Part shown: positions 1-57,224 of the stretch, one piece after another | Layout: every line of letters starts with the position of its first letter | Position numbering within the stretch: position 1 is the stretch's first letter | Source of the DNA: a virus | Strand: one strand, 5' to 3' | DNA length: 57,224 bases | IMG/VR virus record: IMGVR_UViG_3300027365_000015 | Coordinates: 1-57,224 of that record | Notes under the pieces: generated by a model | Told to the model about the DNA's origin: nothing | Database searches by the model: none | Seen by the model: only the letters and a program-made list of their open reading frames with translations | Program-made: the position numbers and the translations under genes

Positions 1-127
1 TGATAACCGTCGAAGGGCAGAACGCCCACGGCAGCAGGAACGCTCTTTAACAATGAATAGCCCAGCCGCCCGTAGGGGATTGCATCTTCGAGAGGTCGCT
101 GGGAGCGCGGGAGCTGCGCAAGTGCCA
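1..127 (+). promoter_or_regulatory. Early leader, proximal part, with rrn-like boxA
   Basis: This is untranslated leader of the left-arm operon. CGCTCTTTAACAA at 40-52 matches the boxA of E. coli rrn operons, the NusB/S10 recognition sequence, except at its first base. A hairpin lies just upstream, with GGGC/GCCC arms around AGAAC and outer CCGT/ACGG arms (about 7-31). The order hairpin then boxA is that of rrn leaders rather than lambda nut sites. The stretch is identical, base for base, to 54628-54754, where a promoter lies directly upstream. Here the promoter would be cut off by the window edge. The antitermination role is inferred. Confidence 0.6.
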
Positions 128-274
128 CTTAATGCCTCCGCCTGGGCTGAGAATGCAGGCGGCATCGGGATAGGCATCGCGCCTCTGAGGGTATGCAGTC
201 GAGCGAGCGGAAGGCCGCTCAAGGCCGGTTGCGGATCCGGTGTCTATCCCGATGCACAACGATAGGAGAGCACG
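128..274 (+). ncRNA. Structured leader with GGCTGAGAAT-loop hairpin
   Basis: Non-coding. A seven-pair hairpin has arms CCGCCTG (138-144) and CAGGCGG (156-162) around a loop containing GGCTGAGAAT. A second hairpin with the same loop core but a different stem lies at 1210-1238, and again in the second left arm near 54814-54842. Conserved loop with changed but still paired stem suggests an RNA structure under selection, possibly an antitermination element. That role is inferred. Confidence 0.4.
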
Positions 275-487
275 ATGAACACATGGCCAGGCGGTTATCG
301 CCACGCAATGAGCCAGAGCGAGCACGCGGCATGGAACGCAGACAATTACCCCGGAACACTGCAGCTCTGTTGTGACTGCGACGAGCCTACGGGTCGCTGC
401 GAGGAAGACAGCATTTACGCAGATGAAGACGGCGAGCATGGGCCGCTCTGCGAAGAATGCTGGGAGAGCATCAAGCCGAGCGAATAA
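275..487 (+). CDS. Small cysteine-rich (zinc-ribbon-like) protein
   Basis: This 70-residue protein carries CCDCD and CEEC cysteine clusters (roughly residues 32-36 and 60-63) spaced like a small treble-clef or zinc-ribbon fold. GGAGAG six bases upstream sets the ATG. I do not recognise a named family. With the next gene it forms a two-gene cassette lying between two copies of the repeated leader, absent from the second left arm at 54.7 kb, so it looks like a gained accessory module. Function unknown; metal or nucleic-acid binding is plausible from the cysteines only. Confidence 0.7.
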   Translation: MNTWPGGYRHAMSQSEHAAWNADNYPGTLQLCCDCDEPTGRCEEDSIYADEDGEHGPLCEECWESIKPSE

Positions 488-520
488 CCCACACCGCGCC
501 CCGGGCGTAGAGGAGGAGAG

Positions 521-1069
521 ATGGAAACCGCAATCGCAGAATCATGTCGCCCGAGAATCGCGAGACGGGCCACTGAAAGACTCCGCCGCTGGCGTCGTGC
601 TCGCCTTGAGCGCCGCGTTTACCGGCTGCTGGATCGACTCGAGGGCGACAGCAACATCGTCGGTCACATCCGGCGCGAGATGCCGGAAAGCGACGACGAG
701 ATGCAGAACATGATGCGGGCTCACCTGATCCGTATGGGTCAGCTATTCGCCGCTGAGGGTCACAGCGGATTTTCCGCCAGTTATGCGCTCGCCGCCTTGG
801 AGAAATTGCTTAATTTCGAGCCGCTGGGACCGCTGACAGGCGAGCCGGACGAGTGGACATGGCTCGACTATGGCGACGAGATGAAGGCCCAGAACAAGCG
901 GTGCGGCCACGTGTTCATGCGTGAGAACGGCACGGCCTACGACAGTGAAGGGCGCATATTTCGCGAGCCAGGTGGTGCGTGCTTCACCAGTAAAGGAAGC
1001 GCCGTAGACATCACCTTTCCCTACACGCCGACGCGGGAGTATGTAGACGTTCCCGCCGATCGCGACTGA
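521..1069 (+). CDS. Phage protein of unknown function, early cassette
   Basis: This 182-residue protein has a strongly basic N-terminus (RIARRATERLRRWRR, residues 12-26), a helical middle and a conserved-looking C-terminal block with PLTGEPDEW, QNKRCGHVF and ITFPYTP motifs. From memory, proteins with this C-terminal block occur in many unrelated phages without a known role. GAGGAGAG lies directly before the ATG. It is the second gene of the cassette present only in this left arm. Confidence 0.7.
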   Translation: METAIAESCRPRIARRATERLRRWRRARLERRVYRLLDRLEGDSNIVGHIRREMPESDDEMQNMMRAHLIRMGQLFAAEGHSGFSASYALAALEKLLNFEPLGPLTGEPDEWTWLDYGDEMKAQNKRCGHVFMRENGTAYDSEGRIFREPGGACFTSKGSAVDITFPYTPTREYVDVPADRD

Positions 1070-1666
1070 GCACACCGCAGCCCCGCTGCGCAGTGCGGAT
1101 AGCCTGCCATCGCAAGCGGTTGAGAAGGCGCGGGGACTGCGAGAGTGCCAACCATTTTGCTGGCGTTAGCAATATGGTCGCGATCCGCTGCGTAGTGCGG
1201 TAGACAGCCTGCCCGTTCGGCTGAGAATAGAGCGGGCATCGGAGAGGGCTGAATGCGCAGGCTGATGCGCAATCAATGACGTAGGCCAAGCATCCTGTAG
1301 TTCGCAAGATTGCAGGCTCCGCGCCGGGGACGGCGTCATATAAAACATCTTCAAGCGGCTTGGTAGGAACCATCAGAACCGTTCGCGCGCGTCATTGATG
1401 CAAAAGCCGGAGATCAGCACCGGCCAGCCCTCTCCGATGCGGCAATCACCGCATCACACAACCATTCACTCGATTAGATGATGAGGGGTGTGTTGTTTCT
1501 GATAGCCGGCGCTGGCAGCGGCCAATCTGCCAGCACGAATAATCCCTGCCTTGCCCTCTCCGGAGGGCTTTTTTCTGAGAGCACTCCCGTTGATCCAGGC
1601 CGATCCCAGCACGGCTGAGCCCCCGTGTGCGTGAGTGTTCCCAAAAACAAACAAACAGGAGGTTTT
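1070..1666 (+). ncRNA. Long untranslated, structured early leader
   Basis: There is no credible gene in these 597 bases. Bases 1144-1660 are almost identical to 54748-55260 (about four substitutions and one 4-base indel by eye), although the genes on both sides differ. Paired elements include CCGC/GCGG around 1083-1098 and 1185-1200, TGCCCG/CGGGCA at 1210-1238 with the GGCTGAGAAT loop, GATGCGG/CCGCATC near 1437-1456, and GCTGGCAG/CTGCCAGC at 1511-1534 just before an intrinsic terminator. Such conservation of a non-coding leader suggests a functional RNA such as a put- or nut-like antitermination region. I cannot show that from sequence alone. Confidence 0.5.
1553..1574 (+). terminator. Intrinsic terminator at end of early leader
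   Basis: GCCCTC (1553-1558) pairs with GAGGGC (1563-1568) across TCCG and is followed by six T. It lies upstream of the main left-arm genes, so those genes can only be expressed by read-through or antitermination. Confidence 0.85.
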
Positions 1667-1927
1667 ATGAAAAACGCAGATATGCCGGCAATGCCACAGC
1701 AGCGCAAGTGGCAGGACGACATGGAGGCTCACGTAGCCAATCCGCATTCCGGTGCACCTCCCATCGAAGGGTCCGGCCTTACCAAGCGAGAGCACATCGC
1801 CGCCATGGCGATGCAGGGGTTGCTGGCATCAGACGAGGGTGGCGGATTGAGCAGGGATACCTGCGTGAAGCTGGCGGTCGATCACGCCGACATGAAGCTC
1901 GAGCGCGAGCTAAGGGAGTGGCAATGA
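1667..1927 (+). CDS. Hypothetical phage protein
   Basis: This soluble protein has 86 residues. The ATG is set by AGGAGG seven bases upstream. The middle reads LTKREHIAAMAMQGLLAS (about residues 38-55), a pattern I remember from short phage proteins of unknown function that begin an early operon. The C-terminus is helical and acidic. It overlaps the next gene by ATGA, so the two are probably translationally coupled. Confidence 0.75.
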   Translation: MKNADMPAMPQQRKWQDDMEAHVANPHSGAPPIEGSGLTKREHIAAMAMQGLLASDEGGGLSRDTCVKLAVDHADMKLERELREWQ

Positions 1928-2091
1928 ACGTATTCCGTGAATCAGCCCTGTGGCTGGTCGGCATGCTACCCCAGCCCGCACCTGAGTGGGCGGTCGGCGC
2001 AGCGGTCATGCTCGGTATCTGGCTGGTCTTTGCGGCCATGCTGGCAGCCAGCGGGGCGATGGCCTGGCTGCTGAGCCGGAGGTCCGCATGA
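1924..2091 (+). CDS. Small single-pass membrane protein
   Basis: This 55-residue protein has one or two hydrophobic segments (about residues 6-15 and 22-48) and a basic C-terminal SRRSA tail. ATGA overlaps join it to both neighbours. Function unknown. The second left arm has a comparable small membrane protein at the same place (55268-55381), so a short membrane protein near the start of this operon seems to be a recurring feature. Confidence 0.65.
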   Translation: MNVFRESALWLVGMLPQPAPEWAVGAAVMLGIWLVFAAMLAASGAMAWLLSRRSA

Positions 2092-2258
2092 GCCTCGAGT
2101 GCGCATACCAAACACTAATCAACAAACTGCTGGCAGACCGAGACAGCGCTGAGGACGTGGCGATGATCGACAAACAGGTCTACCGGCTGCGCATCGAGCG
2201 CGTTCCCACCGAAAAAATACCGGAGGTCGTTGATGAACATCTCAACACGACAGCATGA
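2088..2258 (+). CDS. Small hypothetical protein
   Basis: The product is a 56-residue, charged, helical protein without cysteines or membrane segments. It starts in an ATGA overlap with the upstream gene and its end overlaps the next start by 26 bases. I do not recognise the family. Confidence 0.6.
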   Translation: MSLECAYQTLINKLLADRDSAEDVAMIDKQVYRLRIERVPTEKIPEVVDEHLNTTA

Positions 2259-2544
2259 GTTGCTAGCCGAGATTCAGCGGCTGGCGATTGCCTCTGTGCC
2301 CGAGCAGACAGGGCAATTGGGCTCTCATGAGGTTCGCACGTTCGCTGATGACGGAGTGTGGAGCGTTGTCAGCGCATACAACGCCAGCAACGCAACGCTT
2401 TATCACTCATACGTCAGTATCGAGGCCGACGGGGCAGAAATGCCGAATCCGCAGGCTGGGCCTGGCGCCCCAAGCACGCTCAGCGAGCAGCGCGACCAAC
2501 TCGCCCAATGGATTGCCGCCAACCGCAAGCAGGAGGCCGCATGA
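2233..2544 (+). CDS. Hypothetical protein, paralogous to 55738-56016
   Basis: It encodes 103 residues. The ATG at 2233 has GGAGG six bases upstream and is preferred to the TTG at 2230. The last 25 or so residues (EQRDQLAQWIAANRKQEAA) are nearly identical to the end of the 92-residue product at 55738-56016, while the front halves differ much more. This makes the two left arms homologous here. Function unknown. Confidence 0.7.
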   Translation: MNISTRQHELLAEIQRLAIASVPEQTGQLGSHEVRTFADDGVWSVVSAYNASNATLYHSYVSIEADGAEMPNPQAGPGAPSTLSEQRDQLAQWIAANRKQEAA

Positions 2545-2816
2545 AGTCCACCACCATCGATCCCCGCTGCGTCCTGACGCCTCGCGCCCAACGGGCCTAT
2601 GACGCTGTGCAGGATGGTAACTCCGACGCCATGCAGTCGTTCGCCGAGCATCTGTCTGAGGAAGGCCTGTTGGGTGCCGGCTCAGCCGAGCTGCCTATCG
2701 AACTCACCGTTGGCCATCTGGTGGAACGCTATATCCAGACCGCAGACGGCACCGCCGAACTGAAAGCCTGGGCCATGGCCGTCGCCGACGAACCCGCCGC
2801 TGACCTCGCGGCATGA
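2541..2816 (+). CDS. Hypothetical protein
   Basis: This 91-residue acidic, helix-rich protein begins in an ATGA overlap with the upstream gene. It occupies the position just before the annealing-protein gene, as does the 79-residue product at 56378-56617. The two share only a loose resemblance (an acidic helical C-terminus). Function unknown. Confidence 0.65.
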   Translation: MKSTTIDPRCVLTPRAQRAYDAVQDGNSDAMQSFAEHLSEEGLLGAGSAELPIELTVGHLVERYIQTADGTAELKAWAMAVADEPAADLAA

Positions 2817-2892
2817 AAAAGGCCCTGACCAGTGTGGAGCTGGGCAGTGCCGGATGATCCGAGTCCAAACGAATCACCGAGGAGCATACCTC

Positions 2893-3687
2893 ATGTCTCA
2901 GGACAATGAACACCTAGCGCTGTGGCAGCAGGTGGAAAAGACACCAACCGATGCGGTGAAGCCAGCCAAAGTCAATGGCCAGCAGATTACGGCAATCGAC
3001 ACCATGCACATGGTCAAGCTGGCCACCAAGCTGTTCGGCCCCCAGGGAATCGGCTGGGGATATCGCATCGACGTGGACCGTTTCGACCAGGGGGCACCGG
3101 TGCTGCTCAAGGAGCAGGTCATCGGCCATGAGCAGACCCACACCTGCCAAATGACCCTCTGGTATCTATGGAACGGCGAGCGTGGCGAGGTTACCCACTT
3201 CGGCCACACCCGCGCCGTCTACATGACCAGCAAGGGGCAGTTCATCACCGACAACGAGGCGCCCAAGAAGTCGGTCACCGATGCGATGAAGAAGTGCCTG
3301 TCACAGCTCGGCTTCGCCGCTGACATATACACCGGCCTGTTCGACGACATGGGCTACCGGGCACTACGCGAAACCGAGACGCGCCTGGAAAAAGCCGAGG
3401 ACTTCGACGCCGAGCTCGAAAAGTACCGCGCCGACTATCAAGCCTGGCTCGAGCGCGAATGCGACACCCTGCGCCACAAGATCCCCCACCCCAAGAGCAT
3501 TGATCTGGCTGCCAGCACAATGCTCGAACGCATCAGTGACCGAGCCAGCATGGCACGCGTCGATCCCGCTAAGGGCATCGAGTGGATCAATAAGGCCCGC
3601 GATGAAGGCATCGAGCGCGTAAAAGCTGAGCGCGCCGCCAAACAGCAACAGCAACAGCAACAGCAGGAGGAAGCTACCCATGGATAA
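2893..3687 (+). CDS. Rad52-like single-strand annealing protein (putative)
   Basis: This 264-residue protein likely anneals complementary single strands during phage recombination. The block NEAPKKSVTDAMKKCLSQL (about residues 121-139), followed by GFAADIY and an aromatic-rich front half, resembles the Rad52/Sak-type annealing proteins of phages. The ATG at 2893 has GAGGAG upstream. It is followed by a coiled-coil protein and SSB, the usual recombination set. The C-terminus is a poly-glutamine tract encoded by a CAGCAA microsatellite. The second left arm has an ERF-type annealing protein after a similar upstream sequence, so the two are alternative modules. The family assignment is by motif memory and needs a profile search. 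Confidence 0.65.
   Translation: MSQDNEHLALWQQVEKTPTDAVKPAKVNGQQITAIDTMHMVKLATKLFGPQGIGWGYRIDVDRFDQGAPVLLKEQVIGHEQTHTCQMTLWYLWNGERGEVTHFGHTRAVYMTSKGQFITDNEAPKKSVTDAMKKCLSQLGFAADIYTGLFDDMGYRALRETETRLEKAEDFDAELEKYRADYQAWLERECDTLRHKIPHPKSIDLAASTMLERISDRASMARVDPAKGIEWINKARDEGIERVKAERAAKQQQQQQQQEEATHG
3641..3667 (+). repeat. CAGCAA microsatellite in the annealing-protein gene
   Basis: About four CAGCAA units encode the glutamine run at the end of the upstream protein, and the tract merges into the CAGGAGG ribosome-binding site of the next gene. Slippage could alter the tail length or the spacing to that site. Confidence 0.7.
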
Positions 3688-4744
3688 CGCAGCCGAGAAA
3701 CAAGAAGTCGCTCAACCCTATGCCACCGAACTTGTGGAACTCAATCGCGTAGAAGCAGCCCTTGCCGAGCTGCGCGCCAAGTACGGCACGGTGCCCGATT
3801 TCACCAACAAGACAGGCTATGAGAAAGGCAAAAAGGGCATTCGGGAGCTGACTAGCTACCGCACCAGCACCGACAAGCTACGGCTGTCCATCACGGAGCC
3901 GCACCGAAAATTCATTGATCGCGTGAACAGCTACGGCAAAGACTTGATCGGCAAGATCGAAGCCATCGAGAAGCCATTGAAGGCCGCCAAGAAAGAGGTA
4001 GACGAGGCGGAAAAGCGCAAGGCTGAGGAACGCATCGCCCGGCTTCAAGAACGCCTAGCCAAGGAAGTGACCTCGTTTCTCGACACGGCCGTCGGCCTCG
4101 ACTCCAACGGCCTGGCCGACCTGATCGAGGCTGCCGAGGCCGTGGATGTAGAGGGCTACTTCGATATCACGAAGGAAGCCGAGGACGAGCGCGCCAGGGT
4201 GATTCGTGAACTGACCAACATGCACGCCGCCACTCTGGAGCGCGAGCGTCTGGCGGCAGAACAGGAAGAGCTCGAGGCCCAGCGCCGCAAGATGCAGGAG
4301 GAAGCAGAGCGCCGTGCTGCCGAGCAAAAGGAGCTTGAGGAGCTTCGCCGCTTCAAGGCCGAGCAGGAAGCCGCCAAGGCAAGCCAGGACGCCGAACGCG
4401 AGCGAATCCGCCAGGAGGAGGAAGCCAAGGCAAAGGCCGAGGCCGAGCGCAAGGCGCGCGAGGAGGGACCGGCGCCGGCCGAGAATGAGCCGGCCATCCA
4501 AAGCCACAGCCCAAGCGCGGGCGAGCCCGGCTACCGGAAGCCACTCGACACCAGCCGCATCACTCAAGCCGCCGACAACTTCAAGCGCGGTAGCGACATC
4601 GCCCGGCCGGACACGGTCGAGATCACTCGCAAGGAATACGACCGCCTGCTGGTGGCTGAGGCCAAACTCGACGCCCTCGAAGCTGCCGGCGTGGACAACT
4701 GGGCCGGCTACGACGACGCCATGGCCCATCTCGAGGCCGCCTGA
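3680..4744 (+). CDS. Coiled-coil protein between annealing protein and SSB
   Basis: This is a 354-residue, strongly charged protein. Residues about 95-270 are a long alanine, glutamate and arginine-rich coiled coil; the N-terminal 90 residues resemble the globular part of phage coiled-coil proteins often found next to recombinases (DUF1351-like, from memory). It overlaps the upstream gene by eight bases and CAGGAGG lies before its start. Its position points to a recombination or replication accessory role, which is inferred. Confidence 0.7.
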
Positions 4745-4800
4745 CCACCCACTCGGGGCCCTGCCGGGCCCCGCCACACGAATTGCACAAGGAGGCCCGC

Positions 4801-5307
4801 ATGGCACGCGGCGTCAACAAGGTCATTCTGATCGGCAACCTGGGTGACGCGCCGGAAGTCCGCGCCATGCCCAGCGGTACGCCGGTCGCGAAGCTGCGAG
4901 TCGCCACTACCGATAGCTGGACAGATCGGCAAAGCGGCAACCGCCAGGAACGTACCGAATGGCATACCGTCATCCTGTTCGACAAGCAGGCCGAGGTCGC
5001 CCAGCGGTACCTGGCCAAAGGCTCCAAGGTCTACGTCGAAGGGAAGCTCCAGACACGTAAGTGGCAGGGGCAAGACGGCCAGGACCGCTATGCCACCGAG
5101 GTGCGCGGGCTCAATATGCAAATGCTGGATGCTCGCCAAGGGGGGCAGCAGGGCCCGGGGCAGTCATCAGGCCAACAAGGCAGCCACGGCGCCCCTCAGG
5201 GCGGCCAGCAAGGAACTCAGCAGCAGCCCAGCCAGGGACAAGGAAGCTACGGCGCCCCCGACCCGGGTAGCTTCGACGACTTCGATGACGAGATCCCTTT
5301 TGACTGA
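4801..5307 (+). CDS. ssb: Single-stranded DNA-binding protein
   Basis: The 168-residue product has a complete OB fold: [15 protein letters not shown] at the start, then TEWHTVILF and [11 protein letters not shown] glycine and glutamine-rich linker follows (residues about 112-155) and the protein ends DDEIPFD, the acidic tip that recruits repair and replication partners. ATG 4801 follows AAGGAGG. It protects single strands during phage recombination and replication and is part of the recombination module. An intrinsic terminator follows. Confidence 0.97.
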
Positions 5308-5343
5308 CGCCTGACCGGGGCGCACCCAAGTACCGGCAGCCAA

Positions 5344-5368
5344 CCCGCCCGCCATTCGGCGGGTTTTT
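5344..5368 (+). terminator. Intrinsic terminator after ssb
   Basis: CCCGCC (5344-5349) pairs with GGCGGG (5358-5363), followed by five T. Confidence 0.85.
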
Positions 5369-5387
5369 CCTTCCAGGAGACAGTTTC

Positions 5388-5780
5388 ATGAAATCACTGA
5401 TCGTCACCGCCATCGCCGCGTCGCTCACTGTCCTCGCGGGGTGCTCATCCGATGCCGACGTGGCATCGCGCAACCTGTCGAAAGCGGCGGACATGTTCGA
5501 GATCGAGCGCCGCGTCGTGTTCTACAACGGCATCACCAACGAGTACATGCTGACCATTCAGGGGCGCTGCTCTATCGCCGACCAGGGCAATCAGCTCGAG
5601 GTGACCTGCAAGACGGGTCCGGAGCAGTACAAAAAGCACTTCCTCGGGCTCAGCGACAACGTGACGTACTTCGCCGAGCAGCTGCGTCAGGCAGACGTCA
5701 GCACCTATCGCTATCGGGTGATCTTCAAGCCCGAGTCGCTGGTACCCAACGTTGATCTCGAGACCAGCGCCGGCTCCTGA
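5388..5780 (+). CDS. Phage beta-sandwich lipoprotein
   Basis: This protein has 130 residues with a type II signal peptide: basic MK start, hydrophobic stretch and the lipobox LAGC (cysteine about residue 19). The body contains FYNGITNEY, RCSI and LEVTCKTG, a pattern I remember from small lipoproteins of many temperate phages, annotated as beta-sandwich lipoproteins. It should be exported and anchored in a membrane. A surface or superinfection role is possible but unproven. It lies between two intrinsic terminators, like an independently gained gene. Confidence 0.75.
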   Translation: MKSLIVTAIAASLTVLAGCSSDADVASRNLSKAADMFEIERRVVFYNGITNEYMLTIQGRCSIADQGNQLEVTCKTGPEQYKKHFLGLSDNVTYFAEQLRQADVSTYRYRVIFKPESLVPNVDLETSAGS

Positions 5781-5804
5781 GCCATCATGGAATCCTTTAC
5801 CACT

Positions 5805-5826
5805 GCCCGCCACATGGCGGGCTTTT
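5805..5826 (+). terminator. Intrinsic terminator after lipoprotein gene
   Basis: GCCCGCC (5805-5811) and GGCGGGC (5816-5822) flank a four-base loop, followed by TTTT. Confidence 0.85.
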
Positions 5827-5842
5827 CGATTCTGGAGAGAGC

Positions 5843-6031
5843 ATGACTATCACAACCACGATTCAGTGCGACGCCTTCTCCTGCAGCCGAGAGCATGAGC
5901 TTAACGACGACAGCGATGGCGCCATTGAGTCTTCAGGCTGGGTCACTGACCCGCGCTACGGGCATCAGCATTACTGCCCCAAGTGCTGGCCGAAAGTGAA
6001 GCAGGAACTGGAGGAAGACGACGATGAGTGA
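5843..6031 (+). CDS. Small cysteine-rich protein
   Basis: This 62-residue protein has Cys-x4-Cys near residues 9-14 and CPKC near residue 45, so it may bind zinc. The C-terminus is acidic (EEDDDE). GGAGAG precedes the ATG, and the end overlaps the next start by eight bases. Function unknown. Confidence 0.65.
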   Translation: MTITTTIQCDAFSCSREHELNDDSDGAIESSGWVTDPRYGHQHYCPKCWPKVKQELEEDDDE

Positions 6032-7181
6032 CTTGAAGCCCTGCCCCTTCTGCGGCAGCGACGACACCTTCGTTGAGCGCGGAACCCTCAGCAGCTGCTT
6101 CGTCCAGTGCGACCAGTGCCAGGCGAAAGGCCCGGATACCTGCCCCGAAGACGAGCGAGATCTCGAGCTGGAAGAAGAGAACGAATGGGACCCAGGTGAG
6201 GCCGCCGCCCGCCGCCTCTGGAACCGCCGCACTCCACCAGAAGGCATGGTCATGGTGCCCCGGGAGATTACCGCCGAGACAGGCCACAAGGCGGGGATGA
6301 TCGGCGATTTCAAGGAGTCGGCTGAGGTGATGTGCTCCGAATGCGGCGCGGACGACCCGGACCCTGAGTGTGGCGAATGCGATGGGCTGTTCTTCTACCA
6401 GCAGGAGGTGACGGTCAGCTGGCCGACCCTCAAGGCGATCCATAAGCGCATCGTCGAACTATCGGAGGACCAGAATCATGAGCCAGACACACACTATCGT
6501 CGTCCGATTCCCCGAGGGGATCGTGCCGCGATACAGCGCCGCCACGGAATTCCAGGGCGGCCAGGTGGTGGCCGTGGACTTCGACGGCAATCGCCTGGCC
6601 ATCGCCCAGGAGCTGGAGGAAGTGCTGGACAAGCTGCTCCACCAGCTGAGCATCAACGACGACGAAGGGCTGTTCGAGCATGCGGACCTGGTGGTGCAGG
6701 CCCGGGATGTTCTGGAAAGAGCCGGGAGGGCGCGCCAATGAAGCTGCACAAGACAAGCCGAATCATCGGCGACGACGAGAACAATACCCGCCTGATCAAG
6801 GTGGTGGATGGCGATACAGAGGGCGCCGCCGAGGTGAAGGCCTTCGGCGAGCTGTCTGCCGAGGTGGTCGAGGGCGAGATGGCGGGACGCACCATCGAGG
6901 CCTTCGCCTGGCTGGAGAGAGCGCCCAAGGGCCACGAGATCAACGTCACCGAGAAACGCTCAGGGCTTCGCCTGGTGCGAATCCCGATCCTCACCGACCA
7001 GGGCGAATGGTTCCAGCTCGACGACGACCTGTTCAAGAAGATGCTGCCGACGCTCATGGAGGGCTGCAAGACAGCCGCCTTCCACCGCTTCCAGGAGGCC
7101 AGCGAGGAGCGCCTGGCAGAGATGTTCAAGCACATGGACAAGACGCCACCGCTGGAGCATTCAGGAAAGCTGACCGCATGA
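6024..7181 (+). CDS. Lar-like anti-restriction ORF without its own stop
   Basis: The N-terminal part matches the Lar family of restriction-alleviation zinc ribbons: KPCPFCGSDD, then CDQC and the closing AARRLWNRR (residues about 5-69). More cysteine pairs (CSEC, CGEC) follow to about residue 115. Lar-type proteins modulate host type I restriction or modification. Sense-like composition lasts to about residue 152 (6478). After that the frame runs without a stop, in low-quality Arg/Gly/Pro composition, through the next gene and then in frame through the 147-residue product starting at 6738, ending at 7181. Either a stop has been lost by an indel, or the two proteins are joined. Confidence 0.6.
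   Translation: MSDLKPCPFCGSDDTFVERGTLSSCFVQCDQCQAKGPDTCPEDERDLELEEENEWDPGEAAARRLWNRRTPPEGMVMVPREITAETGHKAGMIGDFKESAEVMCSECGADDPDPECGECDGLFFYQQEVTVSWPTLKAIHKRIVELSEDQNHEPDTHYRRPIPRGDRAAIQRRHGIPGRPGGGRGLRRQSPGHRPGAGGSAGQAAPPAEHQRRRRAVRACGPGGAGPGCSGKSREGAPMKLHKTSRIIGDDENNTRLIKVVDGDTEGAAEVKAFGELSAEVVEGEMAGRTIEAFAWLERAPKGHEINVTEKRSGLRLVRIPILTDQGEWFQLDDDLFKKMLPTLMEGCKTAAFHRFQEASEERLAEMFKHMDKTPPLEHSGKLTA
6478..6741 (+). CDS. Hypothetical protein
   Basis: It encodes an 87-residue protein: a short beta-like front (HTIVVRFPEG), then GGQVVAVDFDGNRLA, and an acidic helical C-terminal half. GGAGG at 6464-6468 sets the start. Its coding frame explains why the overlapping Lar frame degenerates into arginine and glycine here. 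It ends in an ATGA overlap with the next gene. Function unknown. Confidence 0.6.
   Translation: MSQTHTIVVRFPEGIVPRYSAATEFQGGQVVAVDFDGNRLAIAQELEEVLDKLLHQLSINDDEGLFEHADLVVQARDVLERAGRARQ
6738..7181 (+). CDS. Hypothetical protein (internal in-frame start)
   Basis: This 147-residue soluble alpha/beta protein opens MKLHKTSRII and has an acidic front half and a helical end (AAFHRFQEASEERLAEMF). The start lies in an ATGA overlap with the upstream gene, the habit of this operon. It is in the same frame as the Lar-like ORF upstream, so it could also be made as the tail of a fused product. No family recognised. Confidence 0.6.
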   Translation: MKLHKTSRIIGDDENNTRLIKVVDGDTEGAAEVKAFGELSAEVVEGEMAGRTIEAFAWLERAPKGHEINVTEKRSGLRLVRIPILTDQGEWFQLDDDLFKKMLPTLMEGCKTAAFHRFQEASEERLAEMFKHMDKTPPLEHSGKLTA

Positions 7182-7203
7182 AACGCAGCAGTAACGACTG
7201 ACC

Positions 7204-7229
7204 AGGCCACCCAGAGCGGTGGCCTTTTT
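7204..7229 (+). terminator. Intrinsic terminator before helicase-methyltransferase
   Basis: AGGCCACC (7204-7211) pairs with GGTGGCCT (7218-7225), followed by TTTT. Confidence 0.85.
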
Positions 7230-7242
7230 GATGGAGACTCGC

Positions 7243-9740
7243 ATGGAGTACCGAGAATTTCTGGAAGGCAAGATCAAGCTGTCGGAGATGCACGGCTTCG
7301 GCTGCGAGCCCGACGAGATCAACCCGATACTCAAGCCTCACCAGCGTGACATCGTGCAATGGGCCGTGCGTGGCGGGAAGCGCGCCATCTTCGCCGCTTT
7401 CGGCCTGGGAAAGTCGGTCATTCAGATCGAGACGCTACGGATCCTTGGCGAGAAGCTGGGCGGAGGCAAGCTGCTGATCGTCTGCCCCTGGGCGTTCGCC
7501 AGGAGTTCAAGCGCGACGGCCGCATGCTCGATGTCGAGTTTGATTTCATCCGCACCAATGCCGAGATCGACGGTCCCGGCTTCTACCTGACCAATTACGA
7601 ATCGGTCAGGGACGGCAAACTCGATCCCAACTTGTTCGATGCGGTGAGCCTCGACGAAGCCTCGGTGCTGCGCAGCTTCGGCAGCAAGACCTACCAGACC
7701 TTCCTGACGCTGTTCGACCGGGTGCCGTTCAAGTTTGTGGCCACCGCCACGCCCTCGCCGAACCGCTATAAGGAGCTGATTCACTACGCCGGCTTCCTTG
7801 GGATCATGGATACCGGCCAGGCGCTGACCCGGTTTTTCCAGCGCGACAGCCAGAAGGCCAACAACCTCACGCTCTACAAGCACAAGGAGCGTGAGTTCTG
7901 GCTGTGGCTCAACTCCTGGTCGGTGTTCGTGCAGCGCCCATCAGACCTCGGCCACGACGACACCGGCTACGACCTGCCGCCGATGAAGGTGTTCTACCAC
8001 GAGGTGCCGGTGGACTACAGCGAGGCCGGTACCGACAACTGGGGCCAGGGCATGTTGTTCCAGGATGCAGCCCTGAGCCTTCAGGACGCCAGCCGCGAGA
8101 AGCGCGACAGCCTCGACGGCCGTGTCGCCAAGATGCGCGAGATCCTCGACGCCAATCCAGGCGACAGCTTTCTTCTTTGGCATGACCTCGAGGCCGAACG
8201 CCATGCCATTCAGAAAGCGGTACCCGAATCGAAAGCCGTCTACGGCTCGCAGGACCTGGAAGACCGCGAGCAGCGCATCATCGACTTCTCCGACGGCAAG
8301 TTCCAATACCTCAGCGCCAAGCCGGTGATCGCCGGCTCGGGCTGCAACTTCCAGCGCCATTGCCACAAGGCGATCTTTGTCGGCGTGGGGTACAAGTTCA
8401 ACGATTTCATTCAAGCCGTGCACAGGGTCTACCGCTTCCTGCAAACCGAGCAGGTGGAGATTCACATCATCTATGCCGAGAGCGAGCAGGAGATCCTGGC
8501 CGCGCTCAAGCAGAAGTGGATTCAGCACGACGACATGGTGAGCAAGATGACCGAGATCATTAAGCAGCATGGGCTGGGCAGCCTGAGCATGGCCGACATT
8601 CTGAAGCGCTCCATCGGAACCGAGCGCATCGAGGCCAGCGGCGAGCACTTCACCGTGGCCAACAACGACTGCGTGGAGGAGTGCCGGCTGATGGAGGAGA
8701 ACAGCGTGGACCTGATCCACACCTCCATCCCGTTCAGCAACCACTATGAGTACACGCCGAGCTACAACGACTTCGGCCACACCGATGACAATGACCACTT
8801 CTGGGCGCAGATGGACTTCCTCGCCCCGGAGCTTTTGCGCGTGCTCAAGCCCGGCCGCATCGCCGCGATTCACGTCAAGGACCGGATCCTGTTCGGCAAC
8901 GTCACTGGCGCCGGCGCGCCCACGGTCAGTCCCTTCCACGCCGAGTGCATCTTCCACTATCGCAAGCACGGCTTCGACTACATGGGCATGATCACGGTCG
9001 TGACCGATGTGGTGAGGGAGAACAACCAGACCTATCGCCTCGGCTGGTCCGAGCAGTGCAAGGACGGCACTAAGATGGGCGTCGGTTCGCCGGAATACAT
9101 CATCATCTTGCGCAAACCCCAGACCGATCGCTCCAAGGGCTATGCCGACGAGCGCGTCACCAAATCGAAGGAGGAGTACAGCCGGGCGCAATGGCAGGTG
9201 GACGCTCACGCCTTCTGGCGCTCAAGCGGCAACCGCATGCTCTCCCCGGAGGAGATGGCTCAGCTCGGCCCCGACCAGCTTGCCAAGATGTTCACCACCT
9301 ACAGCCTGCACAACGTCTACGACTACGAATCGCATGTGCGGATAGGCGAGGAGTTGGATAGCCGCGGAGCGCTGCCCTCGACCTTCATGAGCCTGGCCCC
9401 GGGCAGCAGCCATCCGGACGTCTGGCATGACGTGAACCGCATGCTGACCCTCAACGGCAGCCAGACGCAGCGAGGTCTTCAGAACCACGTTTGCCCGCTT
9501 CAGTTCGACATCGTGGACCGCATCATCAACCGCTATTCCAACCCAGGCGAAACGGTCTTCGATCCGTTCGGCGGATTGTTCACCGTGCCGTATCGGGCCA
9601 TCAAGCTCGGCCGCAAGGGGCGGGCCAGCGAGTTGAATCCCAGCTACTTCATGGATGGCGTGCGGTACCTCGAGGCGGCAGAGCGCGAGGTCTCGATGCC
9701 CTCCTTGTTCGACACCCTGGAAGACGAAGAAGCCGCCTAG
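7243..9740 (+). CDS. Helicase-DNA methyltransferase fusion, one-base frameshift
   Basis: Restored, this would be about 832 residues. The N-terminal half is an SF2/SNF2-type helicase: FGLGKS Walker A (about residue 52), LDEAS motif II (about 136), ATATPSP motif III (about 166) and QAVHRVYR motif VI (about 390). The C-terminal half is an amino-methyltransferase with TSIPF in the catalytic motif IV position (about 492) and FDPFGG for SAM binding (about 772), the order seen in beta-class enzymes. The frame breaks at the CCCC run 7485-7488. One more C would give VCPLGVRQEF, the expected helicase motif, whereas the present frame ends at 7590. The downstream frame is open from 7359 to 9740. It may protect phage DNA from restriction. 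The shift is either a sequencing error or a real mutation. Confidence 0.8.
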
Positions 9741-9755
9741 CCAGGCGGCATTTTT
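9732..9755 (+). terminator. Intrinsic terminator overlapping methyltransferase stop
   Basis: GCCGCC (9732-9737) pairs with GGCGGC (9744-9749), followed by A and five T. The stop codon lies in the loop. Confidence 0.8.
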
Positions 9756-9767
9756 ATGGAGAGCCCT

Positions 9768-10181
9768 ATGGCGCGTAGCAAGCACAAGCGCAAGGTGAGC
9801 GGGAAGAAACACAAGATCTATCAGGACCGGTCTCGCCGCCTGGCCAGCCTGCTGGTCTGGCATGGCGTCGGTCACCCAGGCGATGACGATGATTATGTCG
9901 GCGGCATCCGCTGGCCGCGCCACCTGCTCAGCGCGCAAGACGTTGACCGAATCACCAGGTGGGCACTGGCGACACCCAACCGTTGGTGGTGCAGGGCCAC
10001 GGTCATGTGCGTGGCCGATGACGGCACCAGCTACCAGGAGGCGGCCGAGTCCGAAACATTGCAGGCTTGCGTGGCCAACGAGGTCAGCCACTGGCGCATG
10101 GGGCTCATGGAAGACGCCAAGGCACGCTGCAACCCTAGGCATATCATCGCCGAGAAATTCGAGACGGGAGTCATCGCATGA
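9768..10181 (+). CDS. Hypothetical phage protein
   Basis: This protein has 137 residues with a very basic start (MARSKHKRKVSGKKHK). GGAGAG six bases before ATG 9768 makes this start better than the ATG at 9756. The middle contains CRATVMC. It ends in an ATGA overlap with the next gene. Function unknown; nucleic-acid binding is possible from the basic tail. Confidence 0.65.
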   Translation: MARSKHKRKVSGKKHKIYQDRSRRLASLLVWHGVGHPGDDDDYVGGIRWPRHLLSAQDVDRITRWALATPNRWWCRATVMCVADDGTSYQEAAESETLQACVANEVSHWRMGLMEDAKARCNPRHIIAEKFETGVIA

Positions 10182-10519
10182 ACACATCTGCACCGGTCGC
10201 CCCGGCCGACACGATCAAGGACACCATGAAGCGCGCCGGCTGCCCGCTCTCCATCGATCAACAGATGGTGCTCGCCGGCAGCCTGGCCGTCTACGACGAG
10301 AAGGACCACATCCAGGACCAGCTGTGCGCCCGGATCGAGGAGCTGCAGGCGGACAAGGATGAGCTGATACGGCAGCTCGACCAGGTCGAAGCCGAGAACG
10401 CCCGCATGCGCGACGCCATCCGGCGCGCCAGGATCTATGCCGGTGACAACCTGCCGGCGGCGCCTGGCCTGACGGTAGTGGGCATGCTCGAAGATGCACT
10501 GAGGGAGGGCGCGAGATGA
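10178..10519 (+). CDS. Coiled-coil hypothetical protein
   Basis: This protein has 113 residues. Residues about 40-90 are a predicted coiled coil (QLCARIEELQADKDELIRQL). The AENARMRDAIRRAR segment resembles AENARLRDALDH in the next gene product, suggesting paired or duplicated helical proteins. It begins and ends in ATGA overlaps. Confidence 0.6.
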   Translation: MNTSAPVAPADTIKDTMKRAGCPLSIDQQMVLAGSLAVYDEKDHIQDQLCARIEELQADKDELIRQLDQVEAENARMRDAIRRARIYAGDNLPAAPGLTVVGMLEDALREGAR

Positions 10520-11127
10520 CCCAGGACAACGGGATGGATGCCAGCCCCAGCTGGCAGGAGCTGCAAGCCGAGAACGCCAGGCTGAGGGATGCGCTGGACC
10601 ACATCCAGCGAACGGCTGACAACAGTCGCACGATGACAAGGCGCCTCGCCTTCATCTCCGAGCGCGCCTCCATGGCGCTGAACGGAGAGGCATACGAAAC
10701 CGGCGCCATCGATCTTCCCAAGCAGCGCACCCCGACGCCGGCGCAATGGGAGTTGCGCTACCGGCACCTGAAGAAAGAGCGGGACGGCTTGGCGGCGCGC
10801 TATACCGCACTGGCCGATGAGGTTCGCACCTTGATTCAGGATTCTGACGGCCTTGCCGGCTACCACCTCAACGGCGAAGTGGCTTGCTGGAGCGAGCTGG
10901 AGGCCGGGCACCTCCTGGGCGAGCCAGACGATGCCGGAGCGTCCTGCCTGCATCGCCATGACACCGCATTTCTAGGTGACTTGGCCATGCAGCTGGATCA
11001 AGAGGGTGACGAGCTTCTGAAAGACGAATGCTCGCGAGCCAGAGGAAGGGCCAGAAAGTCCGCCGCCACCGTCCTGGCGAACGTGGTCAATAAGCGCCTG
11101 ACAGAGGAGGGCCAAGATGGCGAATAA
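10516..11127 (+). CDS. Coiled-coil hypothetical protein
   Basis: This protein has 203 residues, mainly helical, with an N-terminal coiled coil (ELQAENARLRDALDHIQ) and a basic C-terminal segment. The proteins I remember with this N-terminus in early phage operons have no assigned function. It overlaps the excisionase gene by 11 bases. Confidence 0.6.
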   Translation: MTQDNGMDASPSWQELQAENARLRDALDHIQRTADNSRTMTRRLAFISERASMALNGEAYETGAIDLPKQRTPTPAQWELRYRHLKKERDGLAARYTALADEVRTLIQDSDGLAGYHLNGEVACWSELEAGHLLGEPDDAGASCLHRHDTAFLGDLAMQLDQEGDELLKDECSRARGRARKSAATVLANVVNKRLTEEGQDGE

Positions 11128-11302
11128 TCGACTGCTCCCCCTGCCGGAACTGGAAAAGAAGGTGGGCTTCAAGCACGCGAAGATCTACCGCCTGATTCGC
11201 TCCGGCGAGTTTCCGACCGGCAAGATGATCCAGGGCAAGCGCCTCTGGCTTGAGCGCGAGATAGACGAGTGGATCGAGCGTCAGTGGGCTTCCGCTTCCT
11301 GA
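11117..11302 (+). CDS. AlpA-family excisionase / DNA-binding protein
   Basis: This protein has 61 residues with a MerR-like winged helix-turn-helix: LPELEKKVGFKHAKIYRLI, then GEFPTGKMIQGKRLWLEREI and DEWIERQ. AlpA proteins act as excisionase or as activators of a neighbouring integrase. It ends inside the 3' end of the convergent integrase gene (22-base overlap), a typical xis-int arrangement at a phage attachment region. Confidence 0.85.
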   Translation: MANNRLLPLPELEKKVGFKHAKIYRLIRSGEFPTGKMIQGKRLWLEREIDEWIERQWASAS

Positions 11303-12477
11303 CCTCGCAGGCTATCCACGTAATCCCCCCACCACTGCAGCATCTCCCGCCGCTCCTTCATGTACTTCGCGTGGTTGTAAGAGCCCCGCGTCCTGTCCTT
11401 CGGCACGTGCGCCAGCTGCCGCTCGATGGCATCCTCGCGCCACCCGTACTCGTTCATCAGCGTGGACGCGGTGGCGCGGAAGCCGTGGGTGGCGAAGGCC
11501 CCTCCCCCGAACCCCATCCGAGTCAGCGCGGTGTTGATCGTCGTGTGATGAATCGGCTTGTTGGGGTGCTTCATCCCGGGCACCATCAGTTCCCCGCCGC
11601 CCGAATACGTCTTCAGCTCCTCCAATACCCTTATCGCCTGGCTCGACAGCGGTACCGCATGGTCGCGCTTGCGCTTCATGTTCTGGCGCGGAATGCGCCA
11701 GATCTTCGCCTCGAAGTCCACGTCCTCCCAGCGACCGCGGCGCATTTCCACCCCGCGCACCATGGTGAACAACAACAGCTCGATGGCCAGCTGCGTGCTC
11801 CGGTACCCGCCATAGATCGGGATCTGCCCCAGCAGGAATCGCAGTTGCTTCTCGGTGAGCGCTACGGCGTGCTTGACCTCGCCGCGGGTCACCGCGCCCT
11901 TGACGTGCTCGGCCGGGTCATCCTTGGCGCGCAGAGTCAGGATCGCGAAGCGGAAGATGTTGCTGATCCACATGCGCACGTTGATGGCGATGGTCGGCGC
12001 CCCGCGCTTCTCGATGCGCCGCATGATCTCCAGGATCTCCGGCGCTGTGACATCGCGCAGCGCCAGCCGGCCCAGGGTCGGGAGTATCTCCTCGTCGAGC
12101 CCGTGGCGCACCTGGTCGCGGTAGTAGTCCGACCAGTTGGGCGAGCGCTCGACAAACCACTCCTCGGCAATGAGCCCGAAGGTGTTGTCCTGGTGCAGCT
12201 TCTCTTCGCGCTTCAGGCGCGCCTCCTCGTCCTTGGGATGGGCACCCTGGGCAATCAGCTTGCGCGCCCACTCGCGGCGCTCGCGGGCCTCTGCCAAGCT
12301 GGTGGAGGGGTACTCGCCGACGGTCCACATGGTCGGCTTGCCGTGGAGGCGATAACGCAGGCGCCAGTACTTGGCGCCGTTGGGCCTCACCTCGAGGCAC
12401 AGGCCGTGGGCGTCGGCGATACGATAGAGCTTCTCGCGGGGCTTGGCCTTGCGGGCCCTGGTGTCAGATAGCGGCAT
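11281..12477 (-). CDS. int: Tyrosine integrase, P4/DUF4102 type
   Basis: The protein has 398 residues. The N-terminal DUF4102 arm-binding domain is seen as MPLSDTRARKAKPREKLYRI followed by GLCLEVRPNGAKYWRLRYR. The catalytic domain carries R (VRGVEMRRGRW, about 241), HGFR (about 331), QLAHV, and the nucleophile tyrosine in the SYNHAKYM region (about 365-372). It would recombine attP with a host site. It is transcribed away from the repeat-rich 12.5-12.8 kb region and converges on alpA. Confidence 0.95.
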   Translation of the reverse strand: MPLSDTRARKAKPREKLYRIADAHGLCLEVRPNGAKYWRLRYRLHGKPTMWTVGEYPSTSLAEARERREWARKLIAQGAHPKDEEARLKREEKLHQDNTFGLIAEEWFVERSPNWSDYYRDQVRHGLDEEILPTLGRLALRDVTAPEILEIMRRIEKRGAPTIAINVRMWISNIFRFAILTLRAKDDPAEHVKGAVTRGEVKHAVALTEKQLRFLLGQIPIYGGYRSTQLAIELLLFTMVRGVEMRRGRWEDVDFEAKIWRIPRQNMKRKRDHAVPLSSQAIRVLEELKTYSGGGELMVPGMKHPNKPIHHTTINTALTRMGFGGGAFATHGFRATASTLMNEYGWREDAIERQLAHVPKDRTRGSYNHAKYMKERREMLQWWGDYVDSLRGQEAEAH

Positions 12478-12831
12478 GGCGTGTGAGTAACGGTGGAGGT
12501 ACTCACAATCGTACTCACAAAAAGCGGAGATTGGGAAGGAAGAATAGAGAAAGGAGGAGAGGGAGAGGAGAGGTGCCCCGCCGCTGCGACGGGGCTTCGA
12601 ATCAGGGAGTAGAAAGCAGTACCGGGTGTTCGCTGTTATCGATCATCAGCACGTTTTTCAACTCAACCTCCTGATTTCATTAAGTGTCGAGTCGAAGTAG
12701 CTCCGATCTTACTCACAATCGTACTCACAACCGACATTTCAACCTCGAACGCGCCCTTGCGGGAAAACCCGATTGTAACGCGGGCGGCCGCCGCTGTCTC
12801 AGGGTGGCGACTCGCCCGCGGCCCACGGCAC
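12478..12831. other. Candidate attP region with arm-type repeats
   Basis: There is no gene in 354 bases. TACTCACAA occurs twice, separated by TCG, at 12500-12520, and the same 21-base block recurs at 12710-12730. An inverted TGTGAGTA lies at 12483-12490. This spacing of short repeats beside int is like arm-type integrase sites flanking a crossover core. A purine-rich tract (12533-12573) and hairpins GCCCCG/CGGGGC (12575-12595) and CGCGGGCG/CGCCCGCG (12779-12820) also lie here. The core itself cannot be identified without the host attB. Confidence 0.5.
12779..12820 (-). terminator. Possible terminator of immI-like operon
   Basis: This is a perfect eight-base inverted repeat, CGCGGGCG and CGCCCGCG, just past the stop of the last - strand gene of the antirepressor operon. 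It lacks a clean T run, so the call is weak. Confidence 0.35.
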
Positions 12832-13308
12832 TTAGGCGGCCTCGCTCGCCTCGACCCCCTGGGCGATCAGCTCAGATAGATCGTGGCGCGCTGCCTCGAT
12901 CCAGTGAATGCACTCCGACATGGCGTCCCCGGTGATATGCATCGCCTCGTCATCCGCATCATGGCAGGACGACTCGATAACCCTGAGCGCCGCCACCACG
13001 CAGCCGAGCCGGCAGCAGACGTAGTCGTCTAGCAACCGCTCGTGGTCGGAGACCGGCGAAGCGACCAGCGGCAGAGAGACGGAAACATCAGTCAGCAGCT
13101 CTCGGCTGGTCTGGGCTGGGTGGCCGTGGATCATCTTCGTTGCGACCACGATGGCCTCGATATGAAGGCCTAGCTGCCGAAGCGACATGTCGAGGATCGG
13201 ATGGTGCTCCCGGCCGTGAAGGCGGCGCGCGCCCTGAAGAAGTCGCGTTGCCGCATCGACGCGATTGGCAATGTCGGTCAGCCCTGCAGTATTAGCGGTC
13301 GTCTTCAT
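12832..13308 (-). CDS. Hypothetical protein co-transcribed with antirepressor
   Basis: The 158-residue product starts at the ATG 13308 (MKTTANTAGL), in an ATGA overlap with the antirepressor stop. Earlier in-frame starts lie inside the antirepressor gene in junk composition. The protein is helical with several cysteines (DDYVCCRLGC, SSCHDADDEA). Resemblance to short phage proteins of unknown function (DUF3077-like) is possible but uncertain. Its coupling suggests it acts with the antirepressor. Confidence 0.65.
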   Translation of the reverse strand: MKTTANTAGLTDIANRVDAATRLLQGARRLHGREHHPILDMSLRQLGLHIEAIVVATKMIHGHPAQTSRELLTDVSVSLPLVASPVSDHERLLDDYVCCRLGCVVAALRVIESSCHDADDEAMHITGDAMSECIHWIEAARHDLSELIAQGVEASEAA

Positions 13309-14039
13309 GCTGCGTCCCCCCTCTCTTGCTCCCAGAGCTTCTGAAGGCGGATCAGGCCTTTGCCCGTCACCAGCGCCGTGATGTTCTCCTGCAAGCCTTT
13401 CTCGGGATGCTCCCAGTGCCCCACCTTCACATCCATCAGCCCGGATTCGATCTTCGACTGGTAGGGCTCGTTGCGGCGGTTGACCCAGCCATGATGGCGA
13501 AGAAAGGAAAACAGCCGCGTGCGGCCGGTGCCGATCGTCTTGGCGGCCTGTCCCACGGTGATGGCGTCGTGTGATATTTCGACCTGATTGGCGAACGCCA
13601 CCTTGGGCGCCGCCTCCTGCAGCGCCCTCTCCTGCCGCTCGAGGCGTTCGGCTTGATCGGCGGCCAGGCGAAGCGCCTCGGCCATGCTCTGAGGGAGCTG
13701 GGGTGCCGCCTCTTTGGCCCGACGCTCGCACTCGATGAAGTACTGGCGAGCCTGCTTGCCCTTCTCGTTGCGCTCGACCATGGACAGCTCCTTGGCCATG
13801 TCGAGAGAGAGGTGGTATTCGGTGCTTGGGCGGCCGCCAGAGCTTTCTCCCAGAACCGGGAGAAAGTCTTGCCCCTCGACGAATCCGTACTGCTGGATGC
13901 GATCTTGCATCCAGGTGGTGAACCGCTTACCCACCTCCAGGAAGTCGTGGAGATCGCGGGCGTTGACGGTCTCGATGGTCTGGCCGCCGATGGAAGCGGT
14001 GCCAATGGCGATGATGGCGGTGGTGGTGCTATTCTTCAT
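13305..14039 (-). CDS. ant: Phage antirepressor (AntA/AntB plus KilAC domains)
   Basis: This protein has 244 residues. The N-terminal AntA/AntB domain is seen as TVNARDLHDFLEVGKRFTTW and QYGFVEGQDF, and GRPSTEYHLSLDMAKELSM follows. The C-terminal KilAC domain starts near FANQVEISHDAITVGQAAK. In P22, Ant inactivates prophage repressors. AAAGGTGACG upstream supports ATG 14039. It lies downstream of an Arc-like gene and a strong promoter covered by operator half-sites, as in P22 immI. A second protein with a KilAC domain is at 53510-54193 and shares the ALRLAADQA linker motif. Confidence 0.9.
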   Translation of the reverse strand: MKNSTTTAIIAIGTASIGGQTIETVNARDLHDFLEVGKRFTTWMQDRIQQYGFVEGQDFLPVLGESSGGRPSTEYHLSLDMAKELSMVERNEKGKQARQYFIECERRAKEAAPQLPQSMAEALRLAADQAERLERQERALQEAAPKVAFANQVEISHDAITVGQAAKTIGTGRTRLFSFLRHHGWVNRRNEPYQSKIESGLMDVKVGHWEHPEKGLQENITALVTGKGLIRLQKLWEQERGDAA

Positions 14040-14112
14040 GTCGTCACCTTTCGTGGAAGTTGGGTTGACAATCGAGGCCTCTGGGGTTGCCGCCCCGGGG
14101 GCTTCTTCTGTT

Positions 14113-14277
14113 TCACTTCTTGCCGCCTTTCCTTTCATTCTCCTGCTCCTGCTGACGCTGCGCTTCCAGGTAATGCACGATCTGAGAGTTTATTGACCTG
14201 TGCTCCTCACAGGCCCTCCCTTTGATCCATTCAGCCAGCTCCCATGGGATCCTGACTTGTGTCCTGTAGCTCTTCAT
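14113..14277 (-). CDS. Arc-like ribbon-helix-helix repressor (54 residues)
   Basis: This short gene reads MKSYRTQVRIPWELAEWIKG, then a helix and EEHRSINSQIVHYLEAQ, the beta strand-helix-helix of Arc/Mnt proteins: alternating basic strand residues (TQVRI), then RSINSQI before the second helix. Its start lies 60 bases below a sigma70-like promoter. By analogy with P22 Arc it would repress its own operon, including the antirepressor. It is encoded between the operator cluster and ant. Confidence 0.85.
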   Translation of the reverse strand: MKSYRTQVRIPWELAEWIKGRACEEHRSINSQIVHYLEAQRQQEQENERKGGKK

Positions 14278-14309
14278 TGTCGCCGTCTCCGTAGCTTTGC
14301 GTTGGTGGC

Positions 14310-14374
14310 GTCACTTTATTCAGTGACACATCTGTCACTATACTGCACTGCCTTGCAGTGTCAAGCTAGTGACA
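14310..14374. promoter_or_regulatory. Operator cluster and - strand promoter of immI-like module
   Basis: The half-site AGTGAC(A) or its complement occurs at 14310-14315, 14322-14328, 14333-14339, 14359-14363 (partial) and 14368-14374. AGTGACA and TGTCACT make a perfect inverted repeat across four bases. CACTGC/GCAGTG (14346-14360) is a second type of inverted repeat. On the - strand, TTGACA (14364-14359) is spaced 16 bases from TATAGT (14342-14337), a strong promoter for arc-ant buried in these sites. Two ribbon-helix-helix genes diverge from it. Confidence 0.75.
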
Positions 14375-14625
14375 TGACAAAAGATACCTATCGATCCCAG
14401 TTCCGGCTGCCTTGGCCGCTCTATGAGCAGCTCAAGGCCGCCTCTGAAGAGAGCGGCCGCAGCTTGAACGCGGAGCTTGTCGCTCGGCTACAAGAAAGCT
14501 TCGACGAACCCCAGGAGGGCGGGGTTGTGCTGGACAAGGAGACGGAGGATCGTCTGCTGGCCAGGCTGCTCGCAAGAATAGCGGAGCGACGGATTCTAGA
14601 AGACCAGGGCGAGGACGAAAGGTAG
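14374..14625 (+). CDS. Mnt-like ribbon-helix-helix protein
   Basis: This protein has 83 residues. MTKDTYRSQFRLPWPLYEQL followed by KAASEESGRSLNAELVARLQ is an Arc/Mnt fold: a strand with SQFRL, then helices around GRSLNAEL. The acidic helical C-terminal extension (about residues 45-83) would help it oligomerise. It is divergent from the Arc-like gene, and its start codon overlaps the last operator half-site. By the P22 analogy it would keep the antirepressor off in the lysogen. Confidence 0.85.
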   Translation: MTKDTYRSQFRLPWPLYEQLKAASEESGRSLNAELVARLQESFDEPQEGGVVLDKETEDRLLARLLARIAERRILEDQGEDER

Positions 14626-14689
14626 GCCCTCGCATACCTCCTGGCTATTGCGCTACCTTTGGCGAAGCAACTGGAACAAGGAAAATTGC

Positions 14690-15334
14690 ATGAGGGTCAT
14701 CGCCGTCACAGTCCTGGCCGCAGCCCTGGCGGGATGCGCCGGCGCCAAGTTCAAGCAGAACATGGAGACCTCTGGCGCGCGTCTGGACGAGCTCAGCCAG
14801 TACCAGCTCCGCAACGTCTCGCTGACCCCCTCCGACCATCCGCGAGCCGATCAGGCAATGTCTTATTGTGGCGGCGGCTTTGTCAGCGTCCGGGCAAACG
14901 TCCTCGAGAAGATGGAGGAGGAGCTTTCCGGTAGATCCACCAGCACCTCGCCCATCCTGGTGGCCAAGAGGAAAATGGAGGACGCCGAGGAGTGGCTGTC
15001 GAGCTGCGCTCAGCGTTACGGGGTGCTCATGTGGGCCATGATGGAGGGGCCAGGAACCGCCCAGCCCCTAAAGACCTCGGAGTGGCTGCGTCAGAATAGG
15101 AGCGCCCTTCTGAGTTTTCGGCTTGCATCAAGCAACCTCCGCCAACACCAGGCGAAGATGCGCGGCCTGCAGACCGCCATCGGCATGGGGCTCATGTCGG
15201 GCAGCTTGAACTACGGGAATCCACCCCGCTACCAGTACATCAACCCCTACATGCGCAGCGACGGCACCATGGTGGAAGGGCATCTTCGAACCACCCCAAA
15301 CGACTACTGCTTCGACAACCTGAACGGGTGCTGA
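14690..15334 (+). CDS. Predicted lipoprotein, lysogenic cargo candidate
   Basis: This protein has 214 residues. MRVIAVTVLAAALAGC is a type II signal peptide with the lipobox LAGC (Cys 16). The mature part has a few cysteines (SYCGGGF, SSCAQRY, DYCF) and ends NLNGC. AAGGAAA lies before ATG 14690. It is not part of the - strand virion operon and sits next to the lysogeny genes, typical of cargo such as superinfection exclusion. That role is inferred. The next gene begins one base after its stop. Confidence 0.65.
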   Translation: MRVIAVTVLAAALAGCAGAKFKQNMETSGARLDELSQYQLRNVSLTPSDHPRADQAMSYCGGGFVSVRANVLEKMEEELSGRSTSTSPILVAKRKMEDAEEWLSSCAQRYGVLMWAMMEGPGTAQPLKTSEWLRQNRSALLSFRLASSNLRQHQAKMRGLQTAIGMGLMSGSLNYGNPPRYQYINPYMRSDGTMVEGHLRTTPNDYCFDNLNGC

Positions 15335-15335
15335 C

Positions 15336-15701
15336 ATGCCGCACCGCGTCGCCTACATGCTGCACTTCTCCGAGGAGGAGAAGCGGAAGATTCGTCGCCT
15401 CCACTCCCTGGAGCACTACCGCAAGCCGTGGGCGATCACGGCTGGCATCGGCACCACCCTCCTGGTGTTCGCCTCGCAAGGCGTGCTGTATGCCCAGCCT
15501 CATCTCTACCACTACATTGCGACCTACGGCTGCCTGCCGGCCGGGTTGGCGGCAGGCGTCGCGGCTTACCACCTGATTGCCCGCCATGTCGATCAGCAGC
15601 TACGGTGTCGCTGGGACCCGCTCTACTACCAGAGATCCGGGAGGTCGCTGGCGACCGTCGAGCTCCAGCGAGGGGAGCTCGAGGCTACCGACGAGCCCTG
15701 A
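15336..15701 (+). CDS. Two-helix inner membrane protein
   Basis: This protein has 121 residues with two hydrophobic segments, about residues 33-50 and 64-81, flanked by a basic cytoplasmic N-terminus (KRKIRRLH) and a charged C-terminal tail. It directly follows the lipoprotein gene and is likely co-expressed, giving a membrane pair that could act in superinfection exclusion. Its stop abuts the stop of the convergent polyvalent gene. Confidence 0.6.
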   Translation: MPHRVAYMLHFSEEEKRKIRRLHSLEHYRKPWAITAGIGTTLLVFASQGVLYAQPHLYHYIATYGCLPAGLAAGVAAYHLIARHVDQQLRCRWDPLYYQRSGRSLATVELQRGELEATDEP

Positions 15702-18700
15702 TCATTCGATCTCGTCATAGCGACGGTTGAAGTCGTCGATCCAGCGCTGCATCTGGTTTTCAACCATCTCGGTCCGGCGGCGCCTGGCCTCATCAGAGAG
15801 CGTCTCGGTCTCCTCGATGCGGTCGCGACGCTTGCGCAGGTCGCTGAGGCGCTTCTCCAGGTCGGTCGCGCGATTGAACAGCCGAAGCTGCTGCTGGTGG
15901 TCTCGCCGGTAGTCGATTCGCTCACGGCCTCGCAGCGAATCCGCTTCATTGGCGATCTGGCCCAGCTCGTCGCGGCGCTCGTAGAAACGCTGCATATCGC
16001 CATATTCGCTGACGTCGCTCATGAAGCGGCCGGCAAACGGCACTCGGTAGCGCTCTACCTCTTCGCCGGTGGCGGTTCGCTTGGCGAAGTCCGCCGACTT
16101 CTCCACGAAGCCCCAGGCGCCGCCACCGTAATAGTTCACCAGGTGCTGCATCACGTCCGGGCTGACGTCGATTGCCCCGCTGATGTTGTCGGTACCGCCG
16201 GTGAACTCGTTGAGGAACCTCGCAAAGCCCTGATAAGCCTCGGGTGTCGAACGGAAAGAGCGGGAGCTATCGGGCGTCGGCGTGCCGAACGGGAAATCCT
16301 CGCGGTAGATCGGGCGCCCCGAGAAACTCTCGTTGACGCCGATCTGCGTAATCGAGCGAAAGATCGTCGGCGTCAGGTTCTTGAGGAACAGCGAGTGCGC
16401 CTCGTCGGAGTCTTCAAAGCCGATGGGCGAGAAGCTGCCGGCCACGGCCAGCACCAGGTTCTTGGCCGCCTCGGTGGCATCCTCGGTGCCGGCGACCACC
16501 GCCTCGGCGTGGGTGCCCACCACCGAGAAGACGTTGTAGCCGTAAGGCAGCGGGATCTTGATGTAGTCGTCGGGCTCGCCGCCCCACAGACTGCTCATGA
16601 AGATCAGGCTGCGCTCCTTCTCGTAATCCGGGATCTTGTCCCAGAACAGAGCGCCGTCTTCATCTTCTTCAGAGGCCCAGCGGTTGAGCATGCCAAGCAT
16701 GAAGGCGCCGGTGGCCATGCCCATTCCCATCTTCTGCGCCAGATTCATGCGCGCCCACACGTTCATCCGGCTCTTTCCCTCGGGGGCGTTCTTCACCGTG
16801 ACCATGGTGCGGGCGAAGTTCATGGTGCCTTGAATGGAAGCGTTGGCGAACATGTAGGCAGCGTTCAGCGCGGTCCCGGCCTCGCCGCGGCGATTGAAGT
16901 TGACCGTCATATTCTTGGCCAGGCTGGCCGCCTTCTTCCGCGAGATGCCGGCGCGCCGGGCGTTGGCGTAGGCGGAGAGGCGCACCGCATTCTCCACGGC
17001 GCCGTTCATGTTCTCCACGAAGTCGGCGGTCTTCTTGCGCGCCTTGAGCATGTGGGAGAGCGTGGTGCCGTCGGCCCGGCGAATCATCGACTGGATCTCC
17101 TTCGCCTGGGCGTTGAGGTCCTTCATATCGAAGTAGCCGGTCTTGGCGCCGTCCTCCTGGAACTCACGGAACCACTGGTCCCACTCGCGGCTGCCGTCGT
17201 TCTTGCCATCCCTGCCGGCCAGGCCGCGCCAGGCGGCGCGCATTGCCGGGCCAATGTCGCGGGCGGTCTGGCGCACGATCGCCTCGCCCTTGATCTTGCC
17301 GTCGTCGCGGGTCTGCTCGGCGCTCAGGTTGAGCAGCGCGGTCTGCACGTCACGGGCGAAGTTGGTCAGCATGAACTCGGGGTTGTAGCTGGTCACCAGT
17401 GACGACATGACGCGCGTGACGGCGCCGGCGGCGCGGACCAGGGTGTTGTTGTTCTCCGGGCCCACGTTGCGCATGGCGTTCATCAGGCGCTCGTCGTGGA
17501 TCTTGAGGTAGTAGGTCCGACCGGCGCGCTTGGCCTTGAAGTAGCGGTCGTTGCCGGCCATATTGACCGGTCGCTCCTGCACCTCGATGCGCACTTGCCC
17601 CGTCTCTGGGTCGGTGACCCGGGTCGGCGTGCGCTGGGTATCGGGGTTGTCGTCGGTGAACACCTCCCACAGCGCCGGGTTCGGGTTGTCGGTCACCAGG
17701 GAGAGCAGCGATTGCGCCACCTCATTCTTGCGCCGGCGGATCAGCGACTCGTTGACGTCCACGATCACCTGGGACGATGGCGAGTCGGCCAGCGACTTAC
17801 GGCCGGCGGCGATGCGCGACTCCCGCCCGCTGACCTCGAAGCCGCGGCCGGTGCGCGGCCGCCCCGGCTCGTCGGCGGCATTGCCCTTGAGCGGCACGTA
17901 GTACTGCCAGGCGGACTCCCAGGCATCCACCACCGCATCATCCTCGAGGCCGCCCTCGCGGATCGCCTCGCGGCGCAGTCGGGTCATGTCGTAGACAAAC
18001 TGGGACAGGCGGTCGTATTCGGCCTGCTTGCCCGAGTTGGCGACCCGCTCGATGATCTCGGCGGCCTGGGTGTTGGTCATGCCGGAGCCGCCATCCTGCA
18101 TCTCAGGGTCGTCCGGGTTGCGCTCGGCGATTGTCGCGTTGCGCTCCGGCGCGTGGCGGGCGTAGAGATAGTCGTCGAGGTCGGCCTGGCTTATCTTGGC
18201 CTTGGCCAGACCTTCTGCCAGCGGCTCGACATACTGCTCCTGCAGCTGACGCAGGTCATACTCCACCTTGCCGTGGAATAGCTCCTCGGCCAGGTAGGCG
18301 TCGGCTTCCTCCTCGATGTCGCGGCCGGTGCGGCGGATCGACTCTTCGAGGATCTTCAGCGGGCGCATCTTGTCGGCCATCTTGCGCAGCGCCGTATCCA
18401 CCAAGGACTCATCCGGCATGGCGAAGCCGGTGCTGTCCGTACTGCTGAACTTGCCGCCGACGGTGCCTGGCTGACTGGCGAGGCTGAAGCGCACCTCGCC
18501 CACGCCGCGGTCGGGCTCGCGGTACATGGCCTCGCTGATCTCGTAGTCCTTGTTGCGGCCCTTGTTCTCCACGAAGCCGAAGCGGCGATAGAACTCGCGC
18601 AGGCGCTTCACGTTGCCACCAAAGTCTCTGGACGGCGTCAACGCCAGGATGCGCCCGGAGGCGTCCGCCCAGTCGGTCAGGCGACGCATCACCGCAGAGC

Positions 18701-21700
18701 CGGTGCCCTGCTCGCGCCCCGGGGCCACGATGCGCGACAACGTCACACGCTGGTCACTCCCTGCCAGGTCGAGCTTGAGGCCGGGAAACTCCTCGCGCAG
18801 CTGGGCGGCCAGATCCTGAGGCGACAATTCAGCCTGCCGCTCGGCGAAGCTGTAGCGGTTTCCGGCATCGCTGTTATCGCGTGTGGCCTGCTGTCGGCGC
18901 AGCCAGCGACGAGCTTGGTCGCCCATGACCAGAATGTCGGCGGTTCGCCACTGGATGCCCGGGAATAGCTTGCGCAGTAGGCGGCGGATCGTGGACTTGA
19001 TGCGCTGGCTCAGCTTAGGCCGGCCGTTGCTGTCCTCGATGTAGTGGGCCACCAGCTCCTCGGCCAGGGTGATCTTGCCCTTGCGGGTGGTCACGTCGAT
19101 GAAGGGGTAGGCCTGCTGAATGTCCTCGATGTTGCGCCGCCCCGGCTCTGAGCGGGTGTGGCTCTGGTAGATCTCCATCATCAACGGCTCGAGCTCTTCG
19201 CCGAGCATTCCGCGAATGCCGTAATGACCCACGCCCTCGTGGACCGCCTTGCGCACGCCGTCAGCCTCGTCGATGAGGTTGTCGGCGACGATCATCGGTG
19301 CACCGGTATCGGGGTTGTAGACGCCGCTGACTCGCCCCCCCTCGACGCCCTGCAGGGCCATGATTAGCTGCACACCGACCGGCAGCTCCGATGCGGACTG
19401 AACCACCTCGACAACCGACAGCTCTGGGTGACCCGCCAGGCGAGCGCGGATCGCTTCGGCGCGCGGCCCTGCTGGTGATTCATCCGCAAAAGCAAACAAA
19501 GGGTCCTGACCGCGAGCGGTGGCCTGGTCGGCAGGAAGATCACTGCCGGCCAGTGCAAAGTCGTCGGCCTCACGGTCGGCGGCGGCGCGCTGCTCCTGCT
19601 CGCGCAGCTGGGTGGACTCGGCCTGTTGCGCCTGCTGGGTGGCCTGCTCACGCCTGGCAAGATCCTGCTCGGTGTAAGACTCGAGGAGCGGAGATTCGGC
19701 TACGTCCTGGGTTTCTTCAGCCCCTTCGGCAGGATCAGCTTCTCGCCGCTGGGCAGGCTCTCGTTCGCCTTCGCTAGAGCGTCCTGAAACATCGGTCTCA
19801 GGTGCTCGTTGCTCTTCTGGGTCTGCTGGGTTTTGTCTGAATCCTTCACGTATCGCGTCCTCGCTGGTGGTGCTGTCTTCGAATAGCGCGCCATTTCGGG
19901 CGGTCTCGGCGCGCCGCCGCGCATCCTGAGCCACGAAGCCAAGCGCTGCCTCTAGGCTGGCACGCGATCGCATATTGGTGTTGATCAGGATAGCCAGTTC
20001 GGCGGTGAGTTCCGATACCGGCTCGCTGAAGGCATCGGCCTGACCGATCAGCTCGCGAATAGGTGCCCCGCCGCGGCGCGAGGCGCGAACCAGGCGCACC
20101 GCCTCATTGATGGTGCTGATGATGTCGAGTGCTTCCTGATTGCCGGTCTCGCGCGCCATGGCAAGATCCGGGGCCGCGGCCTGCAGGGCGCCGGCCAGGT
20201 TTCGCATCTGGTCGCCTTGCTCGGTGACCAGCTCCACCATATCCGGCTCGGCATAGGCCTTGGCGAACAAGGCACGGCTCATGCGCTGCCCCAGCTCCGG
20301 GGCGGCCTGTCCCTGTCGGGTGGTGTAGCGCGCTGCCTCGTTGTTACCCAGTCGGCCCACGAAGGAGCGCTGGAAGTCGCGATTGCTGGCTGCTAGCGGG
20401 TCGCCGCTCTGGTCCGGGTTCCAGGCCTGGAGTTCATCAGCGGTAAGTGTGTCGGCATCAGCCATGGCCTGCTCGTAGCCGGTCATGCCGGCCACCTGGC
20501 TCTCGTTGGAACGGCGGGCAAACTCGGCGCGATCAATCTTGCTGGCTCGCTCTCGTACCAGCACTGGGCGGCGCATGCCTTCGATGTCAGCCTCGATACC
20601 ACGCTCCTGGGCCTGGCGGCGAACGAAATCGCGGTACGCCTGGGCGTGCTCGCCGCCCTCACGGTAGGCGGTGGCGATGGCCATGGTGCGCCCATTGCCA
20701 GACTCCACCACGCCATCCTTGCCGATGATCGGGGCTCCGGTACCGGCATCGGGGCTGCTGCCGAGGCGCTCGGGATTTAGCCGCGCGGCGATATTGCGCA
20801 CCTGCACCTGGCTGTTGGCGTTAGTGCGATCGCGCGGCTGCAGTTCGGTGGGGAATTGTGGATTGACCTGTCCGTCGGAGCGGTTGGATGGGGTGAGGTC
20901 GGCCAGGTCCACCACGCGGAAACGGGTTTCCACCGGGGTGTTGTCCGGCAGGTAGGCGGTTTCGCGCTGGGCCTGTGGCACGACCTCGGCTGCGCTCTGT
21001 TCTTGCTCCTGCGGCCCCACCTCTTCGGGGGAGTTCGCCGGCTCCGTAGCCCCGCTGGCGGCCTGCTGACCCATCGCGAACGGCGCGCGGGTATTGCCCT
21101 CTCGAACCCACTGACGAAAGTCGTCAATCGAGGTCTCGGCGATGTCGCCCAGCCCTTGCCAGTTCTCGTCATAGCTGGACAGGTACGCCTGCCGGGCCTC
21201 CTCGAGAGAGTCATACCCCATCAGGGTCTTGGTCTCGTCGAAGCTGCCCTCTTCGTTCACCTGGTCCACGACGAACACGCGAGACGAGGCTGGGTTGTCG
21301 CCCACAAAGACATCGAGGTTGTCACCGTCGGCACCCTCGGTGCCCTTCAGATCACCGTAATGGCCACCCATGCGATTGGCCCACTCAGTGCCGTCCGGGG
21401 CGGTGCCACGGCGTGTCGATCCCTTGGGATTCTCGATAGCGATCTCGAAGCCGTTGAGCCGAACCTTGCCCTTTCGGTAGTTGCCGGCCTCGGCCTGTGC
21501 GGGGGTTGGCTCGGTGTCGGTCTCGGCAGCGGCTCGCTCGACATCGCCCGGGGAGGGAGGAGTTTCCGACATCGCCGCGCCCTGCTCTTCCCAAGCCTGA
21601 TCCACTTCGGCAGCGGTGTAGTTGGCGTTGCGGTAAGCCATCGGGTCGGGATCGGCATCTGGGCCCTGCTCTACGGCCGCCCGCTCGTTGATTCGCCCAA

Positions 21701-23207
21701 CGGCATCGGAGAATCGCTGGGATGCAGCGCCCAGCCGCTGGCGGACCTGTTCAATGGATTCTTCGTCGCCGCGGCTGCGGGCTAGCGTCTCTTCCTCCAG
21801 CGCGGAAGACACCTCCTCGCTGACGGCATCCAGATCGGCCACGGCTTCGGTATCACCCTGCTCCTCGGCAGCGGCTCGCAGCGCCTTGAACGCATCGCCA
21901 TAAGTGATCGAGTCGCGCGCCTCACGCTCTGCGGACGACAGCTCGAAGCGCGGCCGCCGGATGAGGTCGGATGCCGCACCGACGGCTTCCTCGTTGGCCT
22001 GCAGGGCTTCTGGCGATGGCGCCTGGTTCGTATCGCTGGATTGCGATGATTTGGCCTGTGTGCTCCCGCTGCGGTTGCCAGCCGCCTCGGCGGTCGCTGT
22101 GCCCAAGCGCACGGCACCGCCGGTCGGGCCGCCAATGATGGCGCCGCCGGCAGCGCGCCGGCCAGCCGTTACCGGGTCCCAGCCCTGCTCGGTACCGACC
22201 GACTCGCCGGCATACTCGATACCGCCTTCCTGGATCGCTTCGGTGGTGGCCTCGGTGACGCCCGCGCGGCCTACGGCGCCAGGGATCTGGCTGGCCCGGG
22301 AAACGGCATTTTTGCCACCCGGGAGGATCCTGCCCAGCGCGAACCGATCCAGCAGCACGGAAGCCGCGGCGGTCGGCCCGGCAACGGCGTAATCGCGCCC
22401 TTCGGGCATGCCCTCGCGACCATCATTCCCGACGCGGGCTTCGCCGATCTCTTGCGTACGGGACGCCAGGTAGGCAGGCAGGTTGATCACCAGCCCGGCC
22501 ATGTCGGCCAGGGCGGCGGGACCCTGCTCGGCGGCGGCACCGGCGAGCGTCTCGATGCTGGGTTCGTCGAGTGCGCGATCGATGGTGTAGTTCGGCTGGT
22601 ACCCGAGCCCCACATCCTCCACAGCCTGGCCGGCAGCAGTCAGTCCGGTGTCGGTGTCCTCCGGCTTTGCGCGAGCTGTGAAGTCCAGCCCGTAGCCGCC
22701 CAGCTCGAGATCGGGCTCGTAGCCACGCGCGCGCATCGCCTCGGATTCGCCCCCGATCACCCCGGGATTAAAGCCACCCAGGTGGTCGGAGATCATCTTC
22801 TCGCCCATCTCGGCCATGTTGCCGATGAACTGCGCGGCATTGCCGGCCAGGTCGAGGCCGCGCTCACCTGCATTGCGCAGCGCATTGCTCGCCAGCCCCG
22901 GCGGCTCTGCCTCGGATTGAGCCCCCGGTATCGCCAGGCCGGTTTCATCCTGAGGCGAGCTCTGCATGGCAAAGCCGCCGCCAGTGTCACTTCCGCCGCG
23001 ATCGCCGAATACATCTGCCTCGGTCTGGGTGAAAAACTTGCCCTGCACTTCATCGAGCAGATCGGCGGGGACGTTGGGCTCCACGACACGACGGAAGAAC
23101 TCGCCGCGAACCGCTTGGCGGGTCTGCCAATCAGCGGACTGGAAGTCCTCGTCGCTGGAAATATCTGACCACTTGGGGGTGCTGTTGCGCTGGCTGGCGG
23201 CGTTCAC
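15702..23207 (-). CDS. Giant polyvalent virion protein (2501 residues)
   Basis: This matches the polyvalent proteins that phages are thought to inject with their DNA. In order: a disordered N-terminal region with glycine and alanine-rich hydrophobic patches (about 90-380); an inorganic-pyrophosphatase-like module, YRKGKVRLNGFEIAIE through GADGDNLDVFVGDNP (about 575-645); a DdrB-type ParB-like domain with DLTPSNR and GNGRT (about 765-890); a metallopeptidase-like HEGVGH segment (about 1325); a GNAT acetyltransferase, GREQGTGSAVMRRL (about 1456-1560); then long helical regions with a hydrophobic MGMATGAFMLGML segment (about 2170). It is last in the virion operon. Antirestriction or host take-over is inferred; such proteins usually mix enzyme domains this way. 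Confidence 0.8.
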   Translation of the reverse strand: MNAASQRNSTPKWSDISSDEDFQSADWQTRQAVRGEFFRRVVEPNVPADLLDEVQGKFFTQTEADVFGDRGGSDTGGGFAMQSSPQDETGLAIPGAQSEAEPPGLASNALRNAGERGLDLAGNAAQFIGNMAEMGEKMISDHLGGFNPGVIGGESEAMRARGYEPDLELGGYGLDFTARAKPEDTDTGLTAAGQAVEDVGLGYQPNYTIDRALDEPSIETLAGAAAEQGPAALADMAGLVINLPAYLASRTQEIGEARVGNDGREGMPEGRDYAVAGPTAAASVLLDRFALGRILPGGKNAVSRASQIPGAVGRAGVTEATTEAIQEGGIEYAGESVGTEQGWDPVTAGRRAAGGAIIGGPTGGAVRLGTATAEAAGNRSGSTQAKSSQSSDTNQAPSPEALQANEEAVGAASDLIRRPRFELSSAEREARDSITYGDAFKALRAAAEEQGDTEAVADLDAVSEEVSSALEEETLARSRGDEESIEQVRQRLGAASQRFSDAVGRINERAAVEQGPDADPDPMAYRNANYTAAEVDQAWEEQGAAMSETPPSPGDVERAAAETDTEPTPAQAEAGNYRKGKVRLNGFEIAIENPKGSTRRGTAPDGTEWANRMGGHYGDLKGTEGADGDNLDVFVGDNPASSRVFVVDQVNEEGSFDETKTLMGYDSLEEARQAYLSSYDENWQGLGDIAETSIDDFRQWVREGNTRAPFAMGQQAASGATEPANSPEEVGPQEQEQSAAEVVPQAQRETAYLPDNTPVETRFRVVDLADLTPSNRSDGQVNPQFPTELQPRDRTNANSQVQVRNIAARLNPERLGSSPDAGTGAPIIGKDGVVESGNGRTMAIATAYREGGEHAQAYRDFVRRQAQERGIEADIEGMRRPVLVRERASKIDRAEFARRSNESQVAGMTGYEQAMADADTLTADELQAWNPDQSGDPLAASNRDFQRSFVGRLGNNEAARYTTRQGQAAPELGQRMSRALFAKAYAEPDMVELVTEQGDQMRNLAGALQAAAPDLAMARETGNQEALDIISTINEAVRLVRASRRGGAPIRELIGQADAFSEPVSELTAELAILINTNMRSRASLEAALGFVAQDARRRAETARNGALFEDSTTSEDAIREGFRQNPADPEEQRAPETDVSGRSSEGEREPAQRREADPAEGAEETQDVAESPLLESYTEQDLARREQATQQAQQAESTQLREQEQRAAADREADDFALAGSDLPADQATARGQDPLFAFADESPAGPRAEAIRARLAGHPELSVVEVVQSASELPVGVQLIMALQGVEGGRVSGVYNPDTGAPMIVADNLIDEADGVRKAVHEGVGHYGIRGMLGEELEPLMMEIYQSHTRSEPGRRNIEDIQQAYPFIDVTTRKGKITLAEELVAHYIEDSNGRPKLSQRIKSTIRRLLRKLFPGIQWRTADILVMGDQARRWLRRQQATRDNSDAGNRYSFAERQAELSPQDLAAQLREEFPGLKLDLAGSDQRVTLSRIVAPGREQGTGSAVMRRLTDWADASGRILALTPSRDFGGNVKRLREFYRRFGFVENKGRNKDYEISEAMYREPDRGVGEVRFSLASQPGTVGGKFSSTDSTGFAMPDESLVDTALRKMADKMRPLKILEESIRRTGRDIEEEADAYLAEELFHGKVEYDLRQLQEQYVEPLAEGLAKAKISQADLDDYLYARHAPERNATIAERNPDDPEMQDGGSGMTNTQAAEIIERVANSGKQAEYDRLSQFVYDMTRLRREAIREGGLEDDAVVDAWESAWQYYVPLKGNAADEPGRPRTGRGFEVSGRESRIAAGRKSLADSPSSQVIVDVNESLIRRRKNEVAQSLLSLVTDNPNPALWEVFTDDNPDTQRTPTRVTDPETGQVRIEVQERPVNMAGNDRYFKAKRAGRTYYLKIHDERLMNAMRNVGPENNNTLVRAAGAVTRVMSSLVTSYNPEFMLTNFARDVQTALLNLSAEQTRDDGKIKGEAIVRQTARDIGPAMRAAWRGLAGRDGKNDGSREWDQWFREFQEDGAKTGYFDMKDLNAQAKEIQSMIRRADGTTLSHMLKARKKTADFVENMNGAVENAVRLSAYANARRAGISRKKAASLAKNMTVNFNRRGEAGTALNAAYMFANASIQGTMNFARTMVTVKNAPEGKSRMNVWARMNLAQKMGMGMATGAFMLGMLNRWASEEDEDGALFWDKIPDYEKERSLIFMSSLWGGEPDDYIKIPLPYGYNVFSVVGTHAEAVVAGTEDATEAAKNLVLAVAGSFSPIGFEDSDEAHSLFLKNLTPTIFRSITQIGVNESFSGRPIYREDFPFGTPTPDSSRSFRSTPEAYQGFARFLNEFTGGTDNISGAIDVSPDVMQHLVNYYGGGAWGFVEKSADFAKRTATGEEVERYRVPFAGRFMSDVSEYGDMQRFYERRDELGQIANEADSLRGRERIDYRRDHQQQLRLFNRATDLEKRLSDLRKRRDRIEETETLSDEARRRRTEMVENQMQRWIDDFNRRYDEIE

Positions 23208-23225
23208 ACGCGGCTCCTTGGCGGA

Positions 23226-24545
23226 CTAGAGGTACTTGTTGAGGATGTCGTCGGCGCTCACGGGGCCGCTCTGGCTCGGCTTCTTGGGCTCAGGGCCGGG
23301 GCGCTGGCCACGCTCAGTCTGGGTCGCTTGCCGGGGCGCTTCCGCTTTAGGGCTAGGCCGCGCCTCCTGGTCGGACGGCGCTGGGCTCGAGCCGCCAGGG
23401 GACCGAATGCCGTAGGTGCGATTTTCTTCCTTGCGGATCTCTTGCTGGAGGAATCGCAGCTCCTCCCGGGCGGCTTCGATTTCGGCATCGCTGGGAATAA
23501 TGGCCCCCTCGCCCATAATCACCTCCTCAAGGCTTTCGGCGCGGGTGCGCAGGGCGTCGATGCGGTCCTCGGAGCGCGAGTAGCTGTTATCGCGCCCGTT
23601 CTCGCGGAGCATACGCCAGGCGGTCTCACGGTCTGGAGCCAGACCGTTCTCCACCATGTACTCAATGTCCTTCTGCGTTGCCGTGGGGCGGTTCCAGTAG
23701 TTGCTCGACCCGGAGCGATCATAGGGGCTTCCAGCCCCGGGACGCACTGGCTTCACCTCGCCGGTCTGGCGGTTCACCTGGATCATGCCCAGCCGCGGAT
23801 GCTCCTCAAGATCCCAGCTCTCGGCGCTGTCGCCGCGCAGCAGGCCGAGCACCTGGCTGGCCCGCTGCTGAGCCTCGGGGCTCTGGAAGACGTTACGCAG
23901 CATGCGCATGCCCTGGGTCTGCTCGACGAGACGCTCCACCGGCACCGACATCACCAGGTCGTCGTCCTCGCGGTTGCTGCGCCCTTGCGTCATGGGGGCG
24001 TTGTAGCGGCTACCGTCCTCGCCGACCACCTCCAGCTCGAGCATCACGCTCTCGCCGTCCGGCCCCGGCACCATGCCGACCACACGCTTCTGGCCACCCT
24101 CGCCGCGATTGATCTCGGCGCCGAACATCTGGTTGAGCGCCGCCAGGCTCTCGGGGTCGTTGGCGTCCACCGGGCTCTGGGGGTCGATCACCTGCTGGGC
24201 CTGCTCGATGGAGGCGTCGGTGTCGGGGTCCAGCGCCGCCCAGTACTTGGGGTACTGGCGCAGCAGCTCGATCTCGCTCTCGTCCACCTCCATGCCGGAG
24301 CCGATCTTTCCCAGGGTGAACTGCAGCGCCTCCATGTCCTGGGCGCGCTGGGCTTCCTGCTGCTGGGCGTCGTACTGCTCGCGCTGCATATCCATGCGCT
24401 CGCGCTGCATGCCCATCCGCTCCTGCTGCATCTCCATCTGCTGGTCGGCGCGCTCGTCGGCGCGCTGGCCACGCTGATAGCGGTCCATCAGCCCGAAGCC
24501 CTGAGCGAAGCCGTCGGCCAGGCCGCGTGTGTCGAGTCCTGCCAT
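23226..24545 (-). CDS. Probable internal virion protein
   Basis: This protein has 439 residues. Residues about 25-70 are a methionine, glutamine and arginine-rich repeat (MQQERMGMQRERMDMQREQ) likely to form a coiled coil. The rest is charged and partly disordered. It lies between the polyvalent gene and small glycine-rich virion genes, the place of ejected core proteins in podovirus-like phages. No enzymatic motif seen. Confidence 0.6.
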   Translation of the reverse strand: MAGLDTRGLADGFAQGFGLMDRYQRGQRADERADQQMEMQQERMGMQRERMDMQREQYDAQQQEAQRAQDMEALQFTLGKIGSGMEVDESEIELLRQYPKYWAALDPDTDASIEQAQQVIDPQSPVDANDPESLAALNQMFGAEINRGEGGQKRVVGMVPGPDGESVMLELEVVGEDGSRYNAPMTQGRSNREDDDLVMSVPVERLVEQTQGMRMLRNVFQSPEAQQRASQVLGLLRGDSAESWDLEEHPRLGMIQVNRQTGEVKPVRPGAGSPYDRSGSSNYWNRPTATQKDIEYMVENGLAPDRETAWRMLRENGRDNSYSRSEDRIDALRTRAESLEEVIMGEGAIIPSDAEIEAAREELRFLQQEIRKEENRTYGIRSPGGSSPAPSDQEARPSPKAEAPRQATQTERGQRPGPEPKKPSQSGPVSADDILNKYL

Positions 24546-24554
24546 GGTGATCTC

Positions 24555-24794
24555 CTAGAACAGTTCGCCAGCCAGCAGGCCAACGCCCGCCCCAATCGCG
24601 GCGCCCACCGGGCCACCCGCCATCATGCCGACACTCGCGCCCATGCCCACGGCGCCCGTCTTCTGCTGCTTCTCGGCCTGCTCCATCTGCTCTTCCTGCA
24701 TATTGGCCTGGCGCTGCTGGCCGGCCAGATCAGAGAGCCCTTGCATGGCCTCGCCTTCCATCTGCTGGCGAAGCCCGATCAGTCCGTAGCTCAT
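24555..24794 (-). CDS. Small glycine-zipper virion protein
   Basis: This protein has 79 residues: a glutamine-rich helix (residues 20-45) followed by a glycine-zipper hydrophobic segment (TGAVGMGASVGMMAGGPVG, then AAIGAGVGLLAGELF). Such segments insert in membranes, and proteins of this shape sit among ejection proteins of short-tailed phages. ATGA overlap with the upstream gene. Confidence 0.65.
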   Translation of the reverse strand: MSYGLIGLRQQMEGEAMQGLSDLAGQQRQANMQEEQMEQAEKQQKTGAVGMGASVGMMAGGPVGAAIGAGVGLLAGELF

Positions 24795-25264
24795 TGGTTC
24801 AGTGCCTGGTCAGGGATGTTGGAGAGACCCATGCCGCCGGCGAGGATGGCCTGCTGGCGGTCGAGGGCGGAGATGCGCGCCTGGTTGCCGGCGCTGACCT
24901 GCGAGGCCTGGCGCTGCAAGCTGGTGCGGCGCTGCTCGGCCTCGGCCTGGGCGCCGGTCTGCTGGATGCCGAAGGCCTCGCGGTCCTGCTCGAGGGCCTG
25001 CTGGTTGGCATCGAAGGCCAGGCCCATGGCACCGCTGGCGTTGGCGGCAGCCGTGGACGGCGCCCCCTCGTCCTGGGCGATGTCGGACAGGGTGTCGATG
25101 TAGGGCGCGAAGCGCGCCTTCCAGTCGTTCCACTGGGCGCGATTGATCTTGCCCAGCAGCTCGGAGGCGCCCTGGTCGCCACGGAAGGCCTGGCCGGGAT
25201 CGACGCTGAGGCCGGCGGTCTGGCTCTGGGGGATGTCGAGATTGGAAAACAGGCTCTGGAACAT
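24791..25264 (-). CDS. Probable internal virion protein
   Basis: This protein has 157 residues. The N-terminus is LFSNLDIPQSQTAGLSVDPG; residues 75-150 are a glutamine and alanine-rich helix. It has no cysteine and no signal peptide, and lies among probable ejection proteins. Function inferred from position. Confidence 0.55.
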   Translation of the reverse strand: MFQSLFSNLDIPQSQTAGLSVDPGQAFRGDQGASELLGKINRAQWNDWKARFAPYIDTLSDIAQDEGAPSTAAANASGAMGLAFDANQQALEQDREAFGIQQTGAQAEAEQRRTSLQRQASQVSAGNQARISALDRQQAILAGGMGLSNIPDQALNQ

Positions 25265-25273
25265 GGGGCCTCC

Positions 25274-25921
25274 CTAGGAATTCCACAGCTGGTTGGAGGT
25301 GTCGATGGCGGTCTGGTTGACGCCACCCTCCATGCCGAGGCCTGGCGTGCTGCCGCCCCAGTTGTCGAGCCCGTAGGCGGTGCCGGCGCCGGCCACCTGG
25401 CCGAGCAGCTGCAGGTTGGCACTGCGCCGGTTGAACTGGGTGGCGGCCGACTGGCGGGCATCGGCCGCCGACTGGTCGGCGAGCCCGGCGAGCCCCGCCT
25501 GAGCCTGCCCGGACTGCCCCTGGCCGATAGCCACGATGTTCTGCAGCCCCTGGACCTGCTGGTTCTCCTGCTCGAACTGGGCGCGCCCCAGGGTCTCGCC
25601 GCCGGCCTGGGCGGTATCGAGCGCCAGGCCGCTCATGGCGCCCTGATAGCGCCCGCTGGAGGGGTCGATGCCGCCCTGCTGGAGCTGCTGGCCCGCCTGG
25701 TCGGCGAGCTCGCTGCCGGCCTGTTGCTGGGCCTGCATGGTCCGGCCGCGGATGTAGCTCATCTTGCCGGCGTCAGTCATGTTGCCGACCGACTCCATAT
25801 AGGCGTCCTCGAGCGGGGCCAGGCGCTCCTGGGCAAAGTTCCACTTCTCCGCCGCCACGGCCGCCAGTTGGCGCTGCTCGGGGGTATCCTTGATCTCGTT
25901 GTCGCCGCCTCCACCGCTCAT
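25274..25921 (-). CDS. Probable internal virion protein
   Basis: This protein has 215 residues, very rich in Gln, Ala and Gly (for example QQAGSELADQAGQQLQQGG). Composition and helical repeats are like those of core or ejection proteins; the front (DTPEQRQLAAVAAEKWNFAQ) is a pattern I remember from phage virion proteins upstream of fibre genes. Start overlaps the stop of the preceding gene. Confidence 0.6.
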   Translation of the reverse strand: MSGGGGDNEIKDTPEQRQLAAVAAEKWNFAQERLAPLEDAYMESVGNMTDAGKMSYIRGRTMQAQQQAGSELADQAGQQLQQGGIDPSSGRYQGAMSGLALDTAQAGGETLGRAQFEQENQQVQGLQNIVAIGQGQSGQAQAGLAGLADQSAADARQSAATQFNRRSANLQLLGQVAGAGTAYGLDNWGGSTPGLGMEGGVNQTAIDTSNQLWNS

Positions 25922-26382
25922 TGGCCGCCTCCTTCAAGCTCGGTCAGGTAGTCGTCGAGGCCGTCCTCGTGGAAGTGCTGGCGAATCGCCACGCTCACCT
26001 GGTTCATCCAGCTCTCGCCGCCCACCAGGTAGGCGCACTGGATCACCAGGCTGGTCAGCTGGTCGCGCAGCACGAAGGCCAGCGTCCGATGGTGCCGGTC
26101 GTCGGAGCGCTCGAGGGACACGCTGTCGCGCCAGTCCTGCAGGGCGCCGGCCATCAGCGGCCGGAGGTAGAGCTCGTGCTGGCGATAGAAGGGGTTGGCC
26201 GGCAACTCGATCAGCGCCTGCCAGAAGGCGGACATGATGGCGTCATCGCTGACCGGGCGGTCGCGATCGATCAGGTCGTCGAGGGTCTGGGAGATGCGAA
26301 ACAGGGTCTCGCAAAAAGCCACGGCGGCCGGATGATTCGGCAGCACGCGACACAGGAAGGCGTGTTCGTCTTGACGGGGCAT
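25918..26382 (-). CDS. Virion-region protein with DDxxD-like motif
   Basis: The 154-residue product is mostly helical. CETLFRISQTLDDLIDRDRP (about residues 26-45) looks like the first aspartate-rich helix of class I isoprenoid synthases, but no second DDxxE motif is clear. Homologues that I recall in phages are uncharacterised. ATG 26382 follows a small hairpin whose 3' arm contains the GAGG ribosome-binding site; a GTG two codons earlier is possible. Function unknown. Confidence 0.6.
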   Translation of the reverse strand: MPRQDEHAFLCRVLPNHPAAVAFCETLFRISQTLDDLIDRDRPVSDDAIMSAFWQALIELPANPFYRQHELYLRPLMAGALQDWRDSVSLERSDDRHHRTLAFVLRDQLTSLVIQCAYLVGGESWMNQVSVAIRQHFHEDGLDDYLTELEGGGQ

Positions 26383-26385
26383 GGG

Positions 26386-26397
26386 CACCTCACGGTG
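26386..26397 (-). promoter_or_regulatory. GNRA hairpin at ribosome-binding site
   Basis: On the transcribed strand CACC and GGTG flank the tetraloop GTGA. The 3' part GAGG is the likely ribosome-binding site, three bases from the ATG, so the hairpin could mask it. The same structure is at 28941-28952. Confidence 0.6.
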
Positions 26398-26446
26398 AGC
26401 CAGTTGGAAGACAGTGTAGCAGAGTCAAGGGCGCGATTTCGCGGGT

Positions 26447-27400
26447 CTAACGCAGCATGATCAGCTTGTTGCTGTGCCCGGTGATGCCGGTGTAGGTCGG
26501 GCTCGCCAGCCACTGCAGGTGCCCCTGGTAGACCGGCAGAAACTCGCGATACACCCAGGTGCCCTCCTGATAGATCGGGCTCACTCGGTCGTAATAGCGA
26601 TAGAACCAGCTCCAGGCGGCCTGCTGGTGGTGGGTGCGGTGGCGGTACTCGCTCAGCGTGTCGTCGCTGCCGTGGCGCACCATGGAGACGTGCTTGGTGC
26701 AGAAGACGATGGCCTCGACGCTGACCCAGTAGCCGACGGTGACGAAGTTGTAGACCGGCTCCTCTACCCAGACCTGATCATAGACATAGCCACACTCGCG
26801 CCACGAGGTGTATCGGCCATCGACAAACCCGTATTCGTACCAGCATTGATAGACCCTTTCTGTCCTCAGGACTCGCCGGGTGCCGGTCTGTTTGTAGCGG
26901 ATGTCCTCGGAGTACCAGGAGTCCTGGTAGGTCACGTACTCAAAGGTCGGTGTGGCCGGGGTGTTGAGCAGGTAGTAGTGGCCGCTCAACGGCATCTTCG
27001 AGGAGCCGATGTAGTAGCGCGAGTTCTTGACGTCGGCGTAGCGGTGGTCTGAGTGAAAGGTCTGCTTGCCGCCGGCGTTATAGACCACCATGCCCCAGCC
27101 CTGGACGGGCAGCGGGTAGGCGCTCTCATAGGTGCGCCAGTAGAAGGTGCCGGTGCCACGCACGTAGAGGCGGATGCCGGTCGTGCCGTAGGCGTCCTGG
27201 GTGTAGCCGAGCAGCGCCACGTCCATGCCAGGATGGCGCGCCGCCACCACCAGCGACGCCACGCCGCGGCTTTCCAGCGGGACGACGTGATAGCCGGTCC
27301 CCAGACGGCGCGAGCCCTGCTTGCGATACACCAGGTTGTCGAAATCCTGGTCGATGGGCAGGCGGCCGAAGAAGCCTTGCGTCTCGACACCCCAGCTCAT
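26447..27400 (-). CDS. Tyrosine-rich tail or fibre protein
   Basis: This protein has 317 residues with unusually many Tyr and Trp (for example WYEYGFVDGRYTSWRECGYV and WSWFYRYYDRV). The pattern suggests a beta-rich extracellular domain. It starts MSWGVETQGFFGRLPIDQDF, close to the starts of small tail-tip proteins that follow fibre genes. ATGA overlap with the upstream tail gene. Role in the adsorption apparatus inferred. Confidence 0.6.
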   Translation of the reverse strand: MSWGVETQGFFGRLPIDQDFDNLVYRKQGSRRLGTGYHVVPLESRGVASLVVAARHPGMDVALLGYTQDAYGTTGIRLYVRGTGTFYWRTYESAYPLPVQGWGMVVYNAGGKQTFHSDHRYADVKNSRYYIGSSKMPLSGHYYLLNTPATPTFEYVTYQDSWYSEDIRYKQTGTRRVLRTERVYQCWYEYGFVDGRYTSWRECGYVYDQVWVEEPVYNFVTVGYWVSVEAIVFCTKHVSMVRHGSDDTLSEYRHRTHHQQAAWSWFYRYYDRVSPIYQEGTWVYREFLPVYQGHLQWLASPTYTGITGHSNKLIMLR

Positions 27401-27747
27401 GACACCTCCGGCATGTAGCCGAACACCACGATGCGGCTGCGGCTGCGGCGCGGCGACGCCCAGTCGGCGAGGTCGGACAGCTGCGCCTCGTCGCTGATCG
27501 CCGGCGCCCAGCTCAGGGTGCGGGTGCTGGCGTGATAGGTCAGCTTGTGGGGTACGTGGCGCATATGATGGTCGCCATCCAGCGGAATGGCCTGGACGGC
27601 GATGTCCATGGTGCCCGGGATGTCGAGCGTCACGCTGCCGCTGTCGTTTCGCCCCACCACTCGCGACAGGATGAGGGTGGTCAGCCGCGAGGATAGCTCG
27701 AAGTTGACGCCACCTTCCGGCGCCCTGACCTGGATGCCATAGCTCAT
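27397..27747 (-). CDS. Small tail protein
   Basis: This protein has 116 residues and is beta-rich. Its start MSYGIQVRAPEGGVNFE resembles the start of the 317-residue protein that follows. It overlaps both neighbours by ATGA. Position between the J-like protein and the tyrosine-rich protein suggests a tail-tip component. Confidence 0.6.
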   Translation of the reverse strand: MSYGIQVRAPEGGVNFELSSRLTTLILSRVVGRNDSGSVTLDIPGTMDIAVQAIPLDGDHHMRHVPHKLTYHASTRTLSWAPAISDEAQLSDLADWASPRRSRSRIVVFGYMPEVS

Positions 27748-28937
27748 AGTCTGCCGATCCTCACCCGGAGGCGGCCGTTCTCGTCGTAGACCGAGATGCG
27801 GTCGCCGCGCTGCTCCATGCGTCCGCCGGCGCCGGTGGAGTTGAGCTCGAACTCGCCGTCACGGTCGAGCCGCCAGGCCGGGCGACCGTTGTTGCCGCGC
27901 GCGGTGGAGCTCAGGTCGCCGGTCACCTGGCCGAAGCCGATGCGCAGCGAGTCCACGTCGATGGCGTCGGCGCGCAGCAGTCCCGCCACGGTGGTGATCG
28001 GGCGACCGGCATTGTCGAAGATCTTGCCGATAGTGATCGGCCCCAGCTTGCCTTCCTGGATCGAGGCGTCGCGGATCATCGCCGTGTCCATGTAGACCAC
28101 GCCATCCTCGACGATGAACGGCATGCGCTTCTGGTTGGAGTTGGGCCGGGCAATCCAGAAGCGGTCGGCGACCACGGCGAAGTCGGCGGTGGTGCCATCG
28201 TTGTACGCGCCGAAGCCGGAGATATAGCCGTTCTGGTTGAGCGTCAGGGTATACAGGTCGCCCTGCTCGGAGACGGTCTCCTGGATGCCCTGAATGCGGT
28301 CCTTGAAGGCCTTGGCCAGCTCGCTCTCGCCGATGCGACCCGACACCAGGTCGAGCACGTACTCCATGTCGGCGAGCGGCTCGGCGTAGGTGCCGCTGCC
28401 GCTGTTGGGCGGCCCCTCGACCCCGGCGGTCGAGGTGAAGGTAATCCAGTAGTAGTAACCCTTGATCGCCTCCGGGTCCTGGGGGTCGATGGCGTCGTCA
28501 CGCACCACGTCGCTGTAGAGCATGCCCGGGTCGCGGCCTACCGCCTGGGCGTTGGCGAAGTTGTCGGTCTCGCTGCGGTAGATATTGGTGTGGGCATGGT
28601 TGGCGTAGAGATCGACCGGGTTGTCCCAGGTCAGGTTGATCATGCCGTAGAAGCTGCCCTCGGCGCTGAAGCCCTCCGGGGCCGGTGGCGTGGCCAGGTT
28701 GGGCGCCGGCGGTTCGACGCCAGACGCCAGGCTGCCAGGCATGCCGGCCCGGGTGCCGTTCTTGAGCCGGCCGATGCCGCTGTCGAGCAGCTCGCGCAGG
28801 GTGATCTTCTTGTCCAGCGGGTTGCCGCGCACGCCCTCGCCGGTCTCGATGATCTCGGTCATGGCGCTGATCAGGGGGCGCAGCTCGCTCGGCGTCTTGG
28901 GTGACACCGGCGGCAGGGTGCGACGTCGTTGGGTCAT
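27744..28937 (-). CDS. Tail-tip protein with J-like C-terminal domain
   Basis: This protein has about 397 residues. Residues about 85-200 look like a fibronectin type III domain (LTWDNPVDLYANHAHTNIYR, then YYYWITFTS). The C-terminal half, with NGYISGFG, FAVVADRFWI, VYMDTAMIRDASI and RADAID, matches the C-terminal region of lambda J-type tail-tip proteins (DUF1983-like). It should take part in host contact. ATG 28937 follows a GNRA hairpin whose 3' arm holds the GAGG site. Confidence 0.75.
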   Translation of the reverse strand: MTQRRRTLPPVSPKTPSELRPLISAMTEIIETGEGVRGNPLDKKITLRELLDSGIGRLKNGTRAGMPGSLASGVEPPAPNLATPPAPEGFSAEGSFYGMINLTWDNPVDLYANHAHTNIYRSETDNFANAQAVGRDPGMLYSDVVRDDAIDPQDPEAIKGYYYWITFTSTAGVEGPPNSGSGTYAEPLADMEYVLDLVSGRIGESELAKAFKDRIQGIQETVSEQGDLYTLTLNQNGYISGFGAYNDGTTADFAVVADRFWIARPNSNQKRMPFIVEDGVVYMDTAMIRDASIQEGKLGPITIGKIFDNAGRPITTVAGLLRADAIDVDSLRIGFGQVTGDLSSTARGNNGRPAWRLDRDGEFELNSTGAGGRMEQRGDRISVYDENGRLRVRIGRL

Positions 28938-28940
28938 GGG

Positions 28941-28952
28941 CACCTCACGGTG
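28941..28952 (-). promoter_or_regulatory. GNRA hairpin at ribosome-binding site
   Basis: CACC-GTGA-GGTG on the coding strand, with GAGG as ribosome-binding site three bases before the ATG, as at 26386-26397. Confidence 0.6.
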
Positions 28953-28963
28953 AGCCTATGGGG

Positions 28964-30589
28964 TCAGACCAGCTCGGCGGGGCTGGTGGCGATCTGTACC
29001 GAGTGTACCTCGCGCACCCCCTCGACCTCGATCTCCCAGTCTCGGCTCAGGGTGTGGCCGGCGGGCAGGCGGAACATGCCAGGGCCATCCACCTCGTGCT
29101 CGAGGATGGCGGCGCCGTCGGCGAACAGACGCAGGGTCACCGGGTAGTCACGGGCAATCACCTTGGCGCAGGTGAAGCCGGCCGCGCCGGGCGGGATCTC
29201 GTGCAGGCGCGACCGCCAGCGGTAGGTCAGCGGCTCACCGCGCCCCCAGCCGGTGATGGCCCCGCCCTGAATCAGGTAGAGGGTGTCATCCATGATGTCG
29301 TAGTAGCCGGCATCGGCCTGGACATCGTAGAACTCGACTCCTTCCCCGGGGGTGAACGAGAAACAGCCGCCGTCGTAGAAGGCGAGGTACCGGCCGTCGT
29401 AGCGGTAGGCGTGGATGGTTTCCGGCTTCAGCGCCTGCCACTGCTCGCGGCTCAGCACCTCGCGGGTGGCCACCCGGGCATCCCGTCCGGCGGCGGCCAC
29501 CAGGCCGTCCGGCGAGGCGTAGAGGGCGAACTCGCCCATATCCACCAGCGAGCGGGGCGCGATGCAGGACTGGGCCACGTCGAGCTCGATCTGGGCCATG
29601 GCATCCGGGCTCGAGCCGGACACCAGGTGCGGCTGCCCCTCGGTCACCACCACCAGGCCGGCCGCGGTCGAGGCGATGGCGACGATGTCGTCAGGAAAGG
29701 CCAGCTGGTAGCCCACCGGCCAGGCGTGAGGCAGATAGGCCTCGGAGAAGCACAGGGTGTTCTCGAAGAAGCCGGCCAGGATGCCGTTGGGCAGCGCCGT
29801 GAGGCCGACCATGCGCGGATCCGGCATGTCCCACTCGGTGGACGGCAGTGCGCGCCCCAGTGACTCGCTCGGCACGCTATCGACGTACTGCCCCACCCCG
29901 GGCGCCAGGTCGGCGACGAACTGGTAGATGCCGGAGGACTCCACGCGGTACAGCCGCTTGATCTCGATGTTGGTCGCCGCGCTCGGGACACCGGGCAGGC
30001 TGACCACCACCTCGCCACCCTCCGGCGCGTCATCCACCATGTCCCAGCGCACGACGGCCGGGCTCGGCTCGCTGGGCGCGCCTTCCTCGCCGTAGCCGCT
30101 GATCAGTGTCACCACGTAGGAGGTCTCCAGCGCCGTGTCGGGCTGATCTTCCAGCGGCACCCGCCCAGTCGGCTCTTCGACGGTCGGCGATCCGGATGGG
30201 GCCGGCACGCCCAGGGCATAGCTGCTGTTGGGGTACGGCGGCGTGCCGTCCGTGGCGATGTCGATGCCGGCCATCTTCGGCACGCCGTCGCCCGTCCAGT
30301 AGATGCGGTGCCAGCGGTCATTGGCCAGCGGCGACTTCACGACGTTGACCCGCTTGCCGTTGCCCCAGGCGAACCAGAAGCCGTCGCCGTCGTTGCCGTT
30401 CGGGTACCGATAGAGCGCCGAGGGCTTGGACACGCTGGGCAGACCGGCCACCGGCGCGGGCCCCTTCTCGGGCTTCAGGGTGCCGTGGCGCAGATAGAGA
30501 TTGCGCGCCACCTGGGCGCTGTTCTCGGGCAGCAGGCGAGCGTCGAGGATCGGCAGCTCGCCGCGAAAGGCGCTGTGTTGGATCTTCAT
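28964..30589 (-). CDS. Tail protein, beta-propeller-like
   Basis: This protein has 541 residues. It opens MKIQHSAFRGELPILDARLL and continues with ARNLYLRHGTLKPEKGP, a start typical of a tail protein found in many podovirus-like phages. Repeated beta blades (TALPNGILAGFFENTLCFSE; AGLVVVTEGQPHLVSG) suggest a propeller. Likely part of the tail hub or stabilising ring. Located directly downstream of the DGR and a small assembly gene. Confidence 0.7.
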   Translation of the reverse strand: MKIQHSAFRGELPILDARLLPENSAQVARNLYLRHGTLKPEKGPAPVAGLPSVSKPSALYRYPNGNDGDGFWFAWGNGKRVNVVKSPLANDRWHRIYWTGDGVPKMAGIDIATDGTPPYPNSSYALGVPAPSGSPTVEEPTGRVPLEDQPDTALETSYVVTLISGYGEEGAPSEPSPAVVRWDMVDDAPEGGEVVVSLPGVPSAATNIEIKRLYRVESSGIYQFVADLAPGVGQYVDSVPSESLGRALPSTEWDMPDPRMVGLTALPNGILAGFFENTLCFSEAYLPHAWPVGYQLAFPDDIVAIASTAAGLVVVTEGQPHLVSGSSPDAMAQIELDVAQSCIAPRSLVDMGEFALYASPDGLVAAAGRDARVATREVLSREQWQALKPETIHAYRYDGRYLAFYDGGCFSFTPGEGVEFYDVQADAGYYDIMDDTLYLIQGGAITGWGRGEPLTYRWRSRLHEIPPGAAGFTCAKVIARDYPVTLRLFADGAAILEHEVDGPGMFRLPAGHTLSRDWEIEVEGVREVHSVQIATSPAELV

Positions 30590-30590
30590 A

Positions 30591-31028
30591 TCAGGCCTCG
30601 ATCAGCGATGCCTGGTGAAACAGGTCATCGACCTCGGCCTCGGTCAGGCCGAGCTGGTCCGCCAGGGCGATGATGGTCGGGCTCATGCGACGGAACTCAT
30701 GGGCGTCATGCCAGGCATCGATCACCAGCGGGTCGGTAGCCGGGTCGTCCATGATGGCCTCGACCTGGCTGCGAAGCCCCGCCTGACGCAGCACGGCGCG
30801 CGCCTGAAAGCGGCTGACGACGGCGGATTCTCGCCAGTCCTTCAGTTGTTCGGCGGTCATCGGAATCTCGGGATACCCGTCGAACTCGGCGAGGGCATTG
30901 CCCTCGTCGATCCACTGCTGGACGTCGCTATAGAGCTCATTACTCACAGGAACGACGGCGCCCTTCTTCACTCGCCCGTAGTCGGCGAGGCAGACGACGC
31001 GCCCGGCAGTTTGGTCTTTGCTGAACAT
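30591..31028 (-). CDS. Small tail-region protein
   Basis: This protein has 145 residues. AGGAGG directly before ATG 31028 makes the start secure. The gene begins inside the 3' end of the reverse transcriptase frame (61-base overlap). The protein is mainly helical after about residue 45, and its size and place suggest a tail assembly chaperone or adaptor. Function unknown. Confidence 0.65.
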   Translation of the reverse strand: MFSKDQTAGRVVCLADYGRVKKGAVVPVSNELYSDVQQWIDEGNALAEFDGYPEIPMTAEQLKDWRESAVVSRFQARAVLRQAGLRSQVEAIMDDPATDPLVIDAWHDAHEFRRMSPTIIALADQLGLTEAEVDDLFHQASLIEA

Positions 31029-32032
31029 GCGACCTCCTGGGTCAGCTGATGATGCTGCGCGGCGAGTGAGCGCAGCAGGTTGTGGGAATCGGCCCAGCGA
31101 GCATGGCCAAGCCAGGCAGCGAGGAAGAAGCGCAACGCTTGCTTGTCGCCGGCCAGGGTGTGGGCTTTGATCTTGCGTTTGGCACGGCGAACGCTGTCGC
31201 GCCTCAGCAGCTTATGGCTCGGGAATATCCTATAGCCAAGGAAGTTGACGCCGGCGCTCACCGGCGTGACCGACCACTTGCTGAAGGTCAACCCCAGGGC
31301 GTGGCGGCAGAACATCTCCAGCCAGCCGCGCAGCTCGTGGAGAAAGCCGCGGGAGCGACCCAGTATCACGATGTCGTCCATGTAGCGGGTGAAGTTAGAC
31401 ACACCCATGGTCTGCGCCAAGAAGCGGTCCACTTCGGTGCCGTAGACGTTGGCCCACAGCTGCGACGTCAGGTTGCCGATCGGCAGCCCGGTACCGGTGC
31501 GCGGCGTGAACCGCTCGATCAGCCAGGCGGTGTGCCGACAGCTAATCTTGGCGTCGATGCGCCGCCATAATGTCGGCCTGTCCACGCTGTAGAAATACTT
31601 GCTGAAGTCGGTCTTTAGGGCATAGACCGTGGCGCCATTGCGACCGAGGTGGCGCATCATCGCTTGGGTGCGAATCGCGCCACTATGCATGCCGCGCCCC
31701 TTCCTGCAGGCGTAGGCCTGGGGGAGCATGCCGGCCTCGAAGATCGGGCCGATGACGTTGCACAGCGCATGCTGGACGACGCGATCTTGAAACGGCGCGG
31801 CGGTGATCGGGCGCGGCTTGGGCTCGTAGACCCAGAACGTCCGGGGCTTGCCCGGCCGGTAGGTCTGGTCGAGGATGTCGCGCCTCAGCTTCTCCAGCCA
31901 GGCCGCCTCGTATTCCTTGAAGTTCAGATAGCCGGCGCTGCTGCGTCGGCCCCGCGCCGCCTTTTGGTAGGCGTTGCGCAGGTTGTCGGGGTCGGCGATC
32001 CTGCCGATGAGGTTCCGGTACCGCTTGCCCAA
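30968..32032 (-). CDS. DGR-type reverse transcriptase
   Basis: This protein has 354 residues. It copies the TR RNA into adenine-mutagenised cDNA for transfer into the VR. Polymerase motifs: LKTDFSKYFYSV (motif A, Asp 142), the DGR hallmark IGNLTSQ (185-191, in place of QGxxxSP of other groups) and the catalytic YMDD (217-220). FLGYRIFPSHKLLRR is near residue 270. The start is a TTG at 32032 with AAGGAA upstream; no ATG is nearby. It lies downstream of target, avd and TR in the order of phage BPP-1. Its last 20 residues overlap the next gene. Confidence 0.95.
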   Translation of the reverse strand: MGKRYRNLIGRIADPDNLRNAYQKAARGRRSSAGYLNFKEYEAAWLEKLRRDILDQTYRPGKPRTFWVYEPKPRPITAAPFQDRVVQHALCNVIGPIFEAGMLPQAYACRKGRGMHSGAIRTQAMMRHLGRNGATVYALKTDFSKYFYSVDRPTLWRRIDAKISCRHTAWLIERFTPRTGTGLPIGNLTSQLWANVYGTEVDRFLAQTMGVSNFTRYMDDIVILGRSRGFLHELRGWLEMFCRHALGLTFSKWSVTPVSAGVNFLGYRIFPSHKLLRRDSVRRAKRKIKAHTLAGDKQALRFFLAAWLGHARWADSHNLLRSLAAQHHQLTQEVACSAKTKLPGASSASPTTGE

Positions 32033-32156
32033 TCCTGTTCCTTATCCGGCGTCCTGCCGGGTGCGTTGATAAAAGCCGCGCGCAGGTCTCGATATTTCAC
32101 TACGCCCTGTTTCGCGGACCGGGTCGTGTATTTCCCGAAGGAGGTAGGTGCACGGC

Positions 32157-32172
32157 TGACCACATTTGGTCA
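32157..32172 (-). ncRNA. Hairpin in DGR RNA between TR and RT
   Basis: TGACCA and TGGTCA form a perfect six-base stem with a four-base loop, about 40 bases 3' of the TR on the transcribed strand. In the BPP-1 system the RNA between TR and RT is needed for cDNA priming. An equivalent role is inferred here. Confidence 0.5.
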
Positions 32173-32212
32173 CCCCGGGTGGCCGTGGCCATCCCGGCGG
32201 CAGGTGATTGTC

Positions 32213-32331
32213 GTCACAGACGCCGCGGGCGCCGATGTTGCTGCTGGAGTTGTCCGGCTGATTGTTCCAGTTCGAGGCGCGAGAGCCTGCGTTGGAGCCG
32301 TTGTCCCAGTTCGCGCCGAATAGCGGCGAGT
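32213..32331 (-). repeat. DGR template repeat (TR)
   Basis: This 119-base stretch matches the variable repeat at 32741-32859 at all 93 template positions that are not adenine on the transcribed strand, and differs at 16 of its 26 adenines. It carries clustered AAC/AAT codons (SNWNNQPDNSSSN reading). It lies between avd and the reverse transcriptase. The 3' end GGCGTCTGTGAC is invariant and probably contains the IMH-like recognition end. Confidence 0.95.
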
Positions 32332-32350
32332 ATCCGTGCACCACCCATGC

Positions 32351-32704
32351 TCAGCGCCTGTTCTTCTGCCAGGCGCCGACCATTCTGCCGACCTCGGCCA
32401 GATGGACCGAGGCCACCTCATGCTGATGAGGTGTAATGAGCTTATGCGCCGGCGAGGCGGCGAAGCGCAGCAGCCAGCGCAGCTCGGCGAGCGCGGCATC
32501 CACCTGGTAGACGCGGCTCACCTGGTTGGACTTGGCCGCCACATAGATCAGGCCGGGCACCGACAGCAGCGCATCGAGCAGCTTGTCGCGGTACCGGCCG
32601 TGGCGGCGCGGTAGGGTCTGGATGATCGGGTACAGGTAGGCCACCGCCTGGTCATAGCGCTCGACGATGGCCAGTGACTGCACTCTGCGTGGAGCTTCCT
32701 TCAT
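32351..32704 (-). CDS. avd: DGR accessory protein Avd
   Basis: This protein has 117 residues and forms the four-helix bundle of the bAvd family: VERYDQAVAYLYPIIQTLPR, HGRYRDKLLDALLSV, QVDAALAELRWLLRFAAS and VASVHLAEVGRMVGAWQK. It has a basic surface and binds the reverse transcriptase and TR RNA; it is required for retrohoming in BPP-1. It starts nine bases after the target gene stop and ends 20 bases before the TR. In known DGRs this gene is found in exactly this place. Confidence 0.93.
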   Translation of the reverse strand: MKEAPRRVQSLAIVERYDQAVAYLYPIIQTLPRRHGRYRDKLLDALLSVPGLIYVAAKSNQVSRVYQVDAALAELRWLLRFAASPAHKLITPHQHEVASVHLAEVGRMVGAWQKNRR

Positions 32705-32713
32705 GTCGCGTCG

Positions 32714-34264
32714 CTATCGCTCCGCTTGCAGGTTCAGGTGGTCACAGACGCCGCGGGCGCCGAGGGTGCTGCTGGAGCCGTCCGGCCGAAAGTACCAGAA
32801 CGAGGCGCGAGAGCCTGCGTGGGAGCCGCCGTCCCAGCTCGCGCCGAAAAGCGGCGAGCGGATGGAGTGCGTGTAGATGTCGCCACGGCCGTCCGCCCAA
32901 TCGTTCCAGGTGGCGCTGCCGGTCGCCGAGGTACCGTTGATGTCGGCGCCCCACTGCCACATGACGCCGGTGATCTGCTCGCAGCCGATGTCACTGCGGT
33001 GGCCGGCCTGGTGCTGGGTGGTGCCGGGATCGGTGCCGACGGCCTGGCGCTCGACCACGCCGTAGGCGATGGAGGCGAACTCCTGATAGAACGGTAGGCG
33101 CTTGCCGGCGGCGGTGGCCAGGTCCACGGCGACCCACCAGCTCAGGTTGGCGTAGGTGCTCGACCCGTCGCCGCCGTAGGCGTCGGGAATCACCGGGACG
33201 CTGTTGGCATCGGCGATCTGCGCGCCGTTGCGCGAGTAGCCGTTCAGGCCGTACTGGGTATCCATCAGGTAGATGTCGGCCCAGATGCCGCACTTTGGGT
33301 CATGCACCATGGCCCGAGGACTGGGCGCCGATGGCAGCCAGTTCAGGTCCCACAGTGAGCGCGAGGCGATGCCGCCGTTGGCAAAAGAGTGGAACCCGCC
33401 TGCTGCGCGGGCACCCGCAGGCGCGGCGCTGTCGGCGTCTACCGCTTCGAGCGTGCCGTCGCCATGCGCATAGACGGTGTAGTCGGTGCCATTGCCCAAG
33501 GCCGGCAGGGTGACCGAGGTGCCGGCGGCGATCTCGACCAGGCTCGAGCCCACCACCAGGGCCAAGTCGGAAGCGACCTCCAGGGTGGTGGACGAGGGCG
33601 CATTCCAGGCCGGCAGGCTGCCATCAGCCTTGGCGAAAGCCGTTGGTGTGACGGCTACCGCGAAGCCTCGATAGTCCTGCTCCAGCTGGGCCAGCTGCTT
33701 GCCATCCAGGGTGTCGGCATCAAGTTCTGAGCCCTCGCCGTCCACGGTCAGCAGCTTGGCCAGCACGTCGGCGGCGGTGTAGCTGCTGGCGTCGAGCTTC
33801 TGGGCCAGGGCGTTGGTCATGGTGGTGGCGAAGTCGGGGTCGTTGTTCAGCGCCTCGGCCAGCTCGTTCAGCGTGTCCAGGGCGCCGGGCGCGGCTGCGA
33901 CCAGGGCTTCCAGCTCGCTGTCGGTATAGGCCTTGGCATCCTCGAGCAGGGTGCGCAGCGTCTGGGCGGTGATGCGCGCCTCCACCTTCTCGCCACCGGC
34001 ATGGACGATGGCATCGCCTTCGTAGCCGCGCTCCACGGTCAGGGTGTAGTTGCCGCCGCCGTCATCGGTGATGGCGGTCACCTTGACCACCTCGATGTTG
34101 CTGCCGTAGCGCGAAGCGTCGTTGAACAGGGTCATCAGGAACCAGTCGCCGCTGGCCAGCGACGCCGGCAGATGGGCGCCGTTCTTGAGGCTCAGGATGG
34201 TCTCGCCTGACGGCACGGAGGCGGCAAGGACGCCGCGGGCGTTGTTGATGAAAATCTGCGGCAT
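32714..34264 (-). CDS. mtd: DGR target: Mtd-like receptor-binding tail protein
   Basis: This protein has 516 residues. The N-terminus (MPQIFINNARGVLAASV) is a tail-attachment type; residues about 100-150 are helical (LLEDAKAYTDSELEALVAAA). The C-terminal third is a C-type-lectin-like fold with GVMWQWGADI, then the variable segment SPLFGASWDGG to ARGVCD (about residues 468-508). The VR sits in the last 50 residues. Diversification would alter receptor specificity. The gene begins directly after a small fibre-tail adaptor gene and is followed by avd. Confidence 0.92.
   Translation of the reverse strand: MPQIFINNARGVLAASVPSGETILSLKNGAHLPASLASGDWFLMTLFNDASRYGSNIEVVKVTAITDDGGGNYTLTVERGYEGDAIVHAGGEKVEARITAQTLRTLLEDAKAYTDSELEALVAAAPGALDTLNELAEALNNDPDFATTMTNALAQKLDASSYTAADVLAKLLTVDGEGSELDADTLDGKQLAQLEQDYRGFAVAVTPTAFAKADGSLPAWNAPSSTTLEVASDLALVVGSSLVEIAAGTSVTLPALGNGTDYTVYAHGDGTLEAVDADSAAPAGARAAGGFHSFANGGIASRSLWDLNWLPSAPSPRAMVHDPKCGIWADIYLMDTQYGLNGYSRNGAQIADANSVPVIPDAYGGDGSSTYANLSWWVAVDLATAAGKRLPFYQEFASIAYGVVERQAVGTDPGTTQHQAGHRSDIGCEQITGVMWQWGADINGTSATGSATWNDWADGRGDIYTHSIRSPLFGASWDGGSHAGSRASFWYFRPDGSSSTLGARGVCDHLNLQAER
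32741..32859 (-). repeat. DGR variable repeat (VR)
   Basis: This is the 3' end of the target gene. All 16 differences from the TR fall at template adenines; they change eleven codons (for example AAC to TTC, TAC, GGC, CAC). After GTCTGTGAC the similarity ends and the protein continues HLNLQAER. Confidence 0.95.
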
Positions 34265-34267
34265 GGA

Positions 34268-34534
34268 TTACATCTCCACCACGGTGATCATGAAATCGAC
34301 CTCTTTCACTCGGCTCTGGGTGTGAATGAGGGGTGAGAACTTGTAGGTCTGCCCGTTGGCCCCGCCACGGATCCACAGCTTCACCCGGTCGGGCTCGATG
34401 CTGACCTGGGTGATCTCGATGCCGTCCGGCGCCTCGGCGTCCACGGAGACGACTTCGTCGCCCTCGGCCAGCCAGTCCGCGAACAGCAGGTCGTAGTCGA
34501 GGTGATCGTTGGGTTGCTTGCGCCAGGTCTTCAT
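34268..34534 (-). CDS. Phage fibre-tail adaptor-like protein
   Basis: This protein has 88 residues. DYDLLFADWLAEGDEVVSVD, LWIRGGANGQTYKFSPLI and VKEVDFMITV match the short fibre-tail adaptor proteins (one immunoglobulin-like beta domain) found in many phages. It should link a fibre to the tail. It lies just upstream of the DGR target gene, and its start overlaps the preceding stop. Confidence 0.7.
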   Translation of the reverse strand: MKTWRKQPNDHLDYDLLFADWLAEGDEVVSVDAEAPDGIEITQVSIEPDRVKLWIRGGANGQTYKFSPLIHTQSRVKEVDFMITVVEM

Positions 34535-36192
34535 GTGATGCGGTACTCCCGGGGGCTGGCGGGAATCGCCAGGTGGCGATCGACGCGGGGAACGGTGAAG
34601 GTGCGCTGTGCGGGCGCCGGGTCGCCGGCGTTGATCTTGAAGCTGCGCGGCGGGATCGTGGCCGAGCCCGTCATGGCTACCGGCGCCATCAGCCGGACGC
34701 GCAGCGCGACCGCCTGGGACTCGGCCCCGGCGGCTACCTGGCTCGATTCCACGCTGACGATGGTGTAGATCTCCGCTTCCATGGCCACGCTGCCCGCCCC
34801 GTCGGCATCGGCGGCGGTCATGAAGGCCAGGCGCGCGGCGCCGGCGGCGGAGAGGGCCGGCTCGCCTTCGGCCTGCCCGGTCATGTAGAGCGTGGCGACG
34901 TTGTCGCCCAGCGCCTCGCTGGTAGCCACGGCCTGGCCGCTGGCCTCCTTGGCGATCAGCCGGGTGGCCGTGATGCTGGCCGCGGCGGTCGCCTCGGCCG
35001 GGCCGCGCCCGTCGCGCAGCACGGTGGGCGTCATCGGCGAGGACGCCTCACCCTCGAAGCGAAGGCTGGCGGGCACGCGGTGCAGGATCTCCAGGCGCAG
35101 GTCATCGAGCGATGCGCTGGCCTCGGCCTGATAGGTCGCCCGGGATCGCGGCTCGAAGCGCGGCACCGCGTCGGCCTCGGCAATGCCCTCGCACGGCACC
35201 GGCTCGAACAGCGGGAAGCGGCGCGCGATGGGCTCGGAGGCGAGCGCCTCGCCCAGCATTCCGCCATAGCCGTAGGCGTAGCGGGTGCCATCGCGCAGGA
35301 TGTCCGGCGAGGCGACGAACTCGGCATGCGCTCGGAACAGGAACTCGATGATCCTGACCAGGTGGCTCTGGGTGACCGACTCGGCTTCGGCCTCGGCATT
35401 GCCCGGATAGGCCGCGCGCGCCACATAGACATCGGCCGCCGAGAGCGACGACTCGGCATCGCAGTAGCTCCAGCCGAAGCCCAGGATGGCGTTCGGCGTG
35501 GCACGGCTGTGCGCCCGCACGATGGCCGGGCCGCCCGCCTGCACCTGGCGGACACGGATCTTCGTGACGTCCTGGCTGCGCGCGAAGGCCAGCGAGGCGG
35601 TGCGCATCCGCCGCGGGTCCATCGTCCGAGTGATCGGGATGTCGGGCGACGACGCTTCGGCGACGGCCTCAGCGGCGCCCTGGGCATCGATCAGTCGGGC
35701 ATGGATGACACGGTTGTCGGTGAGCCCCTCGGCCGTGGCCACCAGGCCGTCGGCCCAGCCTGTCGTACCATTGAGCGGCTCGCCGTTGAGTGGGCCGCCG
35801 TCGCGGTACTCGGGCGCCATGCGCACCAGTCGCCGCGGCTCGGGCGAAGACAGCTCGGCGAACGCCTCGGCCGGCAGGCCGTCCACCTGGCGAGCGCGAT
35901 ACGGCACCCCGGACGCCTCGGCCTCGCCCGAAGACGAGAGCGGGGCACCGGGCGTGATGCGCACCGGCTGGAAGGGCGCTACTTCGACCCGGGCCTCGGC
36001 GCTGCCATTGACCCGGGCCAGCCGCACCGGCGTGGCGCTGCCGGCGGCCTCGGCGGACGCCGCGGCCGGACTGGCATAGGCGGTACGGTCGGCGCCCGCC
36101 GACGACTGGGCGTCGGCCTCGAGCAGCCCCTCCGCCCAGACCACCGGATAGGCGCCGCCGTTGATGACGGCGCTGTTGAACGGGACCGTCAT
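34531..36192 (-). CDS. Alanine-rich repetitive tail protein
   Basis: This protein has 553 residues built from imperfect repeats of about 40-50 residues in which an arginine-rich strand (RLVRMAP, HARLIDA, ITATRLIAKE) is followed by an alanine and glutamate segment (SAEARVE, AEAVAEASSP, GEAEASG). It ends with a compact domain (FKINAGDPAPAQRTFTVPRV). Repeats of this kind suggest a beta-solenoid or stacked fibre. It lies among tail genes. No family recognised. Confidence 0.65.
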   Translation of the reverse strand: MTVPFNSAVINGGAYPVVWAEGLLEADAQSSAGADRTAYASPAAASAEAAGSATPVRLARVNGSAEARVEVAPFQPVRITPGAPLSSSGEAEASGVPYRARQVDGLPAEAFAELSSPEPRRLVRMAPEYRDGGPLNGEPLNGTTGWADGLVATAEGLTDNRVIHARLIDAQGAAEAVAEASSPDIPITRTMDPRRMRTASLAFARSQDVTKIRVRQVQAGGPAIVRAHSRATPNAILGFGWSYCDAESSLSAADVYVARAAYPGNAEAEAESVTQSHLVRIIEFLFRAHAEFVASPDILRDGTRYAYGYGGMLGEALASEPIARRFPLFEPVPCEGIAEADAVPRFEPRSRATYQAEASASLDDLRLEILHRVPASLRFEGEASSPMTPTVLRDGRGPAEATAAASITATRLIAKEASGQAVATSEALGDNVATLYMTGQAEGEPALSAAGAARLAFMTAADADGAGSVAMEAEIYTIVSVESSQVAAGAESQAVALRVRLMAPVAMTGSATIPPRSFKINAGDPAPAQRTFTVPRVDRHLAIPASPREYRIT

Positions 36193-36205
36193 GGGTGGCC
36201 CTCAG

Positions 36206-36628
36206 TTAGCGCAGGATGGCCTTCATGCCACCGATGTCGATGCTCAGCACGTCGTTGATCTCCAGCGTCTTGGAGACGGAGAACGGCGCGTGATAGAGCA
36301 TGTTGCCGCCGGCCTGGGCGTCGAACAGGGCGTAGTGGGTCACCGTCACCGAGCCGTCGGCGATGGGCGGGAACTGCAGCAGCTTGGCGTTGGAGCACAT
36401 CTTGCCGTCGCCGCTGTCGGTGGGCGACGTCCAGCCGGAATCGATGGAGCCGCCCTTGGCCGCGTCCTGGCGCAGGTAGGAGGAGTCCGACACCTCGGTG
36501 CCGGTATTGGCGTCGGTCGGGTCACTGGTGAACAGCGCCACGTAGATGGTGGAGGGCGTCGGCAGGGAGTTGCCGCGCAGGGTGTGCTGCAGAATGCCTT
36601 CTTCCAGGTAGTCGGAGAATGCGGACAT
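36206..36628 (-). CDS. Gp80-like phage tail fibre protein
   Basis: The 140-residue product opens MSAFSDYLEEGILQHTLRG, then STIYVALFTSDPTDANTGTE, and has TVTHYALFDAQAGGNMLYHA. This matches small beta-sandwich tail fibre or decoration proteins (Gp80 family). The start is preceded by a GNRA hairpin, with GAGGT nine bases upstream. Confidence 0.8.
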   Translation of the reverse strand: MSAFSDYLEEGILQHTLRGNSLPTPSTIYVALFTSDPTDANTGTEVSDSSYLRQDAAKGGSIDSGWTSPTDSGDGKMCSNAKLLQFPPIADGSVTVTHYALFDAQAGGNMLYHAPFSVSKTLEINDVLSIDIGGMKAILR

Positions 36629-36634
36629 GTCGCG

Positions 36635-36648
36635 TTACCTCACGGTAA
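36635..36648 (-). promoter_or_regulatory. GNRA hairpin upstream of Gp80-like gene
   Basis: TTACC-GTGA-GGTAA on the coding strand: a five-pair stem differing from other copies but fully paired. GAGGT is the probable ribosome-binding site. Confidence 0.65.
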
Positions 36649-36666
36649 GTGGTGCGATGGATGGGG

Positions 36667-37224
36667 TCAGATGAAGCGCCGCGCCTTCACGCGGGCGCCA
36701 CCTCGGGCGTGGCCGAGTCGGGCGTGCTGCCTGGCGTCGGCCACGCCGGCCAGGAAGCGCTGTTGGTAATAGGAGGCAAGCTCGGCATTGCGCCACGGCT
36801 GCGGGAGCAGCAGCAGCCGCCACCGCGCGCCGTCGGCGATCACCTCGCCCCAGCGCGACACCACCTCCTCCGGGGGCATGTCGCCCGGTGCCGGCCGGCA
36901 GGCCAGCTGCCCATAGAGCAGCGAGCCCTCAGGGCGGCGGTCGAACTCGATCACCGTCGGCGCCGGCTGGCGGAAGCCATCGCCCTGCATACGCTCGCGC
37001 CCGTGAAGAGTCAGCGAGACGATGCGCAGCGGCTCCCCTTGCGACGCCACCACCTGCGGGTAGTCGGTGTTGGCCGCCACCACCACGGGCTCCCCGCGCT
37101 GCACCCAGGCGTCGGCCTCGGTGCACAGCTCCCGCGCCATGCGGGCCAGGGTTTCTCGGATGGTGAGCAGAGGCGCCTCGGGCACGTCCTGCACCACCTG
37201 GTTGACCAGCTCGTTCAGCGTCAT
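36667..37224 (-). CDS. Head-tail connector protein
   Basis: This protein has 185 residues. It opens with a helical segment MTLNELVNQVVQDVPEAPLL and has beta strands (TVIEFDRRPEGSLLYGQLAC) and a helical end. Size and order after the DUF6682-like gene suggest a connector or tail-attachment protein. ATGA overlap with the upstream gene. Confidence 0.6.
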   Translation of the reverse strand: MTLNELVNQVVQDVPEAPLLTIRETLARMARELCTEADAWVQRGEPVVVAANTDYPQVVASQGEPLRIVSLTLHGRERMQGDGFRQPAPTVIEFDRRPEGSLLYGQLACRPAPGDMPPEEVVSRWGEVIADGARWRLLLLPQPWRNAELASYYQQRFLAGVADARQHARLGHARGGARVKARRFI

Positions 37225-37913
37225 GCGGACCTCTGCGGCATAGCGGAGCCGTCAGGCGCGTTGGGCGAGGTGATCGAATCGACCTGCCCTTTCCCTTGCA
37301 TCTGCTGCATGTACGCCTGGCGGTGCATCTGCGCCCGGTTCAGGTTCGCCGCGTGCTCGGCATCCTTGGAGTAGGCGCGATACAGGATGTAGTCGGTGGC
37401 CACCGGCACATAGGCGTCGTTGAGCTTGAAGGCCTCGTCGCGGATGGCGTCGAGCCCGTCGCTCGCCGGGTGCGGGGTGGGGACCGCCGAGTAGATGATC
37501 TCCAGCTTGGCGCCCTCCTTGGCCGGCGGGTAGACATAAAACCGGGTCGGGTCCAGGTCGTCGAACACATACTGCTCGACTTCTATGCTCGCCGGGTCGG
37601 AATGCCAGTTGCGCCGGGTGGAGTCGAGCGCCCGGCGCGTGGTGACCATCACGGCCATCTGGTCGCCGACGGTGTTGCGCATCACATCGATAAGGCGCAG
37701 GCCGTCGCTGGGAATCTGCTGGCGAGTTCCCTTCTCCAGCGCCACCTCGGCATTCACCGAGAAGGCATCGGGCTTGAGCTGGACGGCCGCCTGGTAGAAC
37801 TCGTTGAGCCAGCCGATCAGCTCCTCGTTCTTCCAGCGGGTGCCGGCGGCCGTCACCTCCTGCAGGACCAGCTTCGCGTTGTCGATGATCGTGCCCACGG
37901 TGGTGACGGCCAT
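37221..37913 (-). CDS. DUF6682-like head-tail adaptor
   Basis: This protein has 230 residues. The N-terminal helix-rich part (IIDNAKLVLQEVTAAGTRWK, then ELIGWLNEFYQAAVQLKPD) and LRLIDVMRNTV are the pattern of the DUF6682 family that follows coat genes in podovirus-like phages. FDDLDPTRFYVYPPAKEGA and ATDYILYRAYSKDAEHAA support it. It probably forms the head-tail joining ring. Confidence 0.75.
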   Translation of the reverse strand: MAVTTVGTIIDNAKLVLQEVTAAGTRWKNEELIGWLNEFYQAAVQLKPDAFSVNAEVALEKGTRQQIPSDGLRLIDVMRNTVGDQMAVMVTTRRALDSTRRNWHSDPASIEVEQYVFDDLDPTRFYVYPPAKEGAKLEIIYSAVPTPHPASDGLDAIRDEAFKLNDAYVPVATDYILYRAYSKDAEHAANLNRAQMHRQAYMQQMQGKGQVDSITSPNAPDGSAMPQRSA

Positions 37914-37916
37914 GGC

Positions 37917-38309
37917 TTAGACCTCCTGAAGGTCGCGCTTCTTGGCGAGCTGGGCGGTCCAGGGGAACAGCCGGCCGGTCTTGCGGTGGCGCAGCAGGCG
38001 GCCCTGGTACTTGGAGCCGCCCTCCACCGCTTCTTCGCCCTGGGTGTCGCCCTGCGTAGGGGCGGTGACGGGCTCGCCGGAAGCGGTGCCGCCATCGCTG
38101 TCGGCGGGGGCTTCCGGATCGCCCGGGCGCTCGGTGTCGCGGGCCTCGGTGACACCCTGCTCCGCCTGCGCCTCGGCGAGCTCCTGCAGCTCGGCGCGCA
38201 GCGTCTCGACGCCCTTGCGCTTATCGACATCGACGCCGAGGTGCTGCTTGCCCAGCGCCTCGAGCTGGTCCTTTGTCTCGGCGTCCTCGATCTGCTTGAT
38301 CAGTGACAT
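37917..38309 (-). CDS. Small head-region protein
   Basis: The 130-residue product opens MSLIKQIEDAETKDQLEALG and continues with a LEM/HeH-like short helical domain, then a disordered acidic linker (residues 55-95) and a basic end. Found between coat and adaptor genes, where head completion or decoration proteins are usual. Role unknown. Confidence 0.6.
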   Translation of the reverse strand: MSLIKQIEDAETKDQLEALGKQHLGVDVDKRKGVETLRAELQELAEAQAEQGVTEARDTERPGDPEAPADSDGGTASGEPVTAPTQGDTQGEEAVEGGSKYQGRLLRHRKTGRLFPWTAQLAKKRDLQEV

Positions 38310-38340
38310 GGTGTGGTCCTCAGTTGCCTCGATAGAAGAA

Positions 38341-38360
38341 CGCCACCCCGGAGGGTGGCG
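38341..38360 (-). terminator. Hairpin after coat gene, probable terminator
   Basis: CGCCACCC and GGGTGGCG form an eight-pair stem directly past the coat gene stop. A weak T-rich stretch (TTCTTCT) follows on the - strand, so termination would be partial. Confidence 0.55.
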
Positions 38361-38366
38361 TCAGGC

Positions 38367-39308
38367 TCAGCCGCGCTCGGCGTAGAGATGACCCATGGCG
38401 TTCGGGTCGATGGTCTCGTAGCCGAAGACGTTCAGGCCGCGCACCAGCTTGCCGAAGTCGCTGGGGTTGGGCAGCGTCTCCATGTTGGTCATCTGGCTGG
38501 CGAAGGTGAGCGCCTTCTTGTGGCCGAAGATGACGTTGGTGGCCTTCCGGGTGGTGGTGGCGTCGGTGACCGTGGACATGTTGTTGCTGATGTACACGGT
38601 GAAGCGGTCGAGCATGCCGACCTTGCCGTTGCGGAAGGCGCTCTCGGAGTCCCCCATCACGCTGGCGTCGCGCAGGTCGGACTTCTTGAGCATGCCGTTC
38701 ATCCACGCGGGCAGCACCACGTAGCGGTCGGTGTCGGGGCAGTTCTGCTCATCGAGCACCGAGCCGCAATCGACCAGGACGTCGAGGATGTTGGCCTTGG
38801 TGATGGCCACCGGCGCGCCGGCCTCGCCCATGTCGTAGCTGCCGGACTCGGCGCCCGCGGCGGCCCCGGCGTTGGCGGCGGCGGCATCGGCGAACACGTC
38901 GCCGAGGATCACCTTGTCGATGGCGATCTTCATCTGCTGGCCGGCATCGTCGGACCAGTCGTCCATCAGCTTGATGTCCGCCTGGTAGGCGTCGATGTCG
39001 TTCACCTCGAAGGCGAAGTACTTCGCCTGATCGATGTGCAGCTCGACCTTGTCGCTGGTCGGCTTCTCGTAGTTGAGGCCGCCACCGATGACGTAGTCGT
39101 TGATGGTGATCGAGGGGGTGGTGCGGATCTGCACCGTGTCGCCCTGGTTCTTGATCTCGCCCTCGTAGAGGGTGTTGGAGATCTCGGCGAACGCGGTGGA
39201 CTTGTAGAGCTTCTCGACCAGCTTGCCCGACCATACCTCCGGGATGAACCCGGACGTGGACGAGCTGGAGTAGTCGGGATGGCTCCCGTCACGAGTCGGA
39301 CCTGCCAT
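38367..39308 (-). CDS. Major capsid protein
   Basis: This protein has 313 residues. The N-terminus, SSTSGFIPEVWSGKLVEKLY, and ISNTLYEGEIKNQGDTVQIR are the start of coat proteins of the P22/N4-gp56-like branch of the HK97 fold. FVLP-type contexts such as DRYVVLPAWMNGML and GMLDRFTVYISNN support it. Gene order scaffold then coat is conventional. AAGAGGTAA is the ribosome-binding site and a GNRA hairpin lies upstream. Confidence 0.88.
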   Translation of the reverse strand: MAGPTRDGSHPDYSSSSTSGFIPEVWSGKLVEKLYKSTAFAEISNTLYEGEIKNQGDTVQIRTTPSITINDYVIGGGLNYEKPTSDKVELHIDQAKYFAFEVNDIDAYQADIKLMDDWSDDAGQQMKIAIDKVILGDVFADAAAANAGAAAGAESGSYDMGEAGAPVAITKANILDVLVDCGSVLDEQNCPDTDRYVVLPAWMNGMLKKSDLRDASVMGDSESAFRNGKVGMLDRFTVYISNNMSTVTDATTTRKATNVIFGHKKALTFASQMTNMETLPNPSDFGKLVRGLNVFGYETIDPNAMGHLYAERG

Positions 39309-39327
39309 GGTGTGTTACCTCTTGCTG

Positions 39328-39341
39328 TCGCCTCTCGGCGA
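39328..39341 (-). promoter_or_regulatory. GNRA hairpin upstream of coat gene
   Basis: TCGCC-GAGA-GGCGA on the coding strand; a five-pair stem with a GAGA tetraloop, about 19 bases before the coat start. Confidence 0.65.
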
Positions 39342-39364
39342 GGAATCGGGAACCGCCCGCCGGG

Positions 39365-40318
39365 TCAGCGGACCCGGCCTTCTGTCTGGGCGGCGAAGAT
39401 GTCGGCTTCCAGGCGCTGGGCCTCGTCGGCGCTGTAGCGCCCGCTGTTCTTGTCCCGGTAGAACTGGCCGATCTCCGCCCGCGTCCACAGCTTCTTGCCT
39501 TGCGGCGCTTCGGTGGTGCGGGCAGTGCGGGGCTCGACTTGATCCTCAGGGACCTGCGGGCGCGGCGCCGGGGCCGCCTGGTCGAGGTAGGACTGGAAGA
39601 TGTCGGCCACCCCCTTCGCGTCCAGGGCCTGCTGAGCCTCGTTCAGCACCTGTTGGCGCTGCTTGCCGGTCTGAGGATCGAACTGCGCGAGGAACTGGTG
39701 AAACTTGGCGTCGGCGTTGATCTCGCGGAACGTCGGCACGGCCTGCTCCAGGTTCACCCAGAAGCGTGCCTGCGCGTCCTCCTGCTTCTCGGACTCGAGA
39801 CGCTCGAGGCGTTCGGACAGCTCGCGGGTGTTGCCGGTGTCGGCCTGGGGTGCCGGCGCGCGCTGGCTGACCATGCGCTCGACGAACGTGACCAGGTCCT
39901 CGCCGAACTCCTGCTTGAACTGGGCCAGCTGGTCGTCGGATACGCCGCTGTTACCGGCGGTTGGCGCCTGCTGCTCCAGCTCGGCAATCCGCCGATCCTT
40001 GTCGGCGGCCTGCTGCTTGAGTTCGTCGTTCTCCTGCCGCAGTGCCGGGATCTCGCTGTTGTACTTGCCCTGCAGGACGTTGAAGCGGTGCTGCCAATAC
40101 AGCGCGTCCTTGTCCTGGGGCTCGTCCTTGGCGGGATCACTGGCGGGTTGCGGCTTCTCCTCGGGCTTGGGCTCGTCAGGCACCGGGGGCGCGTCCTGCG
40201 GGTTTCGGGCGCCTTCCTCGGGAGCCGGGGCCGGGGCGGCCTCGGGGTTCTCGGGCTTGGGCTCGAAGTGCTGGCGGGCGGCCTCGGCTTGGGCCTGGAC
40301 GGACTTGGGTAGGGACAT
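39365..40318 (-). CDS. Scaffolding protein
   Basis: This protein has about 317 residues, highly charged. The N-terminal 75 residues are proline and glutamate-rich and disordered. The centre is coiled coil (QENDELKQQAADKDRRIAEL), and the C-terminus has a basic helix (FYRDKNSGRYSADEAQRLEA) typical of coat-binding scaffold tails. It lies directly upstream of the coat gene. ATG 40318 follows AGGAG; a GTG two codons earlier is possible. Confidence 0.85.
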   Translation of the reverse strand: MSLPKSVQAQAEAARQHFEPKPENPEAAPAPAPEEGARNPQDAPPVPDEPKPEEKPQPASDPAKDEPQDKDALYWQHRFNVLQGKYNSEIPALRQENDELKQQAADKDRRIAELEQQAPTAGNSGVSDDQLAQFKQEFGEDLVTFVERMVSQRAPAPQADTGNTRELSERLERLESEKQEDAQARFWVNLEQAVPTFREINADAKFHQFLAQFDPQTGKQRQQVLNEAQQALDAKGVADIFQSYLDQAAPAPRPQVPEDQVEPRTARTTEAPQGKKLWTRAEIGQFYRDKNSGRYSADEAQRLEADIFAAQTEGRVR

Positions 40319-40331
40319 TTCCACTCCTGTG

Positions 40332-40345
40332 GCGCCTCACGGCGC
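40332..40345 (-). promoter_or_regulatory. GNRA hairpin upstream of scaffold gene
   Basis: GCGCC-GTGA-GGCGC on the coding strand. Here it lies upstream of the AGGAG ribosome-binding site rather than containing it. Confidence 0.65.
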
Positions 40346-40419
40346 GACCTGTGAGCCGGCATGGCCGGGGTTCACGATTCGGGTAACGGGTTCTGGCTGC
40401 AGTCCAGAGCGCACCCACG

Positions 40420-40455
40420 ACAAAGCCGCCCAGGGCGCACCATGAGCGGCTTTGT
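40420..40455 (-). terminator. Probable terminator or processing hairpin
   Basis: ACAAAGCCGC and GCGGCTTTGT, a ten-pair stem with a 16-base loop, lie in the 156-base gap between the small gene at 40481 and the scaffold gene. There is no clear T run. Confidence 0.5.
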
Positions 40456-40480
40456 GGTGAGGCCGGACCGAACCCGGCGG

Positions 40481-40708
40481 CTACCTGGCGAAGCGGCTGT
40501 CGATGACCTCGCGGGCCTGGTCGAACTTCTCGATCAGCTCGGCGAGGGTGGCGGCCTGCCCCTGCAGGCGGGCCAACTCACTGGCGTCCCGGCACTGCTC
40601 CAGGCTGTCGCGGCACTGCTCCCGCTCGGCCCTGAGCAGGGCCACCAGCCGGCGCCCCTCCGGGGACTCCGCCAGCCGGGCCAGCGCCTTCCAGTCCTGC
40701 TCCTGCAT
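40481..40708 (-). CDS. Small helical protein overlapping portal end
   Basis: This protein has 75 residues, fully helical (ARLQGQAATLAELIEKFDQA). AAGGAG eight bases before the ATG supports it. The first 131 bases overlap the 3' end of the portal frame, so both frames are used. It may be a portal-associated or scaffold accessory protein; no family known. Confidence 0.65.
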   Translation of the reverse strand: MQEQDWKALARLAESPEGRRLVALLRAEREQCRDSLEQCRDASELARLQGQAATLAELIEKFDQAREVIDSRFAR

Positions 40709-42857
40709 CGTTGCTCCTTCGCGTCTCGGCGATCAGCTTGGCGATCTCGGCCAGCAGCTTCTGCGCCTCCAGGGGCGCCATCTGCCGGGCGGTCTCGGTC
40801 TCGGTCTGGGTCTGCGCCACGTCGGCCTGCACCTGGCCGGCGTCGGCGCCGTACTTCTGGGCCCGGGCCTGCTTCTCGGCGATCTCCGCCTGCGCCTTGG
40901 CCTGCTCGATCTGCGCCTGAGCCTGCTGCGCCTGCTGCTGCTGGGCCAGGTTCTGCTGCATCTGCTCCTCGGTGGGGATGAGGCCCGGCATGTCCAGCTT
41001 CTCGGCGATGCTGTCCAGCAGCTTGCGGCGACCATCGTGGCCCATGATGCCCATGTCGTAGTCGTTGGCGGTGAGCTGCAGGAACTGCTGCCGCATGGCG
41101 TGGGTCTGCTCGCGGATCAGCATGGCGGACGAGCCGCGCGCCACCACGTTGACGTCGCCCTTGATCGACTGGTCGTCGCTGAACTGCATGTTGTGCAGCC
41201 ACAGCGCGCCGATCACCCGGCGCAGCACGCCGCGGTCGATATGGCGGATGGCGTCCTTGATGCCCTTGTTGGCCGACTCCATGAGCATCGAGAGGCCGCT
41301 GGCGGTCTGGCCAGCACCGCCTGCCGTGTCGTTGCCGTAGATATAGCGCGGGATGTTGGTGGCATCGTCGGCCCGGCGCTCGAACTGGTCGTAGACCGCC
41401 AGCAGCTCGCTGGCATTGCTCTGCGGCTGGAAGAAGTTCAGGGCCCGGTTGTTGCCGGTGATGGCGCTGTCCTTGGTGCGCCAGATCTTCCACGGGTAGA
41501 TGTCGGTCGGGTCTTCCGTGGGCTGCAGGCGATCCTCGTAGACCTCCACTTGGGGGCCGGAGGAGATGGCGAGGTTGTTCACCAGCGAGCGCGCCGTGGC
41601 GTTGCACACGTCCTGAATGTCGGCCATCAGCTCGGGGATGGCCTGACCCCAGAATGAGCCCGGCACCGGCTGGAAGCTGGCCTTGTGGTAGGGCCGGCGC
41701 TCCAGCGGGTCGCGGTTGATGCGCACCCGGATGACGTGCTGGCCGATCAGGATCGCCTCGATCTCGTACTCGGCCAGCGGGTCCTCGATCTCATCGGGGT
41801 TGATGCCCCACTGCAGCAGGGTCACGCCCTGGGCGCCGCCGGAGTAGATCAGGCCGTCGATGGTGTCGCCTGGGGTCAACCACTCGTGGCCACGCCCCTC
41901 GAGCTCGGCGCGCTCGCCGTCGGTCCACAGCCAGTCGCGCAGGCCGCCCTGGCCGTACTGCTCCAGCACTCGGCGGATGGCCTCGTCGTTGTAGCCGCTG
42001 CCCTGGCCGATGCCCATCAGCTGGTTGAGCTGGCCGCGCGTGAAGCGGGCGCGCTCGATGAGGTAGGCGCCGTCGTCCACGCTGGTGGCGTCGGGGCTCG
42101 GGTAGAGGTCGAAGGGGCTCACCCGCTCGAACTCGGGACGGATGGTCTCTGTCTTGATGGGCTGCCAGCCCTCCAGCCAGGCCAGGGTCGGCACGCGGCG
42201 CAGGATGGGCGCACGCAGGAAGGCGGCCGGATAGGTGACGAAGTCGTCGATGAACGCCTCGAAGGCCTCGTCCCAGCCACCCTCGGCCAGCTGGTCCTCG
42301 ATCACGTCCTCGTGGCGCTTGGCGGCGTCGTCGGCCTTCTCCTGCACTGCCTGGCGAATCTGCTCGCGGGCCTGCTCGACCAGGGCGGCCATGTCCACCG
42401 CCTGGCCCTGCTGCTGCATCTGCTGGGCTTGGGCCTGAATCTGAGCGGCCAGCGGGCGCAGGTAGGCGTCGGGCACCTCGGCCACCGGCGTCGGGTCCAG
42501 TCCCCACGGCTTCTCGTTGGCCGGCATCATGATGTCGCGGATCCACGCGGCCGCGGCGCGGCACTTGGTGGCGGTGAGCATCATGTAGATCTCGGCCCCG
42601 CCCTCCTTGCGGATCGCGGTCAGCTTGTCCGGGTCATACTCCCCCTTGCGCCGGCGCAGGCAGTCGAGCAGGCGATACTCCACCTCCTGCTTGGCCATCT
42701 TGGCCGATTCCCAGCTGCGCCGGATGTGCGCGCCCAGGGAAGACTCCACCAGCTGGCGGCGGCGCTCCTGCTCGTCGCGGATGCGCTGGGCCTCGGCCTG
42801 CTCGTCGGCCTGCAGGTCGGCGGCGGAGCGGTATTGCAGCAGGCCGAGACTAGCCAT
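40578..42857 (-). CDS. Portal protein
   Basis: This protein has 759 residues, large as in T7-, BPP-1- and epsilon15-like phages. The N-terminal helical part contains WESAKMAKQEVEYRLLDCLR and AAAWIRDIMMPANEKPWGL. The core has YPAAFLRAPILRRVPTLAWL, ERVSPFDLYPSPDATSVDD and NNLAISSGPQVEVYEDRLQP. A glutamine-rich coiled coil (NLAQQQQAQQAQAQIEQAKA) forms the barrel end. The last 43 residues are glycine and proline-rich and overlap the next gene. It would form the dodecameric DNA gate at one capsid vertex. Confidence 0.92.
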   Translation of the reverse strand: MASLGLLQYRSAADLQADEQAEAQRIRDEQERRRQLVESSLGAHIRRSWESAKMAKQEVEYRLLDCLRRRKGEYDPDKLTAIRKEGGAEIYMMLTATKCRAAAAWIRDIMMPANEKPWGLDPTPVAEVPDAYLRPLAAQIQAQAQQMQQQGQAVDMAALVEQAREQIRQAVQEKADDAAKRHEDVIEDQLAEGGWDEAFEAFIDDFVTYPAAFLRAPILRRVPTLAWLEGWQPIKTETIRPEFERVSPFDLYPSPDATSVDDGAYLIERARFTRGQLNQLMGIGQGSGYNDEAIRRVLEQYGQGGLRDWLWTDGERAELEGRGHEWLTPGDTIDGLIYSGGAQGVTLLQWGINPDEIEDPLAEYEIEAILIGQHVIRVRINRDPLERRPYHKASFQPVPGSFWGQAIPELMADIQDVCNATARSLVNNLAISSGPQVEVYEDRLQPTEDPTDIYPWKIWRTKDSAITGNNRALNFFQPQSNASELLAVYDQFERRADDATNIPRYIYGNDTAGGAGQTASGLSMLMESANKGIKDAIRHIDRGVLRRVIGALWLHNMQFSDDQSIKGDVNVVARGSSAMLIREQTHAMRQQFLQLTANDYDMGIMGHDGRRKLLDSIAEKLDMPGLIPTEEQMQQNLAQQQQAQQAQAQIEQAKAQAEIAEKQARAQKYGADAGQVQADVAQTQTETETARQMAPLEAQKLLAEIAKLIAETRRSNDAGAGLEGAGPAGGVPGGAPAGGPAQGRAGAVPRQPGAVPGRQ

Positions 42858-43305
42858 TGGCGGCTCCCTTCGTCAGCGCGTCATAGAAACGGCTGTTGCG
42901 CTCCCGCTTGTTGGTCCGCATGCGCAGCACGTTGCGGCGCATCGGCCCCAGCTGGCTGAACAGGTCGCGCACGTACTGGGCCGGGTCCTTGAGGAACTCG
43001 AGCAGCTTGATGGTCAGGGTCACGCCCATGCCACCCTCGACCTCGAACTGCAGGCGCATGCCAGGCTCGGGCTTGGTGACCTTCTCCTCGATCACGATCA
43101 TGTCGATCTGGATCGGCCCCACGTCGGGGCGGAAGCGCTGCGTCTCGATGGGGATGCCCTGCTTCACCAGCTCCTCGGCGATGGCCCTGGCGCTGTCGCG
43201 CATGATGGACAGGACCTCCTCGCGGCTCAGCCCTGCCAGCTTGCTCGCGGTGCGCTGCATGCGACGCTGCAGGTCGCCGTTGGGCTCGGTGATGATCTTC
43301 GACAT
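42850..43305 (-). CDS. Hypothetical protein between terminase and portal
   Basis: This protein has 151 residues. The front half is helical (LAGLSREEVLSIMRDSARAI), the middle has beta strands (IQIDMIVIEEKV, MRLQFEVEGG) and the end is basic. It overlaps the portal start by eight bases. AGAGGA precedes the ATG, after a GNRA hairpin. No family recognised. Confidence 0.65.
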   Translation of the reverse strand: MSKIITEPNGDLQRRMQRTASKLAGLSREEVLSIMRDSARAIAEELVKQGIPIETQRFRPDVGPIQIDMIVIEEKVTKPEPGMRLQFEVEGGMGVTLTIKLLEFLKDPAQYVRDLFSQLGPMRRNVLRMRTNKRERNSRFYDALTKGAANG

Positions 43306-43316
43306 GGAGTCCTCTG

Positions 43317-43326
43317 CCTCTCGGCG
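43317..43326 (-). promoter_or_regulatory. GNRA hairpin in terminase-portal gap
   Basis: GCC-GAGA-GGC on the coding strand, extendable by a wobble and a further pair, 12 bases upstream of the start at 43305. Confidence 0.5.
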
Positions 43327-43332
43327 GTGGTG

Positions 43333-44943
43333 TCAGGTGTGGGCGGCCCAGCCACCGCGGCGACGACCGCCGGTGCTGGCCGGCAAGCTGCCGCGCTGGT
43401 GAACCTCGAACAGCGAGGCCCGAGCCAGGGTCTCCAGCGCCTTGGCGCCATGGGAGGCCCAGTCATGGCGCGGGGTGTCCTTGTAGACGCCGCGCTTGTC
43501 GTCCCACTCCTTGCGGAAGTTGTCGATGCACAGGATGCCGTCGTGGCACTCCTCCTCGGCGATCCAGCAGGACGGCAGGAAGTTGCGCACCGCCTGCACG
43601 CCCTCGGCGTGATTGGAGATGCGCGGCACGATCTCGAACTTGATGCCGAAACCCCGGGCCACGTCGGCGCGGCTCTTGCCGGTGCCCAGCTCGCGCACGG
43701 CCAGGTCATGGGGGCCGAAGTGGCCGCCGTAGCGGTAGCCCTTCTTGTTGAGCATGTCGGCGTAGTACTCGATGCCCTCGCCCTCGCCCTCGAGGTAGTC
43801 CACCAGGTGCACCTCGCGCCCGACGATCTGCGCGAACCAGATGGCCATGGTGTCGTTCATGCCCAGGTCCCAGCCGGTGTAGACCGGCAGGCTGGGGTTG
43901 ACCTGCACCTCGGCGGTGATGCGCTTGTGCTTGCGCAGGAAGCGCATCTGGCTGGCGTAGTAGGCACCCTCGACGCTCTGCGCGAAGGCCTCCTCGGGGA
44001 TCGAGGGGTACTCGCGCTGCATGTCGTCCTGCAGCACCTCGGCCTTCTTGGCGTACCACGCCTGCTGACCGGCGCTGGTCGGGATGCCGTGCTTGTGCTC
44101 CAGCTCCTCGAAGTACTCCAGCAGCCGGGGCGGCACCACTACGCCGGCCGGATCGAGGGTGTAGGCCGGCTCCTGCCACCACGGGAAGAAATGGAACTGG
44201 AAGTCCATCTCGGTGGGGTCGCGGCCCAGCTCCTGCAGGTGGCGGGCGGCCTCGCAGTAGTCGAAGAAGTAGCCCTCGCGCCCCTCGGCGGTGCTCTCCA
44301 GGGTGATCTGGTTGCCCAGCCCCACCGCCTCGAAGGCGCCGGTGACGATCTCCTGCGCCTTGTGCGGGTACTGGCGACAGATCTTGCCGAACTCGGAGAC
44401 GTGCAAGCGCTGCAGGGTGCCGCCCCGGTAGGAGGTGCTGACCTTGATGCTGGAGCCGTTGTCGAAGACGTAGGCCCCGGAGCCGCTCTTGTCGCTGACC
44501 GGCTTGGGGATGCGGATACCCAGCATCTTGAAGATGGAGCGCCAGGCGCTCTCGATGTTCTGGTACGCGAAGCTGATCTTGTTGCGGAAGATGTCGGTCG
44601 CGTCGTCGAGCTTGTGGCAGATGCAGCCGGCGGCGAAGTTGTCACGGAACAGGCAGTCATCCAGGGCGTCGATCATCTCGAAGGTGGTGAAGCCCAGCTG
44701 CCTGGCCTTGAGGATGATGTCGCGCACATGGCCATCCAGGTAGCGCTGCCGCTGCGCCCGGTTGGGCCGGAAGCGCCGCACCTTGCCGTTCTTGTCCTTG
44801 ATCTTGTATAGGGAGTTGAGGCGGAACCACTTGAGGGCCAGGGCCTCGACCAGGTCGGCCTGCTCGGTCAGCCGCCCCTTGGCGTGCGCGCGCAGATAGG
44901 CCTCGGCGCGCTTGACCTCGCGGGCGCGGTCACTCCTCGTCAT
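43333..44943 (-). CDS. terL: Terminase large subunit
   Basis: This protein has 536 residues. The ATPase has an ARQLGFTT variant Walker A (80-87) and LHVSEFGK as Walker B with catalytic Glu (about 183). The nuclease domain begins with VYTGWDLGMND (about 352-362), its first metal-binding aspartate. ALKWFRLNSLYKIKDKNG near the start is also typical. It packages DNA through the portal. It overlaps terS by 14 bases. Confidence 0.95.
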   Translation of the reverse strand: MTRSDRAREVKRAEAYLRAHAKGRLTEQADLVEALALKWFRLNSLYKIKDKNGKVRRFRPNRAQRQRYLDGHVRDIILKARQLGFTTFEMIDALDDCLFRDNFAAGCICHKLDDATDIFRNKISFAYQNIESAWRSIFKMLGIRIPKPVSDKSGSGAYVFDNGSSIKVSTSYRGGTLQRLHVSEFGKICRQYPHKAQEIVTGAFEAVGLGNQITLESTAEGREGYFFDYCEAARHLQELGRDPTEMDFQFHFFPWWQEPAYTLDPAGVVVPPRLLEYFEELEHKHGIPTSAGQQAWYAKKAEVLQDDMQREYPSIPEEAFAQSVEGAYYASQMRFLRKHKRITAEVQVNPSLPVYTGWDLGMNDTMAIWFAQIVGREVHLVDYLEGEGEGIEYYADMLNKKGYRYGGHFGPHDLAVRELGTGKSRADVARGFGIKFEIVPRISNHAEGVQAVRNFLPSCWIAEEECHDGILCIDNFRKEWDDKRGVYKDTPRHDWASHGAKALETLARASLFEVHQRGSLPASTGGRRRGGWAAHT

Positions 44944-45502
44944 CGTCGCTCGGGGCTACCGACGCCATGAGCTCCTCGAAGGTCATGCCTTCGTCGCTCT
45001 GCTCCTCGTCCATGCCATAGGCCTGGCGCTCTAGCTTGACCACCCGATCCAGCGCCTGGGTGCCGGCGGCCATGCTCTTGCCGACGTAGTCCAGCGGCAG
45101 GCCCACCTCGGCCACGTCGCCGTTCTTGAGCTGCACCACCAGGGCGCCACGATCCAGCTGCGTCTCCAGCAGCTCGGCATACTTGCCGGCCAGGGTACGC
45201 CAGCGCTCCAGGTGCTTGCGGTGCCCCTGGACGATGGCGGCATTCAGGCTCGCCGCCTCCTCGACCAGCTCCTCGTCGCTCTTGTCGAGCACCTCGCGGG
45301 CCGCGGCGTCGAGCTGGGCGCGGGAGACCTTCTCCCGGGTGCGCTGCCGCACCGCCTGAGACAGGTCCTTCTCCCAGCCTTCCTTCTCGGCCTTGCGGCT
45401 GATCGTGGCCTTGTTCGGGCCGTGCATGTCGGAGAGCTGCTGCAGCGAGTAGCGGCCGGTCCGGTAGTCGGCCTTGATGACCTCCCAGTCGTATCGTGCC
45501 AT
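44930..45502 (-). CDS. terS: Terminase small subunit
   Basis: This protein has about 190 residues. The N-terminal helix-turn-helix is MARYDWEVIKADYRTGRYSL followed by QQLSDMHGPNKATISRKAEK; a helical oligomerisation middle (LVEEAASLNAAIVQGHRKHL) and an acidic tail that meets TerL follow. It recognises the packaging site. The ATG 45502 or a GTG nine bases earlier could start it. The 160-base leader is strongly structured and may contain the packaging signal. Confidence 0.85.
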   Translation of the reverse strand: MARYDWEVIKADYRTGRYSLQQLSDMHGPNKATISRKAEKEGWEKDLSQAVRQRTREKVSRAQLDAAAREVLDKSDEELVEEAASLNAAIVQGHRKHLERWRTLAGKYAELLETQLDRGALVVQLKNGDVAEVGLPLDYVGKSMAAGTQALDRVVKLERQAYGMDEEQSDEGMTFEELMASVAPSDDDEE

Positions 45503-45550
45503 GCGCTTCACGCCACCCTTGCGGGCAGCGCCTCCAGAATGGGGCCCGGG

Positions 45551-45562
45551 CGTCTCACGACG
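45551..45562 (-). promoter_or_regulatory. GNRA hairpin in terS leader
   Basis: CGTC-GTGA-GACG on the coding strand, enclosed by outer CCCGG/CCGGG arms (about 45544-45570). Confidence 0.5.
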
Positions 45563-45581
45563 AGCCGGGCGGGTGCGGGCA

Positions 45582-45595
45582 GCGCCTCGCGGCGT
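45582..45595 (-). promoter_or_regulatory. GNRA hairpin in terS leader
   Basis: CGCC-GCGA-GGCG on the coding strand. A 14-base direct repeat (GCGGGCAGCGCCTC) at 45521-45534 and 45575-45588 overlaps it. Confidence 0.5.
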
Positions 45596-45643
45596 GACCC
45601 TACCGCGTGCCGTTGCGCGGTGCGGAGATACTGGGCAAGGCCC

Positions 45644-45668
45644 GGATCACCTCCTTATGCCTCACGGC
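45644..45668 (-). promoter_or_regulatory. Hairpin plus extended Shine-Dalgarno in terS leader
   Basis: GCC-GTGA-GGC (45668-45659) is followed on the coding strand by TAAGGAGGTGATCC (45657-45644), fully complementary to the 3' end of 16S rRNA. No convincing start codon follows at normal distance (a TTG opens a 12-codon frame). Confidence 0.5.
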
Positions 45669-45679
45669 TGCGGAATCGG

Positions 45680-45868
45680 TCAGGTGAGCGAGTCCAGCCA
45701 GCTGGACAGGATGGCTCGCATCACCTGGTCTCTGTCTGCGATGTCGTCAATGGAGCGCCGGCCGGCGATGATGTCGTCGATCAGGCTCACAGGCAGGACG
45801 TGCGCATTGCCGTCCGGTGTTGGAATGCAGAGGTGCGGCCGGTGATCGTCGAGGCGCGTCACGCTCAC
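45680..45868 (-). CDS. Small hypothetical protein in lysis region
   Basis: The 62-residue product opens MSVTRLDDHRPHLCIPTPDG and has SLIDDIIAGRRSIDDIADRD with helical end. It overlaps the holin stop by four bases. I recall similar short proteins next to holin genes, without known role. Confidence 0.6.
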   Translation of the reverse strand: MSVTRLDDHRPHLCIPTPDGNAHVLPVSLIDDIIAGRRSIDDIADRDQVMRAILSSWLDSLT

Positions 45869-46416
45869 TTGCGGATGCCCTTGACCAGGTCCATGAAGCC
45901 GCCGGGCTGCATGCCAAGCTGGCGGGCCTTGTCGTTGGAGCGCTGCTTGATGTTCACGCCCTGCACCGCACCCTGGGCCACGACGGACCAGATCAGCACG
46001 TCCACCACCTGAGCCAGCTGGGCCGGGTCCATGATCACCACGGCCACCAGGCCGAAGTTCACGGCGGCGAGCGACAGGGCGAGCATCCAGCCGTTGAAGG
46101 GCCGCCAGCCGGCGCGCCAGGCCGAATCGCTGCCCAGCTCGGCGCGCATCGTCTTGTTGATCTCAGTCAGCCGGGTGGTCTCGGCCTGCAGGGTCAGGCT
46201 CAGGATCTCTCGTTCGTGCTCCTGGTCGAGGCGCTTGAGGCGCTCGGCCGCCTCCGGGTCTGTCTGCACCGCCTTCGCCACCGCTTCTGGCTGCTCTGCC
46301 ACACCCAGAACGCGAGCGACGAGACCGCCCACTGCAGCACCAGCCGGACCGCCAAGAGCACCGCCAGCAGCGGGCGCCATCTTCCCCACGGTTTCCGCGA
46401 CATCGCGCCACTCCAT
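45865..46416 (-). CDS. 3TM-type holin
   Basis: This protein has 183 residues. A glycine-rich hydrophobic first segment (PAAGGALGGPAGAAVGGLVA) is followed by a charged helix with EHEREILSLTLQAETTRLTE and RAGWRPFNGWMLALSLAAVN, then a second and third membrane stretch (FGLVAVVIM; VDVLIWSVVAQGA). RPFNGW is characteristic of GTA-type 3TM holins. It would make inner-membrane holes for the endolysin. GGGAGG precedes ATG 46416. Confidence 0.88.
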   Translation of the reverse strand: MEWRDVAETVGKMAPAAGGALGGPAGAAVGGLVARVLGVAEQPEAVAKAVQTDPEAAERLKRLDQEHEREILSLTLQAETTRLTEINKTMRAELGSDSAWRAGWRPFNGWMLALSLAAVNFGLVAVVIMDPAQLAQVVDVLIWSVVAQGAVQGVNIKQRSNDKARQLGMQPGGFMDLVKGIRK

Positions 46417-46418
46417 CA

Positions 46419-46724
46419 CTACCTCCCCTCGAGCGACGACACCCGGCTGTCTAGGCCGTCGATCCTCGATTCAATGTTGTCCAGGTCGCGGCGGGCATCG
46501 GAGCGGCGATAGTAGAGGTCGCCCCACTCGCGCAGCTCGGCGCGCAGCTCGTTGAGCAGTGCCCCCTGGCTGGCGAGACGCTCCTCCAGGACCATCGACT
46601 GCTGACCCAGCTTCACGAGTTCGGTGCCGGCCCACATGATCATCGCCACCAGCAGGACTTGGATTCCGGTCTGCATATGGCGCTCAAAGACGGACGGTTT
46701 CACGTTGCGATCCTCGGCAGCCAT
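46419..46724 (-). CDS. Accessory membrane protein of lysis cassette
   Basis: This protein has 101 residues from ATG 46724, which overlaps the endolysin stop by one base. One transmembrane segment (IQVLLVAMIMWAGTELV, about residues 18-34) precedes a long coiled coil (RRDLDNIESRIDGLDSRVSS). Topology is like haemolysin XhlA-type or antiholin/spanin-like proteins. Position between endolysin and holin supports a lysis role. Confidence 0.65.
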   Translation of the reverse strand: MAAEDRNVKPSVFERHMQTGIQVLLVAMIMWAGTELVKLGQQSMVLEERLASQGALLNELRAELREWGDLYYRRSDARRDLDNIESRIDGLDSRVSSLEGR

Positions 46725-47290
46725 CAGGCCTCCCCGTGTCGCAGCTCGAGGACGCGGCGCAGCCACCCGTAGGTGAACGCCTCCTGGCTCTCACGCTTCT
46801 CGGCCAGGCCGACGAGGAAGGCCTTGCGCATCCCGTTGATAGACTCGGCCAGCACGACCAGGCCGGGGGCGCCCCGGGTGCCGCGGTAGCCGTCCAGCGC
46901 CGCCAGCGTCTTCGGCCCCACCGCGCCATCGACCACCACGTCCGGGTAGTCGCCTTCCTGGCGGTTGAGCACGTTGAGCAGGCGCTGCAGGTCGCGACCC
47001 GGGCGGCCCGGGCCGGAGTGATAGCCGTAGTCGAACAGGTATTCGGCCAGCGGCTCGTGGAGCGGCGCGACGTCGTCCAGACGCAGGCTGTGCCAGTAGC
47101 GGTCGGCGGCGATGTCGCGGGCCAGCTCGATGGGCAGGTCGCGCATGTCGCCCCGATAGCCATACTCGCGCGCCACGGCCTCGGTCACGCCGTAGCGCGT
47201 CGGGCCGCCGCGGTCGGCAGGATGATCGACATAGCCGCCTTCGCGATCGATCAGCTCATCGATCAGCCGGCGCTGCAGGGGGTGAATCAT
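46724..47290 (-). CDS. Endolysin, GH108 N-acetylmuramidase
   Basis: This protein has 188 residues from ATG 47290 (MIHPLQRRL). The catalytic motif EGGYVDHPADRGGPTRYGVT contains Glu 17 of GH108 enzymes. The C-terminal region (VVDGAVGPKTLAALDGY) is the peptidoglycan-binding domain usual in this family. It cleaves peptidoglycan at the end of infection. No signal peptide, so release depends on the holin. GGAGG lies before the start, after a GNRA hairpin. Confidence 0.93.
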   Translation of the reverse strand: MIHPLQRRLIDELIDREGGYVDHPADRGGPTRYGVTEAVAREYGYRGDMRDLPIELARDIAADRYWHSLRLDDVAPLHEPLAEYLFDYGYHSGPGRPGRDLQRLLNVLNRQEGDYPDVVVDGAVGPKTLAALDGYRGTRGAPGLVVLAESINGMRKAFLVGLAEKRESQEAFTYGWLRRVLELRHGEA

Positions 47291-47441
47291 GATAGGCCTC
47301 CGGCGCCTCACGGCGTGGGAGTAGACAGGAAGGCCCCACCGGGAATCGGCAGGGCCTGATACGGAAACGCCCCGGCTCGGAAGCCAGGGCGCAATATTCG
47401 ATGTTGGGGATAGACTAGCGGCTACGTGCCCACTCTGCAAG
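47291..47441 (-). promoter_or_regulatory. Probable late-promoter gap
   Basis: This 151-base gap between the late regulator and endolysin genes is where lambdoid phages carry pR'. On the - strand, TTGCAG and TAGTCT are 17 bases apart near 47440-47410, a poor match to sigma70 boxes, followed by an imperfect hairpin of GCCC/GGGC arms near 47370-47392. The promoter is expected from position, not shown by sequence. Confidence 0.3.
47304..47315 (-). promoter_or_regulatory. GNRA hairpin upstream of endolysin
   Basis: CGCC-GTGA-GGCG on the coding strand, upstream of the GGAGG ribosome-binding site. Confidence 0.6.
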
Positions 47442-48239
47442 CTAAGCCGCCTCCGGGATCAGCGCCGCGACCGGCCCCAGGGCCTGGCTCTCCCAGTCAT
47501 CCAGGATCGTCAGCATGCGCCGCCACACGTCCGACCAGCTCAGCCGGCCCGCTCGGCTCCAGCGATGCACGTCGATCAGCTCGCCGCGCTCCTCCTCCAG
47601 CCAGCGCTGGATACGCTTGGGCGAGTGAAGCCCCGGACGGTTGTAGGGGTAGGTCACCTGGCTGTGGTGGTAGATGGCCGCCCAGCATAGCGCCTGCAGG
47701 GTGCGCACCGAGTCCGCCGGCGGCAGCTCGTTGTGCCCCTGCCCCGGGAGCCGTTGCCGTTGCATCGCGTTGACCAGGGCGGCGTGCAGCCACTCTCGGT
47801 CCTCGGCCAGTTCCTCGGGCGTGAACGGGCCCCAGCAGTAGCGAGCCATCGCCTGCAGGTGCTGCGGCAAGCGCTCGACCGCGGCGATCACCTGGCCGCA
47901 CTCTAGGCCATGCACGATCTTCCAGTCGTTGTCGGGCAGATGACCCTCGTTGCTCGACTTGCTGACATCCTCCAGCGCCGTGCGTACCTCGGACAGACGC
48001 CGCTCCGTTCGCCTCACGGCCGCCTGCTTCTCCTCGAGGTCGGCATCGAAGGGGCCGGCATTCATCAGCGCCCGGACGTTGCGCTTGTGCGCCGCTTGCA
48101 GGCTGCGCAGCTTGGCACCGTTGCTGCCCACCTTCTCCCGAATCCGCTTCAGGCTATCGAACAGCCCGGCAATGGAGCTATCGCCACGCCGGACGTGGTA
48201 CGCCTGAAAGATCATGCTGCGCGCTGAGTCGAATCGCAT
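47442..48239 (-). CDS. Putative Q-like late regulator
   Basis: This protein has 265 residues, basic and helical, with AMARYCWGPFTPEELAEDRE and a C-terminal segment (LEEERGELIDVHRWSRAGRL) that could bind DNA. It is the last gene of the early operon, directly before the lysis genes, the place of antiterminator Q. I do not see a motif that proves this, so the function rests on position. Confidence 0.5.
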   Translation of the reverse strand: MRFDSARSMIFQAYHVRRGDSSIAGLFDSLKRIREKVGSNGAKLRSLQAAHKRNVRALMNAGPFDADLEEKQAAVRRTERRLSEVRTALEDVSKSSNEGHLPDNDWKIVHGLECGQVIAAVERLPQHLQAMARYCWGPFTPEELAEDREWLHAALVNAMQRQRLPGQGHNELPPADSVRTLQALCWAAIYHHSQVTYPYNRPGLHSPKRIQRWLEEERGELIDVHRWSRAGRLSWSDVWRRMLTILDDWESQALGPVAALIPEAA

Positions 48240-48252
48240 CCTGTCGCCCCTT

Positions 48253-48306
48253 CCGTTGCCCTGTTGCGTTGTGTTGCGTGTTGCGTTGCCTTCGTTGCCT
48301 GTTGCC
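48253..48306 (-). repeat. Cluster of GTTGC motifs
   Basis: GTTGC occurs seven times in about 50 bases (GCAAC on the transcribed strand) between two early genes. It is not a regular tandem array. No known function. Confidence 0.55.
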
Positions 48307-48489
48307 TAGTCCCGCTCATCCAGGTCCACCACGCTGAGGTCCTCGATCAGGTCCCGGCAGCCGGCACAGATGACCGTACCGTCGATGGCCAGCAGGAACT
48401 CGCGGCACTCGCACTCGGCGCACTGCCACAGCTCCTTCATCTCGGCGTCGCGCTGCCGGGACCTGATCGAGGTCGATCACGTCGGTCAT
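48306..48489 (-). CDS. Zinc-ribbon protein with probable one-base frameshift
   Basis: Starting at ATG 48489, in an ATGA overlap with the upstream gene, the frame reads MTDVIDLDQV and then becomes arginine-rich junk. If one base of the GGG run 48458-48460 is removed, the reading continues RQRDAEMKELWQCAECECRE to ICAGCRDLIEDLSVVDLDER and stops at 48306, giving about 60 residues with two zinc-binding cysteine pairs. The intact C-terminal part alone could start at ATG 48440 (44 residues). Function unknown. Confidence 0.6.
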
Positions 48490-48689
48490 GGCATCGGCAC
48501 CCCTTCTCGCCATATCTGCGACACCCGCTCACGGGTCACCGCCGGCAGGCGTTGTTGCCAGCGGCTGAAGATATGGCCGCGCTCCACCTTGTCGCGTCCG
48601 GCCTTCATCTCCCGGGCGACGAGGCGGCACTGGCACTCGATGGTCCAGTCCGCATCGCTCATGCCCTCGGGCCTCACGCCGTACTGCAT
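48486..48689 (-). CDS. Hypothetical nin-region protein
   Basis: This protein has 67 residues. It opens MQYGVRPEGMSDADWTIECQ, and its second half (RWQQRLPAVTRERVSQIWRE) looks like a small DNA-binding helical segment. It overlaps the rusA stop by one base. Function unknown. Confidence 0.6.
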   Translation of the reverse strand: MQYGVRPEGMSDADWTIECQCRLVAREMKAGRDKVERGHIFSRWQQRLPAVTRERVSQIWREGVPMP

Positions 48690-49063
48690 CAGGCCGCCTC
48701 GGCGATCTCGACGATCTCCACCAGGCAGCCGCCACCCCTGGCCCTCTCGCCGCGGATGATCGTCAGCTGGTCAATCTGCCCATCGTCCTGCCAAAGCCCG
48801 GAATGGGTGATGGCATCGAGCAGGCCCTTGGAGTAGTTGTCGATGTCGCGCTGGCGACGATCCGGCGGGATCAGCACCACCTTGACGGCCAGGCGGCCGG
48901 CTAGGGCTTGACCCTGCCACTGCTGCCCGATGGCCTTGACGGCATCCTCGCGGTACTGGCGACCCTTGGCGCTGATCAAGTGGCGGCCGGCCAGCTTGCC
49001 CTTGGTGGGAGCACGCCAGTAGCCGTTGACGCTCGGCGGGAATGGTAGGGTCAGCTCGATCAC
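48689..49063 (-). CDS. rusA: RusA-like Holliday junction resolvase
   Basis: This protein has 124 residues. FPPSVNGYWRAPTKGK near the start and RDIDNYSKGLLDAITHSGLW followed by QDDGQID give the aspartates of the RusA metal site (about residues 72, 74 and 91-94). It would resolve recombination intermediates made by the left-arm annealing system. It lies in a nin-like cluster and overlaps the next gene upstream by ATGA. Confidence 0.93.
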   Translation of the reverse strand: MIELTLPFPPSVNGYWRAPTKGKLAGRHLISAKGRQYREDAVKAIGQQWQGQALAGRLAVKVVLIPPDRRQRDIDNYSKGLLDAITHSGLWQDDGQIDQLTIIRGERARGGGCLVEIVEIAEAA

Positions 49064-49527
49064 GCAGCCTCCTTCTCATCGATGAATTGCCAGGCCTTCA
49101 TCAGCTCGGCCCGTATCTCGCCGTCGAACCGGCGAACGGCTCGGCTGATCGTGTCGCGCACGAAGCCCGGCTGCCGATCGCGCAGAGCCTTGTCGGCGTG
49201 GATTTGCTGGTGGCAATCGCGGGTGTGGCCGTAAATCGGGTCGCAGGCTGGCATCACGAAAGCATCCGGCGCTTTGAGACCGGTGCCGCCCAGCTGCCAC
49301 ATGCCGATCATGTGGTGAGCCGCGATGCCGGTGGTGGCTCCGCACACGCAGCAAGGCAGCGTGCGAACGAAGGCCAGATAGGCCTCACTGCGCCACCGGC
49401 TGTCCTTGGTCGTCTGGCGCCGCGGCGCGCTACGCTTCTCCCGTTTGCGGGACATCGGCGCCTTGGCCTTGAGTTCGCTGCGATTCTGGATTGGGGTCTT
49501 GCGCTGGATAGGGCCTGATCGCTTCAT
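49060..49527 (-). CDS. HNH-type nuclease (DUF968/Ref-like)
   Basis: This protein has 155 residues. The N-terminal 40 residues are basic and disordered. PCCVCGATTGIAAHHMIGMW and DCHQQIHADKA form a Cys/His HNH-type site like that of the Ref/DUF968 recombination nucleases. It lies among recombination genes of the nin region and has ATGA overlaps at both ends. Confidence 0.8.
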   Translation of the reverse strand: MKRSGPIQRKTPIQNRSELKAKAPMSRKREKRSAPRRQTTKDSRWRSEAYLAFVRTLPCCVCGATTGIAAHHMIGMWQLGGTGLKAPDAFVMPACDPIYGHTRDCHQQIHADKALRDRQPGFVRDTISRAVRRFDGEIRAELMKAWQFIDEKEAA

Positions 49528-50183
49528 GCCAGCACCTCCCGCGACTCAATCAGCGTCAGCCTGCCGGTGTGGAATGCCCCGGTATCGATGTAGTGGACGT
49601 TGCCAAGCTGAGTGGGCGCGCCGACGATGGTGTGGCCGACCACCACCGCATCGACGCCCGCCACCGGGGTTTTGTCCTGCTGCTTGATGCGGGTGCGCCC
49701 CCAGATCAGTTGCTGTTGCAGAGACGGGCGAGTCACCTCTGACCAGTCAGCGGGCGGCTCGGCGTGAACCATGCCGATACGCTTCCCGTCTACCTTGACC
49801 TCCCTGGCATACGGCAGGTGATCTAGCGCCGCCTCAAGGATCGCCTTCACCTCGTGGGCGTTCTCGCCCATCGCCCAGGTGCCGCCGTTGATCATCCACA
49901 ACTCGTGAGGCATCCAGTCGCCGTCGTTGTCGCGCAGCATGGCGTCGTGGGCCAGCATCTCGTGGTTGCCGCGCACCCCGAAGAACCAGGGTTCGAAGGG
50001 TAGCGACAGGCAGTCGAACGAGCGGGCGCCCCGGTCGATCAGGTCGCCCACGCTGAATAGCCGATCGACAGCCTTGTCGAAGCCCACTCGACGCATCTCT
50101 GCGTCCAGCAGGTCGAGCTGGCCGTGAATATCGCCGACGAAGAAGTCGCGGCCCTGGTGGTTCTGTCCGTGTCGCTGGATCAT
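49524..50183 (-). CDS. Metallophosphoesterase (NinI-like phosphatase)
   Basis: This protein has 219 residues from ATG 50183 (MIQRHGQNHQG). VGDIHGQLDLLD, SVGDLIDRGARS and GVRGNHEMLAHD are the metal-binding motifs of lambda phosphatase-type enzymes; VVGHTIVG and a closing YIDTGAF give the last histidine region. Lambda NinI is the same type and lies in the same kind of cluster. Substrate unknown; serine/threonine or tyrosine phosphoproteins in homologues. Confidence 0.9.
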   Translation of the reverse strand: MIQRHGQNHQGRDFFVGDIHGQLDLLDAEMRRVGFDKAVDRLFSVGDLIDRGARSFDCLSLPFEPWFFGVRGNHEMLAHDAMLRDNDGDWMPHELWMINGGTWAMGENAHEVKAILEAALDHLPYAREVKVDGKRIGMVHAEPPADWSEVTRPSLQQQLIWGRTRIKQQDKTPVAGVDAVVVGHTIVGAPTQLGNVHYIDTGAFHTGRLTLIESREVLA

Positions 50184-50644
50184 GCCGCCTCCTGCACTTC
50201 GCGATAGGTGTCGAACACCGCCTGGGCCTTCTCGCTCCATTGGATGCCGTTCTCGGCGCCGTAGGCGTATATCAGCTCGATCAGGTCGCTAAACTCCTTT
50301 TTCTTCAGCTTGCTTGTCCGCATTCCGAGCATGACCACTCCGCCATCCAAGCCTTGAGCCATGCGCTGATGCTTTCGCAGAGCGTTTGTGAACACGTCTT
50401 TCCAGTCCTCGGGCTCGGCCCACTCGGCCACGCCATCGATGACGAGCTGCTTCTGCCCGGCCACGTCGGAGAGCATCGGCCAGAGCTTGCGGTTCTGGCT
50501 CAGGCTGCGGATCTCGCTCGGGCGGCGCAGCACAACTTCCACGGCGCCGGCCTTGAGCGCCTTGTTCACCATCTCCCAAGCGGTCTGCATCTTGCTGCGC
50601 ACGTCGCCAAGGCCATCGATTCGGTATGTGTGTTCTTGACTCAT
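50180..50644 (-). CDS. ninB: NinB recombination protein
   Basis: This protein has 154 residues. RRPSEIRSLSQNRKLWPMLS and EPEDWKDVFTNALRKHQ match NinB (Orf), which helps load recombinases in lambda by displacing SSB. ATGA overlaps both neighbours. Confidence 0.92.
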   Translation of the reverse strand: MSQEHTYRIDGLGDVRSKMQTAWEMVNKALKAGAVEVVLRRPSEIRSLSQNRKLWPMLSDVAGQKQLVIDGVAEWAEPEDWKDVFTNALRKHQRMAQGLDGGVVMLGMRTSKLKKKEFSDLIELIYAYGAENGIQWSEKAQAVFDTYREVQEAA

Positions 50645-50862
50645 GCCTCCGCCTCCACATCTTCAACCACATTGATTTGCATGCCGCAATCTGCTGACCC
50701 CATGACCACCGGTATTCTTTGGTAATCTGTAACATCAGCAGCCTTGTCCCATTCTGAAAAAGCTAAATAACGCTGGCAGTGATCCCGACTAGGGCAGCAT
50801 TCACCATCTGCGCGAAGATCGAATCGACCAACACAGCGTGAGATGTCATAGGGAAGTGTCAT
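50641..50862 (-). CDS. Small cysteine-rich protein
   Basis: This protein has 73 residues from ATG 50862 (MTLPYDISRC). Cysteines at CVGRF, GECCPSRDHCQRYL and DCGM could bind metal. The start overlaps the upstream stop by ATGA. Found in nin-like clusters; function unknown. Confidence 0.65.
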   Translation of the reverse strand: MTLPYDISRCVGRFDLRADGECCPSRDHCQRYLAFSEWDKAADVTDYQRIPVVMGSADCGMQINVVEDVEAEA

Positions 50863-51092
50863 GCCACCTCCTCCCTGTCGTCTTCGCTGGGATGCACGGT
50901 CTCCAACACCTGGCGGCCGTAGCTGTCGTGTTTGTGGGCAACGATCATATCGTCGCCTCGGCTGATGACGCACTGCGGCCAGCCGGTCATATCAGCGAGG
51001 TACTGTGCCTCACTGATGGCGGAAGCCGGGTCGGTGAATCCGGTCATGGTGCGCTTACCAGTGCGCTCAAGATCCTGGGTAGTTAAATTCAT
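50859..51092 (-). CDS. Small hypothetical protein
   Basis: This protein has 77 residues from ATG 51092 (MNLTTQDLER), with AGGAGGCC upstream. No cysteine or membrane segment. Starts nine bases after the helicase stop. Function unknown. Confidence 0.6.
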   Translation of the reverse strand: MNLTTQDLERTGKRTMTGFTDPASAISEAQYLADMTGWPQCVISRGDDMIVAHKHDSYGRQVLETVHPSEDDREEVA

Positions 51093-51100
51093 CAGGCCTC

Positions 51101-52474
51101 CTAGACGGAAAATTTGTCGGCGACAGGCGTGGCGGGTTGTTGGCGCGGGAACTCGCGCTGATAGTTCGCGATATTCTCTGGCGTCGCCGGTATTAGCCGG
51201 GACCGACTGAGATCGCACACGACGTTAACCGTCCCGACCTCGCCATCTCGCTGCTTGGCGATAATCAACTCGGCCAATCCGGGGTATTCGCAATCCGGGT
51301 TGTGCTTCGCCTCGCGGTAGATGAATAAGATCATGTCGGCGTTGTGCTCAAGGGATGCCGATTCACGCAGGTCTGACATGACTGGACGCTTGTCGACGCG
51401 CTTGGTGTTCTCGCGGTTGATCTGGGCCAGAAGGATCACTGGACAGCCAAGCTCCTTGGCGAGAATCTTTGACGCCTTGGAGACCTCGGCCATCTGCTGC
51501 TCGCGGGGAATGCTTTTGTCGTCGGGCTGGACGATTCCTGCGTGGTCAATGATCACGCAGCCCAGCTCGCCGTAATGCTCTTTCCAGCGCTTGGCGGCGG
51601 CGCGCATCTGGGTGGGGGTCAGACCAGGGCGGTCATCGATCACCAGGCCGGCCTCGCGCATGGCGGCGACACCCGCCGTGACCTGATTCCAGCCTTCTCC
51701 GTCCATCTTGTTGCGCGGGTCTTTCAGGGCATCCAGCTTGACGCCGGTATGCGAGCCCATGACGCGGTTCAGCACCTGCTCCTTGCGCATTTCGAGCTGG
51801 AACATGACGGCGGGCTTCTTCTGGCGCAGGCACGCGCTGTCGAGGATGTGCGCGGCTACCACCGTCTTGCCCATGCCGGATTCGCCGCCCACCACGATCA
51901 GATCCTCGGGGTGCATGCCACTGGTCTTGGCGTCCAACTCGGGGATGTTGAAAATCACGCCCATCGGCTCGATGTCGCCGTTGTTGCGGGCGTCCAGCTC
52001 ATCGATCCAGCCCAACAGCCAGTCCTTGACCGGCTGAACGTCGCCTGCCCGCTCGCCCATGACGCCGGCCAGCTTGGATTGGGCCTTGTCGATCAGCTCG
52101 GGGAGCTGACTGCCTGGCGTTGCGACCTGCTCGCGGACTTCATCCAGTGAGATTTGCAGGCGGCGGCGGAGGGATTTGTCGCGCACCACGTCGGCATAGT
52201 GGGGAGCGTTCTTGTAGGCCGGGGTAGTGCGGGCCATCTCTGCCAGCCCGGCCAGGCCGCCGTAGTGATCTTGGTGGTCGCTGACCAGATCATGCAGCGA
52301 CACCAGATCGACATTCCCGGCGAGGGCGAGCTGCTGGATGCCGACCCACATGGCGCGATGGTGTGCCAGGTAGAAATCCTCGGCCCTCACCTTGCCGGCG
52401 ACGGCATCGATCTGAGCCGGGTCGAGCAGGCAGGCGCCGATCAGGCTGGCTTCCGCTTCTTCGCTGAAAATCAT
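51101..52474 (-). CDS. DnaB-like replicative helicase
   Basis: This protein has 457 residues from ATG 52474, which overlaps the stop of the O-like gene by ATGA. The N-terminal domain is MIFSEEAEASLIGACLLDPA. The C-terminal RecA-like motor has GGESGMGKT (about 193-201), ELGCVIIDHAG and FIYREAKHNPD. It unwinds phage DNA at the fork and would be loaded by the protein encoded just upstream, as DnaB is by lambda O and P. Confidence 0.95.
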   Translation of the reverse strand: MIFSEEAEASLIGACLLDPAQIDAVAGKVRAEDFYLAHHRAMWVGIQQLALAGNVDLVSLHDLVSDHQDHYGGLAGLAEMARTTPAYKNAPHYADVVRDKSLRRRLQISLDEVREQVATPGSQLPELIDKAQSKLAGVMGERAGDVQPVKDWLLGWIDELDARNNGDIEPMGVIFNIPELDAKTSGMHPEDLIVVGGESGMGKTVVAAHILDSACLRQKKPAVMFQLEMRKEQVLNRVMGSHTGVKLDALKDPRNKMDGEGWNQVTAGVAAMREAGLVIDDRPGLTPTQMRAAAKRWKEHYGELGCVIIDHAGIVQPDDKSIPREQQMAEVSKASKILAKELGCPVILLAQINRENTKRVDKRPVMSDLRESASLEHNADMILFIYREAKHNPDCEYPGLAELIIAKQRDGEVGTVNVVCDLSRSRLIPATPENIANYQREFPRQQPATPVADKFSV

Positions 52475-53508
52475 ACGGCCTCCCCTTTGAAAATCTTGAC
52501 CGTGACCTGCTGCTGCGCCGCCCATGACAGTCGGCACCAGCGGAAGGCATCCTCGGCCTGCACGCGCTCGGTCTTGGCCAGGCGCCGGAATACCTCGCGA
52601 TAGAACTCGATGCCTTCCTGCTCATCGGTGAACACCGGCTTGCCGGTGGTGGCGCGCGGCTTGGTCTTGAAGTTCTCCCAAGCGGCTGCAAGCGACTGGA
52701 ATCCACGGCTGCCAGGGGTCCAGTCGTCGGCGCTGATCTTCTCGATGTGCGCCGGCAGCAGCTCATTCCAGGCGGCAACGATGGCGGCATGCGGGCAGTG
52801 CTCCGGCATCTCGTCTTCCCAGCGCTGTTGATTGAGATAGGTTGCGGGGTGCAGCTTATCGAAACCAAAAACGCCAGCGCTTAGCCGAGTCTTCACGTCC
52901 TGTGAGAGCATGTCGGCAAATTCGCTTGGCGGTCGTTCGTCAGCAGCGACCAACTTCTCAAAGACCTCTTTGGCCTTAGCCTTCCCTACCTTGGTCATGC
53001 CTGCATCCCAGAACGCTTGGAAAGCACTGTTCAGCGCATCGTGCTGATCGTTACTAATAGTCTTTCCATTACTACTAGATCTTTCCATTACTAAGGGGAC
53101 TGGTTTTCCGACAGTCGGGAAAACCGACGGTCGGAATTTCAGGCCCTCGGTGGCCCATTGCCCAAGGACCGGCTTTTCAGCCTCTCGGCGATCCACCTCA
53201 ATCGGTGTCGCATGGATAACAATGTCGGTGCCTTGCAGATGCCCCGCCTCGTCTTGATGGCTGACATAGCTTACAAGGCCAGTGCTGGCCAGGTAGGTCA
53301 TTGCCTTCCGATACTTGTCTCTACCAATTCCGAAATGCTTTTGGATCTCTTTGGACCTGACGACCCATCCTTCAGGCTTGGTTTGGAGATGAACCCAAAT
53401 CGCCATCGCATCAGTGTTCTTGATCAACTTGATCGACTCGTTGGGAAGCGTCGTATACGGAGCTTCCCGCTTCCTGAGGCGCGTTGCAGACGTTTTCTTG
53501 ATGGACAT
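52471..53508 (-). CDS. O-like replication initiator
   Basis: This protein has 345 residues from ATG 53508. Residues 20-95 are a winged helix (SIKLIKNTDAMAIWVHLQTK, then KHFGIGRDKYRKAMTYLAST), as in lambda O-type initiators. The middle (about residues 120-155) is a linker encoded by the repeat-rich stretch 53040-53135, which is a likely origin. The C-terminal half, with FQAFWDAGMTKVGKAKAKEV and WQ-type helices, resembles the helicase-loading part of phage and primosomal proteins. Confidence 0.85.
   Translation of the reverse strand: MSIKKTSATRLRKREAPYTTLPNESIKLIKNTDAMAIWVHLQTKPEGWVVRSKEIQKHFGIGRDKYRKAMTYLASTGLVSYVSHQDEAGHLQGTDIVIHATPIEVDRREAEKPVLGQWATEGLKFRPSVFPTVGKPVPLVMERSSSNGKTISNDQHDALNSAFQAFWDAGMTKVGKAKAKEVFEKLVAADERPPSEFADMLSQDVKTRLSAGVFGFDKLHPATYLNQQRWEDEMPEHCPHAAIVAAWNELLPAHIEKISADDWTPGSRGFQSLAAAWENFKTKPRATTGKPVFTDEQEGIEFYREVFRRLAKTERVQAEDAFRWCRLSWAAQQQVTVKIFKGEAV
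53043..53135. other. Candidate replication origin inside O-like gene
   Basis: TCTTTCCATTACTA is repeated at 53061-53074 and 53080-53093 (19-base period), with a third TTACTA at 53051-53056. GGTTTTCC/GGAAAACC (53102-53109 and 53118-53125) is an inverted repeat, and CCGAC-N-GTCGG occurs twice (53108-53118 and 53124-53134). AT-richer than its surroundings and in the linker-coding part, as iterons are in lambda O. Confidence 0.5.
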
Positions 53509-53509
53509 A

Positions 53510-54193
53510 TCAGCTATCCGCCTCTCCAATCCAGTGGCCATACACGCGAGCAAGGTAGTCAACGCCCACCGATGTCACGCGGGTCTGCGTGTAGGCGTGG
53601 CCATTCCGCTCGCCAGTCTTCACGTCGAATCGCTCAGCAGCATGGTGCTTCTGGTGGGGCAGGAGATTGCCGGACTGTCGATACAGGATCTTGTCGTCGA
53701 TCATCGCCTTGATGAACGCCTTTTCCGGCACCCCAAGAATCTTGGCAGTCTCGCGGATTGACTTGGTGGTCCCGGCCTCAACATAGCGCCCGACAAACTC
53801 AACGGCGGGGCGAGCCTGCTCAATTTCGCGTTGTTGCTGCTCAATCTGATCGGCTTGATCGGCAGCGAGGCGAAGAGCGCCGGATAGTGTGGTGGGCACT
53901 TCGAAGGCGGGTTGCGCGACTTGCTGTTCCAGCTCCTGCCAGCGATCAACTAGCCGAGCAGTGAACTCGGGGGAGAGCTGGGCAACGACCACGTAGCTGT
54001 CACGCTTGTTGACGTGGTAGGTAACGCCAGGACGGCCGCCCGTGGACTTTTCCGCCATCGGCGTGAAAGTGATCAGGCCTCGATTCGCAAGGCGAGCCAT
54101 GCTGCGCTTCACTTCCTCGTGGCGAGACTCGACCACTTCCGCGATTTCGCGGCTACTCATGGTGGTCTTGCGGGTTTCGGTGATATTGCTCAT
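53510..54193 (-). CDS. Rha-type regulator / KilAC antirepressor
   Basis: This protein has 227 residues from ATG 54193 (MSNITETRKT). The N-terminal part (MSSREIAEVVESRHEEVKRS, GGRPGVTYHVNKRDSYVVVA) is a Rha-family domain; the C-terminal part (VEFVGRYVEAGTTKSIRETA onward) is KilAC. The family includes phage antirepressors and growth regulators. It is the second gene of the right early operon. The middle ALRLAADQADQIEQQQRE is close to the matching linker of the antirepressor at 13305-14039. Confidence 0.85.
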   Translation of the reverse strand: MSNITETRKTTMSSREIAEVVESRHEEVKRSMARLANRGLITFTPMAEKSTGGRPGVTYHVNKRDSYVVVAQLSPEFTARLVDRWQELEQQVAQPAFEVPTTLSGALRLAADQADQIEQQQREIEQARPAVEFVGRYVEAGTTKSIRETAKILGVPEKAFIKAMIDDKILYRQSGNLLPHQKHHAAERFDVKTGERNGHAYTQTRVTSVGVDYLARVYGHWIGEADS

Positions 54194-54215
54194 AATTACC
54201 TCGTTGCTTGTGAAC

Positions 54216-54252
54216 AAAAGCCCCGTACTGGTTTCCCGCCATCGGGGCTTTT
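54216..54252 (-). terminator. Intrinsic terminator between Cro-like and Rha genes
   Basis: AAAAGCCCCG (54216-54225) and CGGGGCTTTT (54243-54252) form a ten-pair stem with flanking A and T runs, so it can act in both directions. It would attenuate the right early operon after the first gene, as tR1 does in lambda. Confidence 0.85.
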
Positions 54253-54254
54253 CT

Positions 54255-54482
54255 TTATGCGGCCTTTGCCGCCTCCTTTTGCGCTGTAATAGCGCGCAAA
54301 TCCTTCAGCTTCATTCCTGCCATCTTAGCGATACGCCGCTCGAATTCTTGCCGACGCAGCTTGTCAGCAGGCCGCGAAGGCATGCCATGCTTCTTCCAGT
54401 AGTGGACATTCTGGCGGCTAACGCCGCACGTCCGAGCAATTTCTGATGTTCCGAGCTTGGTGATTAGCTGTTCAAGTGTCAT
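54255..54482 (-). CDS. Cro/YdaS-like DNA-binding protein
   Basis: This protein has 75 residues from ATG 54482 (MTLEQLITKLGTSEIARTCG). A helix-turn-helix is formed by TSEIARTCGVSRQNVHYWKK, followed by GMPSRPADKLRRQEFERRIA. An earlier in-frame start at 54536 would lie in the promoter -35 box, so it is rejected. It is the first gene of the right early operon, the place of cro. No CI-type partner is seen beside it. Confidence 0.85.
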   Translation of the reverse strand: MTLEQLITKLGTSEIARTCGVSRQNVHYWKKHGMPSRPADKLRRQEFERRIAKMAGMKLKDLRAITAQKEAAKAA

Positions 54483-54508
54483 ATGCGCATCCTCATATCT
54501 TGCCGACC

Positions 54509-54536
54509 ACTTTACACCATTTTCCCGACTTGTCAA
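54509..54536 (-). promoter_or_regulatory. Right early promoter (pR-like)
   Basis: On the - strand TTGACA (54536-54531) and TAAAGT (54514-54509) are 16 bases apart, just upstream of the Cro-like gene. GTGTAAAGT at the -10 resembles CGTAAAAGT at 54589-54597 near the opposite promoter, possible operators. Confidence 0.75.
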
Positions 54537-54599
54537 AAAAGCAAAGCCATTATGAGGCCCTTGCGTGGTGCTCCCGGTAAAATTAATTCGTAAAAGTGT

Positions 54600-54628
54600 T
54601 TGACGCGCCCGAAATCAGGTTGTACATT
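54600..54628 (+). promoter_or_regulatory. Left early promoter (pL-like)
   Basis: TTGACG (54600-54605) and TACATT (54623-54628) are 17 bases apart. The transcript would start near 54635 and run into the boxA-bearing leader. CGTAAAAGT (54589-54597) lies just upstream. Confidence 0.75.
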
Positions 54629-55267
54629 GATAACCGTCGAAGGGCAGAACGCCCACGGCAGCAGGAACGCTCTTTAACAATGAATAGCCCAGCCGCCCGT
54701 AGGGGATTGCATCTTCGAGAGGTCGCTGGGAGCGCGGGAGCTGCGCAAGTGCCAACCATTTTGCGGACGTTAGCAATATGGTCGCGATCCGCTGCGTAGT
54801 GCGGTAGACAGCCTGCCCGTTCGGCTGAGAATAGAGCGGGCATCGGAGAGGGCTGAATGCGCAGGCTGATGCGCAATCAATGACGTAGGCCAAGCATCCT
54901 GTAGTTCGCAAGATTGCAGGCTCCGCGCCGGGGACGGCGTCATATAAAACATCTTCAAGCGGCTTGGTAGGAACCATCAGAACCGTTCGCGCGCGTCATT
55001 GATGCAAAAGCCGGAGATCAGCACCGGCCAGCCCTCTCCGATGCGGCAATCACCGCATCACACAACCATTCACTCGATTAGATGATGAGGGGTGTGTTGT
55101 TTCTGATAGCCGGCGCTGGCAGAGGCCAATCTGCCAGCACGAATAATCCCTGCCTTGCCCTCTCCGGAGGGCTTTTTTCTGAGAGCACTCCCGTTGATCC
55201 AGGCCGATCCCAGCACGGCTGAGCCCCCGTGCGCGTGAGTGTTCCCAAAAACAAACAGGAGAGACCA
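54629..55267 (+). ncRNA. Second copy of the long early leader
   Basis: There is no gene in these 639 bases. boxA-like CGCTCTTTAACAA is at 54667-54679, the GGCTGAGAAT hairpin at about 54814-54842, and GCTGGCAG/CTGCCAGC at 55115-55138. It matches bases 1-127 exactly and 1144-1660 nearly exactly, without the two-gene cassette found there. A functional RNA leader is inferred from the conservation. Confidence 0.55.
55157..55178 (+). terminator. Intrinsic terminator at end of second leader
   Basis: GCCCTC (55157-55162) pairs with GAGGGC (55167-55172), then six T, as at 1553-1574. Confidence 0.85.
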
Positions 55268-55381
55268 GTGATCGACGCAACCCAGGCATACGCCTTGCAG
55301 TTAATCGCCCTGACCGCAGCCGGACTGCTCGTCGCTGGGCTGATCGAACAATGGCTGATCAACAGGAGGAATCGAAAGTGA
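55268..55381 (+). CDS. Small single-pass membrane protein
   Basis: This protein has 37 residues from a GTG start preceded by AGGAGAGA. ALQLIALTAAGLLVAGLI is one transmembrane helix, followed by a basic tail (NRRNRK). It ends in a GTGA overlap with the next gene. Similar in place to the membrane protein at 1924-2091. Confidence 0.6.
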   Translation: MIDATQAYALQLIALTAAGLLVAGLIEQWLINRRNRK

Positions 55382-55569
55382 GAACAGCAGACGCCGCCCG
55401 GTTCCGGCTGGGCATCAAGCAAGAACCAATCATCACCGACGATTGCGCCAACCACATCATCACCAACGAGGCGCGGCGCAACCGTTTCCGGCTGCAGAAG
55501 TATTTGCACCGGCTGGACATGCACAACCGTGGCCAGCGCCCGCCCGTCGAGCTTTGGAGGGCGCCATGA
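55378..55569 (+). CDS. Small basic hypothetical protein
   Basis: This protein has 63 residues from GTG 55378, with AGGAGG upstream. Rich in Arg and His (RRNRFRLQKYLHRLDMHNRG). ATGA overlap with the next gene. Function unknown. Confidence 0.55.
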   Translation: MRTADAARFRLGIKQEPIITDDCANHIITNEARRNRFRLQKYLHRLDMHNRGQRPPVELWRAP

Positions 55570-55763
55570 GCGACAGCATCAGCATAGAGGCCAAAGGCCG
55601 AGATCTTCTGCACCTGATCGACGTTGCAGACAGCACCGGCGGCGGCGATGCAGTAACGACAATTTGGCACGAGCGCCGGTTATATCGGGTGCATGTCACA
55701 TCACTAACCGAGGCCGACAAGGCCCTGGAGGCCATTAATGAAGCGCACACCGGACCAGCGTGA
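55566..55763 (+). CDS. Small hypothetical protein
   Basis: This protein has 65 residues from ATG 55566 (MSDSISIEAK), acidic, with a beta-like middle (AVTTIWHERRLYRVHVTSL). Both ends overlap neighbours. Function unknown. Confidence 0.55.
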   Translation: MSDSISIEAKGRDLLHLIDVADSTGGGDAVTTIWHERRLYRVHVTSLTEADKALEAINEAHTGPA

Positions 55764-56016
55764 ATTACTAAACAGCATTAGCGATCTAGTCGAGTCCGCA
55801 TCTGACAGCATCCCCAATATCGCTATCAGCCATGAGGTCACTCACCACGCTGATTTTTTCGTTAGCCGAATCCACTGCTCGGGTCTTAACGGCAATACCC
55901 AGCACTACGCGTCGTCCGCCGATTTCCCGGAACTTGAGGGGCGCCCGTCTCTTACAGAGCAGCGCGACCAGCTCGCCGACTGGATCGCCGCCAATCGCAA
56001 GCAGGAGGCCGCATGA
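55738..56016 (+). CDS. Hypothetical protein, paralogue of 2233-2544
   Basis: This protein has 92 residues. GGAGG precedes the ATG. The C-terminal EQRDQLADWIAANRKQEAA is one residue different from the end of the 2233-2544 product, which anchors the two left arms to each other. Function unknown. Confidence 0.65.
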   Translation: MKRTPDQRELLNSISDLVESASDSIPNIAISHEVTHHADFFVSRIHCSGLNGNTQHYASSADFPELEGRPSLTEQRDQLADWIAANRKQEAA

Positions 56017-56381
56017 ACCAGCAGGGATATGAACGCCTTATACGCAACCACGCCTATTGGGCAGGCCGCGTTCATGAGCTGAGACAGCGAGGGGCGGATG
56101 CACTGTTCCGCTGTGACCGAGAAGACAACAGCCCCGTCGAATCCTGCATTTCCCGCGCCTACCACGAATGGCAAGGAATCAACGAGGAGGAAGGACCCTA
56201 CAACCCAATCTCCTTTGAGGAGGTGTGGCAGGAAATGATCTGCGAGGGGCGTGTATGCCGGCACTGCCAGGAGGCTCGCGAGCTCAAGGCAGAGCGCATG
56301 GTGGCATCGCGTCGACTTGGCGCCGTTCGCGCCGCCATAACGCGTGTTGGCCGGAATCTGGCAATGAAGGAGGTCGCATGA
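56013..56381 (+). CDS. Hypothetical protein with CRHC motif
   Basis: This protein has 122 residues. The centre contains WQEMICEGRVCRHCQEAREL, with a Cys-x4-Cys-x2-Cys set that may bind metal, and both ends are basic helices. I recall such short proteins in early phage operons without known function. ATGA overlaps on both sides. Confidence 0.65.
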   Translation: MNQQGYERLIRNHAYWAGRVHELRQRGADALFRCDREDNSPVESCISRAYHEWQGINEEEGPYNPISFEEVWQEMICEGRVCRHCQEARELKAERMVASRRLGAVRAAITRVGRNLAMKEVA

Positions 56382-56617
56382 GCGCAGCCATCGACATCAA
56401 CAGTACGTCTACGTATTTCCCGCAATTCGACCCAGATGCACCGCCCACCAGGTTCGAAGCGCTGATGGAAGGTGAGTGCGAAATCTCCGCCGAGCAGTTC
56501 GTCGACTGGCTGGCTGCCGAGGATAACCGCGAGACGCTCTATCACATGGTTGTCGACCGGCTAGGTGAGAGCGACGTAAAGGCCGCCGCGAAGGTATGGG
56601 CCGCCGAGCAGGAATGA
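56378..56617 (+). CDS. Small acidic hypothetical protein
   Basis: This protein has 79 residues from ATG 56378 (MSAAIDINSTSTYFPQFDPD), acidic and helical at the end. It occupies the slot before the annealing-protein gene, as 2541-2816 does in the first left arm. Confidence 0.6.
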   Translation: MSAAIDINSTSTYFPQFDPDAPPTRFEALMEGECEISAEQFVDWLAAEDNRETLYHMVVDRLGESDVKAAAKVWAAEQE

Positions 56618-56689
56618 AGAGGCCCTGTCCAGGGTGAGGTCTGGGCAGGGCCGGACGATCCGAACACGAATCAATTGGAGCATATCACC

Positions 56690-57224
56690 ATGAGTCAGAG
56701 CATTGCACATCACCAGGAGGCTGCGCCACCGGCAGCGCCGGCACAGTCATCCAGCCAGTCGCTGATCCCGATGATAGACAAGCTGGTGGAGCGGCCAGAC
56801 TTCGACGTTGAGAAGCTGGAGCGCCTGCTGGATATGCAGGAACGCATCATGAACCGCTCCGCCATGGAGCAGTTCAACGCCGCTATGGCGATGATGCAGG
56901 ACGAAATGCCGAGCATCGCCGAGCGTGGCAAGGCCCATAACACCAAGTACGCCACGTTCGAGGACATCAACGACGTGGCCAAGCCGATCATGAAAAAGCA
57001 CGGCTTCGCGGTCAGCTTCCGTGTCCACAACATCCAGGGCGGCATCGAGGTAACCGGTGTGCTGATGCACAAGGGAGGGCATCGCGAGGAAACCACTATG
57101 ACCCTGCCGCTAGACAACAGTGGCAGTAAGAACGCGGTGCAGGCGGTGGGGTCAAGCGTCAGCTACGGCAAGCGCTATGTGATGGCAGCGCTGCTGAACA
57201 TCACCACGCGAGGCGAGGACGACG
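56690..57224 (+). CDS. erf: ERF-family annealing protein, cut by window end
   Basis: The first 178 residues are visible. FDVEKLERLLDMQERIMNRS, FNAAMAMMQDEMPSIAERGK and YATFEDINDVAKPIMKKHGF are typical of ERF single-strand annealing proteins, and SSVSYGKRYVMAALLNITTR is the family hallmark. ATG 56690 is reached through an upstream region that resembles 2815-2892. It replaces the unrelated Rad52-like protein of the first left arm. Confidence 0.9.
   Translation, partial: MSQSIAHHQEAAPPAAPAQSSSQSLIPMIDKLVERPDFDVEKLERLLDMQERIMNRSAMEQFNAAMAMMQDEMPSIAERGKAHNTKYATFEDINDVAKPIMKKHGFAVSFRVHNIQGGIEVTGVLMHKGGHREETTMTLPLDNSGSKNAVQAVGSSVSYGKRYVMAALLNITTRGEDD

Follow-up and report, generated by a model that had tools for sequence, protein, structure and literature searches.

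A phage unrelated to BPP-1 that carries a BPP-1-type diversity-generating retroelement with a variant hairpin after its VR

A viral stretch of 57,224 nt (IMGVR_UViG_3300027365_000015, positions 1 to 57,224), analysed whole and referred to here as the window, carries among its tail genes a cassette (30968-34264, from the end of the reverse transcriptase (RT) gene to the start codon of the target gene) that raises the question of whether a phage unlike BPP-1 hosts a diversity-generating retroelement (DGR) of the BPP-1 type, and whether its target site is marked in the same way. The cassette belongs to a known kind, the BPP-1-type DGR, here placed in a new phage setting and equipped with a variant of the target-site element. 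It is ordinary as DGRs go, and the part worth following is an interrupted hairpin after the VR.

With regard to its anatomy, the parts lie on the minus strand in the BPP-1 order that the original prediction gave, namely target gene with VR, avd, TR and RT, with a spacer RNA between TR and RT. The target gene (32714-34264) encodes a tail-fibre/receptor-binding protein of 516 aa which matches PF21916 (mtd_2nd, 3e-5) and phrog_11262 (9e-96), and of which residues 176-512 match the solved Mtd structure (PDB 1yu1, E 3e-49) over a region that covers the VR. Residues ~176-512 are thus Mtd-like, with a C-type lectin fold by homology, and the VR is the 3' end of the target gene, the product of which would be a variable protein of this predicted fold. 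Residues 1 to ~198 are, as judged from sequence comparison, a phage-specific N-terminal module, the first 195-198 residues being common to two relatives (L082 and L075) that are devoid of the Mtd part. The neighbouring gene (34268-34534, minus strand) encodes a gp77-like fibre-tail adaptor (PF23148, 2e-17), which is likely to be the attachment point of the target. The avd gene (32351-32704) encodes an accessory protein of 117 aa that matches PF22296 (bAvd) at 9e-25 and the BPP-1 Bbp7 structure 4dwl at 8.5e-29. The RT gene (30968-32032; 354 aa, TTG start) contains both motifs ascribed to it, IGNLTSQ and YMDD, which conform to the (I/L/V)GxxxSQ and YxDD patterns of the DGR clade, and shares its final 61 nt (30968-31028) with a minus-strand gene of 145 aa (30591-31028, phrog_6034), which is found beside the same RT in unrelated phage backbones and is also present in DGR-less relatives.

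The TR (32200-32330) and the VR (32728-32858), both on the minus strand, form a repeat pair of 131 nt with 85% identity at an offset of 528 nt. Within a core of 118 nt (VR 32741-32858, TR 32213-32330), mismatches are found at 15 of the 25 TR adenines and at none of the 93 other positions, a pattern with a chance of ~1e-12 if substitutions were base-blind (hand arithmetic). The 3' end of the core holds GC14, 14 GC-only nucleotides identical in both repeats (32749-32762 in the VR, 32221-32234 in the TR), followed by a 21-nt IMH in the VR (32728-32748) and IMH* in the TR (32200-32220) that differ at exactly five positions; this is the layout published for BPP-1 (PMC3240598). Across 49 distinct TR/VR pairs from the window and related DGRs, 639 of 1237 adenines differ versus 27 of 4436 non-adenines, a ratio somewhat favoured by the method, since the segments were located with a score lenient toward adenine mismatches. 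In the window, TR adenines fall within 17 codons of the VR, which corresponds to ~4e13 theoretical protein variants.

Such a pair might in principle be an ordinary duplication in a tail-fibre gene, lying near an unrelated RT from a group II intron or a defence system, and the RT does match group II RTs weakly (E ~1e-12). Its match to the BPP-1 bRT structure 8ub7, however, reaches 1.3e-100, its match to phrog_1423 4e-110, and its best matches among GenBank phages are to Bordetella phages at ~51% identity. In the tree it groups with BPP-1 and other DGR RTs, so the original prediction of a DGR-clade enzyme held, as did that of a DGR-type Avd when both proteins were searched against profiles. The adenine-only mismatches of the core, together with the presence of both Avd and a DGR spacer RNA, refute the ordinary duplication, to which we attach next to no probability. 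The spacer (Sp) RNA (32075-32200, minus strand) matches Rfam RF03022 (Phage_DGR) with 84.2 bits (E 5e-13) and retains the conserved GTGGTCAGC, whose A at 32157 is the counterpart of position 56 in the BPP-1 spacer, an adenosine which we take to be the site of cDNA priming. An internal adenine of the spacer has been described as the primer (PMC12875486). By this analogy, the A at 32157 is a candidate priming adenosine.

Whether the element works was addressed through its relatives, in pairwise comparisons that are free of the bias of the lenient score. L016 and L021 have 14 differences in 2300 nt, of which 13 are in the VR, all of them at a TR adenine, and none in the TR. L066 and L071 present 15 of 22 differences in the VR, all 15 at TR adenines, and L038 and L040 present 20 of 23, with 19 of the 20 at TR adenines. 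The 13 VR differences between L083 and L085, which carry another DGR type in the same genomic slot, are all at TR adenines. Near-identical relatives hence differ in the VR almost only at TR adenines while the TR remains constant, as expected from the original prediction, which had been staked on variation at this site; the DGR lineage therefore appears to be active in nature. The variation was measured between relatives, this phage being present as a single copy, and activity in the phage itself would follow by analogy with them and with BPP-1.

That the cassette here is instead a relic, intact in sequence and diversified only in the past, would be in keeping with the weakness of its post-VR hairpin by standard energies and with L079, which has lost most of the RT and has an HNH endonuclease ORF standing there instead, the other parts being intact, so that inactivation evidently happens. 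The TTG start of the RT likewise weighs against a functional element. Against this, the frames of target, avd and RT are open, the catalytic motifs are intact, the RT is 90% identical to that of the nearest relative, and spacer RNA, GC14 and IMH are all conserved; moreover, L016 and L021, which have the same hairpin type, vary in the VR only apart from a single difference. We consider a relic quite improbable and hold, with high confidence, that this is a complete BPP-1-type DGR, intact in sequence and probably functional; the completeness and apparent intactness claimed originally are borne out by the presence of RT, Avd, Mtd-family target, TR, spacer RNA and GC14/IMH. The spacer RNA, the unusual hairpin and the HNH gene of L079 go beyond what that prediction had noticed. 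In L079 the affected region spans 16552-17300, with the HNH ORF on the opposite strand (16611-17192); target, avd, TR and spacer RNA are intact, and VR/TR differences are still mainly at adenines.

Phage DGRs have been described as carrying after the VR a 7-10 bp GC-rich stem with a GRNA loop, required for efficient homing (PMC3240598). A perfect hairpin of the BPP-1 style was sought in the window and its nearest relatives and none was found. Once G·A pairs are allowed, an element that the nearest relatives share becomes visible at 32708-32725 (minus strand, overlapping the target stop codon), GCG-GA-GC-[GATA]-GC-GA-CGC, in which 3+2 pairs surround a tandem G·A mismatch. Its GATA loop fits GRNA, and its stem falls short of an uninterrupted 7-10 bp; equivalence to the BPP-1 hairpin is suggested by position, loop and covariation. 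By standard DNA energies it reaches -4.0 versus -12.2 kcal/mol for BPP-1, and being so much weaker it could make homing slower. Single-sequence DNA folding of the window hairpin is no better than that of shuffles (z -0.3), that is, it gives no support beyond chance, and hence the case for a G·A hairpin rests on covariation.

Viral contigs were scanned for an IMH followed by GAGC-GRNA-GCGA, with the outer bases left free, which yielded 104 stretches. Among 78 pattern contexts, about half have no TR in the DNA covered, some of them being cut off. Since TR-less contexts without outer pairing may be chance occurrences, covariation was restricted to the 39 unique contexts (38 distinct sequences) with an identifiable TR, which is adenine-biased in each. 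Watson-Crick pairing is found in 34 of the 38 sequences at the pair next to the mismatch on its outer side and in 32 at the one beyond it, versus 14 and 11 when shuffled, in a control that leaves the relatedness among the 38 targets in place, and 86.8% of structure cells pair, versus 64% when shuffled and at most 48% with slid partners. In the RT tree, every member with hairpin data in the 15-row clade of the window has the G·A type or a close variant, and apart from that clade the type arises separately at least twice, in L034 and L048. L033 had been assigned to it as well and was dropped, since its stem is otherwise perfect and the label came from the tail of that stem.

In the window group, the element extends over the final codons and the stop codon of the target, and a single hairpin of this kind is not unusually stable, so that one could suspect chance conservation of a coding end (...Q-A-E-R-stop) with no structural element at all. 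Yet in L006 and L019 it lies 3' of the stop codon and its stem differs in sequence, and the outer pairs covary while slid partners pair far less, which makes mere coding conservation unlikely. We favour, with some reserve, the reading that a clade of phage DGRs, the one of the window among them, marks its target by a hairpin in whose stem a tandem G·A mismatch is conserved (NN-GA-GC-[GRNA]-GC-GA-N'N'), and that these bases probably pair in a non-Watson-Crick manner beside the GRNA loop, in which case the homing machinery would read a specific non-canonical DNA shape and not merely a stable GC-rich stem. No description of an interrupted post-VR stem was found in the literature searched, which leaves out most subscription journals. 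As a natural variant, the tandem G·A hairpin makes the role of the post-VR structure testable, in that either stem stability or a specific shape may be the cue for the machinery.

Anatomy, homology, substitutions confined to adenines, variation of the VR among relatives and modularity of the cassette are observed here, and the steps of priming, mutagenesis and retrohoming may be pictured after BPP-1. RT and Avd would bind the avd-TR-spacer RNA, and cDNA would be primed at a spacer adenosine (candidate 32157) and copied through the TR, with random bases placed opposite template adenines. The cDNA would then take the place of the VR, at the end of the tail-fibre gene, with GC14/IMH and the post-VR hairpin fixing boundary, direction and efficiency, and the outcome would be a large repertoire of receptor-binding surfaces.

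The phage around the cassette is of another kind than BPP-1. Of 36 window proteins tested against the whole BPP-1 genome, the RT, Avd and the target, the last by its C-terminus, are the only ones with a match. The original prediction had set the phage apart in its left arm and control genes, which is true but too narrow, as head, portal, terminase and the remaining tail proteins have no BPP-1 match either; the structural and replication genes that Rauchvirus, the genus of BPP-1, has in common are not shared. The window encodes an SU10-like portal, a major capsid protein (MCP) that distantly matches those of Rhizobium and Mycobacterium phages, a podovirus-like fibre adaptor and internal virion proteins, and an integrase (11281-12477). 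A megablast search with 24 kb returned no close phage in GenBank, and the window yielded no tRNA. Of the relatives found, the nearest is a prophage region of Chromohalobacter sp. 296-RDG (L004; RT 90%, capsid 81%, adaptor 95%), from which the host is probably a halomonad (salt-loving, Halomonas-type). Elsewhere in the window, a large polyvalent protein of 2501 aa (15702-23207) presents an InPase-like domain, ddrB-ParB and LPD38, with DarB-like antirestriction similarity; a gene at 7359-9740 combines helicase-family matches with an N6/N4 DNA methyltransferase domain, and a 354-aa protein (3680-4744) has a T7 gp5.9-like RecBCD-inhibitor domain at its C-terminus.

The cassette occupies a slot between the capsid gene and that of a 541-aa virion protein, which was followed in contigs from the best 80 related-capsid-protein matches. 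It is spanned in 53 loci, counting L004: a BPP-1-type DGR is present in two, a DGR of this type that lacks its RT in one and another DGR in four, and 46 have no RT matching three DGR RT queries. Among related phages, a single tail-fibre slot thus contains one or the other of two DGR types that are unrelated to each other, or no DGR. Conversely, six loci (L005, L012, L013, L016, L021, L042) carry the same cassette, Mtd domain included, and have no match to the remaining head and tail genes seen in the window bar a weak portal match in three; the cassette of L074 runs off its contig end. The N-terminus shared without Mtd in L082 and L075, together with the cassette shared by unrelated phages, shows that the exchange unit is made of the Mtd domain and avd-TR-RT, which moves as a whole and is joined to the N-terminal fibre module of the phage. 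The N-terminal anchor of the target is kept and its C-terminal domain is swapped together with the DGR; frequent DGR transfer between genomes is known in general (PMC8144416).

Further observations concern DGRs of related phages or RT branches. In L146, a group I intron (9065-9956; RF00028, 59 bits) with an ORF-sized insert precedes the BPP-1-type DGR of this related phage, ~5-6 kb upstream of it. In L008 (8095-9775, Mesorhizobium), a single TR is accompanied by a pair of VR-like copies (8117-8236 and 9084-9203), both with adenine-only mismatches, so that one DGR probably serves two targets. In L029 (9512-9863) and L031 (9515-9866), from a BPP-1-related RT branch, TR and VR start only 248 nt apart, which leaves no room for avd between them.

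Compared with known systems, the window provides a second BPP-1-type system, well separated from the first and closely related to cassettes in isolate genomes, that is useful to test the generality of the BPP-1 rules. It resembles the BPP-1 DGR (mtd, avd, TR, brt) in gene order, Mtd-type target, bAvd, RT (51% identity), GC14 and 21-bp IMH with five mismatches, RF03022 spacer RNA with the A56 context and GRNA hairpin loop after the VR, and differs from it in its unrelated phage backbone, in the longer and different N-terminus of the target and in a stem broken by the tandem G·A, where BPP-1 has 8 perfect GC-rich pairs. L004 is of the same phage type throughout (target 78%), whereas its VR is different and the 3' arm of its hairpin has one extra A. 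In Vreelandella subterranea (L005/L012), a different phage carries the same cassette (RT 86%, Mtd C-terminus 61%), with a 3x3 hairpin interruption (GGA/GTA). The other DGRs of the slot (L075, L083, L085, L109, L125), in contrast, share the head genes (MCP 77-86%), the slot and the adenine-only TR/VR mismatches with the window, while their RTs are ~33-35% identical to its own and the Mtd domain is unmatched.
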